The translations under genes and the position numbers were made by a program. The notes under the pieces are model-generated. The model had not been told where the DNA came from. It was given only the letters and a program-made list of their open reading frames with translations, and searched no databases. From NCBI RefSeq assembly GCF_000423905.1, contig NZ_AUIW01000002.1, forward strand, positions 62,001 to 126,000: 64,000 bases of DNA. Direction: 5' to 3'. Source of the DNA: Thermus antranikianii DSM 12462. GTDB lineage: Bacteria > Deinococcota > Deinococci > Deinococcales > Thermaceae. Position 1 is the stretch's first letter. Each line of letters opens with the position of its first letter. Below, one piece after another: positions 1 through 64,000 of the stretch.

Positions 1-2
1 TG

Positions 3-701
3 GAAGCCCTGTGGGGTAACTTCCGCCTCTGGGATTCCCTCTTTACCCTGGATCCCACGGGGAGCTTCCTGCGCTTTTTCCCGGACCGGGACATCCTCCC
101 CGAGTTCCGCCTTAAGGCCCAGGCGGAGACCCGGGGCCACAAGGTCTTCCTGGAGGCTAAGGGGGAGTTTTTGCGGGAAAACGGCCGGGTGAAGGTGCGC
201 CTCGAGCCCCACTTCACCTCGGATCCCGCCCTCACCGAGCCCGAGATCTACGCCCTCCTTGCCCTGGGTACCCCCGACGTCACCCGGCTGGCGGAGACCC
301 TCCCCCAGGTGGCCCTGGGGGCTGCTTTGGAGAACCTGGTGCTGGGCCAGCTGGAGCGGGAGCTCGCCCGTTCCTTGGGCCTTGACCGCTTCCAGGTGCA
401 GCTTCCCCTTCTCCAGGGGGGAGACCTGGAGGAAACCCGCTTTTCCGTGGGCAAGTACCTGAGCCCTGAGCTCTTCTTGGGCTACGAGCTGGACCTCAGA
501 GGGGAGCAGACCCTGAGCGCCCAGTACCGCCGGGACGGCCTCACCTTTTCCCTGGGCTCCACCTTCCTGCCGGGGGATGGCAGGCTTGCCCGCTTCACCT
601 TTACCCTGGGGTACGACCTCACCCCGGCTTTGGGCTTGAGCTTTAGCCTCGAGGCGGCGGACACCACCCGCTTTGGCGTGGGTGCCCTTTACCGGTGGTA
701 G
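3..701 (+). CDS. TamB-like translocation/assembly protein, C-terminal part (5' truncated by window edge)
   Basis: The reading frame is open from the window edge and closes at a TAG at 699-701, so only the last 232 residues are visible. They alternate polar and hydrophobic residues as in long beta-structure and contain LTEPEIYALLALGTP, which resembles the segment before the conserved C-terminal domain (DUF490/TamB) of TamB and related inner-membrane-anchored proteins. The protein ends in an aromatic residue (LYRW), as proteins that contact the BAM/TamA machinery often do. TamB-type proteins span the periplasm and are linked to outer-membrane assembly and lipid transport. The family call rests on the C-terminus only, and the N-terminal anchor is outside the window. 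Confidence 0.7.
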   Translation, partial: EALWGNFRLWDSLFTLDPTGSFLRFFPDRDILPEFRLKAQAETRGHKVFLEAKGEFLRENGRVKVRLEPHFTSDPALTEPEIYALLALGTPDVTRLAETLPQVALGAALENLVLGQLERELARSLGLDRFQVQLPLLQGGDLEETRFSVGKYLSPELFLGYELDLRGEQTLSAQYRRDGLTFSLGSTFLPGDGRLARFTFTLGYDLTPALGLSFSLEAADTTRFGVGALYRW

Positions 702-713
702 CATGGCCCAGGT

Positions 714-1745
714 ATGCGCGCTTTAGCCAAGCTGGCCCCGGAAGAGGGCCTAACCCTGGTGGAACGCCCCGTGCCCGAGCCGGGCCCCGGGGAGATCCTG
801 GTGCGGGTGGAGGCTGCCAGCATCTGCGGCACCGACCTCCACATCTGGCGGTGGGACCATTGGGCAAGGGGCCGGATCAGGCCTCCCCTCATCACCGGCC
901 ACGAGTTCAGCGGGGTGGTGGAACGGGTGGGCCCCGGGGTCAAAAGGCCCCAGGTGGGGGACCACGTGAGCCTGGAAAGCCATGTTGTTTGCCATGCCTG
1001 CCCCGCCTGCCGCACGGGCAACTACCATGTTTGCCTCAACACCCAGATCCTGGGGGTGGACCGGGACGGCGGGTTTGCCGAGTACGTGGTGGTGCCGGCG
1101 GAAAACGCCTGGGTGAACCCCAAGGACCTGCCCTTTGAGGTGGGGGCCATCCTGGAGCCCTTCGGCAATGCGGTGCACACGGTGTACGCGGGAAGCGGGG
1201 TTTCCGGGAAAAGCGTCCTCATCACTGGGGCGGGGCCCATCGGCTTAATGGCGGCCATGGTGGCCCGGGCCAGCGGGGCCGGGCCTATCCTGGTATCCGA
1301 CCCCAACCCCTACCGCCTGAACTTCGCCAGGCCCTACGCCGACCGGCTCGTGAACCCCCTGGAGGAGGATCTCCTTTCCGTGGTGGAGGAGGTGACGGGA
1401 AGCGGGGTGGAGGTCCTCCTGGAGTTTTCCGGGAATGAGGTGGCCATCCACCAGGGGCTTAAGGCCTTGATCCCGGGGGGGGAGGCCAGGATCCTGGGCA
1501 TTCCCTCGGACCCCATTCGCTTTGACCTGGCCGGGGAGTTGGTCATGCGGGGGATCACCGCCTACGGCATCGCGGGAAGAAGGCTCTGGCAGACCTGGAT
1601 GCAGGGCACCGCCTTGGTCTACTCGGGCCGGGTGGACCTTACCCCCCTCATCACCCACCGCCTGCCCATGAGCCAGTACCGGGAGGCCTTTGGCCTCTTG
1701 GCCTCGGGGCAGGCGGTAAAGGTGATCCTGGACCCCAAGGCCTAG
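714..1745 (+). CDS. tdh: L-threonine 3-dehydrogenase (zinc-dependent medium-chain dehydrogenase)
   Basis: 343 residues, the usual length for Tdh, which oxidises L-threonine to 2-amino-3-ketobutyrate with NAD+. The N-terminal GroES-like fold carries the catalytic zinc motif ([10 protein letters not shown], then GHEFSGVVE). A structural-zinc cysteine cluster follows ([15 protein letters not shown]). The Rossmann fold starts at [11 protein letters not shown], about residue 157. The GTD-H-IW pattern and the neighbouring residues match threonine dehydrogenases better than general alcohol dehydrogenases, but a sorbitol/butanediol-type substrate cannot be excluded by eye. The gene begins 12 bases after the TamB-like gene and is probably cotranscribed. 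Confidence 0.85.
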
Positions 1746-1826
1746 GTCCCGGCGCCCTTTAGGATGTGGGGGAGCCCACCTTGGGCGCTGGATCTGTGTG
1801 CTAGGCTCACCCCCAAGGGGGTGAGC

Positions 1827-2888
1827 GTGGTTTCCCGCAGGCGGGTGCTCCTGGGCCTTTTGGGGCTTTCCTTGGTTCGGGCGCAAGGAATTCGGGTGGA
1901 GGAGGTGGTGGGGGGCCTCGAGGTGCCCTGGGCCTTGGCCTTTTTACCCGACGGGAGCTTCCTGGTCTCCGAACGGCCGGGGCGGATCCTCTGGGTGCAG
2001 GGGGGAAGGGCCTCGCTTTACGCGGAGCTTCCCGTTTACCACCGGGGGGAGTCGGGGCTCCTTGGCCTCGCCCTCCATCCCCAGTTTCCCCGGGAGCCCT
2101 ACCTCTACGCCTACCGCACGGTGGAGGAAGGAGGCCTCAGGAACCAGGTGGTGCGCCTGAGGCACCAAGGGAATAGGGGCGTGCTGGACCGGGTGGTTCT
2201 AGACGGCATTCCCGCCCGCTCCCACGGCCTGCACTCCGGGGGACGGCTCGCCTTCGGTCCCGATGGGATGCTCTACGTGACCACAGGGGAGGTGTACGAG
2301 CGGGAGCTGGCCCAGGACCTGTCCTCCCTGGGAGGTAAGGTTCTCAGGATCACCCCGGAAGGCAAGCCAGCGCCGGGGAACCCCTTCCTAAACCGTTCCG
2401 GAGCTAGGCCCGAGATCTATAGCTATGGCCACCGCAACCCCCAGGGCCTGGCCTGGCACCCGAGGACCGGGGAGCTTTTTGCCAGCGAGCACGGGCCCAG
2501 TGGGGAACAGGGCTTCGGCTATGACGAGGTAAACCTCATCGTTCCCGGGGGCAACTACGGCTGGCCCCGGGTGGTGGGACGGGGGGACGACCCCCGCTAC
2601 CGCGACCCCCTTCACTTCTGGCCCGAGGGTTTTCCTCCCGGAAACCTGGCCTTCTGGAGGAGGGACCTGTACGTGGCGGGCCTCAGGGGGCAGGCCCTTT
2701 TGCGGCTGGTACTGGACGGGGACAAGGGCCACTGGCGGGTGGCGCGGGTGGAAACGGCCCTTTCGGGTTTTGGCCGCCTAAGGGAGGTGCAGGTGGGTCC
2801 CGATGGAGCCCTTTACGTCACCACCTCCAACCGCGACGGCCGGGGCCAGGTGCGCCCCAACGACGACAAGGTGTTAAGGCTGCGTTAG
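1827..2888 (+). CDS. Soluble aldose sugar dehydrogenase (PQQ-dependent glucose/sorbosone dehydrogenase family), exported
   Basis: A six-bladed beta-propeller oxidoreductase that uses PQQ to oxidise aldoses outside the cytoplasm. I recognise it as very close to the structurally characterised T. thermophilus aldose sugar dehydrogenase (about 352 residues). The GTG at 1827 gives 353 residues and has a strong ribosome-binding site (AAGGGGGTGA) 5-6 bases upstream. An in-frame ATG at 1764 would add an unlikely 21-residue tail. The N-terminus has arginines then a hydrophobic stretch (RRRVLLGLLGLSLVRAQG), a signal peptide. Conserved segments include VPWALAFLPDG, the HSGGRLAFGPDG active-site histidine region, and GHRNPQG. 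No PQQ synthesis genes are in view. Confidence 0.88.
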   Translation: MVSRRRVLLGLLGLSLVRAQGIRVEEVVGGLEVPWALAFLPDGSFLVSERPGRILWVQGGRASLYAELPVYHRGESGLLGLALHPQFPREPYLYAYRTVEEGGLRNQVVRLRHQGNRGVLDRVVLDGIPARSHGLHSGGRLAFGPDGMLYVTTGEVYERELAQDLSSLGGKVLRITPEGKPAPGNPFLNRSGARPEIYSYGHRNPQGLAWHPRTGELFASEHGPSGEQGFGYDEVNLIVPGGNYGWPRVVGRGDDPRYRDPLHFWPEGFPPGNLAFWRRDLYVAGLRGQALLRLVLDGDKGHWRVARVETALSGFGRLREVQVGPDGALYVTTSNRDGRGQVRPNDDKVLRLR

Positions 2889-2897
2889 GCTTTAGGG

Positions 2898-3890
2898 GTG
2901 GAAAGGATCCTGCCCTTTCGCTTTGATGAGAAGGAAAGGGTCTTCTGGCTTCTGGACCAGAGGAAGCTTCCCCTCGAGGAGATCTGGGTTCCCGTGCGCA
3001 CCGCCAAGGAGATGGCGGAAGCCATCCGGGCCATGGTGGTGCGGGGGGCCCCGGCCATCGGGGTCTCCGCCGCCTATGGCATGGTGCTGGCCCACCTGAG
3101 CGGGGAGGACCCTGAGGAGGCGGACCGCCTTCTAAGGCAGAGCCGGCCCACGGCGGTGAACCTCTTCTACGCCCTGGATCGCATGCGCCCGCACTGGGGG
3201 AACCTGGCGGGAAGCCTTGAGGAGGCCCAGGCCATCTGGCGGGAGGTGGAGGAAACGGAAAGGGCCATAAGCCTGCATGGGGCCAAGGTGCTAAGGGGCC
3301 AGGTCCTCACCCACTGCAACACCGGCCCCCTGGCCACGGGGGGGTACGGCACCGCCTTGGGGGCTATTGTGGAGGCTCACCGCCAGGGGCGGGTTTCCCA
3401 TGTCTGGGTGGATGAAACCCGGCCCTACCTGCAAGGGGCCAGGCTCACCGCCTACGAGCTAAAGAAGGCTGGAGTTCCCGCCACCTTGATCGCGGACAAC
3501 ATGGCGGGCTTCCTCATGGCCCAGGGCCGGGTGGATGCGGTCATCGTGGGAGTGGACCGCATGGCCCTGAACGGGGACTTCGCCAACAAGATCGGCACCT
3601 ATACCCTGGCGGTTCTCGCCCACCACCACGGGATTCCCTTCTATGCCGCCCTGCCCCTTTCCTCCGTGGACCCAAGCCTGGAAAGCGGGCAGGGGATCCC
3701 TATAGAGGAACGCTCCCCCGAGGAGGTCTTGGAGCTAAGGGGGGTGCGCCTTGCCCCCTTGGGGGTGGCTGCCTACCATCCTGCCTTTGACATTACCCCT
3801 CATCGCTACCTTACGGGCATCATCACGGAGAAGGGGATCCTCTACCCACCCTTTGACGAGGCCTTACGGGATGCTTTGGGGATTTCTTGA
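2898..3890 (+). CDS. mtnA: S-methyl-5-thioribose-1-phosphate isomerase
   Basis: 330 residues, the standard size for MtnA, which converts 5-methylthioribose-1-phosphate to the ribulose form in methionine salvage. It has the family signatures RGAPAIGVSAAYG (about residues 49-61), the catalytic-cysteine loop LTHCNTGPLATGGYGTALG, and the catalytic-aspartate segment VGVDRMALNGDFANKIGTY. The start is a GTG 9 bases after the preceding stop, without a clear ribosome-binding site. The next gene begins inside its 3' end. eIF-2B-like relatives share the fold, but the motif set is that of MtnA. Confidence 0.93.
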   Translation: MERILPFRFDEKERVFWLLDQRKLPLEEIWVPVRTAKEMAEAIRAMVVRGAPAIGVSAAYGMVLAHLSGEDPEEADRLLRQSRPTAVNLFYALDRMRPHWGNLAGSLEEAQAIWREVEETERAISLHGAKVLRGQVLTHCNTGPLATGGYGTALGAIVEAHRQGRVSHVWVDETRPYLQGARLTAYELKKAGVPATLIADNMAGFLMAQGRVDAVIVGVDRMALNGDFANKIGTYTLAVLAHHHGIPFYAALPLSSVDPSLESGQGIPIEERSPEEVLELRGVRLAPLGVAAYHPAFDITPHRYLTGIITEKGILYPPFDEALRDALGIS

Positions 3891-4485
3891 GGGCCTATTG
3901 GGCCATACCTGCCCGGGATGTGGTGGGAAGTTGGATGCACCCCTTCTTTGCTCCACTTGCCGTCAGGGCCTTAAGGCCTTTGCTGCGGGGGAGATGGTTT
4001 ACCTGGGCCTTTACGGGCGGGTGGGAGGAATGGTGCGGGCCTTGAAGTACGGCAGGCGGTTCGGCCTTGCCCCCCTCCTGGCCGAGCCCTTGGCGGAGGC
4101 GGTGTTGGCCCAGGGCTGGGGGCTTTCCGGGGTCACCGCCATTCCCACCCTGCTTCCCCGGTTGGTTGTTAGGGGCTACAATCCCCCTGAGCTCCTGGGA
4201 CGGATCCTGGCAGCCCGCCTTGGGCTTCCCTACCTCCGGGTTTTGCGGCGGGCGCGCTACACTCCAAGCCAGCCCACCCGGGGCCGGGCCCGGCGCCGCC
4301 TGCCCGAGGATCTATTTGTTCCCGTGCTGCGGGTGGAGGGAAGCTGGCTTCTCGTGGACGATGTTCTCACCAGCGGGGCCACCTTCTTCAGGGCCAAGGA
4401 AGCCCTCCTTAAGGCAGGGGCAAACCGGGTCTACGGGGTCTTTTTAGCGGTGCGGGACCCTGGGGCCCTGGGTCCTTACCGCTAA
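3871..4485 (+). CDS. comF: ComF-family phosphoribosyltransferase-like protein
   Basis: 204 residues from ATG 3871, which lies inside the end of mtnA (20-base overlap). An N-terminal zinc-ribbon (CPGCGG then CSTCRQG) precedes a phosphoribosyltransferase domain with the PRPP loop LLVDDVLTSGATF near residue 160. ComF proteins are needed for the cytoplasmic step of natural transformation in several bacteria, and Thermus is naturally competent, so a role in DNA uptake is plausible but inferred. An upstream in-frame start at 3751 is rejected because it would sit deep inside mtnA and add sequence unlike the family. Confidence 0.85.
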   Translation: MLWGFLEGLLGHTCPGCGGKLDAPLLCSTCRQGLKAFAAGEMVYLGLYGRVGGMVRALKYGRRFGLAPLLAEPLAEAVLAQGWGLSGVTAIPTLLPRLVVRGYNPPELLGRILAARLGLPYLRVLRRARYTPSQPTRGRARRRLPEDLFVPVLRVEGSWLLVDDVLTSGATFFRAKEALLKAGANRVYGVFLAVRDPGALGPYR

Positions 4486-4542
4486 AGTCCACACCTTTTC
4501 CCCATGCCTGGCCCTAGACTGAGGCAAAGGGGGTGGGTTTGC

Positions 4543-4941
4543 GTGAGGAAGTTTCGCAGGTTAACGGACCTTCTCCCCCACCTCCGGGAAGGCCGCTACC
4601 GCCTGGGGCCCCATGCGGTCAAGCACATGCTTCAGGAGGGCTTCACCGAGCTGGACGTGCTTAGGGCCTTGGAATGGGGCAGGGAGCTGGCCATCTACCC
4701 CGAGGACCAAAGGATGCTGGTCTTGGGCTACATGGTCTTTCCTCCCCGGTTGAAGCTTCCCCTGCACGTGGTGCTGGAGTACGCCACCCCGCGGCACGTG
4801 GACATCGTGACCGCCTTCATCCCCAAGGAGCCTTACCGGGTGTACTCCCGGGCCAGGCTGGCGGCCATCCTGCGCTTCGATGGGGCTTTGGAGGAGGTGC
4901 GCTGGAACCGGCCGAAGGAGGCCTACCCTGCGTGGGACTAG
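4543..4941 (+). CDS. Conserved protein, DUF4258-like
   Basis: 132 residues from GTG 4543, which has a purine-rich AAAGGGGG about 9 bases upstream. ATG 4504 would add 13 residues not expected of a domain start. The stretch GPHAVKHMLQEGFTEL...VLRALEWG resembles the start of DUF4258 proteins (a histidine plus an RM/HM pair, then a helix and an aromatic beta-strand). These are small proteins of unknown biochemical role, sometimes found near toxin-antitoxin genes. Nothing toxin-like is next to it here. Its stop overlaps the stop of the convergent Fur-family gene by 4 bases. Confidence 0.6.
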   Translation: MRKFRRLTDLLPHLREGRYRLGPHAVKHMLQEGFTELDVLRALEWGRELAIYPEDQRMLVLGYMVFPPRLKLPLHVVLEYATPRHVDIVTAFIPKEPYRVYSRARLAAILRFDGALEEVRWNRPKEAYPAWD

Positions 4942-5306
4942 GCGCACTCCGGGCAGCGGCCGTAGACCATGACCTCGTGCCCCTCGGCCAGGAAACCCGG
5001 GGGCAGGTGGTCCTCGAGGGCCAGATCGCAACCCAAAAGCTCATACACCCTTCCGCAGAGGCGGCAGAGAAAGTGATGGTGGTGCTCCCTTCCCGCGGGT
5101 TCGTAGCGGGAGGGTTCACCGGGGAGGGCCACTGGGGTGAGGAACCCCTCCTCCACCAGACCCTTCAGGGTGCGGTATACGGTGGCGAGGCCCAAGGAGG
5201 GCACCTTCCTCCGAGCGAGCTCCAGGACCTCCTGGGGGGAAAGGGGACGGCCCGCCTCCAAAAAGGCCTCCCGGATGGCCCGCCGTTGCCGGGTGGAGCG
5301 CTCCAT
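4938..5306 (-). CDS. Fur/PerR/Zur-family metalloregulator
   Basis: 122 residues. An N-terminal winged helix (STRQRRAIREAFLEA, then LATVYRTLKGLVEEG) binds DNA. The metal-binding and dimerisation half begins at the family signature EHHHHFLCRLCG and ends with a second pair, CPEC, so both CxxC pairs of the structural zinc site are present. The sequence alone does not separate iron (Fur), peroxide (PerR) or zinc (Zur) sensing. It is divergent from the YibE/F gene across 57 bp that hold -10 boxes for both genes, so control of that neighbour and autoregulation are plausible. Confidence 0.88.
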   Translation of the reverse strand: MERSTRQRRAIREAFLEAGRPLSPQEVLELARRKVPSLGLATVYRTLKGLVEEGFLTPVALPGEPSRYEPAGREHHHHFLCRLCGRVYELLGCDLALEDHLPPGFLAEGHEVMVYGRCPECA

Positions 5307-5312
5307 GGCCTT

Positions 5313-5318
5313 AGGATA
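5313..5318 (-). promoter_or_regulatory. -10 box of the Fur-family gene, leaderless spacing
   Basis: Read on the minus strand this is TATCCT, followed by 6 bases and then the ATG at 5306. Such spacing predicts a transcript that starts at or next to the start codon. No good -35 hexamer is visible. Confidence 0.45.
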
Positions 5319-5351
5319 GCAAGTTGAGAAGAAGTTTTCATCGTGGCCGGG

Positions 5352-5357
5352 TAGAGT
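5352..5357 (+). promoter_or_regulatory. -10 box of the YibE/F gene, leaderless spacing
   Basis: TAGAGT, then 6 bases, then ATG at 5364. No ribosome-binding site is present before that ATG, which fits a leaderless mRNA. Confidence 0.45.
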
Positions 5358-5363
5358 GGCGGT

Positions 5364-6380
5364 ATGCGCCTTTGGCTGCTTTTGGGGTTCCTTCTCCTTC
5401 CCGCCTTAGCCCAGGGGGATGGAAGGTATCTGGTGGGGAGGATCCTGGCCCTCGAGGCCCAACGGGGTGTGGCCCTGGTGGAGGTGGAGGGCAGGAGGCT
5501 GGAGGCCCTTCTGCCCGTGGATGGGGGCGGGTACCGGGTGGGCCAGCGGGTGGTCCTCTACCAGGAGGGCGGTAAAACCTACGTGACCGAGCCGGATCGC
5601 ATGCCCTGGCTCCTTGGCCTTTTGGGCCTATTTGCCTTTCTGGCAGCCCTTTTGGGCCGGGGGAGGGGGGTTAGAGGGCTTCTAGGCACCTTTCTGAGCC
5701 TTTTGGTGGTGGTCTACCTCGTGGTTCCCAGGGTGGCGGCGGGTGGGAATCCCCTTCTCTACGCCTTTCTGGGAAGCGTGGGGGTGCTTCTTCTCACCGT
5801 CTACCTGGTCCACGGGGTAAACCGCAAGACCACCGCCGCCCTTTTGGGCACCCTGGCCTCGGTGGCCTTCGTCCTGTTCCTAGCCCTTTTTTTCACCCGG
5901 GGAATGGGGTTTACGGGCCTGGCCTCGGAGGAAGCCCTGCTCCTCAGGCAATGGGGAGGTGTGGACCTCCTTTCCCTCTTCCTGGCAGGGGTGGTGGTGG
6001 GTACCCTGGGGGCCTTGACCGACGTGAGCGTGACCCAGGCGGCGGTGGTCCAGGCCCTGGCCCACGCCAACCCCCGCTTTGGCCTTGGAGAGCTCTACCG
6101 TAGGGGCATGGAGGTGGGCTACGACCACATCGGTAGCCTGGTGAACACCCTGGTCTTGGCCTACGCCGCAGGTTCCTTGCCCCTCTTTCTTCTCCTCACC
6201 CGGGATCCCACCCCCTTGCGCTTCCTCCTGAACACCGAGCCCTTCGCCGCGGAGATCGCCTCCATGGTGCTGGGTTCCTTGGGGCTTCTTCTGGCGGTGC
6301 CCCTCACCACCCTGATGGCGGCTTGGTTCTTCCGGGGGGGAAGGGGTGGGCCTCCCGAAGACCATGGCCATACCCATTAA
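5364..6380 (+). CDS. YibE/F-family integral membrane protein
   Basis: 338 residues: a signal-like N-terminus (LWLLLGFLLLPALAQG), a small beta-rich extracytoplasmic domain (about residues 18-85), then about seven membrane helices. The region DVSVTQAAVVQALAHANP followed by GMEVGYDHIGSLVNTLVLAYAG-type residues is the signature of the YibE/F family (PF07907). The family is widespread but without an established function. The C-terminus ends in a histidine-containing tail (EDHGHTH) that could bind metal. The gene is divergent from a Fur-type metalloregulator, which hints at a metal-linked role; this is inference. Confidence 0.82.
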   Translation: MRLWLLLGFLLLPALAQGDGRYLVGRILALEAQRGVALVEVEGRRLEALLPVDGGGYRVGQRVVLYQEGGKTYVTEPDRMPWLLGLLGLFAFLAALLGRGRGVRGLLGTFLSLLVVVYLVVPRVAAGGNPLLYAFLGSVGVLLLTVYLVHGVNRKTTAALLGTLASVAFVLFLALFFTRGMGFTGLASEEALLLRQWGGVDLLSLFLAGVVVGTLGALTDVSVTQAAVVQALAHANPRFGLGELYRRGMEVGYDHIGSLVNTLVLAYAAGSLPLFLLLTRDPTPLRFLLNTEPFAAEIASMVLGSLGLLLAVPLTTLMAAWFFRGGRGGPPEDHGHTH

Positions 6381-6400
6381 GGCGGAAGACCGGTGGCTGG

Positions 6401-6406
6401 CATAAT
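6401..6406 (+). promoter_or_regulatory. -10 box before sbcD, leaderless spacing to GTG 6414
   Basis: CATAAT followed by 7 bases and a GTG. The same CATAAT-6/7-start arrangement occurs before the Uma2 and tlyA genes, which supports initiation at GTG 6414 rather than at the ATG that overlaps the box. Confidence 0.4.
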
Positions 6407-6413
6407 GGAAGCC

Positions 6414-7538
6414 GTGCGCCTATTGCACACCGCGGACTGGCATCTGGGCAAGGTATTAAAGGGCGTGGACCGCACCCCCGAGATCGGGGAGGCGTTGAAA
6501 ACCCTTCTGGAGATGGTGGCCAAGGAGGGGGTGGACCTGGTGGTGGTTTCCGGGGATCTCTTTGACCGCCCCCAGGTTTCCGCCGAGGCCGAGGCCATGG
6601 CGGTGGAGTTTTTCCTGCGCCTTAGGGAGCTTGGGGTGCCCGCCTTGGTCATCGCCGGCAACCACGATCCCAAGGAGCGCCTCGAGGCCCTTGCCCCCCT
6701 CTTCGCCCTGGCGGGGGCGGCGGTGCGGGGAAGGCCTCTTTTCCGGGAGGAAGGGGGGGTGGTGGAGGTGGGAGGGCTCAGGGCGGCCCTTCTCCCCTTT
6801 GTATCCGAGCGCATCCTGGTGAAAAAGGTTCTGCAGGAGGCTGAGGAGCGCCACCGCACCTACGCGGAGGCCATGCGGCGGATCCTCGCCAACCTGGAAA
6901 GCCCCCTTATGCTGGGGCACTTCGCCCTGGAGGGGGTTCGCCCGGGGGCAGGGGAGTTCGTCTTCCACCTCACGGGAAGCTACGCTGTTCCTCCTTCCGC
7001 CTTGCCCCTGGGAGCCCGTTACGTGGCCTTGGGCCACATCCACCGCCAGCAACAGGTTTCCGAGGCCCCCGTGGCCTGGTACGCGGGAAGCCTCATCCAG
7101 CTGGACTTCGGCGAAGGGGAGGAGGCGGAGCGGGGGGCTTTGCTGGTGGAGGTGCCCGAGAGGGGGCCCGTCCGGGTCCACCCCATAAGGGAGCGCTGGG
7201 GGAAGCCCCTTAAAACCCTCCACCTGAAGCCCGAGGAGCTGGACGGTAGGCTTCCCGAGCTGGAGCGCTTTCCCGGGTACCTCAGGGTGGTGGTGGAGGG
7301 CCGGCTTTCCCCGGCGGTGAAGGAGAGGCTCTTCCAGGGGCTTCCCCATCTCCTGGCGGTGGAAACCGCAGGAGGGCCTGAAGATGGGGGGAATGGGACC
7401 TTGGCCCCGGAGCTGGGTTTGGTGGAGGCCTACGACCGCTACCTGAAGGAACGGGGGCGGGAGGAGGAAGGGCTTCTGGAGCGGTTTAACCAGGTGCTCA
7501 AGGAGGTGGAGCTTGAGGCCCTTGCGCCTGGAGCTTGA
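6414..7538 (+). CDS. sbcD: Exonuclease subunit SbcD (Mre11 family)
   Basis: 374 residues from GTG 6414 (protein MRLLHTADWHLG); ATG 6405 would add three residues. The metallophosphoesterase motifs are complete: ADWHLG, SGDLFDRPQ, AGNHD, and GHIH preceded by a lone GHF. They coordinate the two Mn ions of the nuclease, which with SbcC opens hairpins and protein-blocked DNA ends. A capping/C-terminal domain follows from about residue 260. sbcC starts within its last 26 bases, so the two subunits are translationally coupled. Confidence 0.93.
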   Translation: MRLLHTADWHLGKVLKGVDRTPEIGEALKTLLEMVAKEGVDLVVVSGDLFDRPQVSAEAEAMAVEFFLRLRELGVPALVIAGNHDPKERLEALAPLFALAGAAVRGRPLFREEGGVVEVGGLRAALLPFVSERILVKKVLQEAEERHRTYAEAMRRILANLESPLMLGHFALEGVRPGAGEFVFHLTGSYAVPPSALPLGARYVALGHIHRQQQVSEAPVAWYAGSLIQLDFGEGEEAERGALLVEVPERGPVRVHPIRERWGKPLKTLHLKPEELDGRLPELERFPGYLRVVVEGRLSPAVKERLFQGLPHLLAVETAGGPEDGGNGTLAPELGLVEAYDRYLKERGREEEGLLERFNQVLKEVELEALAPGA

Positions 7539-10446
7539 GGGATTTGGTCCCTATCGGGAGCTGCAGGGGGTGGACTTCTCCGATGTGGAGCTTTTCGCCA
7601 TCACCGGGCCCACGGGGAGCGGGAAGAGCACCCTCCTGGACGCCATGGCCTTTGCCCTCTATGGGGTGGTGCCCCGGGTAGGGCGGAACGTGGGGAGCCT
7701 GGTCCACCCGGGTGCCAGCGAGGCCCGGGTCCGCCTCACCTTCCAGGTGGGGGGAAGGGTCTACAGGGTGGAGCGGGTGCGGGGGAAGCGGAGCGAAGGG
7801 CGGCTCTTTGAGCTAGGCCCGGTGGGGGAGCGGCTTTTACCCTTGGAGACCCTGGACGCCTTGAACCGGGCCTTGGAGGAGCTTTTGGGCCTCACCTACG
7901 AGGCCTTTACCCGGGCCCTCCTCCTTCCCCAGGGGGAGTTTGACCGCTTCCTTAAGGGAGAGGCCAAGGAGAGGCGCAGGATTCTCCTGGATCTCTTTGA
8001 GCTTACCCGGCTGGAAAGGGCCAGGGAAAAGGCGGCTTCCCGCAAGGCGGCCCTGATGGAGGAGAAGGGCCGGCTGGAGGGGGAACTTGCGGGGCTTCTT
8101 GGGGTGAGCCTCGAGGCCAAGGAGAACTTGGAAAGGGACCTGGCGGACCTAACCCGGGAGATCGCCCGCCTTCAGAACGAGAAAAGGCGCCTGGAGGAGG
8201 CGGTTTTGGAGCTCAAAGGCCTTCAGGCGCTTCTCCTTCGCAAAGGGGAACTGGAAGGCCGTCTGGGCCGCCTCAAGGCCGAGGCTTCCCGCATGGCGGA
8301 GGTGGAGGAAAGGCTCAAGAAGGCATCGGAGGCGGAGGCCGCCCTGCCTTTGTGGCAGGACTTGAGAAGGAAGGAGGAGGCCCTGGCGGCCACAGCGCAG
8401 GAGCTCCAAAGGGTGCGCGCCCGGCTTGCCCAGCTGGAGGGGGACCGCCGGGCCCTGGCCTTTGACCCCGAGGCCCTAAAGGAGGCGCAAAGGGCTCTTC
8501 TGCAGGCGGAGGGGCTAAGGGCCCTCGAGGCCCTTTGGCGGCGGGTGGGAGTGAAAGAGCACCTGGCTCCCAGGCTGGGCCTGGCTCCCGAGGCCTACGC
8601 GGAGGCCTTGGAATCCCTCCTCCAGGAGGAAGCCCTTTTGGCGGACAGGGAGCGGGAGCTATCCCGCCTGATGGAGGTGCAAGGGCGGCTAAGGGAGAAG
8701 GAAGAAGCCCTGAACCGAGTTAGGGAGGCCTTGGAGGCCTTGGTGGAGGAGGGGGGGCAGGCTCGAGCCCAGGTGGAGGCCCTGGAGAAGGCTCTTAAGG
8801 GTGCGGAAGCCCACCGGCTTCGGCAGGAGCTAGAGGAGCTAAGGAGGAGGCGGGAGTTTTTGGAGGAGGAAAAAAAGCGCCTCGAGGCGGAACTTGCCCA
8901 GCTGGCCAAGGAGGAAAGGCGCCTGGGGCTTCTCGCCTACCGCGATCTTTTGCAGCCGGGGGAGCCTTGTCCCTTGTGCGGGGGTGTGGTGCATGTCCTT
9001 CCCCATTCCCAAGAGAACCGAGGGCTTTCGGACCTGAGGAGGAGGCGGGAGGAAGGGGAGAAGGCCCTTAAGGGGGTCCTGACCCGGCTTGGGGCCGTGG
9101 CGGAGGAGGAAAGGGCCAAGCAGGAGGCCCTGGAGACCCTGGGCGTGGAGCCCATCCCCGGGGATCCCAAGGAGCTGGAAGGGAAGCTTCAGGAAGCGCA
9201 GGCGAGGCTTCAGGAGCTAAGGGAAAAGTACCGGGAAAAACAGGGGGAGGCCCGGGCCCTCGAGGAGGAGGTGAAGCGACTCTCCCAGGAGAAGGAGCGT
9301 TTGCGCCAGGGGTTTTCCCGCCTGGAGGGGGAGGCGGAAATGGCCTGGGAAAAGACCCGGGAAGCCCTGGCCTCCCTACGCCAGGAGAAGGAGGCCTTGG
9401 CGGCCGGGCTTTACCGCCTGCTTTGGGAGAGGACGGGGGGCGAGCCGGTAGGGGAGTATATCGGGAAGCTCGCCCGGAGGGTGGAGGAGCTGGAGGAAAA
9501 GGAAAGACAAGACCGGGATCTCGCCCGGGCCTGGGAGGAAGCCTACCGGACCCTGGCGGGGCTTTTGGCCCAGGAGGAAGAGCAGCGAAAGGCCCTCGAG
9601 GAGGCCAAGGGCCGGGTGGTGGGCCTGATGCCCGAGGAGGAGGCCAAGGCCCTTTACCTTCCCCCAAAGGAGCGGGAGGCCCTGGCGGAGAGGATCCGGG
9701 TGCACCGGGAGGAGCTTGCCCAGGTGGAAGCCCTCCTGGAGGAGGTGGAGCGGGAGGCCAGGGCTCGCTTCCCCGGTTCCCTTCCCCCTTTGGCGGAGGT
9801 GGAGGCCCGCTTGCGGCGGGAAGAGGAAAGGCTTTCTCAGGTACAGGGGAGCCTCGAGGCCAGGATGGGAGAAAGGGCTGTTTTGGAGGAGCGGCTTAAG
9901 GAGATGGGGGAAAGGTTAAAGCGCCGCCGGGAGCTGGAAGCCCGCCTGGCGGAGGTGGTGCGGGAGATGGACCTCTGGGAGAAGCTGGCCTTTGACCTCC
10001 AGCTGAATAACTTTCCCGCCTACCTCCTGGGCCTTAGGCAGAGGAACCTGGTGGAGCGGGCGGATGAGCTCATGGCTACCCTTTCCTCCGGGCGCTACCG
10101 CCTGCGTTCCAAGGAGGACGAGTACCAGGTCCTGGACCTCTGGACCGAGGCGGTGCGCCCGGTTAAGACCCTTTCCGGGGGAGAAAGCTTCCTGGCAAGC
10201 CTCTCCTTAGCCCTGGCCCTTTCCGAGGAGCTTTCCCGGGGGCGGCTTGGGGCTTTGTTTTTGGACGAGGGCTTCGGTACCCTGGACCCGGAAACCCTCG
10301 AGGTGGTGGCGGGGGTACTGGAGGCGCTTCCCACCCGGGGGCGGCTGGTGGGCATCGTTACCCATGTGGAGGCCCTGGCGGAAAGGCTTCCCGCCAGGCT
10401 CGTGGTGCGCAAGCATCCCTCCGGGAGCCGAGTGGAGTGGGCTTAG
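7513..10446 (+). CDS. sbcC: Exonuclease subunit SbcC (Rad50-type ATPase)
   Basis: 977 residues. TTG 7513 is chosen because AAGGAGGTG lies 4 bases upstream. Layout: N-terminal ATPase half with Walker A GPTGSGKST (residues 32-40), two long Glu/Leu/Arg-rich coiled-coil arms, the zinc hook CPLC at residues 486-489 near the middle, then the C-terminal ATPase half with the signature LSGGESF and Walker B LGALFLDEGFGTLD. This is the classic SMC-like organisation for tethering DNA ends and gating the SbcD nuclease. It overlaps sbcD by 26 bases. The coiled-coil half is codon-repetitive (GAG/CTG/CGG). Confidence 0.95.
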   Translation: MRPLRLELEGFGPYRELQGVDFSDVELFAITGPTGSGKSTLLDAMAFALYGVVPRVGRNVGSLVHPGASEARVRLTFQVGGRVYRVERVRGKRSEGRLFELGPVGERLLPLETLDALNRALEELLGLTYEAFTRALLLPQGEFDRFLKGEAKERRRILLDLFELTRLERAREKAASRKAALMEEKGRLEGELAGLLGVSLEAKENLERDLADLTREIARLQNEKRRLEEAVLELKGLQALLLRKGELEGRLGRLKAEASRMAEVEERLKKASEAEAALPLWQDLRRKEEALAATAQELQRVRARLAQLEGDRRALAFDPEALKEAQRALLQAEGLRALEALWRRVGVKEHLAPRLGLAPEAYAEALESLLQEEALLADRERELSRLMEVQGRLREKEEALNRVREALEALVEEGGQARAQVEALEKALKGAEAHRLRQELEELRRRREFLEEEKKRLEAELAQLAKEERRLGLLAYRDLLQPGEPCPLCGGVVHVLPHSQENRGLSDLRRRREEGEKALKGVLTRLGAVAEEERAKQEALETLGVEPIPGDPKELEGKLQEAQARLQELREKYREKQGEARALEEEVKRLSQEKERLRQGFSRLEGEAEMAWEKTREALASLRQEKEALAAGLYRLLWERTGGEPVGEYIGKLARRVEELEEKERQDRDLARAWEEAYRTLAGLLAQEEEQRKALEEAKGRVVGLMPEEEAKALYLPPKEREALAERIRVHREELAQVEALLEEVEREARARFPGSLPPLAEVEARLRREEERLSQVQGSLEARMGERAVLEERLKEMGERLKRRRELEARLAEVVREMDLWEKLAFDLQLNNFPAYLLGLRQRNLVERADELMATLSSGRYRLRSKEDEYQVLDLWTEAVRPVKTLSGGESFLASLSLALALSEELSRGRLGALFLDEGFGTLDPETLEVVAGVLEALPTRGRLVGIVTHVEALAERLPARLVVRKHPSGSRVEWA

Positions 10447-10510
10447 GGACCGGCTGGGGTTAGGGATGGAATCCGGGGAACCTAGGGATGGCCTTCCCGG
10501 TTGCCCTTTC

Positions 10511-10539
10511 TTGACTTGGTTCAAAACTCCTTATACACT
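10511..10539 (+). promoter_or_regulatory. Promoter of the pectinacetylesterase-like gene
   Basis: -35 TTGACT at 10511-10516, a 17-bp spacer, and -10 TACACT at 10534-10539. A strong ribosome-binding site (CGGAGGTGA) then precedes ATG 10557. This is one of the few conventional -35/-10/SD arrangements in the window. Confidence 0.6.
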
Positions 10540-10556
10540 TCGAGCGGAGGTGAACA

Positions 10557-11546
10557 ATGAAGCGGTTTCTAGCCTTCCTTTTGTTCCTGGGTTTGGCCCT
10601 GGCCCAGGGCCTCGAGGCCGTTTGGAAGGCAGTGGAGGTTCCGGGTGGCGTATGCTCCGATGGTTCCCCCTACCGGTTCTACGTAAGCCCGGGGGATCCC
10701 AAAAAGGTGGTCATCGACTTCCAGGGGGGTGGGGCCTGCTGGAACGCCGCCACCTGCGGCCCGCAAAGCCAGACCTACCGCAAGCGGGTGGATGTGCAGG
10801 AGCTTCTTCTGGCCCAGGGCATCTACAACCGCCTGAGCGTGGCCAACCCCTTCTACGGCTGGACCCATGTCTTCGTGCCCTACTGCACGGGGGATCTCCA
10901 CGTGGGCCGGGCCACGGTGGACTACGGGGGCTTCAAGGTCCACCACCAGGGGGCCAGGAACGCCCTGGCGGCCTTGGAGTACGTCTTCCGCAACCACCCG
11001 GACCCGGAAAAGGTCTTTGTGACCGGCTGCTCCGCCGGGGCCTATGGGGCGGTGTTCTGGGCGGATAAGGTGCTTTCCACCTACAAAAACGCCCGGGTGG
11101 CCGTCTGCGGGGACGCTGGGGTGGGGGTGCGCACCCCGGACTTCCCGGGGTTTGGCGTGTGGAACCCGCGCCTGCCGGAGCTTCCCGGCTTGCCCCCGAA
11201 CCCCCAGGTGGCCGAGATCTACCTGGCCCTGGCCAAGGCCTTCCCCAAGGCCCAAATCGCCCAGTACACCACCCTTTTGGACGGCACCCAGATCTTCTTC
11301 TACGGGCTGATGAAGGGGGAGCGGGCTCCTTCGGAGGCCACGGCCCGGGAGTGGGCGGAAGGGGCCCTGAGGGCGGTCCTGGCCCCGGCCCAGGCGGAAA
11401 ACTACACCTTCTACCTGGCCCCGGGTGGCCAGCACTGCATCCTGCCCCGGCCGGAGCTCTACACCTTGAAGGTGGGGGAGGTGTCCTTCCTGGAGTGGCT
11501 TAGGGCCCTGGCGGAGGGGAAGGCGGCGCCTAGGGTGCGCCCCTGA
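10557..11546 (+). CDS. Secreted pectinacetylesterase-family (Notum-like) serine hydrolase
   Basis: 329 residues with a signal peptide (KRFLAFLLFLGLALAQG). Two hallmarks of PF03283 are present: the oxyanion segment DFQGGGACW (about residue 57) and the nucleophile elbow TGCSAGAYG. Paired cysteines (VCSDGSPYRF, CGPQSQ, PYCTGD, VCGDAG) could form disulfides after export. Characterised relatives remove acetyl or acyl esters from polysaccharides or proteins; the substrate here is unknown. It has its own promoter and is flanked by a convergent gene whose stop it overlaps by 17 bases, so it is probably monocistronic. Confidence 0.8.
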   Translation: MKRFLAFLLFLGLALAQGLEAVWKAVEVPGGVCSDGSPYRFYVSPGDPKKVVIDFQGGGACWNAATCGPQSQTYRKRVDVQELLLAQGIYNRLSVANPFYGWTHVFVPYCTGDLHVGRATVDYGGFKVHHQGARNALAALEYVFRNHPDPEKVFVTGCSAGAYGAVFWADKVLSTYKNARVAVCGDAGVGVRTPDFPGFGVWNPRLPELPGLPPNPQVAEIYLALAKAFPKAQIAQYTTLLDGTQIFFYGLMKGERAPSEATAREWAEGALRAVLAPAQAENYTFYLAPGGQHCILPRPELYTLKVGEVSFLEWLRALAEGKAAPRVRP

Positions 11547-12276
11547 GGCCGAAGGCGGCGAACCATGCCTTAAGCTCCGGGTCCTGCTCCAGCAGGATCG
11601 CGTGCCCCTTTTTCCGGTCCAGGGGGGCGGCCTCGAGGAAGGCCAGGAGGAGGCCGTCCCCCTTCCTTTCCAGGATTTCCCGGGACTTCAGCGTGAACTG
11701 GGCCTGGAACCAGAGGGCGCTTTTCAGGTCCCCCCGCCTCCTCTCGTAGGCGGAAAGGCTTCGCCTGTCCGGTTCCAGGCGGCTTAGGTAGCGGCTAAAG
11801 GCCAGGAGGGATTCCGCTAGGTCCGGCCTGGCCTTAGCCAGGCCCAAGAGGAAGAGGTAGTTGGCGAAGAACTCGTCCAGCCACCTTACCCCCGCCCTCA
11901 GGCGCCAGGCCACCTGCAGGGCGTGGGCGTACTCGTGGCCCAGGTTCAGGTCCAAGAAGGAGGGGATTTCCATGGGAGGAGGCCCTAGGGGAAGCAGGAC
12001 CTCCCGGAAACGGTGGAGGAGCCTTTCGGGGTAGGTGAGGGGGGCAAAGAGGGAAAGCCTTCCCCCCTCGCTTCGCTGGAAGGCCAGGCCGTAGGGGTAG
12101 GGCACCAGGGCCCGCCAGTCCCCCTCAGAGAGCACGTAAAGGGTCACGGGGGGTACCGGGGCGTAGGCGGTGTAGGCCTCCCGCAGCTCGAGAAGGTAGC
12201 TTCGCAGGCCTTCGGCCCTCAGGACCCCTCCCTCAGAGGCGAAGGCGGGGATATGGGGATGGGGCAGGGCCCTCAT
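11530..12276 (-). CDS. Putative zinc metallopeptidase-like protein (HEYAH motif), unknown family
   Basis: 248 residues from ATG 12276; a GTG at 12291 would overlap the only upstream ribosome-binding-like sequence (GGGGAGGTG). Residues 114-118 read HEYAH, an HExxH zinc motif within LNLGHEYAHALQVAW, followed by WLDEFFANY in which E135 is well placed as a third ligand or helper. The rest is Arg/Leu/Ala-rich and helical, and I cannot assign it to a named family. There is no signal peptide, so it is probably cytoplasmic. The gene stands between a convergent esterase gene and recG with a 60-base gap. Confidence 0.6.
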   Translation of the reverse strand: MRALPHPHIPAFASEGGVLRAEGLRSYLLELREAYTAYAPVPPVTLYVLSEGDWRALVPYPYGLAFQRSEGGRLSLFAPLTYPERLLHRFREVLLPLGPPPMEIPSFLDLNLGHEYAHALQVAWRLRAGVRWLDEFFANYLFLLGLAKARPDLAESLLAFSRYLSRLEPDRRSLSAYERRRGDLKSALWFQAQFTLKSREILERKGDGLLLAFLEAAPLDRKKGHAILLEQDPELKAWFAAFGLRGAP

Positions 12277-12339
12277 CCCGGCGCGTCCCACCTCCCCTGG
12301 GCTGTTTCCAAAAGTCCGTTGCCTTCCTCAGGCATCCTT

Positions 12340-14667
12340 CTAGATAACCTCCCGGAAACCAATGCGCTCCGCCTGGGCCCGGAGCTCCTCCTTAAGAGCC
12401 TGGTGCTGGGGCAGGGAAAGGTCGGGGTCCATCTCCAGGATGCGCTTGGCCAGGGCCCGGGCTTGCTCGATGACCTCGGTGTCCTGGGAGAGGTCCCCGA
12501 GCTTCAGCTCCGGGTAGCCGGACTGCCGGGTGCCCCTGAGTTCCCCAGGACCCCTTAGCTTCAGGTCCATCTCGGCGATGTAGAAGCCGTCTCCCGATTC
12601 CTCCAGGACCTTAAGGCGCTTTAGGGTCTTCTGGCTGGCTTCCCCGGCGATGAGGATGGCGTAGCCTTCGAGCCCCCCTCGCCCCACCCGGCCCCTAAGC
12701 TGGTGGAGCTGGGCCAGGCCGAAGCGCTCAGCGTTTTCCACGATGATGAGGCTGGCCCTGGGGATATCCACCCCCACCTCCACCACGGTGGTGGACACCA
12801 GGAGGTCGAACTCCCCCTTTCGGAAGGCCTCCATGACGCTATCCTTCTCCCGTGCGGGCATCCTGCCGTGGAGAAGGGCCATGCGCACCTCGGGGAGAAG
12901 GCCCTTTAGCTCCTCGTAGAGGGCGGTGGCCGCCTTTAGGTCCAGCTCCTCGGATTCCTCGATGGCCGGGGCTACCACGAAGACCTGGTGCCCCTTTCTC
13001 ACCTCCTCCCGGGCGAAGGCGTAGGCCTGGAGGCGGAGGCGGTGGGGGAGGACCTTGGTCTTAACGGGCTTCCTCCCCGGGGGCATCTCGTCCAGGATGC
13101 TGACCTCGAGGTCCCCGTAAAGGGTCAGGGCCAGGGAGCGGGGGATGGGGGTGGCGGACATCACCAGCACATCGGGGGGGACCTTGGCCAGCTTCAGGAG
13201 GGCCCGCCGCTGCAACACGCCGAAGCGGTGCTCCTCGTCCACCACCGCCAGGCCCAGGTCCTTGAACCCTACTCCCTCCTGGATGAGGGCGTGGGTGCCC
13301 ACCGCCACCTGGGCCTCCCCGGAAAGAAGCCTCTCGATAGCCCCCTCCCGCTCCTTGGGGGTCATGGAGCCCAGAAGGAGCTCCACCCGCACCCCCAGGG
13401 GGAAGAGGTAGCGGGTGAGGTTCTGGTAGTGCTGCTTGGCCAGGATCTCCGTGGGGGCCATAAGGGCTCCCTGGGCCCCGTTCAGGGCGGCGAGGTAGAG
13501 GGCGTAGGCGGCCACCACGGTTTTACCCGAGCCCACGTCCCCCTGGAGGAGGCGGGCCATCTGCCTGGGGCTTTGCATGTCCTGGGCGATTTCCGCCATA
13601 ACCCTTTCCTGGGCCCGGGTCAGGGGGAAGGGAAGGGTTTTCTTGAAGGTTTCCGTCCAGGTTTCCTCCACCTTAAAGCTTCGGCCCAGGACCAGCCCCC
13701 CGGCGTCCAAGAGGGCTTTTAGCTCCAAGAGCACGTACTCGTCAAACTTAAGGCGGAGGAGGGCCTTCTTGAGGGCCTCCTCGTCCTCGGGGAAGTGGAT
13801 CTGGCGAAGGGCCTCGGAGTAGGGAAGAAGGCGGTGCTCCTCCCGGTAAGGCTCCAGGGGGTCAGGGAGGGGGAGGGCCGTTTCCAGGGCCCGGTGGACG
13901 GTGCGGCGCAAAAAGGCCTGTCCGATGCCCTCCTTAGCAGGGTAGATGGGCACGATCCGGCCCGTGGAGAGGGACTCGGTGCCCTCGTTCTCGAAGTGCT
14001 CCACGTAAAGCTGCACCCCGTTGCGCTTCTGTACCCTTCCCGTGACGATGAGGGTCTCCCCCTCTTGGATCTGGGAAAGGACCCAGGTCTGGTTGAACCA
14101 GACCAGGGTGATGCGGAAGCCCCAGGCGTCCTGGGCCCGCACCTGCACCAGCTGCATCCCCTTCTTGGGGGTTTTCACCAGCTCCTTGCTCAGGACCTTC
14201 ACGGAGAGGGTGGCCTTCTGGCCGTCCTCCAGGAAGCGTACCCCGGGGAGGGTCCTGCGGTCCTCGTAGCGGCGGGGATAGTAGTGGAGGAGGTCCCGCA
14301 CCGTGTGGAGGGAAAGTTCCGCAAGCTTTTTCCGGCTTTGCGGGGGAACCAGGAGGTGGGCGGGGTCCTGGGGGGTAAGGCGGCGGGATGGGGAAGGAAG
14401 GGAGGCCGCCTGTGCCCTGGGGGGAGGGGCCGTCAGGCCGTCTTTAAGGAAGCGGATGGCCTCCAAGAGGATCTCCTTTCGTTCCTCCGGGGTTTTTCCC
14501 CCATACCCCTGGAAGAGGCTCTGGAGCCTGGGGAAGGGTTTGGCCAGGTTCTGGATGAGGTTTTCCAAGCCCCCCACCACCACCTGGTCCCTGGCTCCGT
14601 CCTTTAGCTCCCGCAATATGGGCCTGAGGAGCCTTTCCCGAAGTTCCCCTTCCCTCACGCCCTCCAT
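12340..14667 (-). CDS. recG: ATP-dependent DNA helicase RecG
   Basis: 775 residues, longer than E. coli RecG (about 690) because of an extra N-terminal region of roughly 100 residues before the wedge domain (wedge near LLHYYPRRYEDR). RecG reverses stalled forks and branch-migrates Holliday junctions. Helicase motifs are intact: GDVGSGKT (I), VVDEEHRFGV (II, DEEH), MSATPIPRSLALT (III), then VEVGVDIP and QLRGRVGRGG (V, VI). It is divergent from the M16 peptidase genes with only 15 bases between start codons, so the promoters must overlap the opposing coding starts. Confidence 0.95.
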   Translation of the reverse strand: MEGVREGELRERLLRPILRELKDGARDQVVVGGLENLIQNLAKPFPRLQSLFQGYGGKTPEERKEILLEAIRFLKDGLTAPPPRAQAASLPSPSRRLTPQDPAHLLVPPQSRKKLAELSLHTVRDLLHYYPRRYEDRRTLPGVRFLEDGQKATLSVKVLSKELVKTPKKGMQLVQVRAQDAWGFRITLVWFNQTWVLSQIQEGETLIVTGRVQKRNGVQLYVEHFENEGTESLSTGRIVPIYPAKEGIGQAFLRRTVHRALETALPLPDPLEPYREEHRLLPYSEALRQIHFPEDEEALKKALLRLKFDEYVLLELKALLDAGGLVLGRSFKVEETWTETFKKTLPFPLTRAQERVMAEIAQDMQSPRQMARLLQGDVGSGKTVVAAYALYLAALNGAQGALMAPTEILAKQHYQNLTRYLFPLGVRVELLLGSMTPKEREGAIERLLSGEAQVAVGTHALIQEGVGFKDLGLAVVDEEHRFGVLQRRALLKLAKVPPDVLVMSATPIPRSLALTLYGDLEVSILDEMPPGRKPVKTKVLPHRLRLQAYAFAREEVRKGHQVFVVAPAIEESEELDLKAATALYEELKGLLPEVRMALLHGRMPAREKDSVMEAFRKGEFDLLVSTTVVEVGVDIPRASLIIVENAERFGLAQLHQLRGRVGRGGLEGYAILIAGEASQKTLKRLKVLEESGDGFYIAEMDLKLRGPGELRGTRQSGYPELKLGDLSQDTEVIEQARALAKRILEMDPDLSLPQHQALKEELRAQAERIGFREVI

Positions 14668-14682
14668 GATACCCTTAGGCCT

Positions 14683-15897
14683 GTGAGCCGCGTGGAACGA
14701 CTACCGAATGGGCTTGTTCTAGCCCTCGAGGAGCGGGACTACCCCGGGGTGGCCTTCCAGCTTCTGGTGCCCGCCGGAGCGGTAAACGAGCCCGAGGGGC
14801 TTTTGGGGGCCAGTACCCTCATAGAGGGTTGGCTGTGGAAGGGGGCTGGGGAGCTGGATGCCCGGGGCCTAGCCCAGGCCCTGGACGCCTTGGGGGTTAG
14901 GCGGCAAAGCGGGGCGGGGTTGGAGTACACCCTCTTTTCCGCCGCCTTTTTGCCGGAGGTGCTGGAGGAGGTTTTCCGGCTCTATGCCCTTCTTCTCCTG
15001 AGACCCCGGCTTCCGGAGGAGGGCTTTGAAGCGGTGAGAAGCGTGGCCCTGCAGGCCCTCCTCTCCCAGGAGGACCAGCCTTCCCGGAAGCTTTTCTCTG
15101 AGCTCCGGAAAAGGGTCTTCCTCTCCCCCCACGGCCGGGACCCCTTGGGGGAGGAGGAAAGCTTGAAGCGGGCTACCCCTGAGGCGGTGCGGGAGGATTA
15201 TCGGCACCGCTACACCCCTAGGGGGGCTATCCTGGCGGTGGCGGGAGGGGTTTCCTGGGAGAGGCTCCTTCGGGCGGTGGAGCCCCTTTTGGCCTGGGAG
15301 GGGGAGGAGGCCTCCTACCCAACCCCTCTTCTTTCGGAGCCCCATTCCTTTACCCTCAAGCGACCCACGGCCCAGGTGCAGATCGGCCTGGCCTATACCG
15401 ACGTGGGGCCGGAGGACCCCCGGTTCTACGCGGCCAGGCTGGCCTTGGAGGTGCTTTCGGGAGGCATGAGCAGCCGCCTTTTCACCGAGGTGCGGGAGAA
15501 ACGGGGCCTGGTCTATGCGGTGAGCGCCTTCCCCGCCGGGGTTAAGGGCCAGGGCCTCCTCATGGCCTACGGGGGCACCACCAAGGAGCGGGCCCGGGAA
15601 ACCCTAAGGGTCATGCTGGCCGAGATGGAGCGCCTGGCGGAGGGCGTCACGGAGGAGGAGCTTGCCCGGGCCAAGGTGGGGCTGAAGACCGCCTTGGTGA
15701 TGGCGGATGAATCCATCCGTAGCCGGGCGGGTTCCATGGCCCGGGACCTCTACGTGCTCGGGCGGATCCGGTCCCTTTCCGAGATCGAGGGGGCCATCGA
15801 GGGGACGGGCCTCGAGGCGGTGAACGCCTTCTTGCGGGCGCATCCCTACCGCAACCCCTGGGTGGGGCTTTTGGGCGAGGTGGACGATGTTTCGTGA
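14683..15897 (+). CDS. M16-family peptidase homologue, non-catalytic subunit
   Basis: 404 residues with the M16 (pitrilysin/processing-peptidase-like) fold, but at the place of the HxxEH zinc motif it reads STLIEGWLWKG: both histidines are gone. The C-terminal half keeps the R/Y-pair region typical of the partner subunit (EVREKRGLVYAVSAFPAG), used for substrate binding. It overlaps the next gene, which carries an intact HFLEH site, by 11 bases. The two probably form a heterodimer like mitochondrial processing peptidase and its bacterial two-gene relatives. The start is GTG. Confidence 0.85.
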   Translation: MSRVERLPNGLVLALEERDYPGVAFQLLVPAGAVNEPEGLLGASTLIEGWLWKGAGELDARGLAQALDALGVRRQSGAGLEYTLFSAAFLPEVLEEVFRLYALLLLRPRLPEEGFEAVRSVALQALLSQEDQPSRKLFSELRKRVFLSPHGRDPLGEEESLKRATPEAVREDYRHRYTPRGAILAVAGGVSWERLLRAVEPLLAWEGEEASYPTPLLSEPHSFTLKRPTAQVQIGLAYTDVGPEDPRFYAARLALEVLSGGMSSRLFTEVREKRGLVYAVSAFPAGVKGQGLLMAYGGTTKERARETLRVMLAEMERLAEGVTEEELARAKVGLKTALVMADESIRSRAGSMARDLYVLGRIRSLSEIEGAIEGTGLEAVNAFLRAHPYRNPWVGLLGEVDDVS

Positions 15898-17107
15898 AGC
15901 GGAACTAAGGAATGGCCTGAGGGTCATCGCTGAGGTGGTTCCTGGGGCCCGCAGCGTGGCCTTGGGGTATTTCGTAAGGACCGGGGCCCGGGACGAGGCC
16001 CCCGGGGAGAGCGGGGTAAGCCATTTCCTGGAGCACATGGTCTTCAAGGGTCCCGAGGGAATGGATGCCCTTTCGGTGAACCTGGCCTTTGACCGCTTGG
16101 GGGCCCAGTACAACGCCTTCACTTCCGAGGAGGCCACGGTCTTCTACGGGGCCGTGTTGCCGGAGTTCGCCTTTCCCCTTCTGGAACTCTTTTCCAGGCT
16201 CATGCGCCCTGCTTTGCGCCAGGAGGACTTTGACACCGAGAAGAAGGTGATCCTGGAGGAGATCGCCCGCTACCAGGACCGCCCCGGTTTTATGGCCTAC
16301 GACTGGGCCCGGGCCCGGTTTTTCGCCGGCCACCCCTTGGGGAATAGCGTGTTGGGGACGGTGGAAAGCATCACGGCCCTCACCCGGGACCAGATGGCCC
16401 GGTACCACGCAAGGCGCTACCTTCCGGGGAACATGGTCCTGGCCGCCACGGGAAAGGTGGACTTTGAGGCCCTGGTGGCTGAGGCGGAAAGGCTTACGGA
16501 GGATTGGCCTTTGGGGGAGGCGGGGAGGGCTTACCCGCCCTTAAGCCCCGCCCAGGGGGTGGAGGAGCACCCCTACGAGAAGGCCCGGGCCCTCTATTTG
16601 GTGGGCCTTTTCCCCGGGGTAGGCTATCAGGAGGAGGAACGCTTTGCCGCCCAGGTGCTGGCCCATCTTCTGGGAGAAGAGGGCTCGGGGCGGCTCCATT
16701 TCGCCTTGGTGGATACGGGCCTCGCCGAAGCGGCCTCCTTTGGCCACGAGGAGGCGGACCGGGCAGGCTTCTTCCACGCTTACGTGCAGGCGGACCCGAC
16801 GAACAAGGAGGCGGTGCTGGCTGTCCTTCAAGAGGAGCTTGGCCGGATCGCCCGCGAGGGCGTGCGGGAGGAGGAGGTGGAGAGGGCCAAGACGCCCCTG
16901 GCCACGGCGCTGGTGTTTGCGGGGGAAACCCCCATGGGGAGGCTGTTCCACCTGGGGATGGAATACCTTTACACGGGGCGCTACCTTTCCCTTTCCGCGG
17001 TCAAGGAGCGGGTGAGCAAGGTGGGGGCTAAGGAGGTGAACGCCCTTTTGGAGAGGGGTTTTTTGCACCAGGGCCTCTACTATCTGGTGGGTCCTTATGG
17101 AACCTAA
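15887..17107 (+). CDS. M16-family zinc peptidase, catalytic subunit
   Basis: 406 residues. The inverted zinc motif [10 protein letters not shown] is at about residues 46-55, and the third ligand glutamate lies in [13 protein letters not shown] about 75 residues later, as required for activity. The upstream partner lacks these residues, so this gene supplies the catalytic half. The family degrades small peptides or processes precursors; the physiological substrate is not evident, and no signal peptide is present. Its end overlaps the EamA transporter gene by 11 bases. Confidence 0.9.
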
Positions 17108-17957
17108 GGCCCTGGCAGCCGCCTTCCTCACCATCCTCTTCTGGGCCAGCGCCTTTGCGGGCATCCGCGCGGGGTTAGAGGGCCTGAGTCCAGGCCACCT
17201 GGTCCTCCTGCGCTTTTTGGTGGCCAGCGCCCTTCTCCTCCTCTACGCCCGTTTTCAGGGCCTCCGTCCACCCAGGAGGGAGGACCTTCCCCGGCTTTTC
17301 CTCCTGGGGTTTTTGGGCATCACCGTGTACCACACCGCCTTGGTTTACGGGGAGCTAACGGTGAGCGCCGGGGCGGCTAGCCTCCTCATCGCCACTGGGC
17401 CGGTGTTTACCGCACTTCTCTCCTATTTCCTCCTGGGGGAGCGGCTTAAGCCCATGGGGCTTCTGGGATTTGCCCTGGCCTTCATGGGTTCCTTGTTCAT
17501 CGCCTTTGGGGAGGGGGGTGGGGTGTCTTTGAGCCCGGGGGCTTTTTTGATCCTGCTTTCCGCCCTTTCCACCTCCTTGTACTTCGTCTGGCAGAAGCCC
17601 CTTTTTGCCCGTTACGGTAGCCGGGAGATGACGGTCTACACCATGGTGTTAGGTACGCTTCCCCTTTTCGTCTTCTTTCCCGGCCTGGGGGAGGCCCTTT
17701 CCACCGCACCTCGCCCGGCCCTTCTCAGCACCCTCTATTTGGGGATTTTCCCTGGCGCCTTGGCCTACCTCACCTGGACCTATGCCCTTTCCCGCACCCC
17801 GGCCTCCCGTTTGTCCAGCTTTTTGTACCTTTCCCCAGTCCTGGCCATCCTCGTCGCCTACCTTTGGCTGGGCGAGGTGCCTTCCCCCTTATCCCTGGTG
17901 GGCGGGACCCTGGCCCTGGCGGGCGTCCTTTTGGTGAACCTTAAGGGCGTAAAATAG
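17097..17957 (+). CDS. EamA/DMT-family transporter
   Basis: 286 residues, almost entirely membrane helices (about ten), built from two repeats of the EamA domain: the first around residues 5-135 ([12 protein letters not shown]... [27 protein letters not shown]), the second around 145-282 ([20 protein letters not shown]...[15 protein letters not shown]). Drug/metabolite transporters of this type export amino acids or other metabolites, and the substrate cannot be read from sequence. It is coupled by overlap to the M16 pair, but I see no functional reason for the pairing. Confidence 0.85.
17950..17955 (+). promoter_or_regulatory. Possible -10 box before the 3-hydroxyacyl-CoA dehydrogenase gene
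   Basis: TAAAAT 18 bases before ATG 17974, followed by a GAGGTG ribosome-binding site, so a short leader is predicted. A nearly identical layout (TAAAAT, GAGGTGCGGT, ATG) precedes fumC. No -35 box is seen. Confidence 0.35.
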
Positions 17958-17973
17958 CCCCCGAGGTGCCGGT

Positions 17974-18846
17974 ATGGAGGTAAGGAAAATCGGCGTGGTG
18001 GGCGCAGGGCAGATGGGAAGCGGGATCGCCCAGGTGGCGGCCCAGGCGGGTTTTGAGGTGGTGCTGGTGGACGTGGCCGAGAGCTTCCTGGAAAGGGGCC
18101 TGAAGGCCATCCAGCGTTCCCTAGGCAAGTTTGTGGAGAAGGGGCGGATTGCCCCGCAGGACCTCGAGGCCACCTTAGGGCGGATCCGCACCACCGTGGT
18201 CCTGGGGGACCTGGCGGAGGCGGACCTGATCGTGGAGGCCATCGTGGAGGACGAGGGGGAAAAACGCCGCCTCTTTGAGCGCCTGGGAAGCCTGGTGAAA
18301 CCCGAGGCGATTCTCGCCAGCAACACTTCTTCCATTCCCATCACCGCCTTGGCCCGCTACTCGGGAAGGCCGGAGCGCTTCATCGGCATGCACTTCTTTA
18401 ACCCCGTGCCCTTGATGCAACTGGTGGAGGTGATCCGGGGGGAGCTTACCTCCGAGGAAACCCGGGATGTGGTGGTGGAGGTGGCGAGGCGGATGGGGAA
18501 GACCCCCCTCGAGGTCCAGGACTACCCCGGCTTTGTCTCCAACCGCCTCCTCATGCCCATGATCAACGAGGCCATCGAGGCCCTGAGGGAAGGGGTGGCC
18601 ACCAAGGAGGCCATCGACGGGGTCATGCGCCTGGGGATGAACCACCCTATGGGTCCCCTGGAGCTGGCTGACCTTATCGGCCTGGATACCTGCTTGGCCA
18701 TCATGGAGGTGCTGCACCGGGGATTTGGCGACGACAAGTACCGGCCTTCTCCTCTTCTCCGCCGCATGGTGCAGGCGGGGCTTCTGGGCCGCAAGACGGG
18801 CCGAGGGTTTTACACCTACGACGAGAAGGGGAACAAGGTGGGCTAG
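17974..18846 (+). CDS. 3-hydroxybutyryl-CoA / 3-hydroxyacyl-CoA dehydrogenase
   Basis: 290 residues, the single-domain-pair form. The N-terminal NAD-binding fold has [17 protein letters not shown] (residues 9-25). The catalytic histidine lies in [16 protein letters not shown], paired with the downstream glutamate and asparagines ([23 protein letters not shown]), and the C-terminal dimerisation domain is complete. It interconverts 3-hydroxyacyl-CoA and 3-ketoacyl-CoA in fatty-acid or butyrate-type pathways. Family members are called hbd, paaH or fadB2 according to pathway, which the neighbours do not reveal here. Confidence 0.9.
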
Positions 18847-18925
18847 GCTTTGGCTTGCCCGATTCCCTGGTGGACCCAAACCGCTTAGGCTCTGTCAGCC
18901 TCTGGAAGGGTTTCCAAACCTGGGG

Positions 18926-18931
18926 TAAACT
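18926..18931 (+). promoter_or_regulatory. -10 box of malQ, leaderless spacing
   Basis: TAAACT, then 6 bases, then ATG 18938. No ribosome-binding site precedes the ATG, consistent with a leaderless mRNA. Confidence 0.5.
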
Positions 18932-18937
18932 GGGTCC

Positions 18938-20440
18938 ATGGAGCTTCCGCGCGCCTACGGCCTGCTTCTCCACCCCACCAGCCTTCCCGGACCCTATGGG
19001 GTTGGCGTTCTTGGGGAGGAGGCTTTCGCCTTCCTCCGATTCCTGAGGGAGTTTGGGGCCCGCTACTGGCAGGTTTTGCCCTTAGGGCCCACAGGATACG
19101 GAGACTCCCCCTACCAGTCCTTCAGCGCCTTTGCCGGGAACCCCTACCTCATCGACCTCCGCCCTTTGGCGGAGGCGGGGTACCTCCGCCTCGAGGACCC
19201 CGGTTTTCCCGAGGGCCGGGTGGATTACGGCTGGCTCTACGCCTGGAAGTGGCCGGCGCTTAGGGAAGCCTTCCGGGGTTTCCAGGAGCGGGCTAGCCGG
19301 GAGGAAAAGGAGGCCTTCCAGGCCTTTTGGGACCGGGAAAGGAGCTGGTTGGATGACTACGCCCTCTTCATGGCCTTGAAGGCCCACCACGGAGGCCTTC
19401 CCTGGAACCGCTGGCCCATGCCCCTACGCCTGAGGGAGGAAAGGGCTTTAAGGGAAGCGTCTTTGGCCCTCTCCCAAGAGGTGGCCTTCCACGCCTGGAC
19501 CCAGTGGCTTTTCTTCCGGCAGTGGCAGGCCTTGAGGGAGGCGGCGGAGGCTTTGGGCCTCTCCTTGATCGGCGACATGCCCATCTTCGTGGCCGAGGAC
19601 TCCGCGGAGGTCTGGGCCCACCCCGAGTGGTTCCACCTGGATGAGGAGGGAAGGCCCACGGTGGTGGCGGGGGTGCCGCCGGATTACTTTTCGGAAACGG
19701 GCCAGCGCTGGGGGAATCCCCTGTACCGCTGGGAGGTGCTGGAAAGGGAGGGGTTCTCCTTCTGGATAGAGCGCCTGAGGAAGGCCTTGGAGCTTTTCCA
19801 CCTGGTGCGCATCGACCACTTCCGGGGCTTTGAAGCCTACTGGGAGATTCCTGCCTCCTGCCCCACGGCAGTGGAGGGACGCTGGGTGAAGGCTCCGGGG
19901 GAGAAGCTCTTTCGGAAGATTCAGGAAACCTTTGGCCGGGTGCCCATCCTGGCGGAGGACCTAGGGGTGATCACCCCCGAGGTGGAGGCCCTAAGGGACC
20001 GGTTTGGCCTTCCGGGGATGAAGGTCCTGCAGTTCGCCTTTGACGGGGGGATGGAAAACCCCTTCTTGCCCCACAACTACCCCTCCCACGGCCGGGTGGT
20101 GGTCTACACCGGCACCCACGACAACGACACCACCTTGGGCTGGTACCGCACCGCTACCCCCCACGAGCGGGCTTTCCTTGGGCGCTACCTGGCGGAGTGG
20201 GGGATTGGGTTCCACAGGGAAGAGGAGATCCCCTGGGCCCTCATGCACCTGGGGATGAAGTCGGTGGCCAGGCTGGCCGTCTACCCTGTGCAGGATGTGT
20301 TGGCGTTGGGAAGCGAGGCCCGGATGAACTACCCTGGGCGCCCCTCGGGCAACTGGGCTTGGCGGCTTAGGCCCGGCCAGCTCCTGCCCGAGCACGGGGA
20401 ACGGCTTCGCTGGATGGCCGAGGCCACGGGCAGGGTATGA
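18938..20440 (+). CDS. malQ: 4-alpha-glucanotransferase (amylomaltase, GH77)
   Basis: 500 residues, the same length as the crystallised T. aquaticus amylomaltase, which I recognise throughout. The catalytic residues fall in VRIDHFRGF (nucleophile Asp293), ILAEDLG (acid/base Glu340) and THDNDTT (Asp395). The enzyme transfers alpha-1,4-glucan segments and also makes large cycloamyloses. It starts after a -10 box with leaderless spacing, so it is probably a stand-alone unit, and ends just before a hairpin shared with the convergent sucD. No other maltodextrin genes are nearby. Confidence 0.96.
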   Translation: MELPRAYGLLLHPTSLPGPYGVGVLGEEAFAFLRFLREFGARYWQVLPLGPTGYGDSPYQSFSAFAGNPYLIDLRPLAEAGYLRLEDPGFPEGRVDYGWLYAWKWPALREAFRGFQERASREEKEAFQAFWDRERSWLDDYALFMALKAHHGGLPWNRWPMPLRLREERALREASLALSQEVAFHAWTQWLFFRQWQALREAAEALGLSLIGDMPIFVAEDSAEVWAHPEWFHLDEEGRPTVVAGVPPDYFSETGQRWGNPLYRWEVLEREGFSFWIERLRKALELFHLVRIDHFRGFEAYWEIPASCPTAVEGRWVKAPGEKLFRKIQETFGRVPILAEDLGVITPEVEALRDRFGLPGMKVLQFAFDGGMENPFLPHNYPSHGRVVVYTGTHDNDTTLGWYRTATPHERAFLGRYLAEWGIGFHREEEIPWALMHLGMKSVARLAVYPVQDVLALGSEARMNYPGRPSGNWAWRLRPGQLLPEHGERLRWMAEATGRV

Positions 20441-20450
20441 AGAAAAACAC

Positions 20451-20475
20451 CCCACCCTGGCCGAGCCAGGGTGGG
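20451..20475. terminator. Bidirectional hairpin between malQ and sucD
   Basis: An 11-bp perfect stem, arms CCCACCCTGGC and GCCAGGGTGGG around a CGA loop. On the minus strand it is followed by GTGTTTTTCT, a good T-tract for sucD; on the plus strand the T-run is weaker. The same arms recur at 53417-53443. Confidence 0.8.
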
Positions 20476-20489
20476 AGGCTTAAGGGCTT

Positions 20490-21356
20490 TTAGCCCAAGG
20501 CCTTCTTCACCAGGTCCACGATTTCGTCGATGGTGTCGGCCACGGGGATACCTGCCTCGGCGAAGGCCTTCAGCTTGGACTCCGGGGTGCCCACGTTCCC
20601 CATGATGATGGCTCCGGCGTGGCCCATGCGCTTGCCCTTCGGGGCGCTACGGCCGCCGATGAAGCCCACCACGGGCTTTTTCATGTTCTCCTTGATCCAG
20701 GCTGCGGCCTCCTCCTCGTCGGATCCCCCGATCTCCCCGATGAGGACCACGGCCTCGGTCTCGGGGTCCTCGTTGAAGAGGGGGAGGAGGTCCTTAAAGG
20801 TGGTGCCGATCACCGGGTCGCCTCCAATCCCCACCGTGGTGGTGGTGCCCAGTCCCGCCTGGGAAAGGGCGGCGGCGGCCTCGTAGGTGAGGGTGCCGGA
20901 GCGGCTTATGAGCCCCACCTTCCCCCGCTTGAACACGTGGCCGGGCATGATGCCGATCTTGCTCTCCTCGGCGCTGATGATGCCCGGGCAGTTGCCTCCG
21001 ATGAGGCGGCTTCCCAGGGCCTTGATCTCCTCCACCGCCTTCACCATGTCCAGGGTGGGGATGCCCTCGGTGATGAGGACGATGAGGGGGATGCCGGCGT
21101 GGGCCGCCTCGAGGGCCGCATCCGCTGCGGCAGGCGCCGGTACGAAGATGATGGAAGCGTCAATAGCATGGTGGGCCACGGCTTCCTTTACCGTGTCGTA
21201 CACGGGAAGACCCAGGACCTCGCTACCCCCTTTGCCCGGGGTCACGCCGGCCACCACCTTGGTGCCGTATTCCAGCATCTGCCGGGTGTGGAACTGCCCT
21301 TCCCGACCGGTGATGCCCTGGACCAGGACGCGGGTTTCGCGGTTGATCAGGATCAC
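20490..21356 (-). CDS. sucD: Succinyl-CoA synthetase (ADP/GDP-forming), alpha subunit
   Basis: 288 residues. The N-terminal CoA-binding Rossmann domain ([16 protein letters not shown]) and the phosphohistidine region ending in [13 protein letters not shown] are present, with the GGNCPGI CoA-contact loop between. SucD carries the histidine that is transiently phosphorylated while succinyl-CoA is converted to succinate with substrate-level phosphorylation in the TCA cycle. It follows sucC with a 4-base overlap, the usual beta-alpha order, and ends at the bidirectional hairpin. Confidence 0.97.
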
Positions 21357-22489
21357 GCCGCACCTCCCACCATGGCCACGATGGCCTTGGCCGCCTCGAT
21401 GGACGTGGGGTACATGTAGATGGGCCTGCCCTCCAGGAGCCTTTTGGCCTCTTCCTCGGCGGTTCCCGCCACCCGCATGACCACGGGCTTGGTGAGGAGC
21501 CCCTCCTCCAGGGCTCGGATCACCCCCTTGGCCACCTCGTCCGCGCGGGTGATGCCGCCGAAGATGTTGATAAACACCCCCTTCACGTCGGGGTCCTTAA
21601 GGACCACCTTGAGGGCGTTATAGACCACCTCCGCCTTGGCCCCGCCCCCGATGTCCAGGAAGTTGGCGGGTCTGCCGCCCACCCGGTTCACCAGGTCCAG
21701 GGTGTACATGACCAGGCCGGCCCCGTTGCCGATGATGCCGATGTTCCCCTGAAGCTTCACGTAGGCGAAGCCGTAGTTGCTGGCCTCCACCTCTAGGGGA
21801 TGCTCGGCCTCGATCTCCCTGAGCTCCATCAGCTCGGGGTGCCGGAAGAGGGCGTTATCGTCCAGGACGATCTTGGCGTCGGCGGCCACGATCTGGCCGT
21901 CGGTGGTGACCACCAGGGGGTTGATCTCGGCGATGGAGGCATCCACGCCCTCGTAGGCCTGGTAGAGGGCCACCAGCACCTGGGCCAGCTTGTTGAGGTT
22001 GCCCTCGAGGCCCGCTTTTTTTACCATCTCCCGGGCCTCAAAGGGACGAAAACCCTTGTGGGGGTCGATCCAGAACTTGTGGATAGCCTCCGGGCGCTCC
22101 GCCGCCACCTCCTCGATGTCCACCCCCCCTTCCTTGGAGAGCATGAGGACCACCCGCTTCCGGGCGCGGTCCAGGATGAGGCCGGCGTAGTACTCCTTGG
22201 CGATGTCCACCGCCTCGGCCACCAGGACCTTCTTCACCGTGAGGCCCTTGATGTTCATCCCCAGGATGGCCTGGGCCTTCTCGTAGGCTTCCTGGGGGGT
22301 GTCCGCCAGCTTCACGCCCCCGGCCTTGCCTCTCCCGCCCACGTGCACCTGGGCCTTGATCACCACCCGCTTGCCCAGCTCCTCCGCGATCCTCTTGGCC
22401 TCGTCGGGGGTGTAGGCCACCTTGCCGGGCGGCACCGGTACCCCATAACGGGCCAGGATCTCTTTGGCTTGATACTCGTGCAGGTTCAA
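21353..22489 (-). CDS. sucC: Succinyl-CoA synthetase, beta subunit
   Basis: 378 residues beginning [12 protein letters not shown] from TTG 22489. GAGGAGGTG lies 6 bases before it, whereas the alternative GTG at 22498 is part of that ribosome-binding site. The ATP-grasp domain contains [18 protein letters not shown] and the nucleotide-binding [12 protein letters not shown]; the C-terminal half has the [13 protein letters not shown] and [15 protein letters not shown] segments that contact the alpha subunit. Nucleotide preference (ADP or GDP) is not obvious by eye. It is cotranscribed with sucD from a TATAAT-containing promoter. Confidence 0.97.
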
Positions 22490-22525
22490 GCTTTCCACCT
22501 CCTCGGCCGGACAAGGCCGTTAGGC

Positions 22526-22531
22526 ATTATA
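22526..22531 (-). promoter_or_regulatory. -10 box of sucCD
   Basis: A perfect TATAAT on the minus strand about 37 bases before the TTG start, leaving a short leader with a strong ribosome-binding site. No convincing -35 hexamer is found at 16-18 bp. Confidence 0.55.
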
Positions 22532-22551
22532 AGGCTCTAGGCCTTCGGGCA

Positions 22552-23565
22552 TTAGCTTTGCGCTTCGGCGGCAGGCTGGGCGAAAAAGAGGCGGCCCACC
22601 TGGGTCTGGATGGCTTGGGTGATGACCACCTCCACCTCCTGGCCCCGGTAGCGGATTCCCCCATCCACCACCACCATGGAGCCATCCTCCAGGTAGCCCA
22701 CCCCCTGGTGGGGCTCCTTGCCTTCCTTGAGGATGAGAAGCTTCAGGGTGTCCCCCACCTTGAGTTGAGGCCGGAGGGCCTGGGCCAGGGCCTGGACGGA
22801 AAGGGCCTTTACCCCGTAGATCCTGGCCATCTGTAAAAGGGCCAGGTCGTTGCTGACCAGGGCGGCTCCTAGGTCCCGGGCCAGAAAGAGGAGCTTCTCG
22901 TCCACGCTCTCCCCCTTGGGGATGTCCTCCAGCACCTCGAGGCGGGCTACCTCCTTAAGCCTTTCCAGGGTTTCCAGCCCCCGCCTCCCCTTGGCCCGCT
23001 TCAGGGGATCGGGGCTATCGGCGAAGTGCTGGAGTTCTTTGAGCACGAAGTGGGGGACGAAAAGGGGGCCTTCCAGGAAGCCCGTAGCCGCCACCTCGGC
23101 CACGCGCCCGTCCACCAGGACGCTGGTGTCCAACACCTTGCCTCCAAGGGGACGGGGGGGTTTTTGGGGAAGGCGCAGGTAGTCCTTGTACCCCAGGGCC
23201 AGGTAGCTGAAGAGCCCCACCAGGAATAGGGCCAAAAGGAGGCTGTGGTAAGGGGAAAACCCCGGGATCTGGGAAAGGAGGCTGGTGAGGAGCACGGTAA
23301 AAAGAAGCCCCAGGGTGGCTCCCAGGGTCAGGGCCACCGGCACTTCCGGGGGAAGCTCCCTGAGGCGCCCGAGCCGTTTTTCCCAGAAGCCTTCCAGTCT
23401 GGGAGCCAGGAGAACCCCTGCCAGGAAGCCCGCCAGGGTCAGATAGAGGCGGTTGAGGGAAAGAAGGCCAGCCGAGTGGGGAAGAAGGCCCAGGCCCTCC
23501 AGGGCCGCCGCCAGCTGGTAGCCCAGGAAGGCGAAGATCAGATGGAGAAGGAGGCGAGGGCTCAT
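22552..23565 (-). CDS. YacL-like membrane protein with PIN and TRAM domains
   Basis: 337 residues: four membrane helices in the first 125 residues, then a PIN nuclease-like domain beginning VLDTSVLVDGRVAEVAATG with further acidic residues (ELQHFADS, SVDEKLLFLARDLGAALVSNDLAL), and a C-terminal TRAM RNA-binding domain (GVGYLEDGSMVVVDGG). This is the architecture of Bacillus YacL/PilT-N-TRAM proteins, whose function is not settled; RNA cleavage at the membrane is a reasonable inference. It overlaps radA by 4 bases, the same gene neighbourhood as in Firmicutes. Confidence 0.85.
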   Translation of the reverse strand: MSPRLLLHLIFAFLGYQLAAALEGLGLLPHSAGLLSLNRLYLTLAGFLAGVLLAPRLEGFWEKRLGRLRELPPEVPVALTLGATLGLLFTVLLTSLLSQIPGFSPYHSLLLALFLVGLFSYLALGYKDYLRLPQKPPRPLGGKVLDTSVLVDGRVAEVAATGFLEGPLFVPHFVLKELQHFADSPDPLKRAKGRRGLETLERLKEVARLEVLEDIPKGESVDEKLLFLARDLGAALVSNDLALLQMARIYGVKALSVQALAQALRPQLKVGDTLKLLILKEGKEPHQGVGYLEDGSMVVVDGGIRYRGQEVEVVITQAIQTQVGRLFFAQPAAEAQS

Positions 23566-24839
23566 CCCAGGTACTGCTCCACCGCTTTCCCCAAGGAGCG
23601 GGTGTTCCCCGGGTGCAGAAAGCGGGAAAACCCCGCCCGCTTCCCTTCCCTAAGCCGCCTTTCCAGTCCCACGACGCTTCTCACCTCACCCAGAAGCCCC
23701 ACCTCCCCCACCGCCGCCAGGTCCGGGGGCAGGGCCTTGCCCACCACCGCAGAATACACCGCCAGCGCCACCGCCAGATCCAGGCCCGGGTCCTGCACCT
23801 TAAGCCCTCCTGCCAGGTTCACGTAGATGTCCAGGTTACCTAAGGGAAGGCCAAGCCGCCTTTCCAGGACCGCCAGGACCATGTCCACCCGCTTGGCGTC
23901 CAGGCCCTGGACCACCCGCCTGGGGGCGGGGAAGGGGGTTTTGGCGGCCAGGGCTTGGACCTCGAGGGCCAGGGCTCTTTCTCCCGCCAGGGCCAGGGCG
24001 ATGGCGCTTCCCGGAACCCCGATGGGCCTTTCCAGGAGGAAGGCCTCCGAGGGATTTTCCACCTCCACCAGGCCCTCTTCCTCCATGCGGAAGACCCCGA
24101 GCTCCCCCACGGGGCCGAAGCGGTTTTTGGCGCTCCGCAAGACCCGGTAGACCCCGGCGCTTTCCAGGTAAAGGGTGGCGTCCACCGCATGCTCTATGCT
24201 CTTGGGCCCGGCCACCACCCCCTCCTTGGTCACGTGGCCCACCAAAAGGATGGTGATGCCCTCCTCTTTGGCCAGGCGCACGAAGGCATGGGTGGCCTCC
24301 CGCACCGCCACCAGGCTGCCCGGGCTTCCCACCGCCTCAATCGTCTGTATGGAATCCACAAAAAGCACCTCAGGAGGATCCCGCTCCAGGAGGGAAATGA
24401 GGGGTTCCAGGCGGGTTTCCTTTAGGAGAAGGAGGTCCTTTACCCCAAGCCTCCTCGCCCTTAGCTTGATCTGGGCCGGGGATTCCTCTCCGGCCAGGTA
24501 GTAGACCTTCCGGGTGAGGTGCTTGGCGAGCTCCAGAAGAAGGGTGCTCTTGCCCACCCCGGGTTCTCCCCCCAGGAGGACCACTTCTCCCGGCACGAAC
24601 CCTCCGCCCAAGACCCGGTCCACCTCGGAAAGGCCCGAGGAGAAGCGCTTCTCCTCGAGCTCGTTCACCTGGGAAAGGGGAATCGGCGAGGGGGCTTCCA
24701 GGTGGGCTTGGCGGGATGGAGCACGGGGGGAGGGGGTTACCTCTTGGAAGCTCTCCCAGGAGCCGCAGGCCGGGCACCTCCCCAGGGGCTTAGGGGTGCG
24801 GTAACCGCATTCCACGCAGGTGTAGGAGGTCTTGGCCAT
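23562..24839 (-). CDS. radA: DNA repair protein RadA
   Basis: 425 residues from ATG 24839 (MAKTSYTCVECGY); an upstream ATG would add eight non-conserved residues. Domains in order: C4 zinc finger (C8, C11, C22, C25), RecA-like ATPase with Walker A GGEPGVGKST, the RadA-specific KNRFG motif (SAKNRFGPVGELGVF), and a C-terminal Lon-protease-like domain (VNLAGGLKVQDPGLDLAVALAVYSA split across the end). RadA is a hexameric helicase that branch-migrates recombination intermediates and acts in transformation and repair. It lies between clpC and the yacL-like gene. Confidence 0.95.
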   Translation of the reverse strand: MAKTSYTCVECGYRTPKPLGRCPACGSWESFQEVTPSPRAPSRQAHLEAPSPIPLSQVNELEEKRFSSGLSEVDRVLGGGFVPGEVVLLGGEPGVGKSTLLLELAKHLTRKVYYLAGEESPAQIKLRARRLGVKDLLLLKETRLEPLISLLERDPPEVLFVDSIQTIEAVGSPGSLVAVREATHAFVRLAKEEGITILLVGHVTKEGVVAGPKSIEHAVDATLYLESAGVYRVLRSAKNRFGPVGELGVFRMEEEGLVEVENPSEAFLLERPIGVPGSAIALALAGERALALEVQALAAKTPFPAPRRVVQGLDAKRVDMVLAVLERRLGLPLGNLDIYVNLAGGLKVQDPGLDLAVALAVYSAVVGKALPPDLAAVGEVGLLGEVRSVVGLERRLREGKRAGFSRFLHPGNTRSLGKAVEQYLG

Positions 24840-24918
24840 GGGTTCAAGCCTCGAGGGACCCAAGAAAAAGCGGCCCCCTCAAGGGGAGGAGGCAGGGCCT
24901 TGGTATTCCTAAGGGCAT

Positions 24919-27129
24919 CTAGACCAAAAGCTCCTCGCCCTCCACCTCGTGGAAGGCCAGGTGCCCATCCTCCACGTTCACGTAGAGGTGGCCGGTGGGC
25001 TTCTTCAGGAGGAGCAAGGAAAGGGGATCTTCTATGCGTTCCCGGATGACGCTCCGGACGGCCCTGGCGCTGCCTGTCTTGGGGGCCTGATCCACCACGA
25101 ACCGGGCCACCTCGGGGGCGAAGCGCACGGTGATGTCCCGGGATTGCAGCTCCTTTTGGATGTCCTCCAGCATCATCCGGGCTACCTGCACCAGCTCCTC
25201 CTCGGTGAGGGGGCGGAAGCGAATCACCTCGTCCAGGCGGTCCAGGAACTCGGGGGTGAAGAGGGACTTGAGGGGGGTTTCCGTGTCCACCTCTTTGCTG
25301 GTGAAGCCGATGGCGGGGCCCACGTTGTAGCCGGTGTTGGAGGTCATGATGAGGATGACCCGGCGGAAGTCCACGGTGCGCCCCATACCGTCCGTGAGAC
25401 GGCCCTCGTCCAGCACCTGCAGGAAGGTGTTGTACACATCGGGGTGGGCCTTCTCAATCTCATCCAGGAGCACCACGCTGAAGGGCTGGCGGCGCACCGC
25501 CTCCGTGAGCCGGCCCCCCTGCTCGTAGCCCACGTAGCCTGGGGGAGCCCCGATCAGCTTGGAGATGGAGTGGGGCTCCTGGAACTCGGACATGTCAAAG
25601 CGGATGAGAGCCCGCTCGGAGCCGAAGAGCACCTCGGCTAAAGCCTTGGCCAGCTGGGTCTTGCCCACCCCGCTTTGGCCCACGAAGAGGAAGCTCGCTG
25701 CCACCCGGGTCCGGCCTCCCAAACCCACCCGGGCCCGCCTTAGGGCGTTGGCCAGGGCCCGGATGGCCTCTTCCTGGCCCACCACCCGCTTTCTAAGCTC
25801 CTCCTCGAGGCGCATGAGCTTCTCGTCGTCCTTGTCGTCCACGTAGATCCCACCCCAGGAGTCCACCACCGCCTCGATGTCCTCCCGGGTTACCACGGGG
25901 GTCCCGTCCTCCTCCTCGGCCACGGGCAGGCCCAGGGAGGCGTTCAGGCGAACCCGGCTTGCCGCCTCGTCGATAAGGTCGATGGCCTTATCGGGGAAGT
26001 TGCGCCCCGGGAGGGAACGGATCCCGATCTTGACCGCAAGCTCCAGGATCTCGTCGGGGATGATGACCCCGTGGTGGGCCTCGTAGCGGGGTCGGAGGCC
26101 TTTTAGGATCTCCAGGGTTTCCTCTGGGGAGGGCTCCAGGACGATCACCGGCTGGAAGCGCCGCTCTAGGGCGGCATCCTTTTCGATGTAGCGGTGGTAC
26201 TCCCCGGTGGTGGTGGCTCCGATCACCTGGATCTCCCCCCGAGCCAGGGCGGGCTTCAGGATGTTGGCGGCGTCCAGGGTACCCTCGGCCCCCCCGGCCC
26301 CGATTAGGGTGTGAAGCTCGTCGATGAAGGCGATGACCCTGGCATTTTTAAGCTCCTCAATGATCTGGCGGAGGCGCTCCTCGAACTCCCCCCGGTACTT
26401 GGTGCCGGCTACGATCCCCGCCAAATCCAGGGCCACCACCCGGGCACCCTTGAGGATGGGGGGCACCCGGCCTTCCACGATGGCCTGGGCCAGGCCTTCC
26501 ACGATGGCGGTCTTGCCCACCCCGGGGTCCCCGATGAGGACGGGGTTGTTCTTGGTGCGCCGAGCCAGGATCTGGATTACCCGGTTGATCTCCTCCTGCC
26601 GGCCGATCACGGGATCCAGCTTGCCCTCCCGGGCTTCCTTGGTGAGGTCGCGCCCGTACTCATCCAGGAAGGGGGTGTTCACCGGCTTTTCCCGTTCCCG
26701 GCCTTCAGCCATGGAGAGGATGCGCCAGCGAATGGCGTCCACATCTTTGGCGAAGTGGGAGAGGATGCGATAGGCGATCCCGTCTCCCTCGCGGATGATC
26801 CCTAGGAGGATATGCTCGGTGCCGATCACAGAGGCCCCCATGTTGCGGGCCTCGGCGCTGGCCAGCTCCATGACCCGCCTGGCCCTGGGCGTAATGGCAG
26901 GGGGCTCTCCGGTGCGGCTACCTTCGCCGCGGCCCACCAACTCCTCCACCATGCGGCGCATGGCCTCGAGGCTTGCCCCATATTCTTGAAGGATGCGGGC
27001 CGCTGTACCCCCCTCGCGCATCAGGCCCAGGAGGAGGTGCTCTGGGCCGATCATGGAGTGGCCTAAGCGGCTCCCCTCCTCCCTTGCGTAGTGGAAAACC
27101 AGCCTGGCGCGATCGTCGTACCTGTTCAT
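24919..27129 (-). CDS. clpC: ClpC-type AAA+ unfoldase lacking the middle (M) domain
   Basis: 736 residues from ATG 27129. Double Clp-N repeat (residues 1-145), D1 ATPase with Walker A GDPGVGKT near 200, D2 with GQSGVGKT near 485. In D2 the tripeptide IGF ([12 protein letters not shown]) matches the loop that docks unfoldases to ClpP. Ordinary ClpC has a coiled-coil M domain between the D1 helix [13 protein letters not shown] and the next segment; here only a short acidic linker ([10 protein letters not shown]) is present. The adaptor-binding platform is thus missing, so regulation must differ from Bacillus ClpC-MecA. ClpA shares this lack, but the N-domain and context favour ClpC. Confidence 0.9.
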
Positions 27130-27145
27130 GCTCCCCTCTACCCAC

Positions 27146-27151
27146 ATTCTA
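27146..27151 (-). promoter_or_regulatory. -10 box of the clpC operon
   Basis: TAGAAT on the minus strand, 16 bases before ATG 27129, with GAGGGGAGC before the ATG acting as ribosome-binding site. The box overlaps a possible upstream start codon at 27147, which argues for ATG 27129. Confidence 0.5.
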
Positions 27152-27276
27152 GCCTAAAGGAGTCCGCACCGGGGGTTTGCGCCTGGGGTTACCTTGGCCC
27201 CAGGGGAGGTCCTTGTCGGGAACCTTGGCCTGGCGGGAGCAAAAGGGCCCAGCATCCGGTAAGATGCCCTTTAACC

Positions 27277-27291
27277 GGGGGCCAAGCCCCC
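27277..27291 (+). promoter_or_regulatory. Hairpin in the glyS leader
   Basis: Arms GGGGGC and GCCCCC with a CAA loop, ending 14 bases before the glyS start and followed by TTTCGGGAGGG. A weak -10 (TAAGAT, 27260-27265) lies upstream. The hairpin could affect translation, but no T-box features (specifier loop, conserved T-box sequence) are present. Confidence 0.35.
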
Positions 27292-27305
27292 TTTCGGGAG
27301 GGACG

Positions 27306-28826
27306 ATGCCGGCGAGTAGCCTTGACGAACTGGTGGCGCTTTGCAAACGCAGGGGGTTTATCTTTCAGGGGTCCGAGATCTACGGGGGCCTCCAGGGGAC
27401 CTACGACTACGGTCCTTTGGGGGTGGAGCTCAAGAACAACTTGAAGCAGGCCTGGTGGCGAAGGAACGTCTACGAGCGGGACGACATGGAGGGCCTGGAT
27501 GCCAGCATCCTCACCCACCGCTTGGTCCTGCACTATTCCGGCCACGAGGCCACCTTCGCTGACCCCATGGTGGATAACCGCATCTCCAAGAAGCGCTACC
27601 GCCTGGACCATCTCCTTAAGGAGCAGCCGGAGGAGGTGCTCCGGAGGCTCTACCGGGCCATGGAGGTGGAGGAGGGTAACCTTCATGCCCTGGTCCAGGC
27701 CATGATGCAGGCCCCGGAAAGGGCTGGGGGGGCTATGACCGCAGCTGGGGTGCTGGATCCCGCCACCGCGGAGCCTGGGGACTGGACCCCACCCCGTTAC
27801 TTCAACATGATGTTCAAGACCTACGTGGGCCCGGTGGAGGACGAAGCTTCCCTGGCCTACTTGCGTCCGGAGACCGCCCAGGGCATCTTCGTGAACTTCA
27901 AGAACGTCCTGGACAGCACGAGCCGGAAGCTTCCCTTCGGCATTGCCCAGATCGGCAAGGCTTTCCGCAACGAGATCACTCCCAGGAACTTCATCTTCCG
28001 GGTGCGGGAGTTCGAGCAGATGGAGATCGAGTACTTCGTCCGCCCGGGGGAGGACGAGTACTGGCACCGCTACTGGGTGGAGGAGAGGCTTCGGTGGTGG
28101 CAGGAGATGGGGCTAAGCCGGGATAACCTGGTGCCCTACGAGCAGCCCCCCGAGGAATTGGCCCACTACGCCAAGGCCACGGTGGACATCCTTTACCGCT
28201 TCCCCCATGGCCTCGAGGAGCTGGAGGGCATCGCCAACCGCACGGACTTTGACCTGGGGAGCCACACCAAGGACCAGGAAGAGCTTGGCATCACCGCCCG
28301 GGTGCTTAGAAACGAGCACTCCACCGCCCGCCTGGCTTACCGCGATCCCGATACCGGCAAGTGGTTTGTTCCCTACGTGATCGAGCCCTCGGCCGGGGTG
28401 GATCGGGGGGTCCTGGCCCTCTTGTCGGAGGCCTTCACCCGGGAGGAGCTTCCGAATGGGGAGGAGCGCATCGTCTTAAAGCTTAAGCCCCAGCTCGCCC
28501 CCATCAAGGTGGCGGTCATTCCCCTGGTCAAGAACCGCCCGGAGATCACCGAGTACGCCAAGCGCTTGAAGGCCAGGCTCCAGGCCCTGGGCTTGGGCCG
28601 GATCCTCTACGAGGACACCGGCAACATCGGCAAAGCCTACCGCCGCCACGACGAGGTGGGCACCCCCTTCGCCATCACCGTGGACTACGACACCATCGGG
28701 CAGAGCAAGGATGGGACCAGCCGGCTCAAGGACACGGTCACCGTGCGGGACCGGGACACCATGGAGCAGATCCGACTTCACGTGGACGAGCTGGAGGGGT
28801 TTTTGCGGGAGAAGCTCAGGTGGTAG
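27306..28826 (+). CDS. glyS: Glycyl-tRNA synthetase (alpha2 type)
   Basis: 506 residues from ATG 27306, matching the T. thermophilus enzyme in length and in its [18 protein letters not shown] start; GGGAGGG lies just upstream. An ATG frame open from 27177 would add 43 unrelated residues. Class II motifs are visible: motif 2 [25 protein letters not shown] with its conserved Arg pair, and motif 3 around [14 protein letters not shown]. The anticodon-binding domain follows ([14 protein letters not shown] onward). It charges tRNA-Gly. Confidence 0.97.
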
Positions 28827-28893
28827 TAGGTGAAGAAGGTCTGGGAGGCGAAAGCATGGTGGGCTTGTCGGTAACCAGGAAGGAGGGGAGAAG

Positions 28894-29889
28894 GTGAGGG
28901 TAGCCGTGGTAGGGGCCACGGGGGCCGTGGGACAGGAGATGGTGAAGGTCCTCGAGGCCCGGAACTTTCCCTTGAGTGAGCTTAGGCTGTACGCTTCCCC
29001 CCGCTCTGCGGGCAAGACCGTGGCTTTCCGGGGGGAGGCCATTCCGGTGGAGCCCCTTCCCGAGGGTCCTTTGCCCGTGGACCTGGTGCTGGCCAGCGCC
29101 GGGGGGTCCCTTTCCAAGGCCCTGGCCCCCGTTTGGGCCCAAGGGGGAGCCTTGGTGATCGACAACTCCAGCGCCTGGCGCTACGAGCCCCATGTGCCCC
29201 TGGTGGTGCCGGAGGTGAACCGGGAGAGGATCTTCCAGCACCAGGGCATCATTGCCAACCCCAACTGCACCACGGCCATCCTGGCCATGGCCCTTTGGCC
29301 CCTGCACCGGGCGTTTCGGGCGAAGCGGGTCATCGTGGCCACCTACCAGGCGGCCAGCGGGGCCGGGGCCAGGGGCATGGAGGAGCTTCTTAGGGAAACC
29401 CGCCGCCAGCTGCAGGGGGAAACGCCGGTGGCCGAGGTCTTCGCCCACCCCTTGCCCTTCAACGTCATTCCCCATATAGATACCTTCCAGGAAAACGGCT
29501 ACACCCGCGAGGAGATGAAGGTGGTGTGGGAAACCCACAAGATTTTCGGGGATAGCTCCATCCGCATCAGCGCTACCGCGGTGCGGGTGCCTACCTTGAG
29601 GGCCCATGCCGAGGCGGTAAGCGTGGAGTTCGAAAGGCCCGTCTCCCCGGAGGCGGCCCGGGAGGTGCTGGCCCAGGCCCCAGGGGTGGAGGTGGTGGAC
29701 GAGCCCCAGGCCAAGCGCTACCCCATGCCCCTCACGGCCAGCGGCAAGTGGAATGTGGAGGTGGGGAGGATCCGTCAGAGCTTGGCCTTTGACAACGGCC
29801 TGGACTTTTTCGTGGTGGGGGACCAGCTCTTAAAGGGAGCTGCCTTAAACGCTGTGCAGATCGCGGAGGAGTGGCTTAAAGGCGCTTAG
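28894..29889 (+). CDS. asd: Aspartate-semialdehyde dehydrogenase
   Basis: 331 residues from GTG 28894, preceded by GGAAGGAGGGGAGAAG. The N-terminal NADP-binding loop is [15 protein letters not shown]; the catalytic cysteine is in [11 protein letters not shown]; the acid-base histidine lies in [11 protein letters not shown]. The enzyme reduces aspartyl phosphate to aspartate semialdehyde for threonine, methionine and (in most bacteria) lysine; Thermus makes lysine by the alpha-aminoadipate route, so here it chiefly feeds threonine and methionine. It ends just before a strong hairpin. Confidence 0.95.
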
Positions 29890-29904
29890 CTTGTTCGTAT
29901 CCTT

Positions 29905-29929
29905 CCCCGGGGTTGACAACCCCGGGGTT
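29905..29929. terminator. asd terminator overlapping the -35 of the next operon
   Basis: A perfect inverted repeat: CCCCGGGGTT at 29905-29914 pairs with AACCCCGGGG at 29918-29927 around a GAC loop, followed by TT-TGCCTTT. It fits an intrinsic terminator for asd. The sequence TTGACA in its centre (29913-29918) is also the -35 box of the downstream regulator gene. Confidence 0.65.
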
Positions 29930-29941
29930 TGCCTTTACGAT
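29913..29941 (+). promoter_or_regulatory. Promoter of the LacI-ABC-GH63 operon
   Basis: -35 TTGACA (perfect) at 29913-29918, 17-bp spacer, -10 TACGAT at 29936-29941. Predicted transcription start is near 29948, inside the candidate operator. Confidence 0.75.
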
Positions 29942-29946
29942 GATAT

Positions 29947-29960
29947 CCAAATCGTTTTGG
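29947..29960 (+). promoter_or_regulatory. Candidate LacI-family operator
   Basis: CCAAATCGTTTTGG: a near-palindrome (one mismatched pair) with a central CG, the usual form of LacI-family sites. It sits at the predicted transcription start and next to the ribosome-binding site of the regulator gene, a position suited to autorepression and control of the whole operon. Confidence 0.55.
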
Positions 29961-29969
29961 AGGATGCCG

Positions 29970-30986
29970 GTGCGCCTTAAGGATCTTGCCGCCCATCTTG
30001 GCCTTTCCGTGACCACAGTTTCCCGGGCCCTTGCAGGTTACAGCGACGTGGCTCCCGAGACCCGGAAGCGGGTTCTCGAAACGGCGGAGGCCCTAGGGTA
30101 CCGCCCCCATCCCCTGGCCCGTCGCTTGCGCAAGGGCCGTACGGAGGCGGTGGGGATAGTGATTCCAGCTCCCAAGGGGCAGTTCGCTGATCCTTTTTTT
30201 CTGGAGCTCCTGACAGGGATTGGGGAAGCCCTCGGGGAAATAGGGTTAGACCTTCTGGTAACCGCTTGCCCCCCGGGTCCAGAGGAGCTGGACTGTTACC
30301 GGCACCTGGTGGAGGAACGACGGGTGGATGCTTTGGTGGTGGCCCGCACCCGGGTGCGGGATGAAAGGATCCTTTACCTTTTGGAGAAAGATTTTCCCTT
30401 TGTAGCCCACGGCAGGAGCCAGGGGGTGACGAAACCCTTTCCCTTTTTGGATATGGACGGTACCCTAGGATTCTACCGGGCCACGGTTCACCTCCTGGAG
30501 CTGGGCCACCGGCGAATTGCCTTTATCGGCGCTCCTCCCGAACTCAACTTCGCCCGGCACCGGCTTGAGGGTTACCTTTGGGCCATGCGGGAGGTGGGGC
30601 TAGAACCCCCAGAGGAGTACCTGCAGCAGGGGGATCTCACTGAGGAAGGGGGTCTGATGGCTGCTGAGGCCCTTTTAAGTCTCCCTGAGCCCCCCACTGC
30701 CATTTTGGCCGCCACCGACCGCATGGCCTGGGGAGTCCTGCATGCCCTCAAGAAGCGGGGTCTAAGGCCGGGTCAGCAGGTTTCCCTCATCGGCTACGAT
30801 GACCTTCCCTTCAGCTCTTATACTGATCCGCCCCTTTCCACCCTGCGGCAACCCTTCAGGGAGGAAGGGCGCCGGTTGGTGGAGCTTCTCCTTGCCCGTC
30901 TCGAGGGAAGGCCGGTGGAGGAGCTCCGGGAGGTCTGGGTTCCGGAGTTGGTCCTGAGGGGCACGGATGGTCCGGCCCCTGTGTGA
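29970..30986 (+). CDS. LacI-family transcriptional regulator
   Basis: 338 residues from GTG 29970, with TTGGAGG 6 bases upstream; ATG 29964 is too close to that site. The N-terminal helix-turn-helix (RLKDLAAHLGLSVTTVSRAL, hinge-helix LARRLRKGRTEAVG) is followed by a periplasmic-binding-like effector domain, including IGYDDLPFSSYTDPPLSTLRQP near the C-terminus. It heads an operon with an ABC importer and a GH63 hydrolase, so its inducer is probably the imported glycoside or its product. A candidate operator overlaps its own transcription start. Confidence 0.93.
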   Translation: MRLKDLAAHLGLSVTTVSRALAGYSDVAPETRKRVLETAEALGYRPHPLARRLRKGRTEAVGIVIPAPKGQFADPFFLELLTGIGEALGEIGLDLLVTACPPGPEELDCYRHLVEERRVDALVVARTRVRDERILYLLEKDFPFVAHGRSQGVTKPFPFLDMDGTLGFYRATVHLLELGHRRIAFIGAPPELNFARHRLEGYLWAMREVGLEPPEEYLQQGDLTEEGGLMAAEALLSLPEPPTAILAATDRMAWGVLHALKKRGLRPGQQVSLIGYDDLPFSSYTDPPLSTLRQPFREEGRRLVELLLARLEGRPVEELREVWVPELVLRGTDGPAPV

Positions 30987-31030
30987 CCCCTGAGCCGGGC
31001 GGGGAAAGGCCTGGCGAGAGGAGGTTTGGA

Positions 31031-32293
31031 ATGCGCTGGCTGGTTTTGGGGTTGGTTCTGGCGGGGTTGGCCTGGGGCCAGGGAGGCGTGGTCTTCCTCT
31101 CCACCCAGCTTAGACCCCTGGAGGAGGCCCAGAAGATGCGCCAGGTGATCCTTAAGGACTTCCCGGGTCGGGTGGAGTTTATCCCGGAGGACACGGGTCC
31201 CTTCACCGACCGGGTTCTAGCTGAGGTCAGGGCAGGCCGGATTAGTGTGAGCCTTTTGGGTGGACTGCACGGGGATTTCCCCCCCTTCCTAGCTGCAGGA
31301 GCCTTGGATCCCTTGGACGATTTCTTGCCTCGCTTGGCTGATCGCCGCTTTCCCCAAAGCTTCCTGGGCTTGGCTAAGCTGGGCACTGGGAATACCTATT
31401 ACGTCCCTTGGATGCAGGCCACTTACATCATGGTAGCTCACCGGGAGGCCCTCCGGTACTTGCCCCCCAGAGCGGACCTGAACGCCCTTACCTACTCCCA
31501 GCTTAAGGAATGGGCAGCCAATATGCAGCAGGCTACGGGAAGGAGGCTTTTGGGCTTTCCGGCGGGCCCCAGGGGATTGATTCACCGCTTCTTCCAGGGA
31601 TACCTCTACCCCTCCTACACGGCGAGCGCGGTGGTGAGGTACCGGAGTCAGGAGGCAGAGGCGATGTGGCGGGAGTTCCGGGAGCTCTGGCGCTACGTTA
31701 ATCCCCAGTCCACCACCTATGACTTTATGCAGGAGCCTCTTTTGGCCGGGGAGGTTCTGGTGGCCTGGGATCACACCGCCAGGCTTCTGGATGCGTTAAG
31801 GCAACGTCCCCAGGACTTCGTGGCCTTCCCTGCCCCCATCGGCCCCAGGGGAAGGGGCTTCATGCCGGTCCTGGCAGGGCTGGCGGTGCCCAAAGGAGCC
31901 CCTAACCGGGCGGGTGCTTTGGAGCTCATTGAGTACCTGACCCGGCCTTCGGTGCAGTTGACTACCCTCCGGGAAGTGGGTTTCTTCCCCGTGGTGGACG
32001 TGCGCCTACCCCCGGACCTTCCCCAGGGCATCCGTATGGCTGCGGAGGCCATTGCCCGCCAGGCGGGTGGAAGCGCTGCCTTGCCAAGTCTCCTTCCCGT
32101 GGGTCTAGGGGCCAAGGGCGGGGAGTTCAATAAGGTTTACGTGGACACCTTTGCCCGCATCGTTCTTAGAGGCGAGGACATCCGCCGGGTTCTGGATCAG
32201 GAAGCGGCTAACTTGCGGCGGATCATGCAGGAGACCGGGGCTCCCTGCTGGGCTCCCGATCCCCCGAGCCGAGGGGCTTGCCCGGTGGAGTAG
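31031..32293 (+). CDS. ABC importer substrate-binding protein (sugar-type, family 1)
   Basis: 420 residues from ATG 31031, with GAGAGGAGG upstream; the signal peptide is MRWLVLGLVLAGLAWGQGG, without a lipobox cysteine. The body has the bilobed family-1 extracellular solute-binding pattern (LLAGEVLVAWDHTARLLDAL; GLAVPKGAPNRAGALELIEYL). Such proteins bind oligosaccharides, glycosides or polyols. The ligand is not readable from sequence, but the operon ends with a mannosyl/glucosylglycerate hydrolase, which suggests a compatible-solute glycoside. The 44-base gap after the regulator suggests one transcript. Confidence 0.88.
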   Translation: MRWLVLGLVLAGLAWGQGGVVFLSTQLRPLEEAQKMRQVILKDFPGRVEFIPEDTGPFTDRVLAEVRAGRISVSLLGGLHGDFPPFLAAGALDPLDDFLPRLADRRFPQSFLGLAKLGTGNTYYVPWMQATYIMVAHREALRYLPPRADLNALTYSQLKEWAANMQQATGRRLLGFPAGPRGLIHRFFQGYLYPSYTASAVVRYRSQEAEAMWREFRELWRYVNPQSTTYDFMQEPLLAGEVLVAWDHTARLLDALRQRPQDFVAFPAPIGPRGRGFMPVLAGLAVPKGAPNRAGALELIEYLTRPSVQLTTLREVGFFPVVDVRLPPDLPQGIRMAAEAIARQAGGSAALPSLLPVGLGAKGGEFNKVYVDTFARIVLRGEDIRRVLDQEAANLRRIMQETGAPCWAPDPPSRGACPVE

Positions 32294-32296
32294 GCC

Positions 32297-33145
32297 ATGC
32301 GGCGGGAGGCCCTCACCCCTTACCTCTTGGTTCTTCCTGCTACCCTCTTCCTGCTTTTCCTGTTCCTGGCCCCCCTGGTGGAGGTGGTTCTCCTCTCCTT
32401 GCGGGAGGGAGAGGGGTGGGGCCTCCAAGCCTATCAACGGATGGGCAGGGACCTGTACTTTAAAGATGCTCTGAGGAATACCCTTCTCCTCACCGCAATC
32501 GTCGTTCCCCTCCAGGTGGCTTTGGCCCTGGTTATGGCCCTCCTGGTGCAGGGGCTTAAACGGGGACGGGACCTCTTCCTCTACTTCTGGACCCTTCCTT
32601 TGGGCATTTCCGACCTGGCGGCGGGAATTGTGTGGCTGGCGATTTTCACCGAGAGGGGTTACCTGAACACCTTCCTCCAGGCCTTTGGGCTTCTGGAGAT
32701 GCCCAGACTATGGCTTAGCTACGAGACCCCTCTTTTTCTCTTTCTGGCGGTGGTGGTAGCCGAGTTGTGGCGGGCCACGGCCCTGGTCTTCGTGATCCTG
32801 GTCGCAGGGGTGCAACTTATACCCAAGGAGTACGGGGAAGCGGCGGAGGTCTTCGGCGCCACACCCTGGCGACGCTTCTTGCGGGTTACCCTGCCTCTTC
32901 TCAAACCCAGCCTCCAGGCTGCCCTTATCCTCAGGACCATCTTGGCCTTTGAAGTCTTTGCCGTGGTCCTGGCGTTGGGTGGGCGGAATCTTCCGGTGCT
33001 GGCGGGAGAGGCCTACTACTGGTACACCGCTTACCAGAACCCTCAGGTGGCGGCGGCTTACGCGGTTCTTATTCTCCTCATCTCTGTTCTGGCGACTTTG
33101 GCCTATCTGCGCCTTCTCCGGGTGCGGCCGGAGGTGGGAGCATGA
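32297..33145 (+). CDS. ABC importer permease (MalF-like)
   Basis: 282 residues with six predicted membrane helices, starting 3 bases after the binding-protein gene. The cytoplasmic EAA loop is EYGEAAEVFGATPWRRFLRVTLPLLKP, which docks to the ATPase. It pairs with the next permease, which overlaps it by 4 bases. The first helix, TPYLLVLPATLFLLFLFLAP, is typical of the sugar-permease family (MalF/UgpA type). Confidence 0.92.
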   Translation: MRREALTPYLLVLPATLFLLFLFLAPLVEVVLLSLREGEGWGLQAYQRMGRDLYFKDALRNTLLLTAIVVPLQVALALVMALLVQGLKRGRDLFLYFWTLPLGISDLAAGIVWLAIFTERGYLNTFLQAFGLLEMPRLWLSYETPLFLFLAVVVAELWRATALVFVILVAGVQLIPKEYGEAAEVFGATPWRRFLRVTLPLLKPSLQAALILRTILAFEVFAVVLALGGRNLPVLAGEAYYWYTAYQNPQVAAAYAVLILLISVLATLAYLRLLRVRPEVGA

Positions 33146-33945
33146 GGCGGGTGGCCCTGGTTTACTACAGCTTGGCCCTCCTTCTGGTTCTTTGGGTGGC
33201 GTTCCCTATCTACCTCCTGGCCTCCCTGGCCCTATCCGAGCGCCAGGCGGTTTTCGCCTACCCCAAACCCCTTTACCCCTCCCCCCTTTCCCTGGAGGTC
33301 CTAAGGGCTTTCCTGGAGGTGCCTGGGGTGGGGAAGGCCCTGGGCAACAGCTTGCTGGTGGCGGCCCTCACCATGCTGTTCTCCCTCCTTTTGGGAGCCC
33401 CTGCGGGCTACGCTTTGGCCCGCTACCGTTTTCGGGGGGCTGATCTCTTCCGGATCCTGGTGCTCATGACCCGGGCCTTTCCCTTGGCCATCCTGGCCAT
33501 TCCCCTGGCGGTGCGCTTCATCCGCTTGGGCCTTTACGACACCCCTTTGGGGGTGGCCTTGGTGCACACCGCCTTGGCCCTGCCCTTTGCGGTCCTGGTC
33601 ACCTATAGCCTCTTCGTTTCCGTTCCCAGGGAGCTGGAGGAGGCTGCCTGGACCCTGGGTTGCACCAAGGTGCAGGCCTTTTTCAAGGTGGTTCTCCCCC
33701 TTGCCCTCCCCGGGCTTGCGGCCACGGGGATCTTCGCCTTCATCATCTCCTGGAACGAGGTTTTCGCTGCCACCCTACTTACGCTGAGGGAGAGGACTTT
33801 GACCGCCTTACTGCTGACCTTGCTTCACGATTCCCCTTTACCCTTCCGCTTTGCTGGGGGGTTTATCCTGGTGGTTCCGGCCCTGCTCTTCATCTTTGCC
33901 ATGAGACGCTATCTGTTTGCCCTGTTTGGCATCGCTAGCCGTTAG
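33142..33945 (+). CDS. ABC importer permease (MalG-like)
   Basis: 267 residues and six membrane helices, with the EAA loop ELEEAAWTLGCTKVQAFFKVVLPLALPG. The second half of a heterodimeric sugar-type translocation pore; it overlaps the MalF-like gene by 4 bases. Ten bases later the ATPase gene starts after a GGAGGTAGGGA ribosome-binding site. Confidence 0.92.
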   Translation: MRRVALVYYSLALLLVLWVAFPIYLLASLALSERQAVFAYPKPLYPSPLSLEVLRAFLEVPGVGKALGNSLLVAALTMLFSLLLGAPAGYALARYRFRGADLFRILVLMTRAFPLAILAIPLAVRFIRLGLYDTPLGVALVHTALALPFAVLVTYSLFVSVPRELEEAAWTLGCTKVQAFFKVVLPLALPGLAATGIFAFIISWNEVFAATLLTLRERTLTALLLTLLHDSPLPFRFAGGFILVVPALLFIFAMRRYLFALFGIASR

Positions 33946-33955
33946 GAGGTAGGGA

Positions 33956-35005
33956 GTGGCTCGAGTCCTGGTGGAAGGAGTGGAAAAAAGCTTCGGGCGC
34001 ACCCGGGTGCTGAAGGGGGTGGACCTCGAGGTCCAAGACCGGGAGTTCCTGGTGCTCCTGGGGCCCTCTGGTTGCGGCAAGACCACCCTCCTGCGCATCG
34101 TGGCCGGGTTGGAGTGGCCGGATAGGGGCCGGGTTTTCCTGGGGGAAAGGGAGGTGACCCACCTCCCCCCGAGGGCCCGGGGTCTGGCCATGGTCTTCCA
34201 AAACTATGCGGTCTTCCCCCATCTCACAGTTTTTGAAAACATCGCCTTTGGCCTTAGGATGCGCCGCCTGCCGGAAAGGGTGGTACGGGAGAAGGTGGGG
34301 TGGGCGGCGGAGCTTCTGCGCATCGGTGAGCTTCTTTCCCGGTACCCGGCCCAGCTTTCCGGAGGCCAGAGGCAACGGGTGGCGGTGGCCAGGGCTTTGG
34401 CGGTGGAGCCTGAGGTGCTTCTGATGGACGAGCCCCTTTCCAACTTGGATGCCCTTTTGCGGTTGGAGCTCAGGGCTGAGCTCAAGCGCCTTTTAAAGGA
34501 GGCGGGAATCACCACCCTCTACGTGACCCATGACCAGGTGGAGGCCATGGGCATGGCGGACCGCATCGCGGTGATGCGGGAAGGGGAGATCGTCCAGTGC
34601 GACCTCCCCCTCGAGGTGTACCGGAACCCTCGGGATACCTTTGTGGGGGGCTTTCTGGGAAATCCTCCTATGAACTTCCTGCGCCTGGGGCCAGGGGCTG
34701 CTTCTACCCTTCTGGGGAGGTCCTTTTCCTGTGAGGTCCTGGTAGGGGTGAGGCCTGAGGACCTGGAGGTGTATGGGGCGGAGGTGCCGGGGGCTTTTCC
34801 CGGGCGGGTACTGGTGGTGGAACCCCTGGGTCCCCACCAGTTGGTTACCCTGGAGGCCTTTGGCCAAGCCCTGAAGGCCACGGTGCCTTCTTCCCTTCCC
34901 CTGAGGCCAGGCGAGGAGGTGTGGCTTAAGGCTTCCCCCGAAGGGGTGCGCCTCTTTGATCCCCAGACGGGCCGGGCCTGGTCGGAGGTGGAGCGTGCCC
35001 CTTGA
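33956..35005 (+). CDS. ABC importer ATPase (MalK/UgpC-like)
   Basis: 349 residues from GTG 33956. Walker A GPSGCGKTT, signature LSGGQRQRVAVARAL, Walker B LLMDEPLSNLD and the switch histidine in THDQVEAMGMADRI are all present. The C-terminal part from about residue 235 is the TOBE regulatory domain (LVGVRPEDLEVYGAEV). MalK-type ATPases can serve several importers; here it is dedicated, lying between its permeases and the hydrolase gene, which starts inside its last 11 bases. Confidence 0.94.
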   Translation: MARVLVEGVEKSFGRTRVLKGVDLEVQDREFLVLLGPSGCGKTTLLRIVAGLEWPDRGRVFLGEREVTHLPPRARGLAMVFQNYAVFPHLTVFENIAFGLRMRRLPERVVREKVGWAAELLRIGELLSRYPAQLSGGQRQRVAVARALAVEPEVLLMDEPLSNLDALLRLELRAELKRLLKEAGITTLYVTHDQVEAMGMADRIAVMREGEIVQCDLPLEVYRNPRDTFVGGFLGNPPMNFLRLGPGAASTLLGRSFSCEVLVGVRPEDLEVYGAEVPGAFPGRVLVVEPLGPHQLVTLEAFGQALKATVPSSLPLRPGEEVWLKASPEGVRLFDPQTGRAWSEVERAP

Positions 35006-36272
35006 CCGGGTTAAGGAGGCCGAGGGCATATTACGGGCCAACGACCGGGGCGGGTACACGGTGCCCGCCCAGGGTCTCTATCCTTTCCAGTGGCTCTGGG
35101 ATAGTGGCTTTGTGGCTCTGGGCTGGGCGGTTCTGGACGGGGATCGGGCCTTTGCTGAGCTGGAAACCCTATTCCTGGGACAGTGGGAAAACGGGTTCCT
35201 CCCCCACATCGTCTTCCACCGGGAGGACGCTGGCTACTTTCCAGGGCCTGAGATTTGGGGAAGCGGGCGGAAGCCCCAGACCTCAGGTATCACCCAGCCT
35301 CCTTTTCTAGCTCCGGTGCTCCTTCACCTGGCTCGCAAGTTTGGAGAGAAGGGTAAGGCCCAGGCCCGGAAACTTTACCCCCGGCTTCTGGCCCTCCACC
35401 GCTTTCTTCACCTTTATCGGGATCCTGAGGGCACGGGCCTGGTGGCGGTTCTTCACCCTTGGGAAACAGGGATGGACAATAGCCCCGCTTGGGACCTGCC
35501 CCTGAAGAGGGTCCCCCGCTACCCCGTCCCCCCTGAGGCCCGGCGGGACACAAAGCACGTGCCCCCAGAGGAGCGCCCCCGGCTGGAGGATTACGAACGT
35601 TACCTTTACCTGGTTTCCCTCTTTCGGAGCCTAAACTACGACCCAGCCTCTTGCTACCGCGAAAGCCCTTTTCGGGTGGTGGATGTAGGGTTCAACGCCC
35701 TCTTGTTGTTTGCCGACGAGGCTCTGGTGGAGCTGGCCGGGCTTTTGGGGGAGGATCCCTCGGAGCCTCGAGGCTGGTGGCAGAGGGGTCTTTCGGCCTT
35801 GGAGGCCCTTTGGGATGAGGAGGCCGGGCTTTACCGTTCCTTGGATCTTTTCTCCGGCAAGAGGATTCCCCGGGCCACCTCGGCGGGTTTTCTCCCCCTT
35901 TTGCTTCCTTTGCCCCGTTCCCGAGCGGAGCGTCTCCTCACTACCTTCCGGTCCTGGGCAGGGGAAGCCAGGTACCTTTTCCCCAGCGTCCTTCCCTCAG
36001 CCTTGTACTTTGAGGCCAGGCGCTACTGGCGGGGCCCGGTCTGGGCTCCGGTCAACTGGCTTTTGGCTTGGGGGCTGGTTCGCCAGGGTTTCCACGAGGA
36101 GGCGGCCCGTCTAAAGAAGGACCTTCTGGCCTTGGTGGAGGGATCGGGTTTCCGCGAGTACTACCACCCCTTCACGGGGGAGGGCTTGGGGGGGCGGGGG
36201 TTTTCCTGGACGGCAGCCCTTTACTTGGCCTGGGTCCAGGGTCAGGATTCGCTTCCCGTGGGGTCAGGGTAA
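34995..36272 (+). CDS. GH63 glycoside hydrolase, probable mannosylglycerate/glucosylglycerate hydrolase
   Basis: 425 residues from GTG 34995, with TCGGAGGTG 4 bases upstream; the frame is open further upstream but only into the ATPase gene. The (alpha/alpha)6-barrel sequence FQWLWDSGFVALG, HPWETGMDNSPAWD (probable general-acid Asp) and FREYYHPFTGEG (probable general-base Glu) match bacterial GH63 hydrolases that split mannosylglycerate and glucosylglycerate, one of which is known from T. thermophilus. No signal peptide, so it acts in the cytoplasm after import. Other GH63 alpha-glucosidase activity cannot be excluded. Its 3' end overlaps convergent tlyA by 31 bases. Confidence 0.85.
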   Translation: MPLDRVKEAEGILRANDRGGYTVPAQGLYPFQWLWDSGFVALGWAVLDGDRAFAELETLFLGQWENGFLPHIVFHREDAGYFPGPEIWGSGRKPQTSGITQPPFLAPVLLHLARKFGEKGKAQARKLYPRLLALHRFLHLYRDPEGTGLVAVLHPWETGMDNSPAWDLPLKRVPRYPVPPEARRDTKHVPPEERPRLEDYERYLYLVSLFRSLNYDPASCYRESPFRVVDVGFNALLLFADEALVELAGLLGEDPSEPRGWWQRGLSALEALWDEEAGLYRSLDLFSGKRIPRATSAGFLPLLLPLPRSRAERLLTTFRSWAGEARYLFPSVLPSALYFEARRYWRGPVWAPVNWLLAWGLVRQGFHEEAARLKKDLLALVEGSGFREYYHPFTGEGLGGRGFSWTAALYLAWVQGQDSLPVGSG

Positions 36273-36988
36273 GGGAACTCCTGAGGTTTGCGCAACCTAA
36301 GCCAGAACTCCCGGTTTCCCTCCTTCCCTGGCAAGGGGCTTTCCCTTTCCCCCAGCACCTGAAAGCCCAGCTCCCGGGCCTTCTCCCGCACCCGGGCCAG
36401 GGCCTTTTGCCGCATGGCCTCGTCCCGCACCACCCCCTTGTGCGCTCCCGGGCCCAGTTCGAACTGGGGCTTCACCAGGATGAGGGCCTCGCCTCCCGGC
36501 TTAAGGAGCTCCTTTACCTTGGGCAGAAGCAGGGTGGAGGAGATGAAGGAAACGTCCATCACCACCAGGTCCACGGTCTCGGGAAGAAGGAGGCTCCTGG
36601 CGTCCTGCTCCTCGAAGCTCACCACCCGGGAATCCTCCCTTAGGCGGGGGTGGAGCTGATTCCTGCCCACGTCCACCGCGTAGACCCGCTTGATACCCCT
36701 TTCCAGGAGCACCTGGGTGAACCCGCCGGTGCTGGCCCCGATGTCCGCGGCCACCTTGTCCTTCACCTCTATGGAGAAGGCCTCGAGGGCACCCAGGAGC
36801 TTGTAGGCTCCCCGGCTCACGTACCGTTCCGGGGAGAGGACCTCCACCTGGGCTCCTTCCGGCACCCTGTGGGCGGGCTTGGTCACCACCTGCCCGGCCA
36901 CCTTGACCTGGCCGGATTGGATAAGCCTTTGGGCCTTCTCCCGGCTTTCCGCCAGGCCCCTTTCCACCAGGTAGCGATCCAGCCTCAC
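36242..36988 (-). CDS. tlyA: TlyA-type rRNA 2'-O-methyltransferase
   Basis: 248 residues from GTG 36988. An N-terminal S4 RNA-binding domain (RLDRYLVERGLAESREKAQR) is joined to an RrmJ/FtsJ-type methyltransferase with the SAM loop ADIGASTGGFTQVLLERG. Catalytic-type Lys and Asp residues are in place (VMDVSFISST; LVKPQFELG). TlyA proteins methylate 16S and often 23S rRNA cytidines and can confer capreomycin sensitivity. The gene is leaderless by -10 spacing and divergent from the unknown gene at 37009. Confidence 0.9.
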   Translation of the reverse strand: MRLDRYLVERGLAESREKAQRLIQSGQVKVAGQVVTKPAHRVPEGAQVEVLSPERYVSRGAYKLLGALEAFSIEVKDKVAADIGASTGGFTQVLLERGIKRVYAVDVGRNQLHPRLREDSRVVSFEEQDARSLLLPETVDLVVMDVSFISSTLLLPKVKELLKPGGEALILVKPQFELGPGAHKGVVRDEAMRQKALARVREKARELGFQVLGERESPLPGKEGNREFWLRLRKPQEFPYPDPTGSES

Positions 36989-36994
36989 GAGGGG

Positions 36995-37001
36995 TATTAT
37001 G
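36995..37001. promoter_or_regulatory. Shared bidirectional -10 element for tlyA and the 37009 gene
   Basis: On the plus strand TATTAT (36995-37000) lies 8 bases before ATG 37009; on the minus strand CATAAT (37001-36996) lies 7 bases before GTG 36988. The same base pairs form the -10 box for both leaderless genes. Confidence 0.5.
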
Positions 37002-37008
37002 CCGGGGG

Positions 37009-37314
37009 ATGGACCTCTCGGGGCCCTGGTACATCCTGGAGGGAGAGCCTGGGGAACACCTGGTTTTGGAGGTCTTGGGGCAAAGGCTTTCCGGTATCTG
37101 GACCTCCGAGGCCTTGGCCCAGGGCTTCCTGGCCCGTCATGCTGAGCTCGGGATGCGGGTAAGCGCCCTAGAGACCCGGGCCTTGAAGGAGGCCTTCCTC
37201 AGGGCCCTGAGGATGCTCAAGGTGGATGGGGTCCTGGTGGATTACGAACCTGGGGCCCACCGGGCTCGCATGGCCCGGGTGGAGGTGCTTTTGGAGGAGG
37301 TTCGGCATGCGTAG
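37009..37314 (+). CDS. Small conserved-type protein of unknown function
   Basis: 101 residues, acidic and soluble, starting DLSGPWYILEGEPGEHLVLEVLGQRLSGIWTS (split here for length). The N-terminal half, a strand pair followed by WTSEALAQGFLARH, is faintly like SseB-type N-terminal domains (value-in, TSEE-A-FL), but the match is too weak to name it. The C-terminal half is a helix plus VDGVLVDYEPG. It overlaps the next gene by 8 bases, so the two are coupled although that product looks exported. Confidence 0.55.
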   Translation: MDLSGPWYILEGEPGEHLVLEVLGQRLSGIWTSEALAQGFLARHAELGMRVSALETRALKEAFLRALRMLKVDGVLVDYEPGAHRARMARVEVLLEEVRHA

Positions 37315-37735
37315 GTGGATTGCAGCGTTTTTGGTGGTTTTGGCCTTGGGTTTGGCCCAGCGCGGTGAGGTGAACCTGGGGAGTCCCTTTGGAGTGCAGG
37401 GGGGTTTGCGCTTTCCCCTGGTACCTTCCCTGGTGGATGGGCGGGTGTATGGAGGCGTGGGCCTCGAGGCTATGGGAGGTGGGGTGGACCTGCTTCTGAA
37501 GCTTCCCCTCACCGATCTCTACCTGGGCCTTGGGGGGTTTTATGGCACGGGGCCCGCCCTTACCCTGCCCCAGGATGCCCGGGGCCATGGGGGCCTACGG
37601 GCGGTCTTGGGCACCTGGCTCAACCTGCCCCTGCCTCTTCTCGGGGTGTACGTGGAGGTGCACCCCACCCTCTACCTCGCTCCGAGCACGGGCTTCGGCG
37701 TGGGAGGGGCGGTGGGGGTTAGCGTGGGGCTTTAG
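37307..37735 (+). CDS. Small exported beta-rich protein, probably outer-membrane associated
   Basis: 142 residues from ATG 37307, with TTGGAGGAGG upstream. Signal peptide RRWIAAFLVVLALGLAQR. The mature part is rich in Gly, Leu and Tyr in alternating patterns (GRVYGGVGLEAMGGGVDLLLKLPL; LYLGLGGFYGTG) and ends GVSVGL, like the last strands of a small beta-barrel. I do not recognise a family. It ends 6 bases before the convergent glnS stop. Confidence 0.55.
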   Translation: MRRWIAAFLVVLALGLAQRGEVNLGSPFGVQGGLRFPLVPSLVDGRVYGGVGLEAMGGGVDLLLKLPLTDLYLGLGGFYGTGPALTLPQDARGHGGLRAVLGTWLNLPLPLLGVYVEVHPTLYLAPSTGFGVGGAVGVSVGL

Positions 37736-37741
37736 TCCCCT

Positions 37742-39391
37742 CTACTGAGGCCGGTAGCCCTCCTTGAGGGGCACGATACGGTTCATCACCAGCCGCCCTG
37801 GGCGGGAGTCTACCGGGTCCTGCCAGAAGTAACCCAGCCTCTCCAGCTGGTAGCGGGTCTCCGGTGGATCCTGGGCCACGCTGGGTTCGATGAAGCCCTG
37901 CTTGACCTCGAGGGCTTTTGGGTTCAGGTTCTTCAGGAAATCCCCACCCTCCTCGGGGTCCTCGGTTAGGAATAGCCTGTTGTAAAGCCTGAACTCCACG
38001 GGCAGGGCGTGCCGGGCGGAAACCCAGTGGATGACCCCTTGGGGCTTGATGCCATCCTCAGGGTTGGCCCCCAGGGTGCCGGGAACGATGCGGGCCTTCA
38101 GAAGCTTCACCTCCCCGTTTTCCTCCACCACGTCTTCCAGCTCCATCACGTAGGCGTGCCGCAGGCGTACCCTTTGCCCCGGGGCGAAGCGCTTCCAGCC
38201 CTTGGGGGGATTGAGGCTGAAATCGGACCGCTCTATGTAAATCTCCTGGGAGAAGGGTAGGGGTCTCTTCCCCTCCTTGCCGATGTCCCTGGGCCAGTAG
38301 GGGGCTTCGAGCCACTCCTCCCCCTGGTAGTTGGTGAGGACCACCTTTAGGGGTTCCAAAACCCCTAAGACCCTGGGGGCGATGGGATTCAGATCGTCCC
38401 GCACCACCTCCTCGAAGAGCTCGATCTCGATGCGGGCCTCGTTTCGGGAGATGCCGGTGCGCCGCACAAACTCCCTTATAGCCTCCGGGCGCACCCCCCG
38501 CCGCCTTAGGGCCCTTAGGGTGGGAAGCCTAGGGTCGTCCCAGCCCGTGACGAAGCCCCCCTCCACCAGCTTGATGAGCTTCCGCTTGGAGAGCACCGTG
38601 TGGGTGAGGTCCAGCCGGGCGAACTCGTACTGGTAGGGCCTAGGGGAAAGGGGAAGGCCGCACTTCCCCTTCAGGTTCTCGATCACCCAGTCGTAGATGG
38701 CTCGGTTGTTCTCGAACTCCAGGGTGCAAAGGGAGTGGCTGACGCCTTCGATGAGGTCCTCGAGGGGGTGGGCGTAGTCGTAAAGGGGATAGATAACCCA
38801 GCGGTTTCCCGCGTGGTAGTGAGGGGCGTGCACGATACGGTAAAGCACGGGGTCCCGGAGCTTGAAGTTGGGATGGGCAGGGTCGATCTTGGCCCTTAGG
38901 ACCCGGCTTCCCGTGGGGAACTCCCCCCGGCGCATCCTTTCAAAGAGTTCCAGGTTTTCCTCCACGCTCCGGTTCCGGTAGGGGCTTGGCTTTCCCTGGG
39001 CCCTGAGCTCGCTCATCTCCTCTTCCGAGAGGTCGTCCACGTAGGCCTTGCCCTCCCGGATGAGCTCGAGGGCGCACTGGTACATGGTTTCAAAGTAGTC
39101 GGAGGCGTAGAGGACCCTATCGGGGGTGAAGCCCAGCCAGCGCACGTCCTCCTCTATGGCCCGGGCGTACTCCTCCTTTTCCGTTTCTGGATTGGTATCG
39201 TCGTAGCGCAGGTTGCACTCGCCTCCATAGTCCAGGGCCAGGCCGAAGTTCAGCACGATGCTTCGGGCATGGCCAATGTGCAAATAGCCGTTGGGTTCCG
39301 GAGGGAAGCGGGTGAGGAGCTTCGGGTACCTTCCTTCCCGCAGGTCCTTCTCCACGATCTCGGTGATGAAGCAAGGGGGAACGAGGCCCAT
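37742..39391 (-). CDS. glnS: Glutaminyl-tRNA synthetase
   Basis: 549 residues. The class I HIGH motif is in PPEPNGYLHIGHA, the KMSKS equivalent is HTVLSKRKL, and the catalytic-domain residues and two-barrel anticodon domain are complete, without the YqeY-like tail known in Deinococcus GlnRS. It charges tRNA-Gln directly; Thermus also has the GatCAB transamidation route. The ATG is 6 bases from a TATACT box, so the mRNA is probably leaderless. The Asp/Asn at the HIGH-proximal pocket was not analysed; GluRS identity is unlikely given the overall sequence. Confidence 0.95.
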   Translation of the reverse strand: MGLVPPCFITEIVEKDLREGRYPKLLTRFPPEPNGYLHIGHARSIVLNFGLALDYGGECNLRYDDTNPETEKEEYARAIEEDVRWLGFTPDRVLYASDYFETMYQCALELIREGKAYVDDLSEEEMSELRAQGKPSPYRNRSVEENLELFERMRRGEFPTGSRVLRAKIDPAHPNFKLRDPVLYRIVHAPHYHAGNRWVIYPLYDYAHPLEDLIEGVSHSLCTLEFENNRAIYDWVIENLKGKCGLPLSPRPYQYEFARLDLTHTVLSKRKLIKLVEGGFVTGWDDPRLPTLRALRRRGVRPEAIREFVRRTGISRNEARIEIELFEEVVRDDLNPIAPRVLGVLEPLKVVLTNYQGEEWLEAPYWPRDIGKEGKRPLPFSQEIYIERSDFSLNPPKGWKRFAPGQRVRLRHAYVMELEDVVEENGEVKLLKARIVPGTLGANPEDGIKPQGVIHWVSARHALPVEFRLYNRLFLTEDPEEGGDFLKNLNPKALEVKQGFIEPSVAQDPPETRYQLERLGYFWQDPVDSRPGRLVMNRIVPLKEGYRPQ

Positions 39392-39397
39392 AAGGGG

Positions 39398-39403
39398 AGT
39401 ATA
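39398..39403 (-). promoter_or_regulatory. -10 box of glnS, leaderless spacing
   Basis: TATACT on the minus strand, then 6 bases, then ATG 39391. No ribosome-binding site precedes the ATG. Confidence 0.55.
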
Positions 39404-39452
39404 GCCCTTGCCAGCTGCTCAGAACCTTCCTAAGGCCCCAAGGCTATGCTTT

Positions 39453-40214
39453 TCAAAACCTAGGCGGCCGTTTCTCGAAGAAGGCCCGGATGCCCTCCTT
39501 TAGGTCCCCGGTTTCCCGGACCCAGGCGTTGGCCAAGGCCGCCAGGCGGAAGCCGTCCTCGAGGCCCATCCCCGGCAAGGCCAGGAGAAGCTCCTTGGTG
39601 AGGCGCAAGGAGGTGGGGGCGTTCTTGGCCAACTCCTCCGCAAGAGCCAGGGCTTCCTCCAGGGCTTTACCGGGCCTGGCGATGCGGTTGGCCAGGCCCA
39701 ACGCCTTGGCCTCCTCCGCCCCCACCAGGCGGCCCGTGAGGAGGAGGTCCTTGGCCACCTTTTCTCCCACGGCCCGCACCAGGATCACGGAAACCAAAGC
39801 GGCCACAAAGCCGATCTTCACCTCGGTGTAGCCCAGCTTGGCCTCCTGGTCCATGACCAAAAGGTCGCAGGCGGTGGCCAAACCTGCCCCGCCCGCCACT
39901 GCCGGCCCGTTCACCGCGGCCACCGTGGGTTTGGGGAAGGTGTAGAGGCGGTGGAAGAGGCGCATGAGGGAAAGGGAATGGCGGTAGTTCTCCTCGGCTC
40001 CGAGCTCCGTCACCTTCTCCAAAAAGGCCAGGTCGGCTCCGGCACTGAAGGCGCTTCCCCTGCCCGAAAGGACCAGGACCCGGGCCTCGGGGTCCTTCTC
40101 CGCCTCCTCGAGGGCCTGCAAAAGCCCCTCCACCATCTCGGGGGAAAGGGGGTTTCTCCGCTCTGGGTCGTTGAGGAAAACCCGATAGATCCGACCTCTC
40201 TCCACCTGGACCAT
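39453..40214 (-). CDS. Enoyl-CoA hydratase/isomerase (crotonase) family protein
   Basis: 253 residues with the crotonase oxyanion segments GRGSAFSAGADLAFLEK and NGPAVAGGAGLATACDLLV, and a catalytic-type glutamate in KLGYTEVKIGFVAAL. The pattern is close to methylglutaconyl-CoA hydratase/AUH-like enzymes of leucine breakdown, but substrate assignment within this superfamily by eye is unsafe. It is divergent from infC, with the -10 box of one overlapping the -35 region of the other. Confidence 0.8.
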   Translation of the reverse strand: MVQVERGRIYRVFLNDPERRNPLSPEMVEGLLQALEEAEKDPEARVLVLSGRGSAFSAGADLAFLEKVTELGAEENYRHSLSLMRLFHRLYTFPKPTVAAVNGPAVAGGAGLATACDLLVMDQEAKLGYTEVKIGFVAALVSVILVRAVGEKVAKDLLLTGRLVGAEEAKALGLANRIARPGKALEEALALAEELAKNAPTSLRLTKELLLALPGMGLEDGFRLAALANAWVRETGDLKEGIRAFFEKRPPRF

Positions 40215-40220
40215 GCCCCC

Positions 40221-40226
40221 ATTGTA
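40221..40226 (-). promoter_or_regulatory. -10 box of the crotonase gene, leaderless spacing
   Basis: TACAAT on the minus strand, 6 bases before ATG 40214. It overlaps the weak -35 (TTGTAG) of the divergent infC promoter. Confidence 0.5.
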
Positions 40227-40251
40227 GGCGCTGGGGTTTTCTTGCTACACT
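40222..40251 (+). promoter_or_regulatory. Candidate infC promoter
   Basis: -35 TTGTAG (40222-40227, weak), 18-bp spacer, -10 TACACT (40246-40251). Predicted start near 40258 leaves a leader of about 48 bases containing AGCCCGCAAG, the palindrome GCCCGCGGGC and a GAGGAGGTGG ribosome-binding site. Confidence 0.45.
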
Positions 40252-40305
40252 CCCCTTAGCCCGCAAGCCATGCAGGGAGAGCCCGCGGGCGAGGAGGTGG
40301 TGTAG

Positions 40306-40824
40306 ATAAAGGAGTACCTGGTTAACGAGCGCATCCGCGTGCGGCAGGTTCGGGTGATTGGACCGGACGGTCAACAACTGGGCATCATGGACACCCGGGA
40401 AGCCTTGCGCCTGGCGGAGGAGCAGGACCTGGACCTGGTGCTGGTGGGTCCCACCGCCGATCCTCCCGTGGCCCGCATCATGGACTACTCCAAGTGGCGT
40501 TATGAGCAGCAGGTGGCGGAGAAGGAGGCCCGCAAAAAGGCCAAGCGCACCGAGGTGAAGTCCATCAAGTTCCGGGTCAAGATCGACGACCACGACTATC
40601 AGACCAAGCTGAACCATATCAAGCGCTTCCTGGCCGAAGGCCACAAGGTCAAGGTCACCATCATGTTCCGGGGACGGGAGATGTCCCATCCTGAGCTGGG
40701 GGAGAAGCTTCTTGAGCGGGTGGCCGAGGACCTGAAGGGCCTGGCCGTGGTGGAGATGAAGCCCGAGCTGCTGGGCCGGGATATGAACATGCTTCTGGCG
40801 CCAGCCAAGGTGTCGGCCCCCTAA
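40306..40824 (+). CDS. infC: Translation initiation factor IF-3, with ATA start codon
   Basis: 172 residues. The conserved N-terminus KEYLVNERIRVRQVRVIGPDG begins directly after an ATA at 40306; the codon before it (40303-40305) is an in-frame TAG, so no upstream start exists. GAGGAGGTGG lies 5-7 bases upstream, ideal for ATA, whereas GTG 40339 would delete 11 conserved residues. Rare AUU-type starts are known for infC in E. coli, where IF-3 rejects them and so represses itself. Both IF-3 domains are complete (MDYSKWRYEQQ; KVTIMFRGREMSHPELG). First gene of infC-rpmI-rplT. Confidence 0.96.
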   Translation: MKEYLVNERIRVRQVRVIGPDGQQLGIMDTREALRLAEEQDLDLVLVGPTADPPVARIMDYSKWRYEQQVAEKEARKKAKRTEVKSIKFRVKIDDHDYQTKLNHIKRFLAEGHKVKVTIMFRGREMSHPELGEKLLERVAEDLKGLAVVEMKPELLGRDMNMLLAPAKVSAP

Positions 40825-40832
40825 GGGGTAAG

Positions 40833-40882
40833 ATGGCGCAAGCCTAGGTCAGCCCCATGGGGGCTAAATGGCGTAAGCCTAG
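40833..40882 (+). repeat. Direct repeat pair between infC and rpmI
   Basis: ATGGCGCAAGCCTAG (40833-40847) and ATGGCGTAAGCCTAG (40868-40882) differ at one base. Between them AGCCCC and GGGGCT (40851-40865) can form a 6-bp hairpin. The second copy touches the -35 box of the rpmI promoter. Confidence 0.6.
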
Positions 40883-40908
40883 ACCTTTTCGCCCCCCTTT
40901 GGTATAGT
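40880..40908 (+). promoter_or_regulatory. Internal promoter of rpmI-rplT
   Basis: -35 TAGACC (40880-40885), 17-bp spacer, -10 TATAGT (40903-40908). The predicted leader (about 40915-40972) holds GGGCT/AGCCC and CCCC/GGGG stems and the motif AGCCCGCAAG also found in the infC leader. A CTTCC segment could pair with GGAAG of the rpmI ribosome-binding site. Confidence 0.6.
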
Positions 40909-40972
40909 GTGAGGGCTTTGGGGAGCCCGCAAGACCCCGGTTGGGGCGCTTCCCAGGGCTTGGAGGAAGGGT

Positions 40973-41170
40973 ATGCCGAAGATGAAGACCCACAAGGGCG
41001 CCAAGAAGCGGGTAAAGGTGACCGCTTCGGGCAAGGTGATGGCCATGAAGACGGGAAAGCGGCACCTCAACTGGCACAAGTCCGGGAAGACCATCCGTCA
41101 GAAGGGGCGGAAGTTCGCCCTGGCCCAGGCGGAGGCGGAGCGTGTAAAGCTCCTCCTGCCCTACGAGTGA
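40973..41170 (+). CDS. rpmI: Ribosomal protein L35
   Basis: 65 residues, very basic, starting [20 protein letters not shown], the conserved L35 N-terminus. GGAGGAAGGGT precedes the ATG. It sits in the classic order infC-rpmI-rplT, with its own promoter in the 148-base gap after infC. L35 belongs to the large subunit. Confidence 0.97.
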
Positions 41171-41181
41171 GGAGGTAGGGA

Positions 41182-41538
41182 ATGCCGCGCGCCAAAACGG
41201 GTGTCGTTCGCCGCAGGAGGCACAAGAAGATCCTCAAGCTGGCCAAGGGATATTGGGGCCTCCGCTCCAAGAGCTTCCGCAAGGCCCGGGAAACCCTCTT
41301 CGCTGCGGGCAACTATGCTTACGCCCACCGCAAGCGCAAGAAGCGGGATTTCCGCAGGCTCTGGATCGTGCGCATCAATGCCGCCTGCCGCCAGCACGGC
41401 CTAAACTACTCCAGCTTTATCCACGGCTTGAAGAAGGCGGGGGTGGAGCTGGACCGCAAGGTGCTGGCCGATTTAGCGGTGCGGGAACCCCAGGTCTTTG
41501 CTGAGCTGGTGGAGAAGGCCAAGGCGGCCCGCGCCTAA
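41182..41538 (+). CDS. rplT: Ribosomal protein L20
   Basis: 118 residues: a long basic N-terminal tail ([20 protein letters not shown]) and the globular domain ([31 protein letters not shown]). L20 is an early assembly protein of the 50S subunit and in several bacteria represses its own operon by binding the leader. Only 11 bases separate it from rpmI. GAGGAGGTAGGG is the ribosome-binding site. Confidence 0.97.
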
Positions 41539-41606
41539 GGTGTTGTTTTCCGTGATCCGCCGTCCGGGTCCCGTGCAGATCTGGCGGCGGGTTTCCTATT
41601 GCGCCC

Positions 41607-42071
41607 ATGCCTCCGGAACTTTACGTGATCCTGGTGGCCGCCCTACCGGTGGTGGAGCTGAGGGGAGCCATTCCCCTGGGGTTGGCCCTGGGGCTTTCCC
41701 CCGGGAAGGCTTTCCTGCTGGCCCTCTTGGGTAACCTGCTGGTGGCCCCGGTGGCCCTCTTCCTCCTGCCTTGGGCGGTGGCGCTTTTGACCCGGGTTCC
41801 CTTTCTGGCCAAGCTCTGGGCAGCCCTCGAGGCCCGGGTGCGCCTCAAGGGGGAGGAGCAGGTGCAGCGCCTGGGGGCCCTGGGCCTTTTCCTTTTCGTG
41901 GCCGTGCCCTTGCCGGGCACCGGGGCCTGGAGCGGGGCGGTGCTGGCGGTGGTCTTGGGCCTAAAAAGGCGCTACGCCCTCCTGGCCATCTCCCTGGGGG
42001 TGCTGGCTGCCGGGCTTATCGTTCTCCTCCTTACGGGTGGAGCGGTGGCCGGGCTAAACTACCTGCGATGA
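41607..42071 (+). CDS. Small integral membrane protein, COG2426 type
   Basis: 154 residues with four to five membrane helices. The start PPELYVILVAALPVVELRGAIPLGLALG and the later AVPLPGTGAWSGAVLAVVLGLKRRYA match the COG2426/small multidrug-export-like family, whose transport role is unproven. Its stop overlaps the ATG of the following fusion gene (ATGA), so the two membrane proteins are translated together. Confidence 0.75.
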   Translation: MPPELYVILVAALPVVELRGAIPLGLALGLSPGKAFLLALLGNLLVAPVALFLLPWAVALLTRVPFLAKLWAALEARVRLKGEEQVQRLGALGLFLFVAVPLPGTGAWSGAVLAVVLGLKRRYALLAISLGVLAAGLIVLLLTGGAVAGLNYLR

Positions 42072-43729
42072 TGCCCGTCCTCCTACCCCTTTCCTATGCC
42101 CTGGGCGCCTTACCCTTGGGGTACTGGCTGGCCAGGCGGCGGGGGGTGGACCTGCGCACGGCAAGCCCCTATACCCTGGGTTTGGAAACGGCCTTGAGGC
42201 GGCTGGGGCTGGGCCTTACCCTTTTGGCCTTCCTCCTGGACTTCGCCAAGGGGTACTTGCCCCTGGCCCTAGGGAGGGGCTTGGGGCTTGGCGTGGAGGA
42301 GCTTTTGGCCCTGGGGGTGGCGGTCTACCTGGGCCACCTTTATCCCCTCTTCTTCCGGGATCCCTGGCCCCTTCGGGCCAAGGGGGCGGGGGTTCTTTTG
42401 GGGGTGCTGGCGGGGTTACCCCTGGAGCCAGCCTGGGGCATGGTCCCCGTGGCCTTGGGCCTTGCCCTTTACGCCCTCACGGGCTATGCCTCCTTGGGGG
42501 CCCTGGGGCTTCCCTTGGGCCTCTTTGGCGTCCTTCTTTTCGGTGGGTTTCCCCTTGGAGCCAAGGTCCTTGGGGGCCTGCTTTTTCTCCTGGCCCTTTG
42601 GCGCTACAAGGAGAACCTGGGCCGTATCCTGGAAGGCACCGAGCCCAGGCTGGGTAGCCCCCTGCCCTTGCCCTCGCAAAGGCAGGTGGTTTGCGCCTTT
42701 CTCATCCATCCCCTCACGGTGGAGGATTTCTGGCAGAGCCCCCGTTTCCGCTGGGCCCGGCCCCTGGTGCGCCTGGGACTTCTGAAGCAGGCCTGGATAG
42801 AACGTTTGGCGGAGCTTTTCCGCCCCATGAAGGTGGGGGAGGTAAGGGGAGTGAGGACGGCGGATGGCCGGGAGGTCCTATGCCACCTCATCTCCGCTCC
42901 CCTTCTGCCCCACCAGATCAAGGCTAAGCCGGAGCTGGCGGTAAGGCGGGCCATCCAAGGGGCCAGGCTTGCCAAGGAGCTTGGGGCCACGGTGGTGGGC
43001 CTGGGGGCCTTTTGGAGCGTGGTGGGGGAGAAGGGTAAGAGGGTACAGGAGGCGGTGCCGGATATAGAGGTGACGAACGGGGGGGCCTACACCGCGGGCA
43101 CCGTCAAAGCGGCCATTCCCGGCATCCTGGCCCACTTTGCCCAAAGCGGCAAGGACCTGAGAAACACCACGGCGGCGGTGGTAGGGGCGAACGGGGTGGT
43201 GGCCTTCGGCATCGCCCGGCAGATCGCTCCCTTGGTGGGGCGGCTTATCCTGGTGGGCCGGGACCGGGAGCGCCTGGAGAAGTCGGCGGAAAGCCTTCGG
43301 AAAAACCTGGAGCGAAAGGGGCAAGCGCCTGAGATCCAGGTGACCACCGAGGTGGCCGCCATCCGGGAGGCGGACCTGGTCTTCACCGCCACCAGCGATC
43401 CGAACCCGGTGATCTACCCTGAGCACGTGAAGCCGGGAGCCTGGATCTACGACGAGGGCGTGCCCCCCGACGTGCATCCCTCGGTTAGAGAGGTACCTGG
43501 GGTCAGGGTCATCCCCGGGGGTGTGGTGCGGCTTCCCGGGAGGGCAAAGGCCACCTTAGACCTTCACTTCGGTGCCCCCGACCAGGTGCCTGCCTGCCTG
43601 GCGGAGACCATGATCCTGGCGGCGGAGGAAGCCTTTGATCGCAAGAGCCTGGGGGGCGAGGTGAAGGCGGAGAACATCCAGTTCTTCGTGGAGCGGGCGG
43701 AGGCCTTGGGGTTTAAGGTGGTGGAGTGA
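42068..43729 (+). CDS. Fusion of a PlsY-like membrane domain with an acyl-ACP-reductase-like dehydrogenase
   Basis: 553 residues from ATG 42068. Residues 1-205 are a PlsY-like acyltransferase membrane domain (LGALPLGYWLARRRGVDL; LGHLYPLFF), but the PlsY signatures are eroded: GSGNIGATN is ASPYTLGLE and GGKGVAT is RAKGAGV. Residues 205-553 resemble cyanobacterial long-chain acyl-ACP reductase: NADP-type loop VVGANGVVAFGIARQI near 370, and VPACLAETMILAAEE aligning with the segment that holds the reductase's active cysteine (Cys510 here). Possibly it reduces an acyl thioester or acyl phosphate to an aldehyde at the membrane. A genuine plsY is present elsewhere in the window. A frame open to 41771 is only overlap with the previous gene. 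Confidence 0.8.
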   Translation: MMPVLLPLSYALGALPLGYWLARRRGVDLRTASPYTLGLETALRRLGLGLTLLAFLLDFAKGYLPLALGRGLGLGVEELLALGVAVYLGHLYPLFFRDPWPLRAKGAGVLLGVLAGLPLEPAWGMVPVALGLALYALTGYASLGALGLPLGLFGVLLFGGFPLGAKVLGGLLFLLALWRYKENLGRILEGTEPRLGSPLPLPSQRQVVCAFLIHPLTVEDFWQSPRFRWARPLVRLGLLKQAWIERLAELFRPMKVGEVRGVRTADGREVLCHLISAPLLPHQIKAKPELAVRRAIQGARLAKELGATVVGLGAFWSVVGEKGKRVQEAVPDIEVTNGGAYTAGTVKAAIPGILAHFAQSGKDLRNTTAAVVGANGVVAFGIARQIAPLVGRLILVGRDRERLEKSAESLRKNLERKGQAPEIQVTTEVAAIREADLVFTATSDPNPVIYPEHVKPGAWIYDEGVPPDVHPSVREVPGVRVIPGGVVRLPGRAKATLDLHFGAPDQVPACLAETMILAAEEAFDRKSLGGEVKAENIQFFVERAEALGFKVVE

Positions 43730-44406
43730 TGTGGCTTCTCCTCTCCCCCACGGTCCTCGAGGCCCCCTTCCTCCGGGGCGAACCCTTCTCCTTCCTGGGG
43801 AGGAAGGGGCTTAGGGGAGAGGGTTTCGTCTGGCTGGAAACCGGGATCGGCAAGGTGAACGCGGCCCTTACCCTGGCCGCCTGGGCCAGCCAGGATTCTG
43901 TGGAGAAGGCCTTGCTTTTCGGCATCGCCGGGGCCTACCCGGGCTCGGGCCTCCTTCCTGGGGATGTGGTCCTGGTGGGGGAGGAGGTGGAGGCGGACCT
44001 GGGTACCCAAGAGGGCCTTAAGCCCTTGGGCTTTCCCGCCTTGGAGGTGGGAGGAAAGGCCTACTACAACCGATTTCCCCTGGATCCGGGCCTTACCCGG
44101 GCTTTGGCCCGGATGTTGGGCCTCCGGGTGGTGGTGGGGCTCACCCGGGACCGGGTTTCGGAAAACCCGGGGGAGGCGGAGGCCCTGGCCTCGCGCTGGG
44201 GGGCCCAGGTGGAGAGCATGGAGGGAGCCGCCTTCGCCCGAGCGTGCCTGGCCCTGGGCATCCCGGGGGTGGAGGTTCGGGCTATTTCCAATCCGGCAGG
44301 GGTGCGGGACAAGGGAGCGTGGAGGATTCCCTTGGCGGTGAGGGCTTTGGAGGGAACCTTGGCCCCCATCCTTGGGGGAGCCTTCCCGGAGGGGCTCCAA
44401 GGATAA
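43729..44406 (+). CDS. mqnB: Futalosine hydrolase (menaquinone synthesis)
   Basis: 225 residues, a nucleoside-phosphorylase-fold enzyme with LETGIGKVNAALTLAAWA near the N-terminus, FGIAGAYPGSGLLPGDVVLV, and the substrate-binding/catalytic segment AQVESMEGAAFARACLALGIP followed by RAISNPAG. It splits hypoxanthine from futalosine in the alternative menaquinone pathway, which Thermus is known to use. The ATG shares a base with the preceding stop (TGATG). MTA/SAH nucleosidase is the nearest alternative; the length and AISN-PAG ending favour MqnB. Confidence 0.85.
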   Translation: MWLLLSPTVLEAPFLRGEPFSFLGRKGLRGEGFVWLETGIGKVNAALTLAAWASQDSVEKALLFGIAGAYPGSGLLPGDVVLVGEEVEADLGTQEGLKPLGFPALEVGGKAYYNRFPLDPGLTRALARMLGLRVVVGLTRDRVSENPGEAEALASRWGAQVESMEGAAFARACLALGIPGVEVRAISNPAGVRDKGAWRIPLAVRALEGTLAPILGGAFPEGLQG

Positions 44407-44528
44407 TCCCTTGTTCGCCTGGGGTGTCCCCTGGCCGAAAGCGAGGTGGGCTTTGAAGGGGAGCTTTTCCAGGGCGCTCACCTGCTAGGAAACCCTGGGC
44501 GGACGGCGGAACCGGGGGAGAAGACAAA
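44407..44528. other. Intergenic region between convergent mqnB and sodA, with several hairpins
   Basis: No gene is supported. It holds a 7-of-8 bp hairpin (GCCTGGGG and CCCCTGGC around TGT), a CAGGG/CCCTG stem, and an AGGTG/CACCT pair. The frame of mqnB stays open beyond its TAA to the sodA end, but no start codon supports a gene there. Confidence 0.35.
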
Positions 44529-44555
44529 CCCCCACCCGGGGGGTCCGGGTGGGGG
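44529..44555. terminator. sodA terminator
   Basis: An 11-bp stem, CCCCCACCCGG pairing with CCGGGTGGGGG around a GGGGT loop. On the minus strand it is followed by TTTGTCTT, suited to ending sodA transcription; it may also end mqnB. Confidence 0.75.
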
Positions 44556-44567
44556 ACTATATTTCCC

Positions 44568-45185
44568 TTAGCCCTTCCGCCGGAAGAAGGCTTCCGCCTT
44601 GTCCCAGTTCAGCACGTTCCAGATGGCCTGGAGGTAGTCAGCCCGGCGGTTTTGGTACTTGAGGTAATAGGCGTGCTCCCACACGTCGATGCCCACGATG
44701 GGGGTGAACCCCTCCATGATGGGGTTGTCCTGGTTGGGGGTGGAGATGACGTGGAGCTTGCCGAAGGGATCCTTGACCAGCCAGGCCCAGCCGGAGCCGA
44801 AACGGGCCATGGCCGCTTGGGTGAGCTTTTCCTTCAGGGCAGCGAAGCCCCCAAACTGCTCGTCGATGGCCTTTTTGAGTTCCCCCACCGGCTCTTTAGC
44901 CCCCCCGGGGGTTAGAAGCTCCCAAAAGAGGCTATGGTTCAGGTGCCCACCCCCGTTGTTGCGCACCGCGGTCTGGATGTCCGCGGGCAGGGCGGCCAGG
45001 TGGCGCAGGAGCACTTCCACCTCCACCCCGTGCAGGTAGGGGTACTTCTCTAAGGCGGCATTCAGGTTGTTCACATAAGCCCCGTGGTGCTTCTGGTGGT
45101 GGATCTCCATGGTCTTGGCGTCGATGTGGGGCTCGAGGGCCTCGTACGGGTAACCCAGTTCCGGTAGCTTAAACGGATACGGCAT
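44568..45185 (-). CDS. sodA: Superoxide dismutase (Mn)
   Basis: 205 residues, nearly identical in pattern to the structurally known T. thermophilus Mn-SOD. Metal ligands are in [15 protein letters not shown] (first His), [13 protein letters not shown] (second His) and [14 protein letters not shown] (Asp and His). The glycines of the NNGGGHLN loop and the Q of TPNQDNP suit manganese. It dismutates superoxide in the cytoplasm. A TATAGT box and a GGGAGGTGAAGT ribosome-binding site precede it. Confidence 0.97.
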
Positions 45186-45204
45186 ACTTCACCTCCCAAA
45201 CCTC

Positions 45205-45210
45205 ACTATA
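45205..45210 (-). promoter_or_regulatory. -10 box of sodA
   Basis: TATAGT on the minus strand, 19 bases before the ATG, with a good ribosome-binding site between. The upstream region is occupied by the fumC terminator hairpin and has no clear -35. Confidence 0.45.
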
Positions 45211-45214
45211 GGGG

Positions 45215-45239
45215 TGCCCACCCGGCTTGGGGGTGGGCA
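45215..45239 (-). terminator. Hairpin after fumC
   Basis: A 9-bp stem, TGCCCACCC pairing with GGGTGGGCA around a 7-base loop, directly after the fumC stop and before the sodA -10 box. The T-tract is poor, so termination may be partial. Confidence 0.5.
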
Positions 45240-45254
45240 TTCTCACAAATGGCC

Positions 45255-46652
<1,398 letters not shown>

Positions 46653-46669
46653 ACCGCACCTCCAGCCCG

Positions 46670-46675
46670 ATTTTA
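46670..46675 (-). promoter_or_regulatory. Possible -10 box of fumC
   Basis: TAAAAT on the minus strand, overlapping the terC stop, 17 bases before ATG 46652 and followed by GGAGGTG. No -35 box is visible. Confidence 0.35.
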
Positions 46676-47416
46676 CGCCTCCTCCTCGTAGGGCTCGTGG
46701 AGCTTGACGGGTTTCCCCCTAAGCCCTGCGCGGAGGTTAAGCCACTCCACCAGCACGGCGAAGCCCATGGCGAAGTACACGTACCCCTTGGGGATGTGTA
46801 CCCCCATGCCCTCGGCCACCAGGGTGAAGCCCACCAAAAGCAGGAAGGAAAGGGCCAGCATCTTCACCGTGGGGTGCTGGTTCACGAAGGCGTAGATGCC
46901 CTTGGAGGCCAGGAGCATGATGGCCACGGAGAGGAGGATGGCCGCCACCATGACGGGTATGAAGCGGGTGAGGCCCACGGCGGTGATGACGGAGTCTATG
47001 GAGAAGACGATATCCAGAAGAAGCACCTGCCCGATCACCGAGGCAAAGGAGGGAGCCACCCTTTTCACCGCATGGCCGGGTTCCCCTTCCAGCTTTTCGT
47101 GGATTTCCTTAACCGATTTGTAGATGAGGAATAGTCCCCCGGCGATCAGAACCAGGTCCTTGCCCGTCACCTCGTGGCCCAAGAGGGCGAAGAGGGGTTT
47201 TTTCAAGGCCATGATCCAGGCGATGGAAAGGAGGAAAAGGATGCGGGTCAGGGCAGCCATGGAGAGGCCCAGCATCCGGGCCCGGTCCTGCTGCCCTTTG
47301 GGCAGTTTGGAGGCCAGGATGCTGATGAAGATGACGTTGTCTATACCCAAGACCACTTCTAGCACCGTGAGGGTTATGAGGGCCACCCAGACCTCGGGGT
47401 TGGTGAGCCAGTCCAT
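46673..47416 (-). CDS. terC: TerC-family integral membrane protein
   Basis: 247 residues from ATG 47416, with seven membrane helices. The two family motifs with membrane-embedded acidic residues are present: [17 protein letters not shown] near residue 22 and [15 protein letters not shown] near 135. TerC/Alx-type proteins are linked to metal (manganese) efflux and to loading of exported metalloproteins. The frame continues upstream to 48016 but only antisense to the reductase gene. The start is 7 bases after a TAAACT box, hence leaderless. Confidence 0.9.
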
Positions 47417-47423
47417 GGGAAGG

Positions 47424-47445
47424 AGTTTACATGGCCGCGTAGACT
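47424..47445. promoter_or_regulatory. Mirror-image divergent -10 boxes of terC and the YpdA-type gene
   Basis: AGTTTAC (47424-47430) and GTAGACT (47439-47445) form an inverted repeat with one mismatch. It supplies TAAACT on the minus strand, 7 bases before ATG 47416, and TAGACT on the plus strand, 7 bases before ATG 47453. The two promoters overlap, so they should be mutually exclusive. Confidence 0.6.
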
Positions 47446-47452
47446 GGGGGGC

Positions 47453-48418
47453 ATGGTGGACGTGCTCATCGTGGGGGCTGGGCCCGTGGGCCTGGCGGCG
47501 GGTATCGAGGCCAAGCGCCGGGGCCTGAGCCACCTGATCCTGGAAAGGGGCACGGTGGCGGAAACCATCTACCGCTTCCCCCGGCGGATGGTCTTCTTCT
47601 CCGAGTCCAAGAACATCGAGATCGGGGGCCACCCTTTGGTGTCCCAAGGACCCAAGCCCACCCGCCTCGAGGCGCTTCTCTACTACCAGAAGGTGGCGGA
47701 ACGCGAGGGGCTTCGGGTCCTCACCTACACGGAGGCGGTGGGCATTGAAGGGGAGGAAGGAGCCTTTAAGGTCTTGGCCCGGGATCGGTTTGGGGAGAAG
47801 GCCTTTCCTGCCCGGTACGTGGTGGTGGCCACGGGTTACTTCGGAAACCCTAACCGCCTGGGGGTGCCGGGAGAGGACTTGCCTCACGTGTTTTACCGCT
47901 ACGAGGAGGCAGCTCCCTTCTTCGGCAGGAAGGTGGCGGTGGTGGGGGGGAGCAACTCGGCGGTGGAGGTGGCCTTGGACCTGTACCGGGGCGGGGCCCA
48001 GGTGGCCCTGGTCCACCGGGGCAAATGGGTGCGCCCTAGCGTGAAATACTGGCTTCTCCCCGACTTTGAGAACCGGGTGAAGGAGGGAAGCATTCTGGCG
48101 GTAATGGAGGCCAAGGTGAAGGCCATTACCCTCGAGGGCCTAATCCTGGAAAGACCCCAAGGGGAGGAGTTCTTGGAGGCCGACTTCATCCTGGTTCAAA
48201 TTGGCTACCGGGCGGAGGATCGCCTCCTTAAGGAGGCCGGAGTACGCTACGAGGGGGAGAAGCCCTGGCTTTCCTCGGAATGGGAAACCTCGCGCAAAGG
48301 GCTTTTCGCCATCGGTTCCTCGGCCTATGGGCCGGACACCCGCACGGTGTTTATCGAAAACGGCCGGGAGCATGCAAGGGTGGCCATTGCCGCCATTGCC
48401 CGCCGCCTGGGCTCTTGA
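47453..48418 (+). CDS. ypdA: YpdA-type FAD/NAD(P)-dependent reductase, probable bacillithiol disulfide reductase
   Basis: 321 residues. The FAD-binding loop is VGAGPVGLAAGIEAKRRG at the N-terminus, a second Rossmann loop is VVGGSNSAVEVALDLYRGG, and the typical YpdA segments IYRFPRRMVFFSESKNIEIG and KWVRPSVKYWLLPDFENR are present. There is no CxxC redox pair, as in YpdA and unlike thioredoxin reductase. YpdA recycles oxidised bacillithiol; bshB1 is in the same window and Thermus makes bacillithiol, which supports the call. The mRNA is probably leaderless. Its stop overlaps the -35 box of the ilv operon. Confidence 0.85.
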   Translation: MVDVLIVGAGPVGLAAGIEAKRRGLSHLILERGTVAETIYRFPRRMVFFSESKNIEIGGHPLVSQGPKPTRLEALLYYQKVAEREGLRVLTYTEAVGIEGEEGAFKVLARDRFGEKAFPARYVVVATGYFGNPNRLGVPGEDLPHVFYRYEEAAPFFGRKVAVVGGSNSAVEVALDLYRGGAQVALVHRGKWVRPSVKYWLLPDFENRVKEGSILAVMEAKVKAITLEGLILERPQGEEFLEADFILVQIGYRAEDRLLKEAGVRYEGEKPWLSSEWETSRKGLFAIGSSAYGPDTRTVFIENGREHARVAIAAIARRLGS

Positions 48419-48443
48419 CACCCTTCACAAGGGACGCTAGGAT
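48415..48443 (+). promoter_or_regulatory. Promoter of the ilv operon
   Basis: -35 TTGACA (perfect, 48415-48420), 17-bp spacer, -10 TAGGAT (48438-48443). The predicted start is about 48450, only a few bases before the leader-peptide ATG. The -35 box overlaps the stop codon of the preceding reductase gene. Confidence 0.75.
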
Positions 48444-48453
48444 AAAACCCAAG

Positions 48454-48522
48454 ATGCGCTTTGGCCTCATCCTATCCCTAGGCCTGGTCCTAATCGTAGG
48501 GCCAGCGGGGGGTGGGGTGTAG
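48454..48522 (+). CDS. ilv leader peptide (attenuation peptide)
   Basis: A 22-codon frame beginning MRFGLILSLG and continuing LVLIVGPAGGGV, then TAG. It has five Leu, two Ile and three Val, with nine of these ten among codons 5-15, as in branched-chain amino acid leader peptides. It starts about 4 bases into the predicted transcript, so it would be read as a leaderless message. Its last Gly/Val codons are a G-rich run (about 48505-48519) that can pair with the C-rich arm of the downstream terminator. Stalling at the Leu/Ile/Val codons would leave that run free; finishing the peptide would cover it. Confidence 0.75.
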   Translation: MRFGLILSLGLVLIVGPAGGGV

Positions 48523-48537
48523 CGTTTTAGGGCGCAT

Positions 48538-48573
48538 CCAAAACCCCCCGGAGAATCCGGGGGGTTTTGGTTT
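48538..48573 (+). terminator. Attenuator terminator before ilvB
   Basis: A perfect 15-bp stem, CCAAAACCCCCCGGA (48538-48552) pairing with TCCGGGGGGTTTTGG (48556-48570) around GAA, followed by TTT. It lies between the leader peptide and the ilvB ribosome-binding site (AGGAGGGGGAG). Confidence 0.85.
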
Positions 48574-48584
48574 AGGAGGGGGAG

Positions 48585-50269
48585 ATGAAGGGAGCGGAGG
48601 CACTTTTGAAGGCGCTGGAGCGGGAAGGGGTGGAGGTCATTTTCGGCCACCCAGGTGGGGCCATCATGCCCACCTACGATGCCCTGTACGACAGCCCCAT
48701 CCGCCATATCCTGGTTCGGCACGAGCAAGGGGGAGTTCATGCCGCCACCGCCTACGCCCGGGTTTCGGGCAAGGTGGGGGTGGTGATGGCCACCAGCGGT
48801 CCCGGGGCTTTGAACCTGGTGACGGGTCTGGCGGATGCCTACATGGACTCCACTCCCGTGGTAGCCATCACCGGGAACGTGCCCCGCAACCTCATCGGTA
48901 CCGATGCCTTCCAGGAGGCGGACGTCACTGGGGTGACCATGCCCATCACCAAGCACAACTACTTGGTGCAAGAGGTGAACGACATTCCCCGGGTGGTGAG
49001 GGAAGCCTTTCACATCGCCTCCACCGGGAGGCCGGGGCCGGTGCTGATCGATCTGCCCAAGGATGTGCAGCTGGCGGAGTTCAGCGGCACCTTTGACGTG
49101 GAGCTGGACCTCCCCGGGTACAAGCCCACCACCAAGGGCCACCCCAAGCAAATAGAGCGGGCCCTGGATGCCCTGGAGAAAGCGGAGAGGCCGGTCCTGA
49201 TGGTGGGGGGTGGGGCCCAGCACGCCCACGGGGAGCTTCTGGTCTTTGCGGAGAAAACGGGAATTCCCGTGATCACCACCCTTATGGGCCTGGGGGCCTT
49301 CCCTGGGAACCACCCCCTTTGGTTGGGGATGCCTGGGATGCATGGCACCGTGGCCGCCAACCGGGCCATCCACCATGCGGATGTGATCCTGGCCATCGGC
49401 CTGCGCTTTGACGACCGGGTGACGGGGAAGGTGTCCCGGTTTGCCCCCCATGCCCACACCATCATTCACGTGGACATCGATCCGGCGGAGATCGGCAAGC
49501 TGGTGCGCACCCACATTCCCATCGTGGGGGACGCCCAGGCTGTTCTTCGGGAGATGCTGAAAGGGGCCAAGCCTTTGAAGCTGGCCTCTTGGTGGCGGCA
49601 ACTGGAGGAGTGGCGCACCCGTTACCCCTTGCGCTGGAAGCCTAAGCCCTACCTGCAGAGCCAGGAGGTCATCAAGGCCTTTGCCGAAGCCACGGGGGGG
49701 CATGCCATCGTCACCACCGGGGTGGGGCAGCACCAGATGTTCGCCGCCCAGTTCTTCCCCGTGACCCGGCCGAGAAGCTTCATCACCTCCGGGGGCTTGG
49801 GCACCATGGGGGTGGGCCTTCCCTTCGCCATCGGGGCCAAGGTGGCCCGGCCGGAGGAGCTGGTCATCGATTTCGACGGGGACGGCTCCTTCCAGATGAC
49901 CCTTCAGGAGCTGGCCACTGTGGTCAAGTACAAGTTGGACGTGAAGGTGGTGGTCCTCAACAATGGCTACTTGGGCATGGTGCGGCAATGGCAGGACCTC
50001 TTCCACGCCAAGCGCTACTCCGAGGTGTACCTGGCGGACTCCAACCCCGACTTCGCCCGCCTGGCGGAGGCCTACGGCATCAAGGGGGTCAAGGTGGAGC
50101 GCAAGGAGGATCTGATGAAGGGGGTGGAGGCCGTGCTTTCCACCGATGGGCCCGTGGTGGCCGAGTTTAAGGTCTACCACGAGGAAGGAGTCTTCCCCAT
50201 GATTCCGGCCGGGGGTGCGGCGGAGGACATGATCCTCGAGCACCCAGAGGAGCGGGAGGAGGTGGAGGC

Positions 50270-50273
<4 letters not shown>
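48585..50273 (+). CDS. ilvB: Acetolactate synthase, large (catalytic) subunit
   Basis: 562 residues, a thiamine-diphosphate enzyme. The catalytic glutamate is in VRHEQGGVHAATAYAR, with SGPGALNLVTGLADAYMDS following; the ThDP/Mg motif is DFDGDGSFQMTLQELATVV...VLNN. It joins two pyruvates (leucine/valine route) or pyruvate and 2-ketobutyrate (isoleucine route). First structural gene after the attenuator; it overlaps ilvN by 4 bases. Acetohydroxyacid synthase identity is supported by the following regulatory subunit. Confidence 0.96.
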
Positions 50274-51792
<1,519 letters not shown>

Positions 51793-51803
51793 GTGGGTTC
51801 CGA

Positions 51804-51825
51804 AGGCCCCCCAGATGGGGGGCCT
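51804..51825 (+). terminator. Hairpin between ilvC and leuA
   Basis: AGGCCCCCC pairs with GGGGGGCCT (9 bp) around a short AGAT loop, followed by AGTGCGTTTT. The T-run is displaced from the stem, so it may act as a partial terminator or an mRNA-processing/stability element. The 11-mer GCGTTTTAGGG after it is also found in the ilv leader at 48522-48532. Confidence 0.5.
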
Positions 51826-51848
51826 AGTGCGTTTTAGGGAGGGAGAAG

Positions 51849-53411
51849 ATGGAGATGGAAAGGCACATCCGGATCTTCGACACCACGCTTAGGGATGGGG
51901 AACAGAGCCCAGGGGTAGCCCTTTCCCTGGACCAGAAGCTGGAGATCGCCCACGCCTTGGCTCGGCTCAACGTGGACATCATCGAGGCGGGCTTCCCCGT
52001 ATCCGGGCCTTTGGAGTTTGAGGCGGTAAGGCGGATTGCTGAGGAGGTAAGGGGCCCCATCATCGCCGCCTTGGCCCGCACCCATACCCTGGACATCGAC
52101 CAGGCGGCCAAGGCCTTGGAGAAGGCGGAAAAGCCCCGCATCCACGTCTTCACCTCGGCTTCCAAGATCCACCTCGAGTACATGCTGAGGAAAACCGAGG
52201 AGGAGGTCTTGGAGATGGCGGACAAGATGGTCCGCTACGCCAGGAAGTACGTGGACGACGTGGAGTTTTCCGCCCAGGACGTGATGCGGGCCGACTGGGA
52301 GTTTGTGAAGCGCCTTTACGAGGTGGCCATCGAAGCGGGGGCTACCACCATCAATATCCCCGACACCACCGGCTACGGCACGCCCGCTGAGTACGGGGCT
52401 TTGATCCGGCGCATCCGGGATGAGGTGGTGCGGGGCCGGGATGTGATCATCTCCACCCACACCCACGACGACCTGGGCTTGGCCACCGCCAACGCCCTGG
52501 CGGGCATAGAGAACGGGGCGGGGCAGGTGGAGTGCACCATCAACGGCATCGGGGAGCGGGCGGGCAACACCTCCTTGGAGGAGGTGGTCATGGCCCTTTA
52601 CGTGCGCCGAGACTGGTACAAGGCCAAGACCCAGATCAACACCCGGGAGATCTACCGGGTTTCCCGCCTGGTGGAGCGCTACACCGGCATACCTGTGCCC
52701 CCCAATAAGGCCATCGTGGGGGACAATGCCTTCGCCCACGAGTCGGGAATCCACCAGGATGGCGTCTTGAAGCACCGCTCCACCTACGAGATCATGGACG
52801 CCGAGCTCATCGGCAGGCGCCCCGCGGTGATCGTGCTGGGCAAGCACTCTGGGCGGGCGGCCTTTAGGAAGGCCCTCGAGGACCTGGGTTACAAGGACCT
52901 CACGGAGGAGCAGCTTAAAGTGCTTTTCTCCCGCTTCAAGGAGATCGCTGAGAAAAAGGGTCCCCTTTCCGCCGAGGAGCTTCAGGCCCTGGTGGAAAGC
53001 GAAAGGGAACCCGCTTCCCACTTCTTCGTCCTGGAACACGTGCAGTTCTTCTCGGGCTCGGGCCTTCTGCCCACGGCCACGGTGAAGGTCAAGACCCCGG
53101 ATGGGGAGAAGGTGGCTACGCATACCGGGGATGGTCCGGTGGATGCCGTCTACAAGGCCATTCAGGAGGCCATCGGCCTCAGGCCTGAGCTCGAGCTCTA
53201 CCGGGTGGAGGCCATTACGGGTTCCACCGAGGCCCTGGGCCAGGTAACGGTTAGGCTTCGCCTGGGGGAGCTTCAGGCGGTGGGGGTAGGGGTATCCCCG
53301 GACATCGTGGAAGCTTCGGCCCTGGCCTTCCTGGACGCCGCCGGCAAGCTGGCCAGCGGCCGTGCCACCCGCCACCCGCCCTCCATTGAGGAGGTTCAGC
53401 GGGGGCTCTAA
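51849..53411 (+). CDS. leuA: 2-isopropylmalate synthase
   Basis: 520 residues, the long form with a C-terminal leucine-sensing domain (from about residue 390: FFSGSGLLPTATVKV, AITGSTEALGQVTVRL). The catalytic barrel opens with FDTTLRDGEQSPGVALS and holds the metal-binding HTHDDLGLATANALAG and the substrate loop NGIGERAGNTSLEEV. It condenses acetyl-CoA with 2-ketoisovalerate as the first step of leucine synthesis. GGGAGGGAGAAG precedes the ATG. Confidence 0.96.
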   Translation: MEMERHIRIFDTTLRDGEQSPGVALSLDQKLEIAHALARLNVDIIEAGFPVSGPLEFEAVRRIAEEVRGPIIAALARTHTLDIDQAAKALEKAEKPRIHVFTSASKIHLEYMLRKTEEEVLEMADKMVRYARKYVDDVEFSAQDVMRADWEFVKRLYEVAIEAGATTINIPDTTGYGTPAEYGALIRRIRDEVVRGRDVIISTHTHDDLGLATANALAGIENGAGQVECTINGIGERAGNTSLEEVVMALYVRRDWYKAKTQINTREIYRVSRLVERYTGIPVPPNKAIVGDNAFAHESGIHQDGVLKHRSTYEIMDAELIGRRPAVIVLGKHSGRAAFRKALEDLGYKDLTEEQLKVLFSRFKEIAEKKGPLSAEELQALVESEREPASHFFVLEHVQFFSGSGLLPTATVKVKTPDGEKVATHTGDGPVDAVYKAIQEAIGLRPELELYRVEAITGSTEALGQVTVRLRLGELQAVGVGVSPDIVEASALAFLDAAGKLASGRATRHPPSIEEVQRGL

Positions 53412-53416
53412 CGCCA

Positions 53417-53443
53417 CCCCACCCTGGCGTAGCCAGGGTGGGG
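53417..53443. terminator. Hairpin after leuA
   Basis: A 12-bp perfect stem, CCCCACCCTGGC and GCCAGGGTGGGG around GTA. There is no T-run on the plus strand. Eleven base pairs of each arm match the malQ-sucD hairpin at 20451-20475. Confidence 0.6.
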
Positions 53444-53536
53444 GCTCCGGGGAAAGGCTTCATTAAGTGTGTTTTCCTTGGCCCTAAGGGAGCAGGGTTC
53501 AGTAAGGGAGGGTACACGGCTCTAGGGGAGAAGGAG

Positions 53537-55120
53537 ATGGTGGAGATTTTGGATACCACCCTCAGGGACGGGACACAAGGGGAAGGGATCAGCCTTTCCG
53601 TGGACGACAAGGTGGCCATCGCCAAGCGCCTGGCGGCCTTTGGAATACACCTCATCGAGGGGGGTTGGCCGGGGTCCAACCCCAAGGACGCCGAGTTTTT
53701 CCGGCGCATGAAGGGGGTGGACCTGGGGGAGACGAGGTTGGCCGCCTTTGGGGCCACCAGGCGGAAGGGGCTTTTGCCGGAGGAGGATCCCTCGGTTCTG
53801 GCCCTGTTGGAGGCGGAAACCCCGGTGGTGGTCCTCTTCGGCAAGAGCTGGACCCTCCATGTCCTCGAAGCCTTGGAAACCACTTTGGAGGAGAACCTCC
53901 GCATGATCGAGGACACCGTGGCCTTCTTCACCAGGCGGGGAAGGCGAGTGGTGTACGATGCGGAGCACTTCTTTGACGGGTACAAGGAGGACCCCGGTTA
54001 CGCCCTGGCCACCTTGGAGGCGGCGGTCAGAGGTGGGGCGGACACCCTGGTCCTCTGCGACACCAACGGGGGCACCCTGCCCGAGGAGGTCTACGCCATC
54101 ACCAAGGCGGTGGTGGAGCGCTTCCCCCATTTGCGAATCGGCATCCACCCCCACAACGACGCCGAGCTGGCGGTGGCCAACGCTTTGGCGGCGGTGAGGG
54201 CGGGGGCCACCCACGCACAGGGCACCATCAACGGCTACGGGGAGCGCTGCGGCAACCTGAACTTGACCAGCTTCCTTCCCACCTTGGTCTTCAAGTACGG
54301 CATTCCCGCCATTCCGCCGGAAAGGCTAAAAGGGCTTAAGGAGCTCTCCCACTTCGTGGACGAGAGGGCCAACCAAACCCCCAACCGCCGGGCCCCCTAC
54401 GTGGGGGAGGCAGCCTTTGCCCACAAGGCGGGGGTGCACGTCTCCGCGGTCTTGAAGAACCCCCGCACCTACGAGCACATTCCTCCTGAGTGGGTGGGGA
54501 ATGGCCGCCGCTTCCTGGTGTCCGATGTGGCAGGACGTTCCAACCTCCTGGCCAAGCTTCAGGAGCTGGGGGTGGACCTCTCCAAGGAGGAGGCCAAGCG
54601 TCTATTGGATGAGGTCAAGGCCTTGGAATACGAAGGCTACGCCTTCGAGGGGGCGGAGGCCAGCTTCTACCTTCTGGCCCACCGCCTGAAAGGGGGAAGC
54701 TTGCCCTTCAGCGTGGAGGGGTTTTCCGTCTTCGTCCACGGCAGTGGCCTGGACACCGCCTGGGCCGAGGCCACGGTGCGGGTCAAGGTGGGCGAGAGCC
54801 TCCAGCACACGGCAGCGGAGAGCCCCTTTGGCCCGGTCTCCGCCCTGGACCGGGCTTTCCGCAAGGCGGTGTTGCAGTTTTACCCGGAGCTTTCCGACGT
54901 GGAACTCACCGACTACAAGGTGCGCATCCTTTCCGGCCAAGAGGCGGGGACCAACTCCGGGGTACGGGTGATGATCGAGATGAAGCGGGGGGAGGAGCGC
55001 TTCGCCACCGTGGGGGCCAGCGAGAACATCCTCGAGGCCTCCTTGAAGGCCCTCACCGACGGTTACGCCTACGCCCTCCTTTACCCGAGCCTCAAGGAGA
55101 CGGTGCCCAGGGCAGGCTGA
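53537..55120 (+). CDS. cimA: Citramalate synthase
   Basis: 527 residues from ATG 53537 (MVEILDTTLRDGTQGEG), with GGGGAGAAGG before it; the frame is open to 53438 but those residues are not conserved. The TLRDGTQGEGISLSVDDK, IEGGWPGSNPKDAEFF and HPHNDAELAVANALAAV segments are those of the CimA family (TIGR00977 type) rather than LeuA or homocitrate synthase. It condenses pyruvate and acetyl-CoA to citramalate, giving 2-ketobutyrate for isoleucine without threonine deaminase. A C-terminal regulatory domain is present. Its end overlaps a convergent gene by 29 bases. Confidence 0.92.
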   Translation: MVEILDTTLRDGTQGEGISLSVDDKVAIAKRLAAFGIHLIEGGWPGSNPKDAEFFRRMKGVDLGETRLAAFGATRRKGLLPEEDPSVLALLEAETPVVVLFGKSWTLHVLEALETTLEENLRMIEDTVAFFTRRGRRVVYDAEHFFDGYKEDPGYALATLEAAVRGGADTLVLCDTNGGTLPEEVYAITKAVVERFPHLRIGIHPHNDAELAVANALAAVRAGATHAQGTINGYGERCGNLNLTSFLPTLVFKYGIPAIPPERLKGLKELSHFVDERANQTPNRRAPYVGEAAFAHKAGVHVSAVLKNPRTYEHIPPEWVGNGRRFLVSDVAGRSNLLAKLQELGVDLSKEEAKRLLDEVKALEYEGYAFEGAEASFYLLAHRLKGGSLPFSVEGFSVFVHGSGLDTAWAEATVRVKVGESLQHTAAESPFGPVSALDRAFRKAVLQFYPELSDVELTDYKVRILSGQEAGTNSGVRVMIEMKRGEERFATVGASENILEASLKALTDGYAYALLYPSLKETVPRAG

Positions 55121-55625
55121 TCTCGGGGAAGGCCGAGGGGCTTACGGGCTCGGAGGGGGAGAGGAGGCGGATGAACCGGTAGCGTCCCTCCCGGGGCTCC
55201 CGGTAGACCTCGAGGAGGTTCTCCTTTAGGTTCACAAGCCATACCTCGGGGATTCCTGCTTCGGCGTAAAGGGGAAGCTTAACCTCCCGGTCAAACTCCA
55301 AGGAGGTGTCGGCTACCTCCACGAGCAGAAGAACATCCTCAGGGCGGGGGAGCCGGCCCTCGTAGCGTTCCAAGGGAGGTTGAAGCACCAGGAGATCGGG
55401 TTCGGGCTCGGAATCCTCCGAAAGATGAAGGGGGGACTGCACCGCCACCAAGGCCTTGCCTTGGAGAGCCTCCTTCAACATGTGATCGAGGCGCATCACC
55501 GCAAGAAAGTGCTTGGGTCCAATCGGGCTCATCTGGTAGACCTCTCCCCTTAGGAGCTCCACCCGGGGGACATCCCGGAAGGCCCGCTCAAATTCCTCCA
55601 CGCGGAAGCGGTAGCGGGTGGCCAT
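55092..55625 (-). CDS. Uma2-family (DUF820) putative nuclease
   Basis: 177 residues with the PD-(D/E)xK-like Uma2 pattern: an N-terminal helix-strand (VELLRGEVYQMSPIGPKHF), EPEPDLLVL, then VEVADTSLEFDREVKLPLYAEAGIPEVWLVN, where the Asp, Glu and Lys form the presumed metal site. The family is abundant in cyanobacteria and Deinococcus-Thermus, and its biological role is unknown. It starts 6 bases after a CATAAT box, so the message is probably leaderless. Confidence 0.85.
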   Translation of the reverse strand: MATRYRFRVEEFERAFRDVPRVELLRGEVYQMSPIGPKHFLAVMRLDHMLKEALQGKALVAVQSPLHLSEDSEPEPDLLVLQPPLERYEGRLPRPEDVLLLVEVADTSLEFDREVKLPLYAEAGIPEVWLVNLKENLLEVYREPREGRYRFIRLLSPSEPVSPSAFPEISLPWAPSP

Positions 55626-55631
55626 GCCTCC

Positions 55632-55637
55632 ATTATG
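55632..55637 (-). promoter_or_regulatory. -10 box of the Uma2 gene, leaderless spacing
   Basis: CATAAT on the minus strand, then GGAGGC and the ATG at 55625. It overlaps the stop codon of the upstream ABC permease gene. Confidence 0.45.
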
Positions 55638-56409
55638 CCCCTTGGCCCGAGTAGTGCCTTAGCCCCATGCGCCACAAGAGCCGCCAGAGGAGAAGAAAGG
55701 CCATGCCCCAGAAGAGCATCACCCAAACCCCCGGGAACAGATCCACCGTTTGCCCGGCCAGGAGGGCTGCGGGCAGGTAGACCAGGTAGGGGAAGGGGGT
55801 GAGGAGGGCCAGGGTCCTTAGGGGTTCGGGGAAGACCTCGAGGGGGGCGATGGTGCCGGAGAGGAAGAGGTAGAGGAGGAAGAAGACCTCTTCCACCGAA
55901 ACCGCCCGCTCCGTGAAGAAGGTGAGCATGGCGGTGGTGTACTGCATCAGGTAGCGGAGCAAAAAGGCCAAAAGGGTGAAAAGGAGCCCTAGGAGAAAGG
56001 GGCCAGGTTCGGGCACAAAGCGGGCTTCAGGGAAGAGCCAGAAGAAGAGGAGGGTGAGGAGCACCACGAAGGGCAACCGGGCCAGGCGCTCGGCCACGTG
56101 GGCCGCCAGGTGGTCAAAAAAGGGGTCAAGGGGCCTCAGAAGCCGGAAGGAAAGCCGTCCTTCCACCACGTCCCGCTCAAACTCCCACACCACCCAGACC
56201 ACCGTGGCCTGGCGCACCAGGAAGACCATGAGGAAGTAACGGGCAAACTCCCCTGGGGACAGGGCAAACTCCCCCTCCCTGGCCGCTTCGGTCCAGACCC
56301 CTAGGAGGATGAGGGGCAAGGCCCCGGCCAGGGCCCAGAGGAAGAGTTCCGCCCGGTACTCCAGCATGTAGGCCAGGTAGACGGTGAGGAGGGTTTGGGC
56401 TTTCCTCAT
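55633..56409 (-). CDS. ABC-2 type exporter permease (COG4587-like)
   Basis: 258 residues with six membrane helices, starting MRKAQTLLTVYLAYMLEYRAELF. The segment VWEFERDVVEGRLSFRLLRPLDPFFDHLAAHVAERLARLP is the cytoplasmic coupling region of this permease family, and GTIAPLEVFPEPLRTLALLTPFPYLVYLPA precedes the last helices. It overlaps the ATPase gene by 4 bases, and a second permease of the partner type lies divergently, so the three genes should form one exporter. Substrate unknown. Confidence 0.82.
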   Translation of the reverse strand: MRKAQTLLTVYLAYMLEYRAELFLWALAGALPLILLGVWTEAAREGEFALSPGEFARYFLMVFLVRQATVVWVVWEFERDVVEGRLSFRLLRPLDPFFDHLAAHVAERLARLPFVVLLTLLFFWLFPEARFVPEPGPFLLGLLFTLLAFLLRYLMQYTTAMLTFFTERAVSVEEVFFLLYLFLSGTIAPLEVFPEPLRTLALLTPFPYLVYLPAALLAGQTVDLFPGVWVMLFWGMAFLLLWRLLWRMGLRHYSGQGA

Positions 56410-57428
56410 GCTTCCTCCAAGGCCGGGCTCTGGGTCGGCCCCGAAGGGGCGATCTTGTACACCCGGGCGATGACCTCTTCCAAAGGGGGGTCCCGCACCT
56501 CGAGGTCCTCCACGGGAAGCCTTTTGAGGATCTCCGCTACCCTTTCCGTAAGCCTCTCCCGGGGCACCAGAAGCCGGGCCTTAAGGCCCTCGAGGTCCCT
56601 GACCTCTCCAAAGGCCAGGAAGGCTTCCCTGGGCAGGGGGTAGGCCAGGGTGAGCCCCACCTCCCGGTAGGGGGCGAAGCGTTCCAGAAGCCCTGCCAGG
56701 GGTCCATCGTAGAGCAGCCTTCCCTGGTGGATCACCAAGACCCGCTCCGCCAGGGCAGCGATGTCCGCCATGTAATGGCTGGTGAGGAGGACTGTGGCCC
56801 CGTAGCGCCGGTTGTACTCCCGGATGAACTCTCGCACCGCCACCTGGGCGTTCACGTCCAGGCCCAGGGTGGGTTCGTCCAGAAAGAGCACCTCCGGGCG
56901 GTGGAGAAGGGCCGCCAGGAGCTCGGCCTTCATCCTTTCCCCCAGGGAGAGCTTGCGCACGGGCTGGTGGAGCTTATTCGTTAGGGAGAGCATTTCCGAA
57001 AGCTCCGAAACCCGCTTCCGGAACTCCCCTTCGGGGATATCGTAGATGGCGGCGTTGAGGCGGAAGGTGTCCAGGGCGGGCAGGTCCCAGATGAGCTGCT
57101 GCTTGTTGCCCATCACCAGGGTGATCTTTTTCAAAAAGGCCTTTTCCCGTCGCCAGGGAATGTGCCCCGCCACCACCGCCTTACCCCGGGTGGGGTGGAT
57201 CAGGCCGGTGAGCATCTTCAAGGTGGTGGTCTTGCCCGCCCCGTTGGGGCCCAGAAAGCCCACCACCTCGCCCCTTGCGATTTGGAAGTTCACCCCTTCC
57301 ACCGCCTTCACCGTGCGGTACTGGCGGAAGAGGAAGTGGCGCAGGGTGGCAAGGAGGCTTTCCTCCTTCAAGGCCACCCGGTAGTGCTTGGTGAGGTCCT
57401 GGGCAAGGATGATGGGTTCCGCCGACAC
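56406..57428 (-). CDS. ABC-2 type exporter ATPase
   Basis: 340 residues from GTG 57428. Walker A GPNGAGKTT, signature LSLGERMKAEL (a common variant for this exporter family), Walker B VLFLDEPTLGLD and switch SHYMADIAAL are intact. An N-terminal extension (LTKHYRVALKEESLLATLRHFLFRQYRTVKAVEGV) before the Walker A is typical of ATPases paired with COG4587/COG3694 permeases. The message is probably leaderless (TAGACT 6 bases before the GTG). Confidence 0.9.
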   Translation of the reverse strand: MSAEPIILAQDLTKHYRVALKEESLLATLRHFLFRQYRTVKAVEGVNFQIARGEVVGFLGPNGAGKTTTLKMLTGLIHPTRGKAVVAGHIPWRREKAFLKKITLVMGNKQQLIWDLPALDTFRLNAAIYDIPEGEFRKRVSELSEMLSLTNKLHQPVRKLSLGERMKAELLAALLHRPEVLFLDEPTLGLDVNAQVAVREFIREYNRRYGATVLLTSHYMADIAALAERVLVIHQGRLLYDGPLAGLLERFAPYREVGLTLAYPLPREAFLAFGEVRDLEGLKARLLVPRERLTERVAEILKRLPVEDLEVRDPPLEEVIARVYKIAPSGPTQSPALEEA

Positions 57429-57434
57429 CCCTAT

Positions 57435-57454
57435 AGTCTACCCTGTGGTCTAAT
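57435..57454. promoter_or_regulatory. Divergent -10 boxes of the ABC exporter genes
   Basis: Minus strand TAGACT (57440-57435), 6 bases before GTG 57428; plus strand TCTAAT (57449-57454), 7 bases before GTG 57462. Both genes would be leaderless, and their promoters overlap. Confidence 0.5.
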
Positions 57455-57461
57455 GTTTCCT

Positions 57462-58235
57462 GTGCGGTACCTGAGGGTTTTCCTCCTTTTCCTTCGCCTC
57501 AGCCTGGCGGCGGAGATGGAGTACCGGCTCAACTTCCTCCTGGGCCTTCTCTCCTCGGCCCTGACCCTTCTTGGGGCCCTGTTTGGTCTGGTGCTCCTCT
57601 ACCAAGGAGGGTACCGGCCCGGAGGGTGGGCCTGGGAGGAGGCGCTTTTGGTCCTGGCGGCCTTCACCCTCCTTCAGGGCCTGGGGGGCACCCTTTTGGC
57701 CCCAAACCTCAACAAGATCGTGGAACACGTGCAGCAGGGCACCCTGGACTTCGTCCTTCTGAAGCCCTTGGATCCCCAGTTCTGGCTTTCCTTAAGGGTA
57801 TTTTCCCCATGGGGCCTGGGGGATTTTCTCCTGGGGCTCGGCCTTCTTTTCTATGCAGGGTTGCGCCTGGGGCTTGGGGCTTGGGACTACCTGGCCTTCG
57901 CCGGATACTGGGTGCTGGGGGCCTTGATGCTCTATAGCCTCTGGTTCCTCCTGGCCACCACCAGCATCTGGTTCGTGAAGATCTACAACGTCACCGAGGT
58001 CCTTAGGGGGCTACTGGAGGCGGGCCGGTTTCCCGTGGGGGCCTACCCGGCCTTGTACCGGGTTTTCTTCACCTTCGTGGTACCCGTGGCCTTCCTCACC
58101 ACCGTGCCCGCCCAGGCCGCCCTAGGAAGGGGAGAGGTTCCCCTTCTCGCCTCGGGCCTGGCTCTTTTCCTGTTCCTCCTCGCCCGGGGGTTTTTCCGCT
58201 TCGCCCTAAGGAGCTACACCTCGGCGAGCAGTTAA
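57462..58235 (+). CDS. ABC-2 type exporter permease (COG3694-like)
   Basis: 257 residues from GTG 57462; ATG 57453 would overlap the -10 box and add three residues. Six membrane helices; the coupling segment [31 protein letters not shown] parallels that of the other permease, and [23 protein letters not shown] follows. It is transcribed away from its ATPase and sister permease, an unusual split for a three-gene exporter that would normally be one operon. Its stop codon overlaps the plsY -10 box. Confidence 0.8.
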
Positions 58236-58238
58236 AAT
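58233..58238 (+). promoter_or_regulatory. -10 box of plsY, leaderless spacing
   Basis: TAAAAT, then 7 bases, then ATG 58246. The box contains the TAA stop of the upstream permease gene. Confidence 0.5.
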
Positions 58239-58245
58239 CCCCCCT

Positions 58246-58848
58246 ATGGGGTCGGCGCTTCTGGCTCTGGTGGTGGCCTACCTCTTCGGCTCCATTCCCG
58301 CCGGGGTTCTGGTGGCCAGAACCTACGGGGTGGACATCCGCAAGGTGGGTTCGGGCAACATCGGGGCCACCAATGTCCTCAGGGCCTTGGGGCCTGGGCC
58401 CGCCTTGATGGTGGCCTTCTTTGATGTCTTCAAGGGTGGGGTGGCCGTCTTGATCGCGCGGGCGGTGGGGATAGAGGGACCCCTTTTGGGCGGGGTGGCT
58501 TTGGCGGCGGTGCTGGGCCACAACTACTCCCTGTTTTTGGGGTTTAGGGGGGGAAAGGGGGTGGCCACCAGCTTCGGCACCCTCCTCTTTCTGGATCCCA
58601 TCCTGGCCCTGTGGACCTTCCCCATCGGGGTGTCGGTGATGCTCCTCACCCGGTACGTGTCCGCGGGGAGCATGACCGGGGGGGTGGCGGCCATGGTTTT
58701 GGCCCTGGCCCTTTCCCGCCCCCTTTGGGAGGTGGTCACCGTGGGCCTCATGGCCCTTCTCATCTTCTGGACCCACCGGGAAAACTTGAAGCGTCTCCAG
58801 GCGGGAACGGAAAGGCGCCTGGGGGAGAAGGAGGGAGGTCATGCTTGA
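58246..58848 (+). CDS. plsY: Acyl-phosphate:glycerol-3-phosphate acyltransferase PlsY
   Basis: 200 residues and about seven membrane helices. All three PlsY motifs are intact: [19 protein letters not shown] with [31 protein letters not shown], and the C-terminal [17 protein letters not shown]. It transfers an acyl chain from acyl-phosphate to glycerol-3-phosphate, the first step of phospholipid synthesis. It contrasts with the eroded PlsY-like half of the fusion at 42068. It overlaps bshB1 by 8 bases. Confidence 0.95.
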
Positions 58849-59524
58849 CCTCCTGGTCCTTGCTCCTCATCCCGACGACGGGGAGCTGGGATGCGGGGGT
58901 ACCCTGGCCCGGGCCAAGGCCGAGGGGCTCAGCACGGGGATTTTGGACCTCACCCGGGGGGAGATGGGTTCCAAGGGTACGCCGGAGGAGAGGGCCAAGG
59001 AGGTGGAGGAGGCAAGCCGCATCCTGGGCCTAGACTATAGGGGCAACCTGGGCTTGCCGGATGGGGGGCTTGGGGATGTGCCGGAGCAGCGCCTTAAGCT
59101 TGCCCAGGCCTTGAGGCAGCTCAGGCCCCGCATCGTCCTCGCCCCCCTCGAGGCCGACCGCCACCCCGATCACACCGCGGCAAGCCGCCTAGCGGTGGCG
59201 GCGGTGCATCTGGCAGGCCTCAGGAAAGCCCCCCTAGAGGGGGAGCCCCACCGGGTGGAGCGGCTTTTCTTCTACCCTGGAAACCATCCCTTTACCCCGA
59301 GCTTCCTGGTGAAGATCTCCGCTTTCATAGATCAGTGGGAGCAGGCGGTTCTGGCCTACAAGAGCCAGTTTTCCGGGGAGGGGGTGAGCGAGACCGTGGG
59401 GCCCAAGGGGGTGGAGGCCAGGAAGGCCATGCGCCGCTACTTCGGCAACTACCTGGGGGTGGACTACGCCGAGCCCTTTGTGAGCCCCTTGCCCGTCCTC
59501 TACACCCCCTGGAGCCGGGCCTAG
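58841..59524 (+). CDS. bshB1: Bacillithiol biosynthesis deacetylase BshB1
   Basis: 227 residues of the LmbE/PIG-L zinc deacetylase family. Zinc ligands are in [17 protein letters not shown] and [27 protein letters not shown] is characteristic of BshB1 rather than BshB2. It removes acetyl from GlcNAc-malate, the second step of bacillithiol synthesis. GGAGAAGGAGGGAGGTC provides the ribosome-binding site inside plsY. A YpdA-type reductase elsewhere in the window completes the redox theme. Confidence 0.9.
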
Positions 59525-60138
59525 AAGAGGGGCTCCTGGCTCACCGTCTTCACCTGGCGGCGTTCCTTGGGGGGAAGGGCATCCAGGGCCCGCTTCACCT
59601 CCTGGATGTCCAGCCAGGTGAGGTGCTTGGGGCTTCCCGGGGTACGGCTCGGGTTTCGCAGGAGGTAGGCGGGGTGGAACATGGGAAAGACCCGGATCCC
59701 GTGCCACTCAAACCACTGTCCCCGCACCTTGGTGATGGAAACCTTCTCCCCGAGGAAGAACTCCGCTGCCACCGCTCCCAAGGGGACGATGATCTGGGGG
59801 GCGATGAGCTCGATCTGCTTGAGGAGCCACTTGTCCGTGCAGACCTTGGCCTCGTCGGGAAGGGGGGCGCGGTTTCCCGGGGGGCGGCACTTGACGATGT
59901 TGGTGATGTAAACGGATTCCCGGGGGATGCCGGCGGCCTCGAGGATCCGGTTGAGAAGCTGCCCCGCTTTCCCCACGAAGGGGCGCCCCGTCTTGTCCTC
60001 CTCTTCGCCCGGCCCTTCCCCCACGATCATCAGCTGGGCGTCAGGGTTCCCTTCCCCGAAGACCACCTGGGTGCGGCCTTCCGCCAAGCGGCAGGCGGTG
60101 CAGGCCCTGGCCTGAGCTTGTAATAGTTCCAGGGTCAT
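59521..60138 (-). CDS. Uracil-DNA glycosylase, family 4 (iron-sulfur)
   Basis: 205 residues. Motif A is GEGPGEEEDKTGRPFVG and motif B HPAYLLRNP; four cysteines (ACTACRL, CRPPGN and VCTDKW) fit the [4Fe-4S] cluster of thermophilic family-4 UDGs, first described in Thermotoga and Thermus. It excises uracil from DNA, important where cytosine deaminates fast at high temperature. It overlaps the upstream small gene and convergent bshB1, each by 4 bases. Confidence 0.94.
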   Translation of the reverse strand: MTLELLQAQARACTACRLAEGRTQVVFGEGNPDAQLMIVGEGPGEEEDKTGRPFVGKAGQLLNRILEAAGIPRESVYITNIVKCRPPGNRAPLPDEAKVCTDKWLLKQIELIAPQIIVPLGAVAAEFFLGEKVSITKVRGQWFEWHGIRVFPMFHPAYLLRNPSRTPGSPKHLTWLDIQEVKRALDALPPKERRQVKTVSQEPLF

Positions 60139-60503
60139 TGCAGGGGTTTGCGGGCCTTCCGGGCCTCCCGCCGGGTCTTGGGGTCCAGGCCGATCATGAG
60201 GAAGAAGTTCTCCAGGGCGTTTTCCTGGCCCTTGATCTCGGGGTACTGGTCCTCCGGGGTGCCGGTGACAAAGGGCAGGGATTTGTAGAGCTCCAGGGCG
60301 TACCGCACCACGGCCTCCGGCCCCTCGGCCTCCGCCACCTCGGCCAGCTTGGCGTAGACCTCGCGCCGGGCTTCCGCATGGCGGCGGAAGACCTCCGGGT
60401 TCGGCGTCTCCGGCGCCCGGAGGACGTCCTGCTTGGCGATGCGGCGGTAATGCTTCAAGCCCCGAACGATCTCCTCCGTGGTCAGCGTGATCTTGAACTC
60501 CAT
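60135..60503 (-). CDS. Small helical protein of unknown function, cotranscribed with UDG
   Basis: 122 residues, mostly alpha-helical and charged, beginning MEFKITLTTEEIVRGLKHYRR. I do not recognise a family. AAAGGAGCGGGG precedes the ATG and a perfect TATAAT lies 40 bases upstream. The 4-base overlap with the UDG gene suggests co-expression, but nothing in the sequence (no zinc site, no enzyme motif) shows a DNA-related role. Confidence 0.6.
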   Translation of the reverse strand: MEFKITLTTEEIVRGLKHYRRIAKQDVLRAPETPNPEVFRRHAEARREVYAKLAEVAEAEGPEAVVRYALELYKSLPFVTGTPEDQYPEIKGQENALENFFLMIGLDPKTRREARKARKPLQ

Positions 60504-60542
60504 CCCCGCTCCTTTCCGGCCTAAGGGCCCTACCTTTGGGAG

Positions 60543-60548
60543 ATTATA
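60543..60548 (-). promoter_or_regulatory. -10 box of the small gene-UDG operon
   Basis: A perfect TATAAT on the minus strand, about 40 bases before ATG 60503. No convincing -35 box is visible at 16-18 bp. Confidence 0.5.
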
Positions 60549-60682
60549 TAGCCGGGAGGGAGGGCAAAGCCAGGTAAAGGGCGGCCCTTGTCAAGGCCCA
60601 GGGCCGGGTGGGTTATCCCGGGATTGCTGGTGCCTCGGGAGAGTGATGGCTTGGCTCAAGGGCTGGCGCAGGTTAAAGTGGC

Positions 60683-60688
60683 TATACT
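60683..60688 (+). promoter_or_regulatory. -10 box of the pseudokinase gene, leaderless spacing
   Basis: TATACT, then 7 bases, then ATG 60696. No ribosome-binding site precedes the ATG. Confidence 0.55.
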
Positions 60689-60695
60689 TGTAGGG

Positions 60696-61832
60696 ATGGA
60701 GGTTTTGGGCAACTATTGGCTGCGGCGCATTCTTGTCCGTATTGCTTCCGTCGTCGTTTACGAAGGCCAGGATACCCACACCGGGATGCCGGTGATGGTG
60801 CTGAAGGGAGCCCAGGGAACGCCAGCTTTGGGGGAAGGAGTGCTTCCCCTTTTGGAGGAAACGCCGGAGGCCTGGGTGCTGGAGTGGCCCATCGGGGCGG
60901 TTCCCTTAAGCCAGTACCTGGGGGTGGCGGATCTGGAGCGCCTGGAGCATTGGGTAGGGGAGATGGCCCGTATTCTGGCTTCCTTGAAAGCCCAGGGAGT
61001 GTCCCATGCCCCCATCCCCGAGCTTTGCCTGGTGAAGGGCAAGCGGGTGTGGCTGGCCGGGGTGGGGCTTAAGGAGCTTTCCGGGGAGCCGGAGAAGGCC
61101 CTTGCCGCTTTGGCTCGGGCCTTGGCCGGGGAGCGCTATCCCGAGTTTCCCTTAAGGGAAACCTTGGAAAGGATTGAGGCCAAGGCGGAACCCCTGGAGG
61201 TTCTCTTTTCCGAGCCTGCCCATGTTGCGCAGAAGGCCGAGGCCCTGCCCTTGGAAACCCCTGGCCAGGAAGCTCGGCCCCTCGAGGAACCCCCCTCCAA
61301 GCCTGAGGAGGCGCCCTCCAGGCTCCCTTCCGCCTCGCGGAAGGTGTTGAGCGTGGACCCGGTTCCCGAGGCCTCGGATGGCCAGAAGGCCTCCCAGGCC
61401 AAGGAAACCTCACCCCCCGAGGGCAAGACCCCAAGCCGGCCCCGGGTCATCCGCATCGAGGAGCCCGAGGAGCCTTCCTTTACCGTGGTGGAACCTCCGC
61501 GGCCCAGGAGGCGGTCCTTTCTCTTGGGGCTTCTAGGTGCCGTGGCGCTTTTGGGTTTGGCCCTTTTGTTTCTTCGTCCTTCTTCCCCTTCCAGAGGGGG
61601 ATACGTGATGGAGTTCCGCACCGATCCCCCCACGGAGCGGGCGGAGGTGTTTCTCCTCGAGGTGCCGGAGGGTTCCAGGATGGCGCCCGGCCAGCTGCTC
61701 CTCACCGCCCCAGGCCGGGCGGAGTTCGACCAGAAGGGGGTATACCGCTTGCGCATCCGGGTGGCGGGCCGCGATCCCGTGGACTACCTCCTGGAGGTGC
61801 CGGGGCCGCCCTTGGTCATCAAGGTACGCTAA
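60696..61832 (+). CDS. Transmembrane pseudokinase with PEGA-like C-terminal domain
   Basis: 378 residues from ATG 60696. Residues 5-40 (NYWLRRIL...VVVYEGQDTHTGMPVMVLK) follow the N-lobe of Ser/Thr kinases with the VAIK-type lysine at 37. Where the catalytic loop and DFG should be, residues 104-124 read HAPIPELCLVKGKRVWLAGVG: the HRD aspartate and the DFG aspartate are lost. A Pro/Glu-rich linker (about 180-270), one membrane helix (about 271-293) and an exported beta-domain resembling PEGA repeats follow. It is probably a binding or scaffold protein at the envelope, not an enzyme. The kinase relationship is inferred from pattern only. Confidence 0.6.
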   Translation: MEVLGNYWLRRILVRIASVVVYEGQDTHTGMPVMVLKGAQGTPALGEGVLPLLEETPEAWVLEWPIGAVPLSQYLGVADLERLEHWVGEMARILASLKAQGVSHAPIPELCLVKGKRVWLAGVGLKELSGEPEKALAALARALAGERYPEFPLRETLERIEAKAEPLEVLFSEPAHVAQKAEALPLETPGQEARPLEEPPSKPEEAPSRLPSASRKVLSVDPVPEASDGQKASQAKETSPPEGKTPSRPRVIRIEEPEEPSFTVVEPPRPRRRSFLLGLLGAVALLGLALLFLRPSSPSRGGYVMEFRTDPPTERAEVFLLEVPEGSRMAPGQLLLTAPGRAEFDQKGVYRLRIRVAGRDPVDYLLEVPGPPLVIKVR

Positions 61833-61836
61833 GGCC

Positions 61837-62436
61837 ATGACCGAGCACCCCGCCGTCTATGTGTACCGTTACTTCTTCGCCGGGGAGGAGGCGGGGGAGG
61901 GAAGGTTGGAGGTGCGCCCCCTGCCGGAAGGAGGCGTGAAGGCCACCCTCACCGCCGAGGTGAACCTGCCCCTGCCCAAGACCCGCCAACGCTGGCAGAC
62001 GGAAACGGACGCCGAGGGCTTCTCCCTGTACTTCGCCGAGCGGGTGGAGGGGCGGGAGAGCCGGGTCTTCACCGTGGAGAGGCTGGAGGAGGAAGGGGTG
62101 GTGCTGGTCACCCAGGGCAAGGAGAGCGTGGCCCTGCCCTTTGTGGCCCCCTACCACGACCCCCTCTCCCTTCTCCTGGCCCTTCCCCGCCTGGCCCTGG
62201 AGCCGGGAGGGGTGGCCCGCTTTCCCATGCCCGGGGGCCGGGTGTACGTGGAAAGGCTTGCGGACCTCGAGGTGAATGGGCGCATGCGCCGGCATTACCG
62301 CCTTCGCCCGGGGCTTACCCTGATTGAGCTGGAGGAAGGGCTTCCCGTAAGGATGGCCCAGCAGGTGCAGGACCACGTGTTCGAGGCGGTGCTCGAGGGG
62401 GTGGAGGAGGTGAAGAGGCGCCGCCGCTGGGTATAG
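61837..62436 (+). CDS. Conserved-type protein of unknown function
   Basis: 199 residues, beta-strand rich, starting 4 bases after the pseudokinase gene. The run [22 protein letters not shown], then [20 protein letters not shown] and a late [30 protein letters not shown], is reminiscent of DUF3108/DUF6134-like proteins, which bind or carry envelope components. However, no signal peptide is visible and the match is weak. The hisD -10 box is inside its last codons. Confidence 0.5.
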
Positions 62437-62437
62437 T
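62432..62437 (+). promoter_or_regulatory. -10 box of hisD, leaderless spacing
   Basis: TATAGT, then GGAGGC, then ATG 62444. The box includes the TAG stop of the upstream gene. The six bases could also serve as a minimal ribosome-binding site if the gene is read from a longer transcript. Confidence 0.5.
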
Positions 62438-62443
62438 GGAGGC

Positions 62444-63682
62444 ATGATCTACCGCGCGGAGGAGGTGAGGGAGCGCTTCGCCCGCCGGGGCCTTTCCTTT
62501 GACCCCACGGTGGAGGAGATCGTGCGGGGTATCCTGGCCGCGGTGCGGGAGGAAGGGGATGCGGCCTTGGACCGCTTTAGCCTGGATCTGGACGGCCACC
62601 CTGTGGAGGAGATCCCCAAGAAGGCCTGGCGTCAGGCCTACGAGGATCTGGACGAGGAGCTCAGGGATGCCTTGGAGACCGCCAAGGAGCGCATAGAGGC
62701 CTTCTATCGGGAGGAGGCCAAGGGGGGATTTTTGAAGGCGGATGCCAGCGGCCTTCTGGGCCAGCTGGTCCGCCCCCTTTCCCGGGTGGGGGTGTACGTC
62801 CCCGGGGGGAGCGCCCCCTTGCTTTCCAGCCTCCTCATGAGCGTGGTGCCCGCCAAGGTGGCCGGGGTGGCGGAGGTGATCGTGGCCAGCCCCCCAAAGG
62901 TCCACCCCGGGGTGCTGGCCGCCGCCTGGGTGGCGGGGGCGGACCGGCTTTTCGCCATGGGTGGGGCCCAGGCCATCGCCGCCCTGGCCTACGGCACCAA
63001 GCGGGTTCCCCGGGTGGACAAGATCGTGGGGCCGGGGAACGCCTACGTGGTGGCCGCCAAGCGCCAGGTCTTCGGTGCCGTGGGCATAGACGGCCTGGCC
63101 GGCCCCACGGAGACCCTGATCGTGGCCGACGGCTCCGCCTCCCCCAGGCTCTTGGCCGCTGACCTCCTGGCCCAGGCGGAGCACGGCCCGGACTCCGAGC
63201 CCTGGCTCCTCTCCCCGGACCGGGCCCTTTTGGAGAAGGTGGAGGCGGAGCTCTTCCGCCAGCTCCAGGACCTCCCCCGGGGGGAGATTGCCCGGAAGGC
63301 CCTGGAGCGGGGTGGGCTGGTGCAGACCCAGGACCTGGAGGAGGCCTTCGCCCTGGCCAACCTCTACGCCCCCGAGCACCTCTGCCTGGCCCTGGCCGAC
63401 CCCCTTCCCTGGCTGGGCCGGGTGCAGAACGCCGGTGGGGTCTTCCTGGGGGAGGGTAGCCCCGAGGCCCTGGGGGACTACATCGCCGGGCCCAGCCACG
63501 TGATGCCCACCTCGGGCACGGCCCGCTTCCAGGGGGGGCTTGCCCTCCGGGACTTCCTCAAGGTCATTCCCGTCATGGGCCTGGCGGAAGGGGCGGTGAG
63601 GGAGCTTTCCCGCAAGGGGGCCCTCCTGGCCCGGGCGGAGGGCCTCGAGGCCCACGCCCGCGCCTTGGACCTGCGGTCATGA
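62444..63682 (+). CDS. hisD: Histidinol dehydrogenase
   Basis: 412 residues, the normal size. Signatures include [46 protein letters not shown], the zinc/substrate segments [11 protein letters not shown] and [13 protein letters not shown], and the catalytic Glu-His in APEHLCLAL. It oxidises histidinol to histidine in two NAD-linked steps. No other his gene is near, so the pathway is dispersed as is common in Thermus. Its stop overlaps the following start codon. Confidence 0.95.
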
Positions 63683-64000
63683 GGCTCTTCCACGAGCTTC
63701 TGGGGCCCCTGGAGCTCCCCGACCGCTTTTTGCGCATCGTCAGCCTGGCTCCCAACCTCACCGACGCCCTCTTCGCCCTGGGGCTGGGGGAGCGGCTGGT
63801 GGGCCGGAGCGCCTTCTGCCACCGCCCGGCCCAGGTGCTCTCCCTGCCGGTGGTGGCCTCCTACACCAAGACCCGTACGGAACTCCTCAGGAGCCTGGAG
63901 CCGGATTTGGTCCTCCTCTCCACCGGGGTACAGCGGGAGCAGGCGTTAAGGCTTAAGGAGGCGGGCTTCCCCGTCTTCGCCGTGCCCCTGCCCACCAGTC
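63679..64000 (+). CDS. BtuF-like helical-backbone substrate-binding protein (3' truncated by window edge)
   Basis: The first 107 residues are visible from ATG 63679, overlapping the hisD stop by 4 bases. [29 protein letters not shown] and [34 protein letters not shown] are typical of the PF01497 (cobalamin/iron-siderophore binding) family. There is no signal peptide, so unlike BtuF it appears cytoplasmic; cytoplasmic relatives are known near cobalamin genes. The ligand cannot be told from the fragment. Confidence 0.75.

What the first reader, a model, noticed from the sequence alone, without database searches (positions are those of the whole stretch)
40303..40341. infC must start at ATA, one codon after an in-frame TAG
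The conserved IF-3 N-terminus (KEYLVNERIR) runs up to an ATA at 40306, and the codon directly before it is TAG. GAGGAGGTGG is ideally spaced for the ATA. The next usable starts (CTG 40318, GTG 40339) would delete conserved residues. Rare AUU/AUA starts let IF-3 repress its own synthesis in E. coli; this is the same logic with a rarer codon, in a genome where ATA is an uncommon codon.
Basis: partly seen in the sequence, partly recalled or inferred. Interest (0 to 1): 0.75.

Follow-up and report, generated by a model that had tools for sequence, protein, structure and literature searches.

The report
IF-3 gene infC starts at AUA
In this Thermus genome the gene for translation initiation factor IF-3 really does begin at the weak start codon AUA, and it does so in every Thermus genome examined, but weak AUA/AUC/AUU starts are the normal state of this gene across bacteria and an AUA start of the same gene has already been mapped by experiment in Staphylococcus aureus.

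Summary
Observation confirmed. infC (TIGR00168, 216 bits) is open from ATA 40306, directly after in-frame TAG 40303. The 8-base Shine-Dalgarno match AGGAGGTG (40292-40299) is set for the ATA. It is not a sequencing error: ATA is at this position in all 27 Thermus genomes held, each with a stop (TAG, once TAA) just before it. True Ile codons of Thermus infC are nearly always ATC. The solved T. thermophilus IF-3 begins M-KEYLTNERIR, i.e. at this codon. Across 85 Deinococcota infC genes the called start is ATA 62, ATC 12, ATT 7, GTA 4; ATG, GTG or TTG never occur. Of 77 infC genes from other phyla, 71 have ATC, ATA or ATT. This avoidance of canonical starts fits the textbook model: IF-3 discriminates against the weak codon and so limits its own synthesis. 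That regulation was not tested here.

The finding is sound but ordinary in kind. 'A rarer codon' is wrong in context: AUA is the usual infC start in this phylum, and an AUA infC start was mapped in S. aureus (PMC13009471). The upstream TAG is lineage-specific and not needed. Extra: the Thermus leader has an invariant GC stem directly before the Shine-Dalgarno.

The parts
40222..40251 (+). probable infC promoter: -35-like TTGTAG (40222-40227) and extended -10 TGC-TACACT (40243-40251)
   Evidence: TTGTAG/TTGTAC and TGCTANACT are conserved in the Thermus loci; the generic sigma-70 scan did not flag it, so this is inference from conservation
40258..40290 (+). leader stem-loop: AGCCCGC (40258-40264) pairing with GCGGGC (40284-40289), variable loop, directly upstream of the Shine-Dalgarno; 40258 is also the predicted transcript start
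   Evidence: six invariant G-C pairs, loop variable in length and sequence in 19 distinct Thermus leaders; positions -21 to -16 invariant in 25 of 25. No covariation, because the stem never varies
40292..40299 (+). Shine-Dalgarno AGGAGGTG, 8 complementary bases
   Evidence: GGAGGTG invariant in 25 of 25 Thermus
40303..40305 (+). in-frame stop TAG immediately before the start codon
   Evidence: TAG in 24 and TAA in 1 of 25 Thermus; a stop here in 4 of 60 other Deinococcota
40306..40308 (+). infC start codon AUA
   Evidence: T. thermophilus IF-3 in PDB 5lmn begins M-KEYLTNERIR
40306..40824 (+). infC, translation initiation factor IF-3, 172 aa
   Evidence: TIGR00168, 216 bits
40973..41170 (+). 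rpmI, ribosomal protein L35
   Evidence: TIGR00001, 77 bits
41182..41538 (+). rplT, ribosomal protein L20
   Evidence: TIGR01032, 167 bits

Best explanation
infC is translated from AUA at 40306 with initiator fMet-tRNA, placed there by a strong 8-base Shine-Dalgarno. AUA mispairs with the CAU anticodon at the third base, so the 30S initiation complex is of the type that IF-3 rejects. When IF-3 is plentiful, infC initiation is suppressed; when it is scarce, initiation rises: the homeostatic loop known from E. coli infC (AUU). Shown here: position, Shine-Dalgarno, genus-wide invariance, absence of any canonical start in the sampled phylum. Inferred from E. coli and Streptomyces: IF-3 sensitivity and feedback.
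For: Stop directly upstream and ATA in all 27 Thermus genomes. Shine-Dalgarno spacing 8. PDB T. thermophilus IF-3 starts M-KEYLTNERIR, and its residues 2-28 equal those after the ATA of L026. 85 Deinococcota infC: ATA 62, ATC 12, ATT 7, GTA 4, no NTG; 7 codon changes on the tree, none to NTG; third base never G although G is 41% of third bases in the infC body. Outside the phylum 71 of 77 are ATC/ATA/ATT. E. coli control reads ATT at the annotated start. Literature: infC is ATT in E. coli and ATC in Streptomyces, and IF3 autoregulates (PMC5472188); ATT in B. subtilis (PMC6097659); AUA in S. aureus mapped with retapamulin ribosome profiling (PMC13009471).
Against: No Thermus expression, peptide or IF-3 titration data were available. 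The PDB chain follows a database sequence and is not proven N-terminal sequencing. Invariance of the third base alone is weak (54 of 155 third positions in Thermus infC are invariant). Only six third-base changes are inferred on the tree, so absence of G among them is suggestive (about 0.6^6 = 0.05), not decisive. The start caller was given both canonical and weak codons but needed a Shine-Dalgarno, so unusual starts without one would be missed. A few Solirubrobacterales infC seem to use ATG/GTG with a longer N-terminus, so the weak start is not universal.
Confidence: 0.88

Rival explanations
1. The AUA only lowers IF-3 output to a fixed level (a weak constitutive start) and there is no feedback in Thermus.
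For: Weak starts reduce expression to roughly 10-30% of AUG in S. aureus ccpN, citZ and cvfC1 reporters, genes that are not IF-3 itself (PMC13009471). Feedback was not tested here.
Against: The weak start is tied to infC itself across phyla, which the feedback model predicts; AUA, AUC, AUU and GUA interchange while NTG never appears.
Confidence: 0.1
2. Translation starts downstream at CTG 40318 or GTG 40339, and the conserved residues before it are not made.
For: GTG is a common start codon in this GC-rich genome; GTG 40339 opens the ORF that a standard finder lists.
Against: No Shine-Dalgarno for GTG 40339; CTG too close to AAAGGAG. The residues before it (KEYL-NERIR) are conserved to IF-3 of other phyla and are in the PDB sequences. 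The residue at 40339 is Ala, not Val, in most other Thermus.
Confidence: 0.02
3. Ribosomes reach the AUA by termination and re-initiation: from the 11-codon ORF ATG 40270-TAG 40305 in this genome, or from the NTG-TAG start-stop pair at 40300-40305.
For: The stop abuts the AUA. Codon -2 is ATG or GTG in 24 of 25 Thermus.
Against: The 11-codon ORF exists only here: most Thermus have another in-frame TAG at codon -5 (18 of 25) and many lack the ATG. The NTG is about 2 nt from the Shine-Dalgarno, too close for initiation, and is GTC in L019. Most relatives have no stop before the start (56 of 60).
Confidence: 0.03
4. Sequencing or assembly error of an ATG.
For: The window is from a draft genome of 33 contigs.
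Against: ATA in 27 of 27 independent Thermus genomes and in 37 of 60 other Deinococcota.
Confidence: 0.002

Closest known systems
Escherichia coli infC (AUU start, IF-3 autoregulation)
   Same: orthologous gene, weak start codon with third-base mismatch, Shine-Dalgarno upstream, infC-rpmI order
   Different: AUA instead of AUU; upstream gene is a divergent enoyl-CoA hydratase-like gene, not thrS; in-frame stop directly before the start
Staphylococcus aureus infC (AUA start, mapped by ribosome profiling, PMC13009471)
   Same: same gene, same start codon, extended Shine-Dalgarno
   Different: different phylum; experimentally mapped there, comparative evidence only here
Streptomyces infC (ATC) and sigR (GTC), IF-3-repressed starts (PMC5472188)
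   Same: weak start; for sigR behind the same AGGAGGTG Shine-Dalgarno
   Different: ATC/GTC codons; for sigR the target is another gene

Membership tests
IF-3-autoregulated infC with weak start codon | gene encodes IF-3 | tested here: met
   TIGR00168, 216 bits, cut-off 60
IF-3-autoregulated infC with weak start codon | start codon is not AUG, GUG or UUG | tested here: met
   ATA directly after in-frame TAG, conserved in 27 Thermus genomes
IF-3-autoregulated infC with weak start codon | Shine-Dalgarno correctly placed for the weak codon | tested here: met
   AGGAGGTG, 8 nt spacing
IF-3-autoregulated infC with weak start codon | weak start kept by evolution, canonical starts avoided | tested here: met
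   0 of 85 Deinococcota infC with NTG start
IF-3-autoregulated infC with weak start codon | linked to rpmI and rplT | tested here: met
   L35 and L20 follow, though rpmI has its own promoter-like site
IF-3-autoregulated infC with weak start codon | expression falls with excess IF-3 and rises with IF-3 shortage, lost when the codon is AUG | not testable with these tools
   needs reporter experiments

The most novel reading that the evidence does not exclude
In Thermus the infC leader adds a second control layer: the invariant GC stem at the predicted 5' end, stacked directly on the Shine-Dalgarno with the AUA behind it, works as one element (mRNA stability, or temperature- or protein-dependent access to the Shine-Dalgarno) on top of IF-3 discrimination.
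Probability: 0.12. Interest if true: 0.45.

Novelty: new member of a known kind. Interest (0 to 1): 0.27.

Why it matters
It shows that all Deinococcota sampled here keep a weak infC start and never revert to AUG, GUG or UUG, which is what IF-3 self-limitation predicts. It also means that gene finders restricted to ATG/GTG/TTG will place the infC start wrongly in such genomes (one search lists GTG 40339). It does not open a new mechanism.

Tried and rejected
Sequencing error: rejected by 27 Thermus genomes. Downstream starts: rejected (no Shine-Dalgarno, conserved residues lost, 40339 not conserved as GTG). Re-initiation from the 11-codon ORF at 40270: rejected as general, not conserved. Role for the in-frame TAG: not supported outside Thermus. 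Shine-Dalgarno sequestration by codons 4-6 (AGGUG with UACCU): pairs survive through G-U, but the amino acids Tyr-Leu force this and there is no double change, so no support. Rfam scan of 40150-41250: only a chance match. Similarity of the rpmI leader to 23S rRNA by 7-mers: uninformative. No paper stating the Thermus infC start codon was found in the held library.

Full report
What is there. The window is G000:C2:62001-126000 of a 2.16 Mb draft genome of the genus Thermus; the nearest named record is T. scotoductus DSM 8553, 97% identical in IF-3. The infC frame reads GAG GAG GTG GTG TAG ATA AAG GAG TAC CTG GTT AAC GAG CGC ATC CGC GTG. The TAG at 40303-40305 closes the frame, so any infC start must be at or after ATA 40306. 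The protein is IF-3 (TIGR00168, 216 bits), followed by rpmI (L35) and rplT (L20). Upstream lies a divergent enoyl-CoA hydratase-like gene, so infC has its own short leader.

Start codon. AGGAGGTG at 40292-40299 gives eight complementary bases to the 16S tail (the tail sequence is from general knowledge; the 16S genes of this draft are incomplete), with 8 nt between GGAGG and the ATA. Neither CTG 40318 nor GTG 40339 has a fitting Shine-Dalgarno, and the residue at 40339 is Ala in most other Thermus.

Within the genus. All 27 Thermus genomes held have ATA at this position and a stop directly before it. In the 25 intact genes used for counting, ATA is 25 of 25, while at the eight positions that are Ile in all of them ATA is 5 of 200. 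The T. thermophilus IF-3 in PDB 5lmn starts M-KEYLTNERIRAKQVRVVGPDGKQLGIM, identical after the Met to the protein read from the ATA of L026. So the databases already place the start here.

Within the phylum. In 85 Deinococcota infC genes from five families the codon behind the Shine-Dalgarno is ATA 62, ATC 12, ATT 7, GTA 4. ATG, GTG and TTG do not occur. Parsimony on a FastTree protein tree gives ATA at the root and seven changes, none to NTG. In 60 non-Thermus genes only four have a stop at codon -1, close to the 3 in 64 expected by chance. The TAG is thus a Thermus trait that helps to prove the start but is not part of the general mechanism.

Outside the phylum. Of 77 infC loci (mostly Actinomycetota and Negativicutes), 43 are ATC, 15 ATA, 13 ATT, one GTC, five without a fitting Shine-Dalgarno; four of those five are Solirubrobacterales-like genes that read as ATG or GTG starts with a longer N-terminus. 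The E. coli control reads ATT at the annotated start.

How it works. The most likely mechanism is the established one: a strong Shine-Dalgarno brings 30S subunits to a codon whose third base does not pair with the initiator anticodon, IF-3 destabilises such complexes, and IF-3 thereby limits its own synthesis (E. coli; summarised in PMC5472188). For Thermus the comparative pattern supports this; the feedback itself is inferred.

Prior art. S. aureus infC starts with AUA, seen by retapamulin ribosome profiling, and the authors propose the same autoregulation (PMC13009471). B. subtilis has ATT (PMC6097659), Streptomyces ATC (PMC5472188), L. monocytogenes ATT (PMC13068326). Hence the finding is a new member of a known kind.

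Leader. In Thermus, AGCCCGC...GCGGGC forms an invariant six- to seven-pair stem around a loop that varies freely in sequence and length, ending one or two bases before the Shine-Dalgarno. A conserved extended -10 (TGCTANACT) predicts transcription to begin at about 40258, i.e. with the stem at the very 5' end of the mRNA. The stem never varies, so covariation cannot test it; its function (mRNA stability or access to the Shine-Dalgarno) is open.

Noticed in passing
window 40824-40975 (infC-rpmI gap) and the same gap in other Thermus loci: A second promoter-like site (TAGACC/TATAGT, 40880-40908) and a conserved leader fold GGGGAGC..CCAAG.CCCC..GGGG.CGCTTCCC just before the rpmI Shine-Dalgarno, with changes on both sides of four pairs. 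Candidate L20 (or L35) autoregulatory site; no Rfam match.
   Followed up: partly
L132, L133, L134, L135 (four Deinococcota genomes of one family): The infC start position carries GTA, preceded by GGAGGTG at the usual spacing in three of four: an apparent GUA start, rarer than AUH.
   Followed up: partly
L046 (Actinomycetota KatS3mg013): infC appears to start at GTC behind AGGAGGTGAT, like the IF-3-repressed sigR of Streptomyces.
   Followed up: no
L048, L094, L102, L105 (Solirubrobacterales and relatives): infC appears to start at ATG or GTG with a longer N-terminus and no Shine-Dalgarno: a lineage that left the weak start.
   Followed up: no
G016 (L026, L029) and G024 (L027, L028): infC is split between two frames in these two Thermus assemblies, probably an indel error, since the gene is essential in other bacteria.
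   Followed up: no
window 40270-40305: In this genome a T-to-G difference from most Thermus joins an 11-codon ORF (MQGEPAGEEVV) to the TAG before the AUA; it is not conserved.
   Followed up: yes
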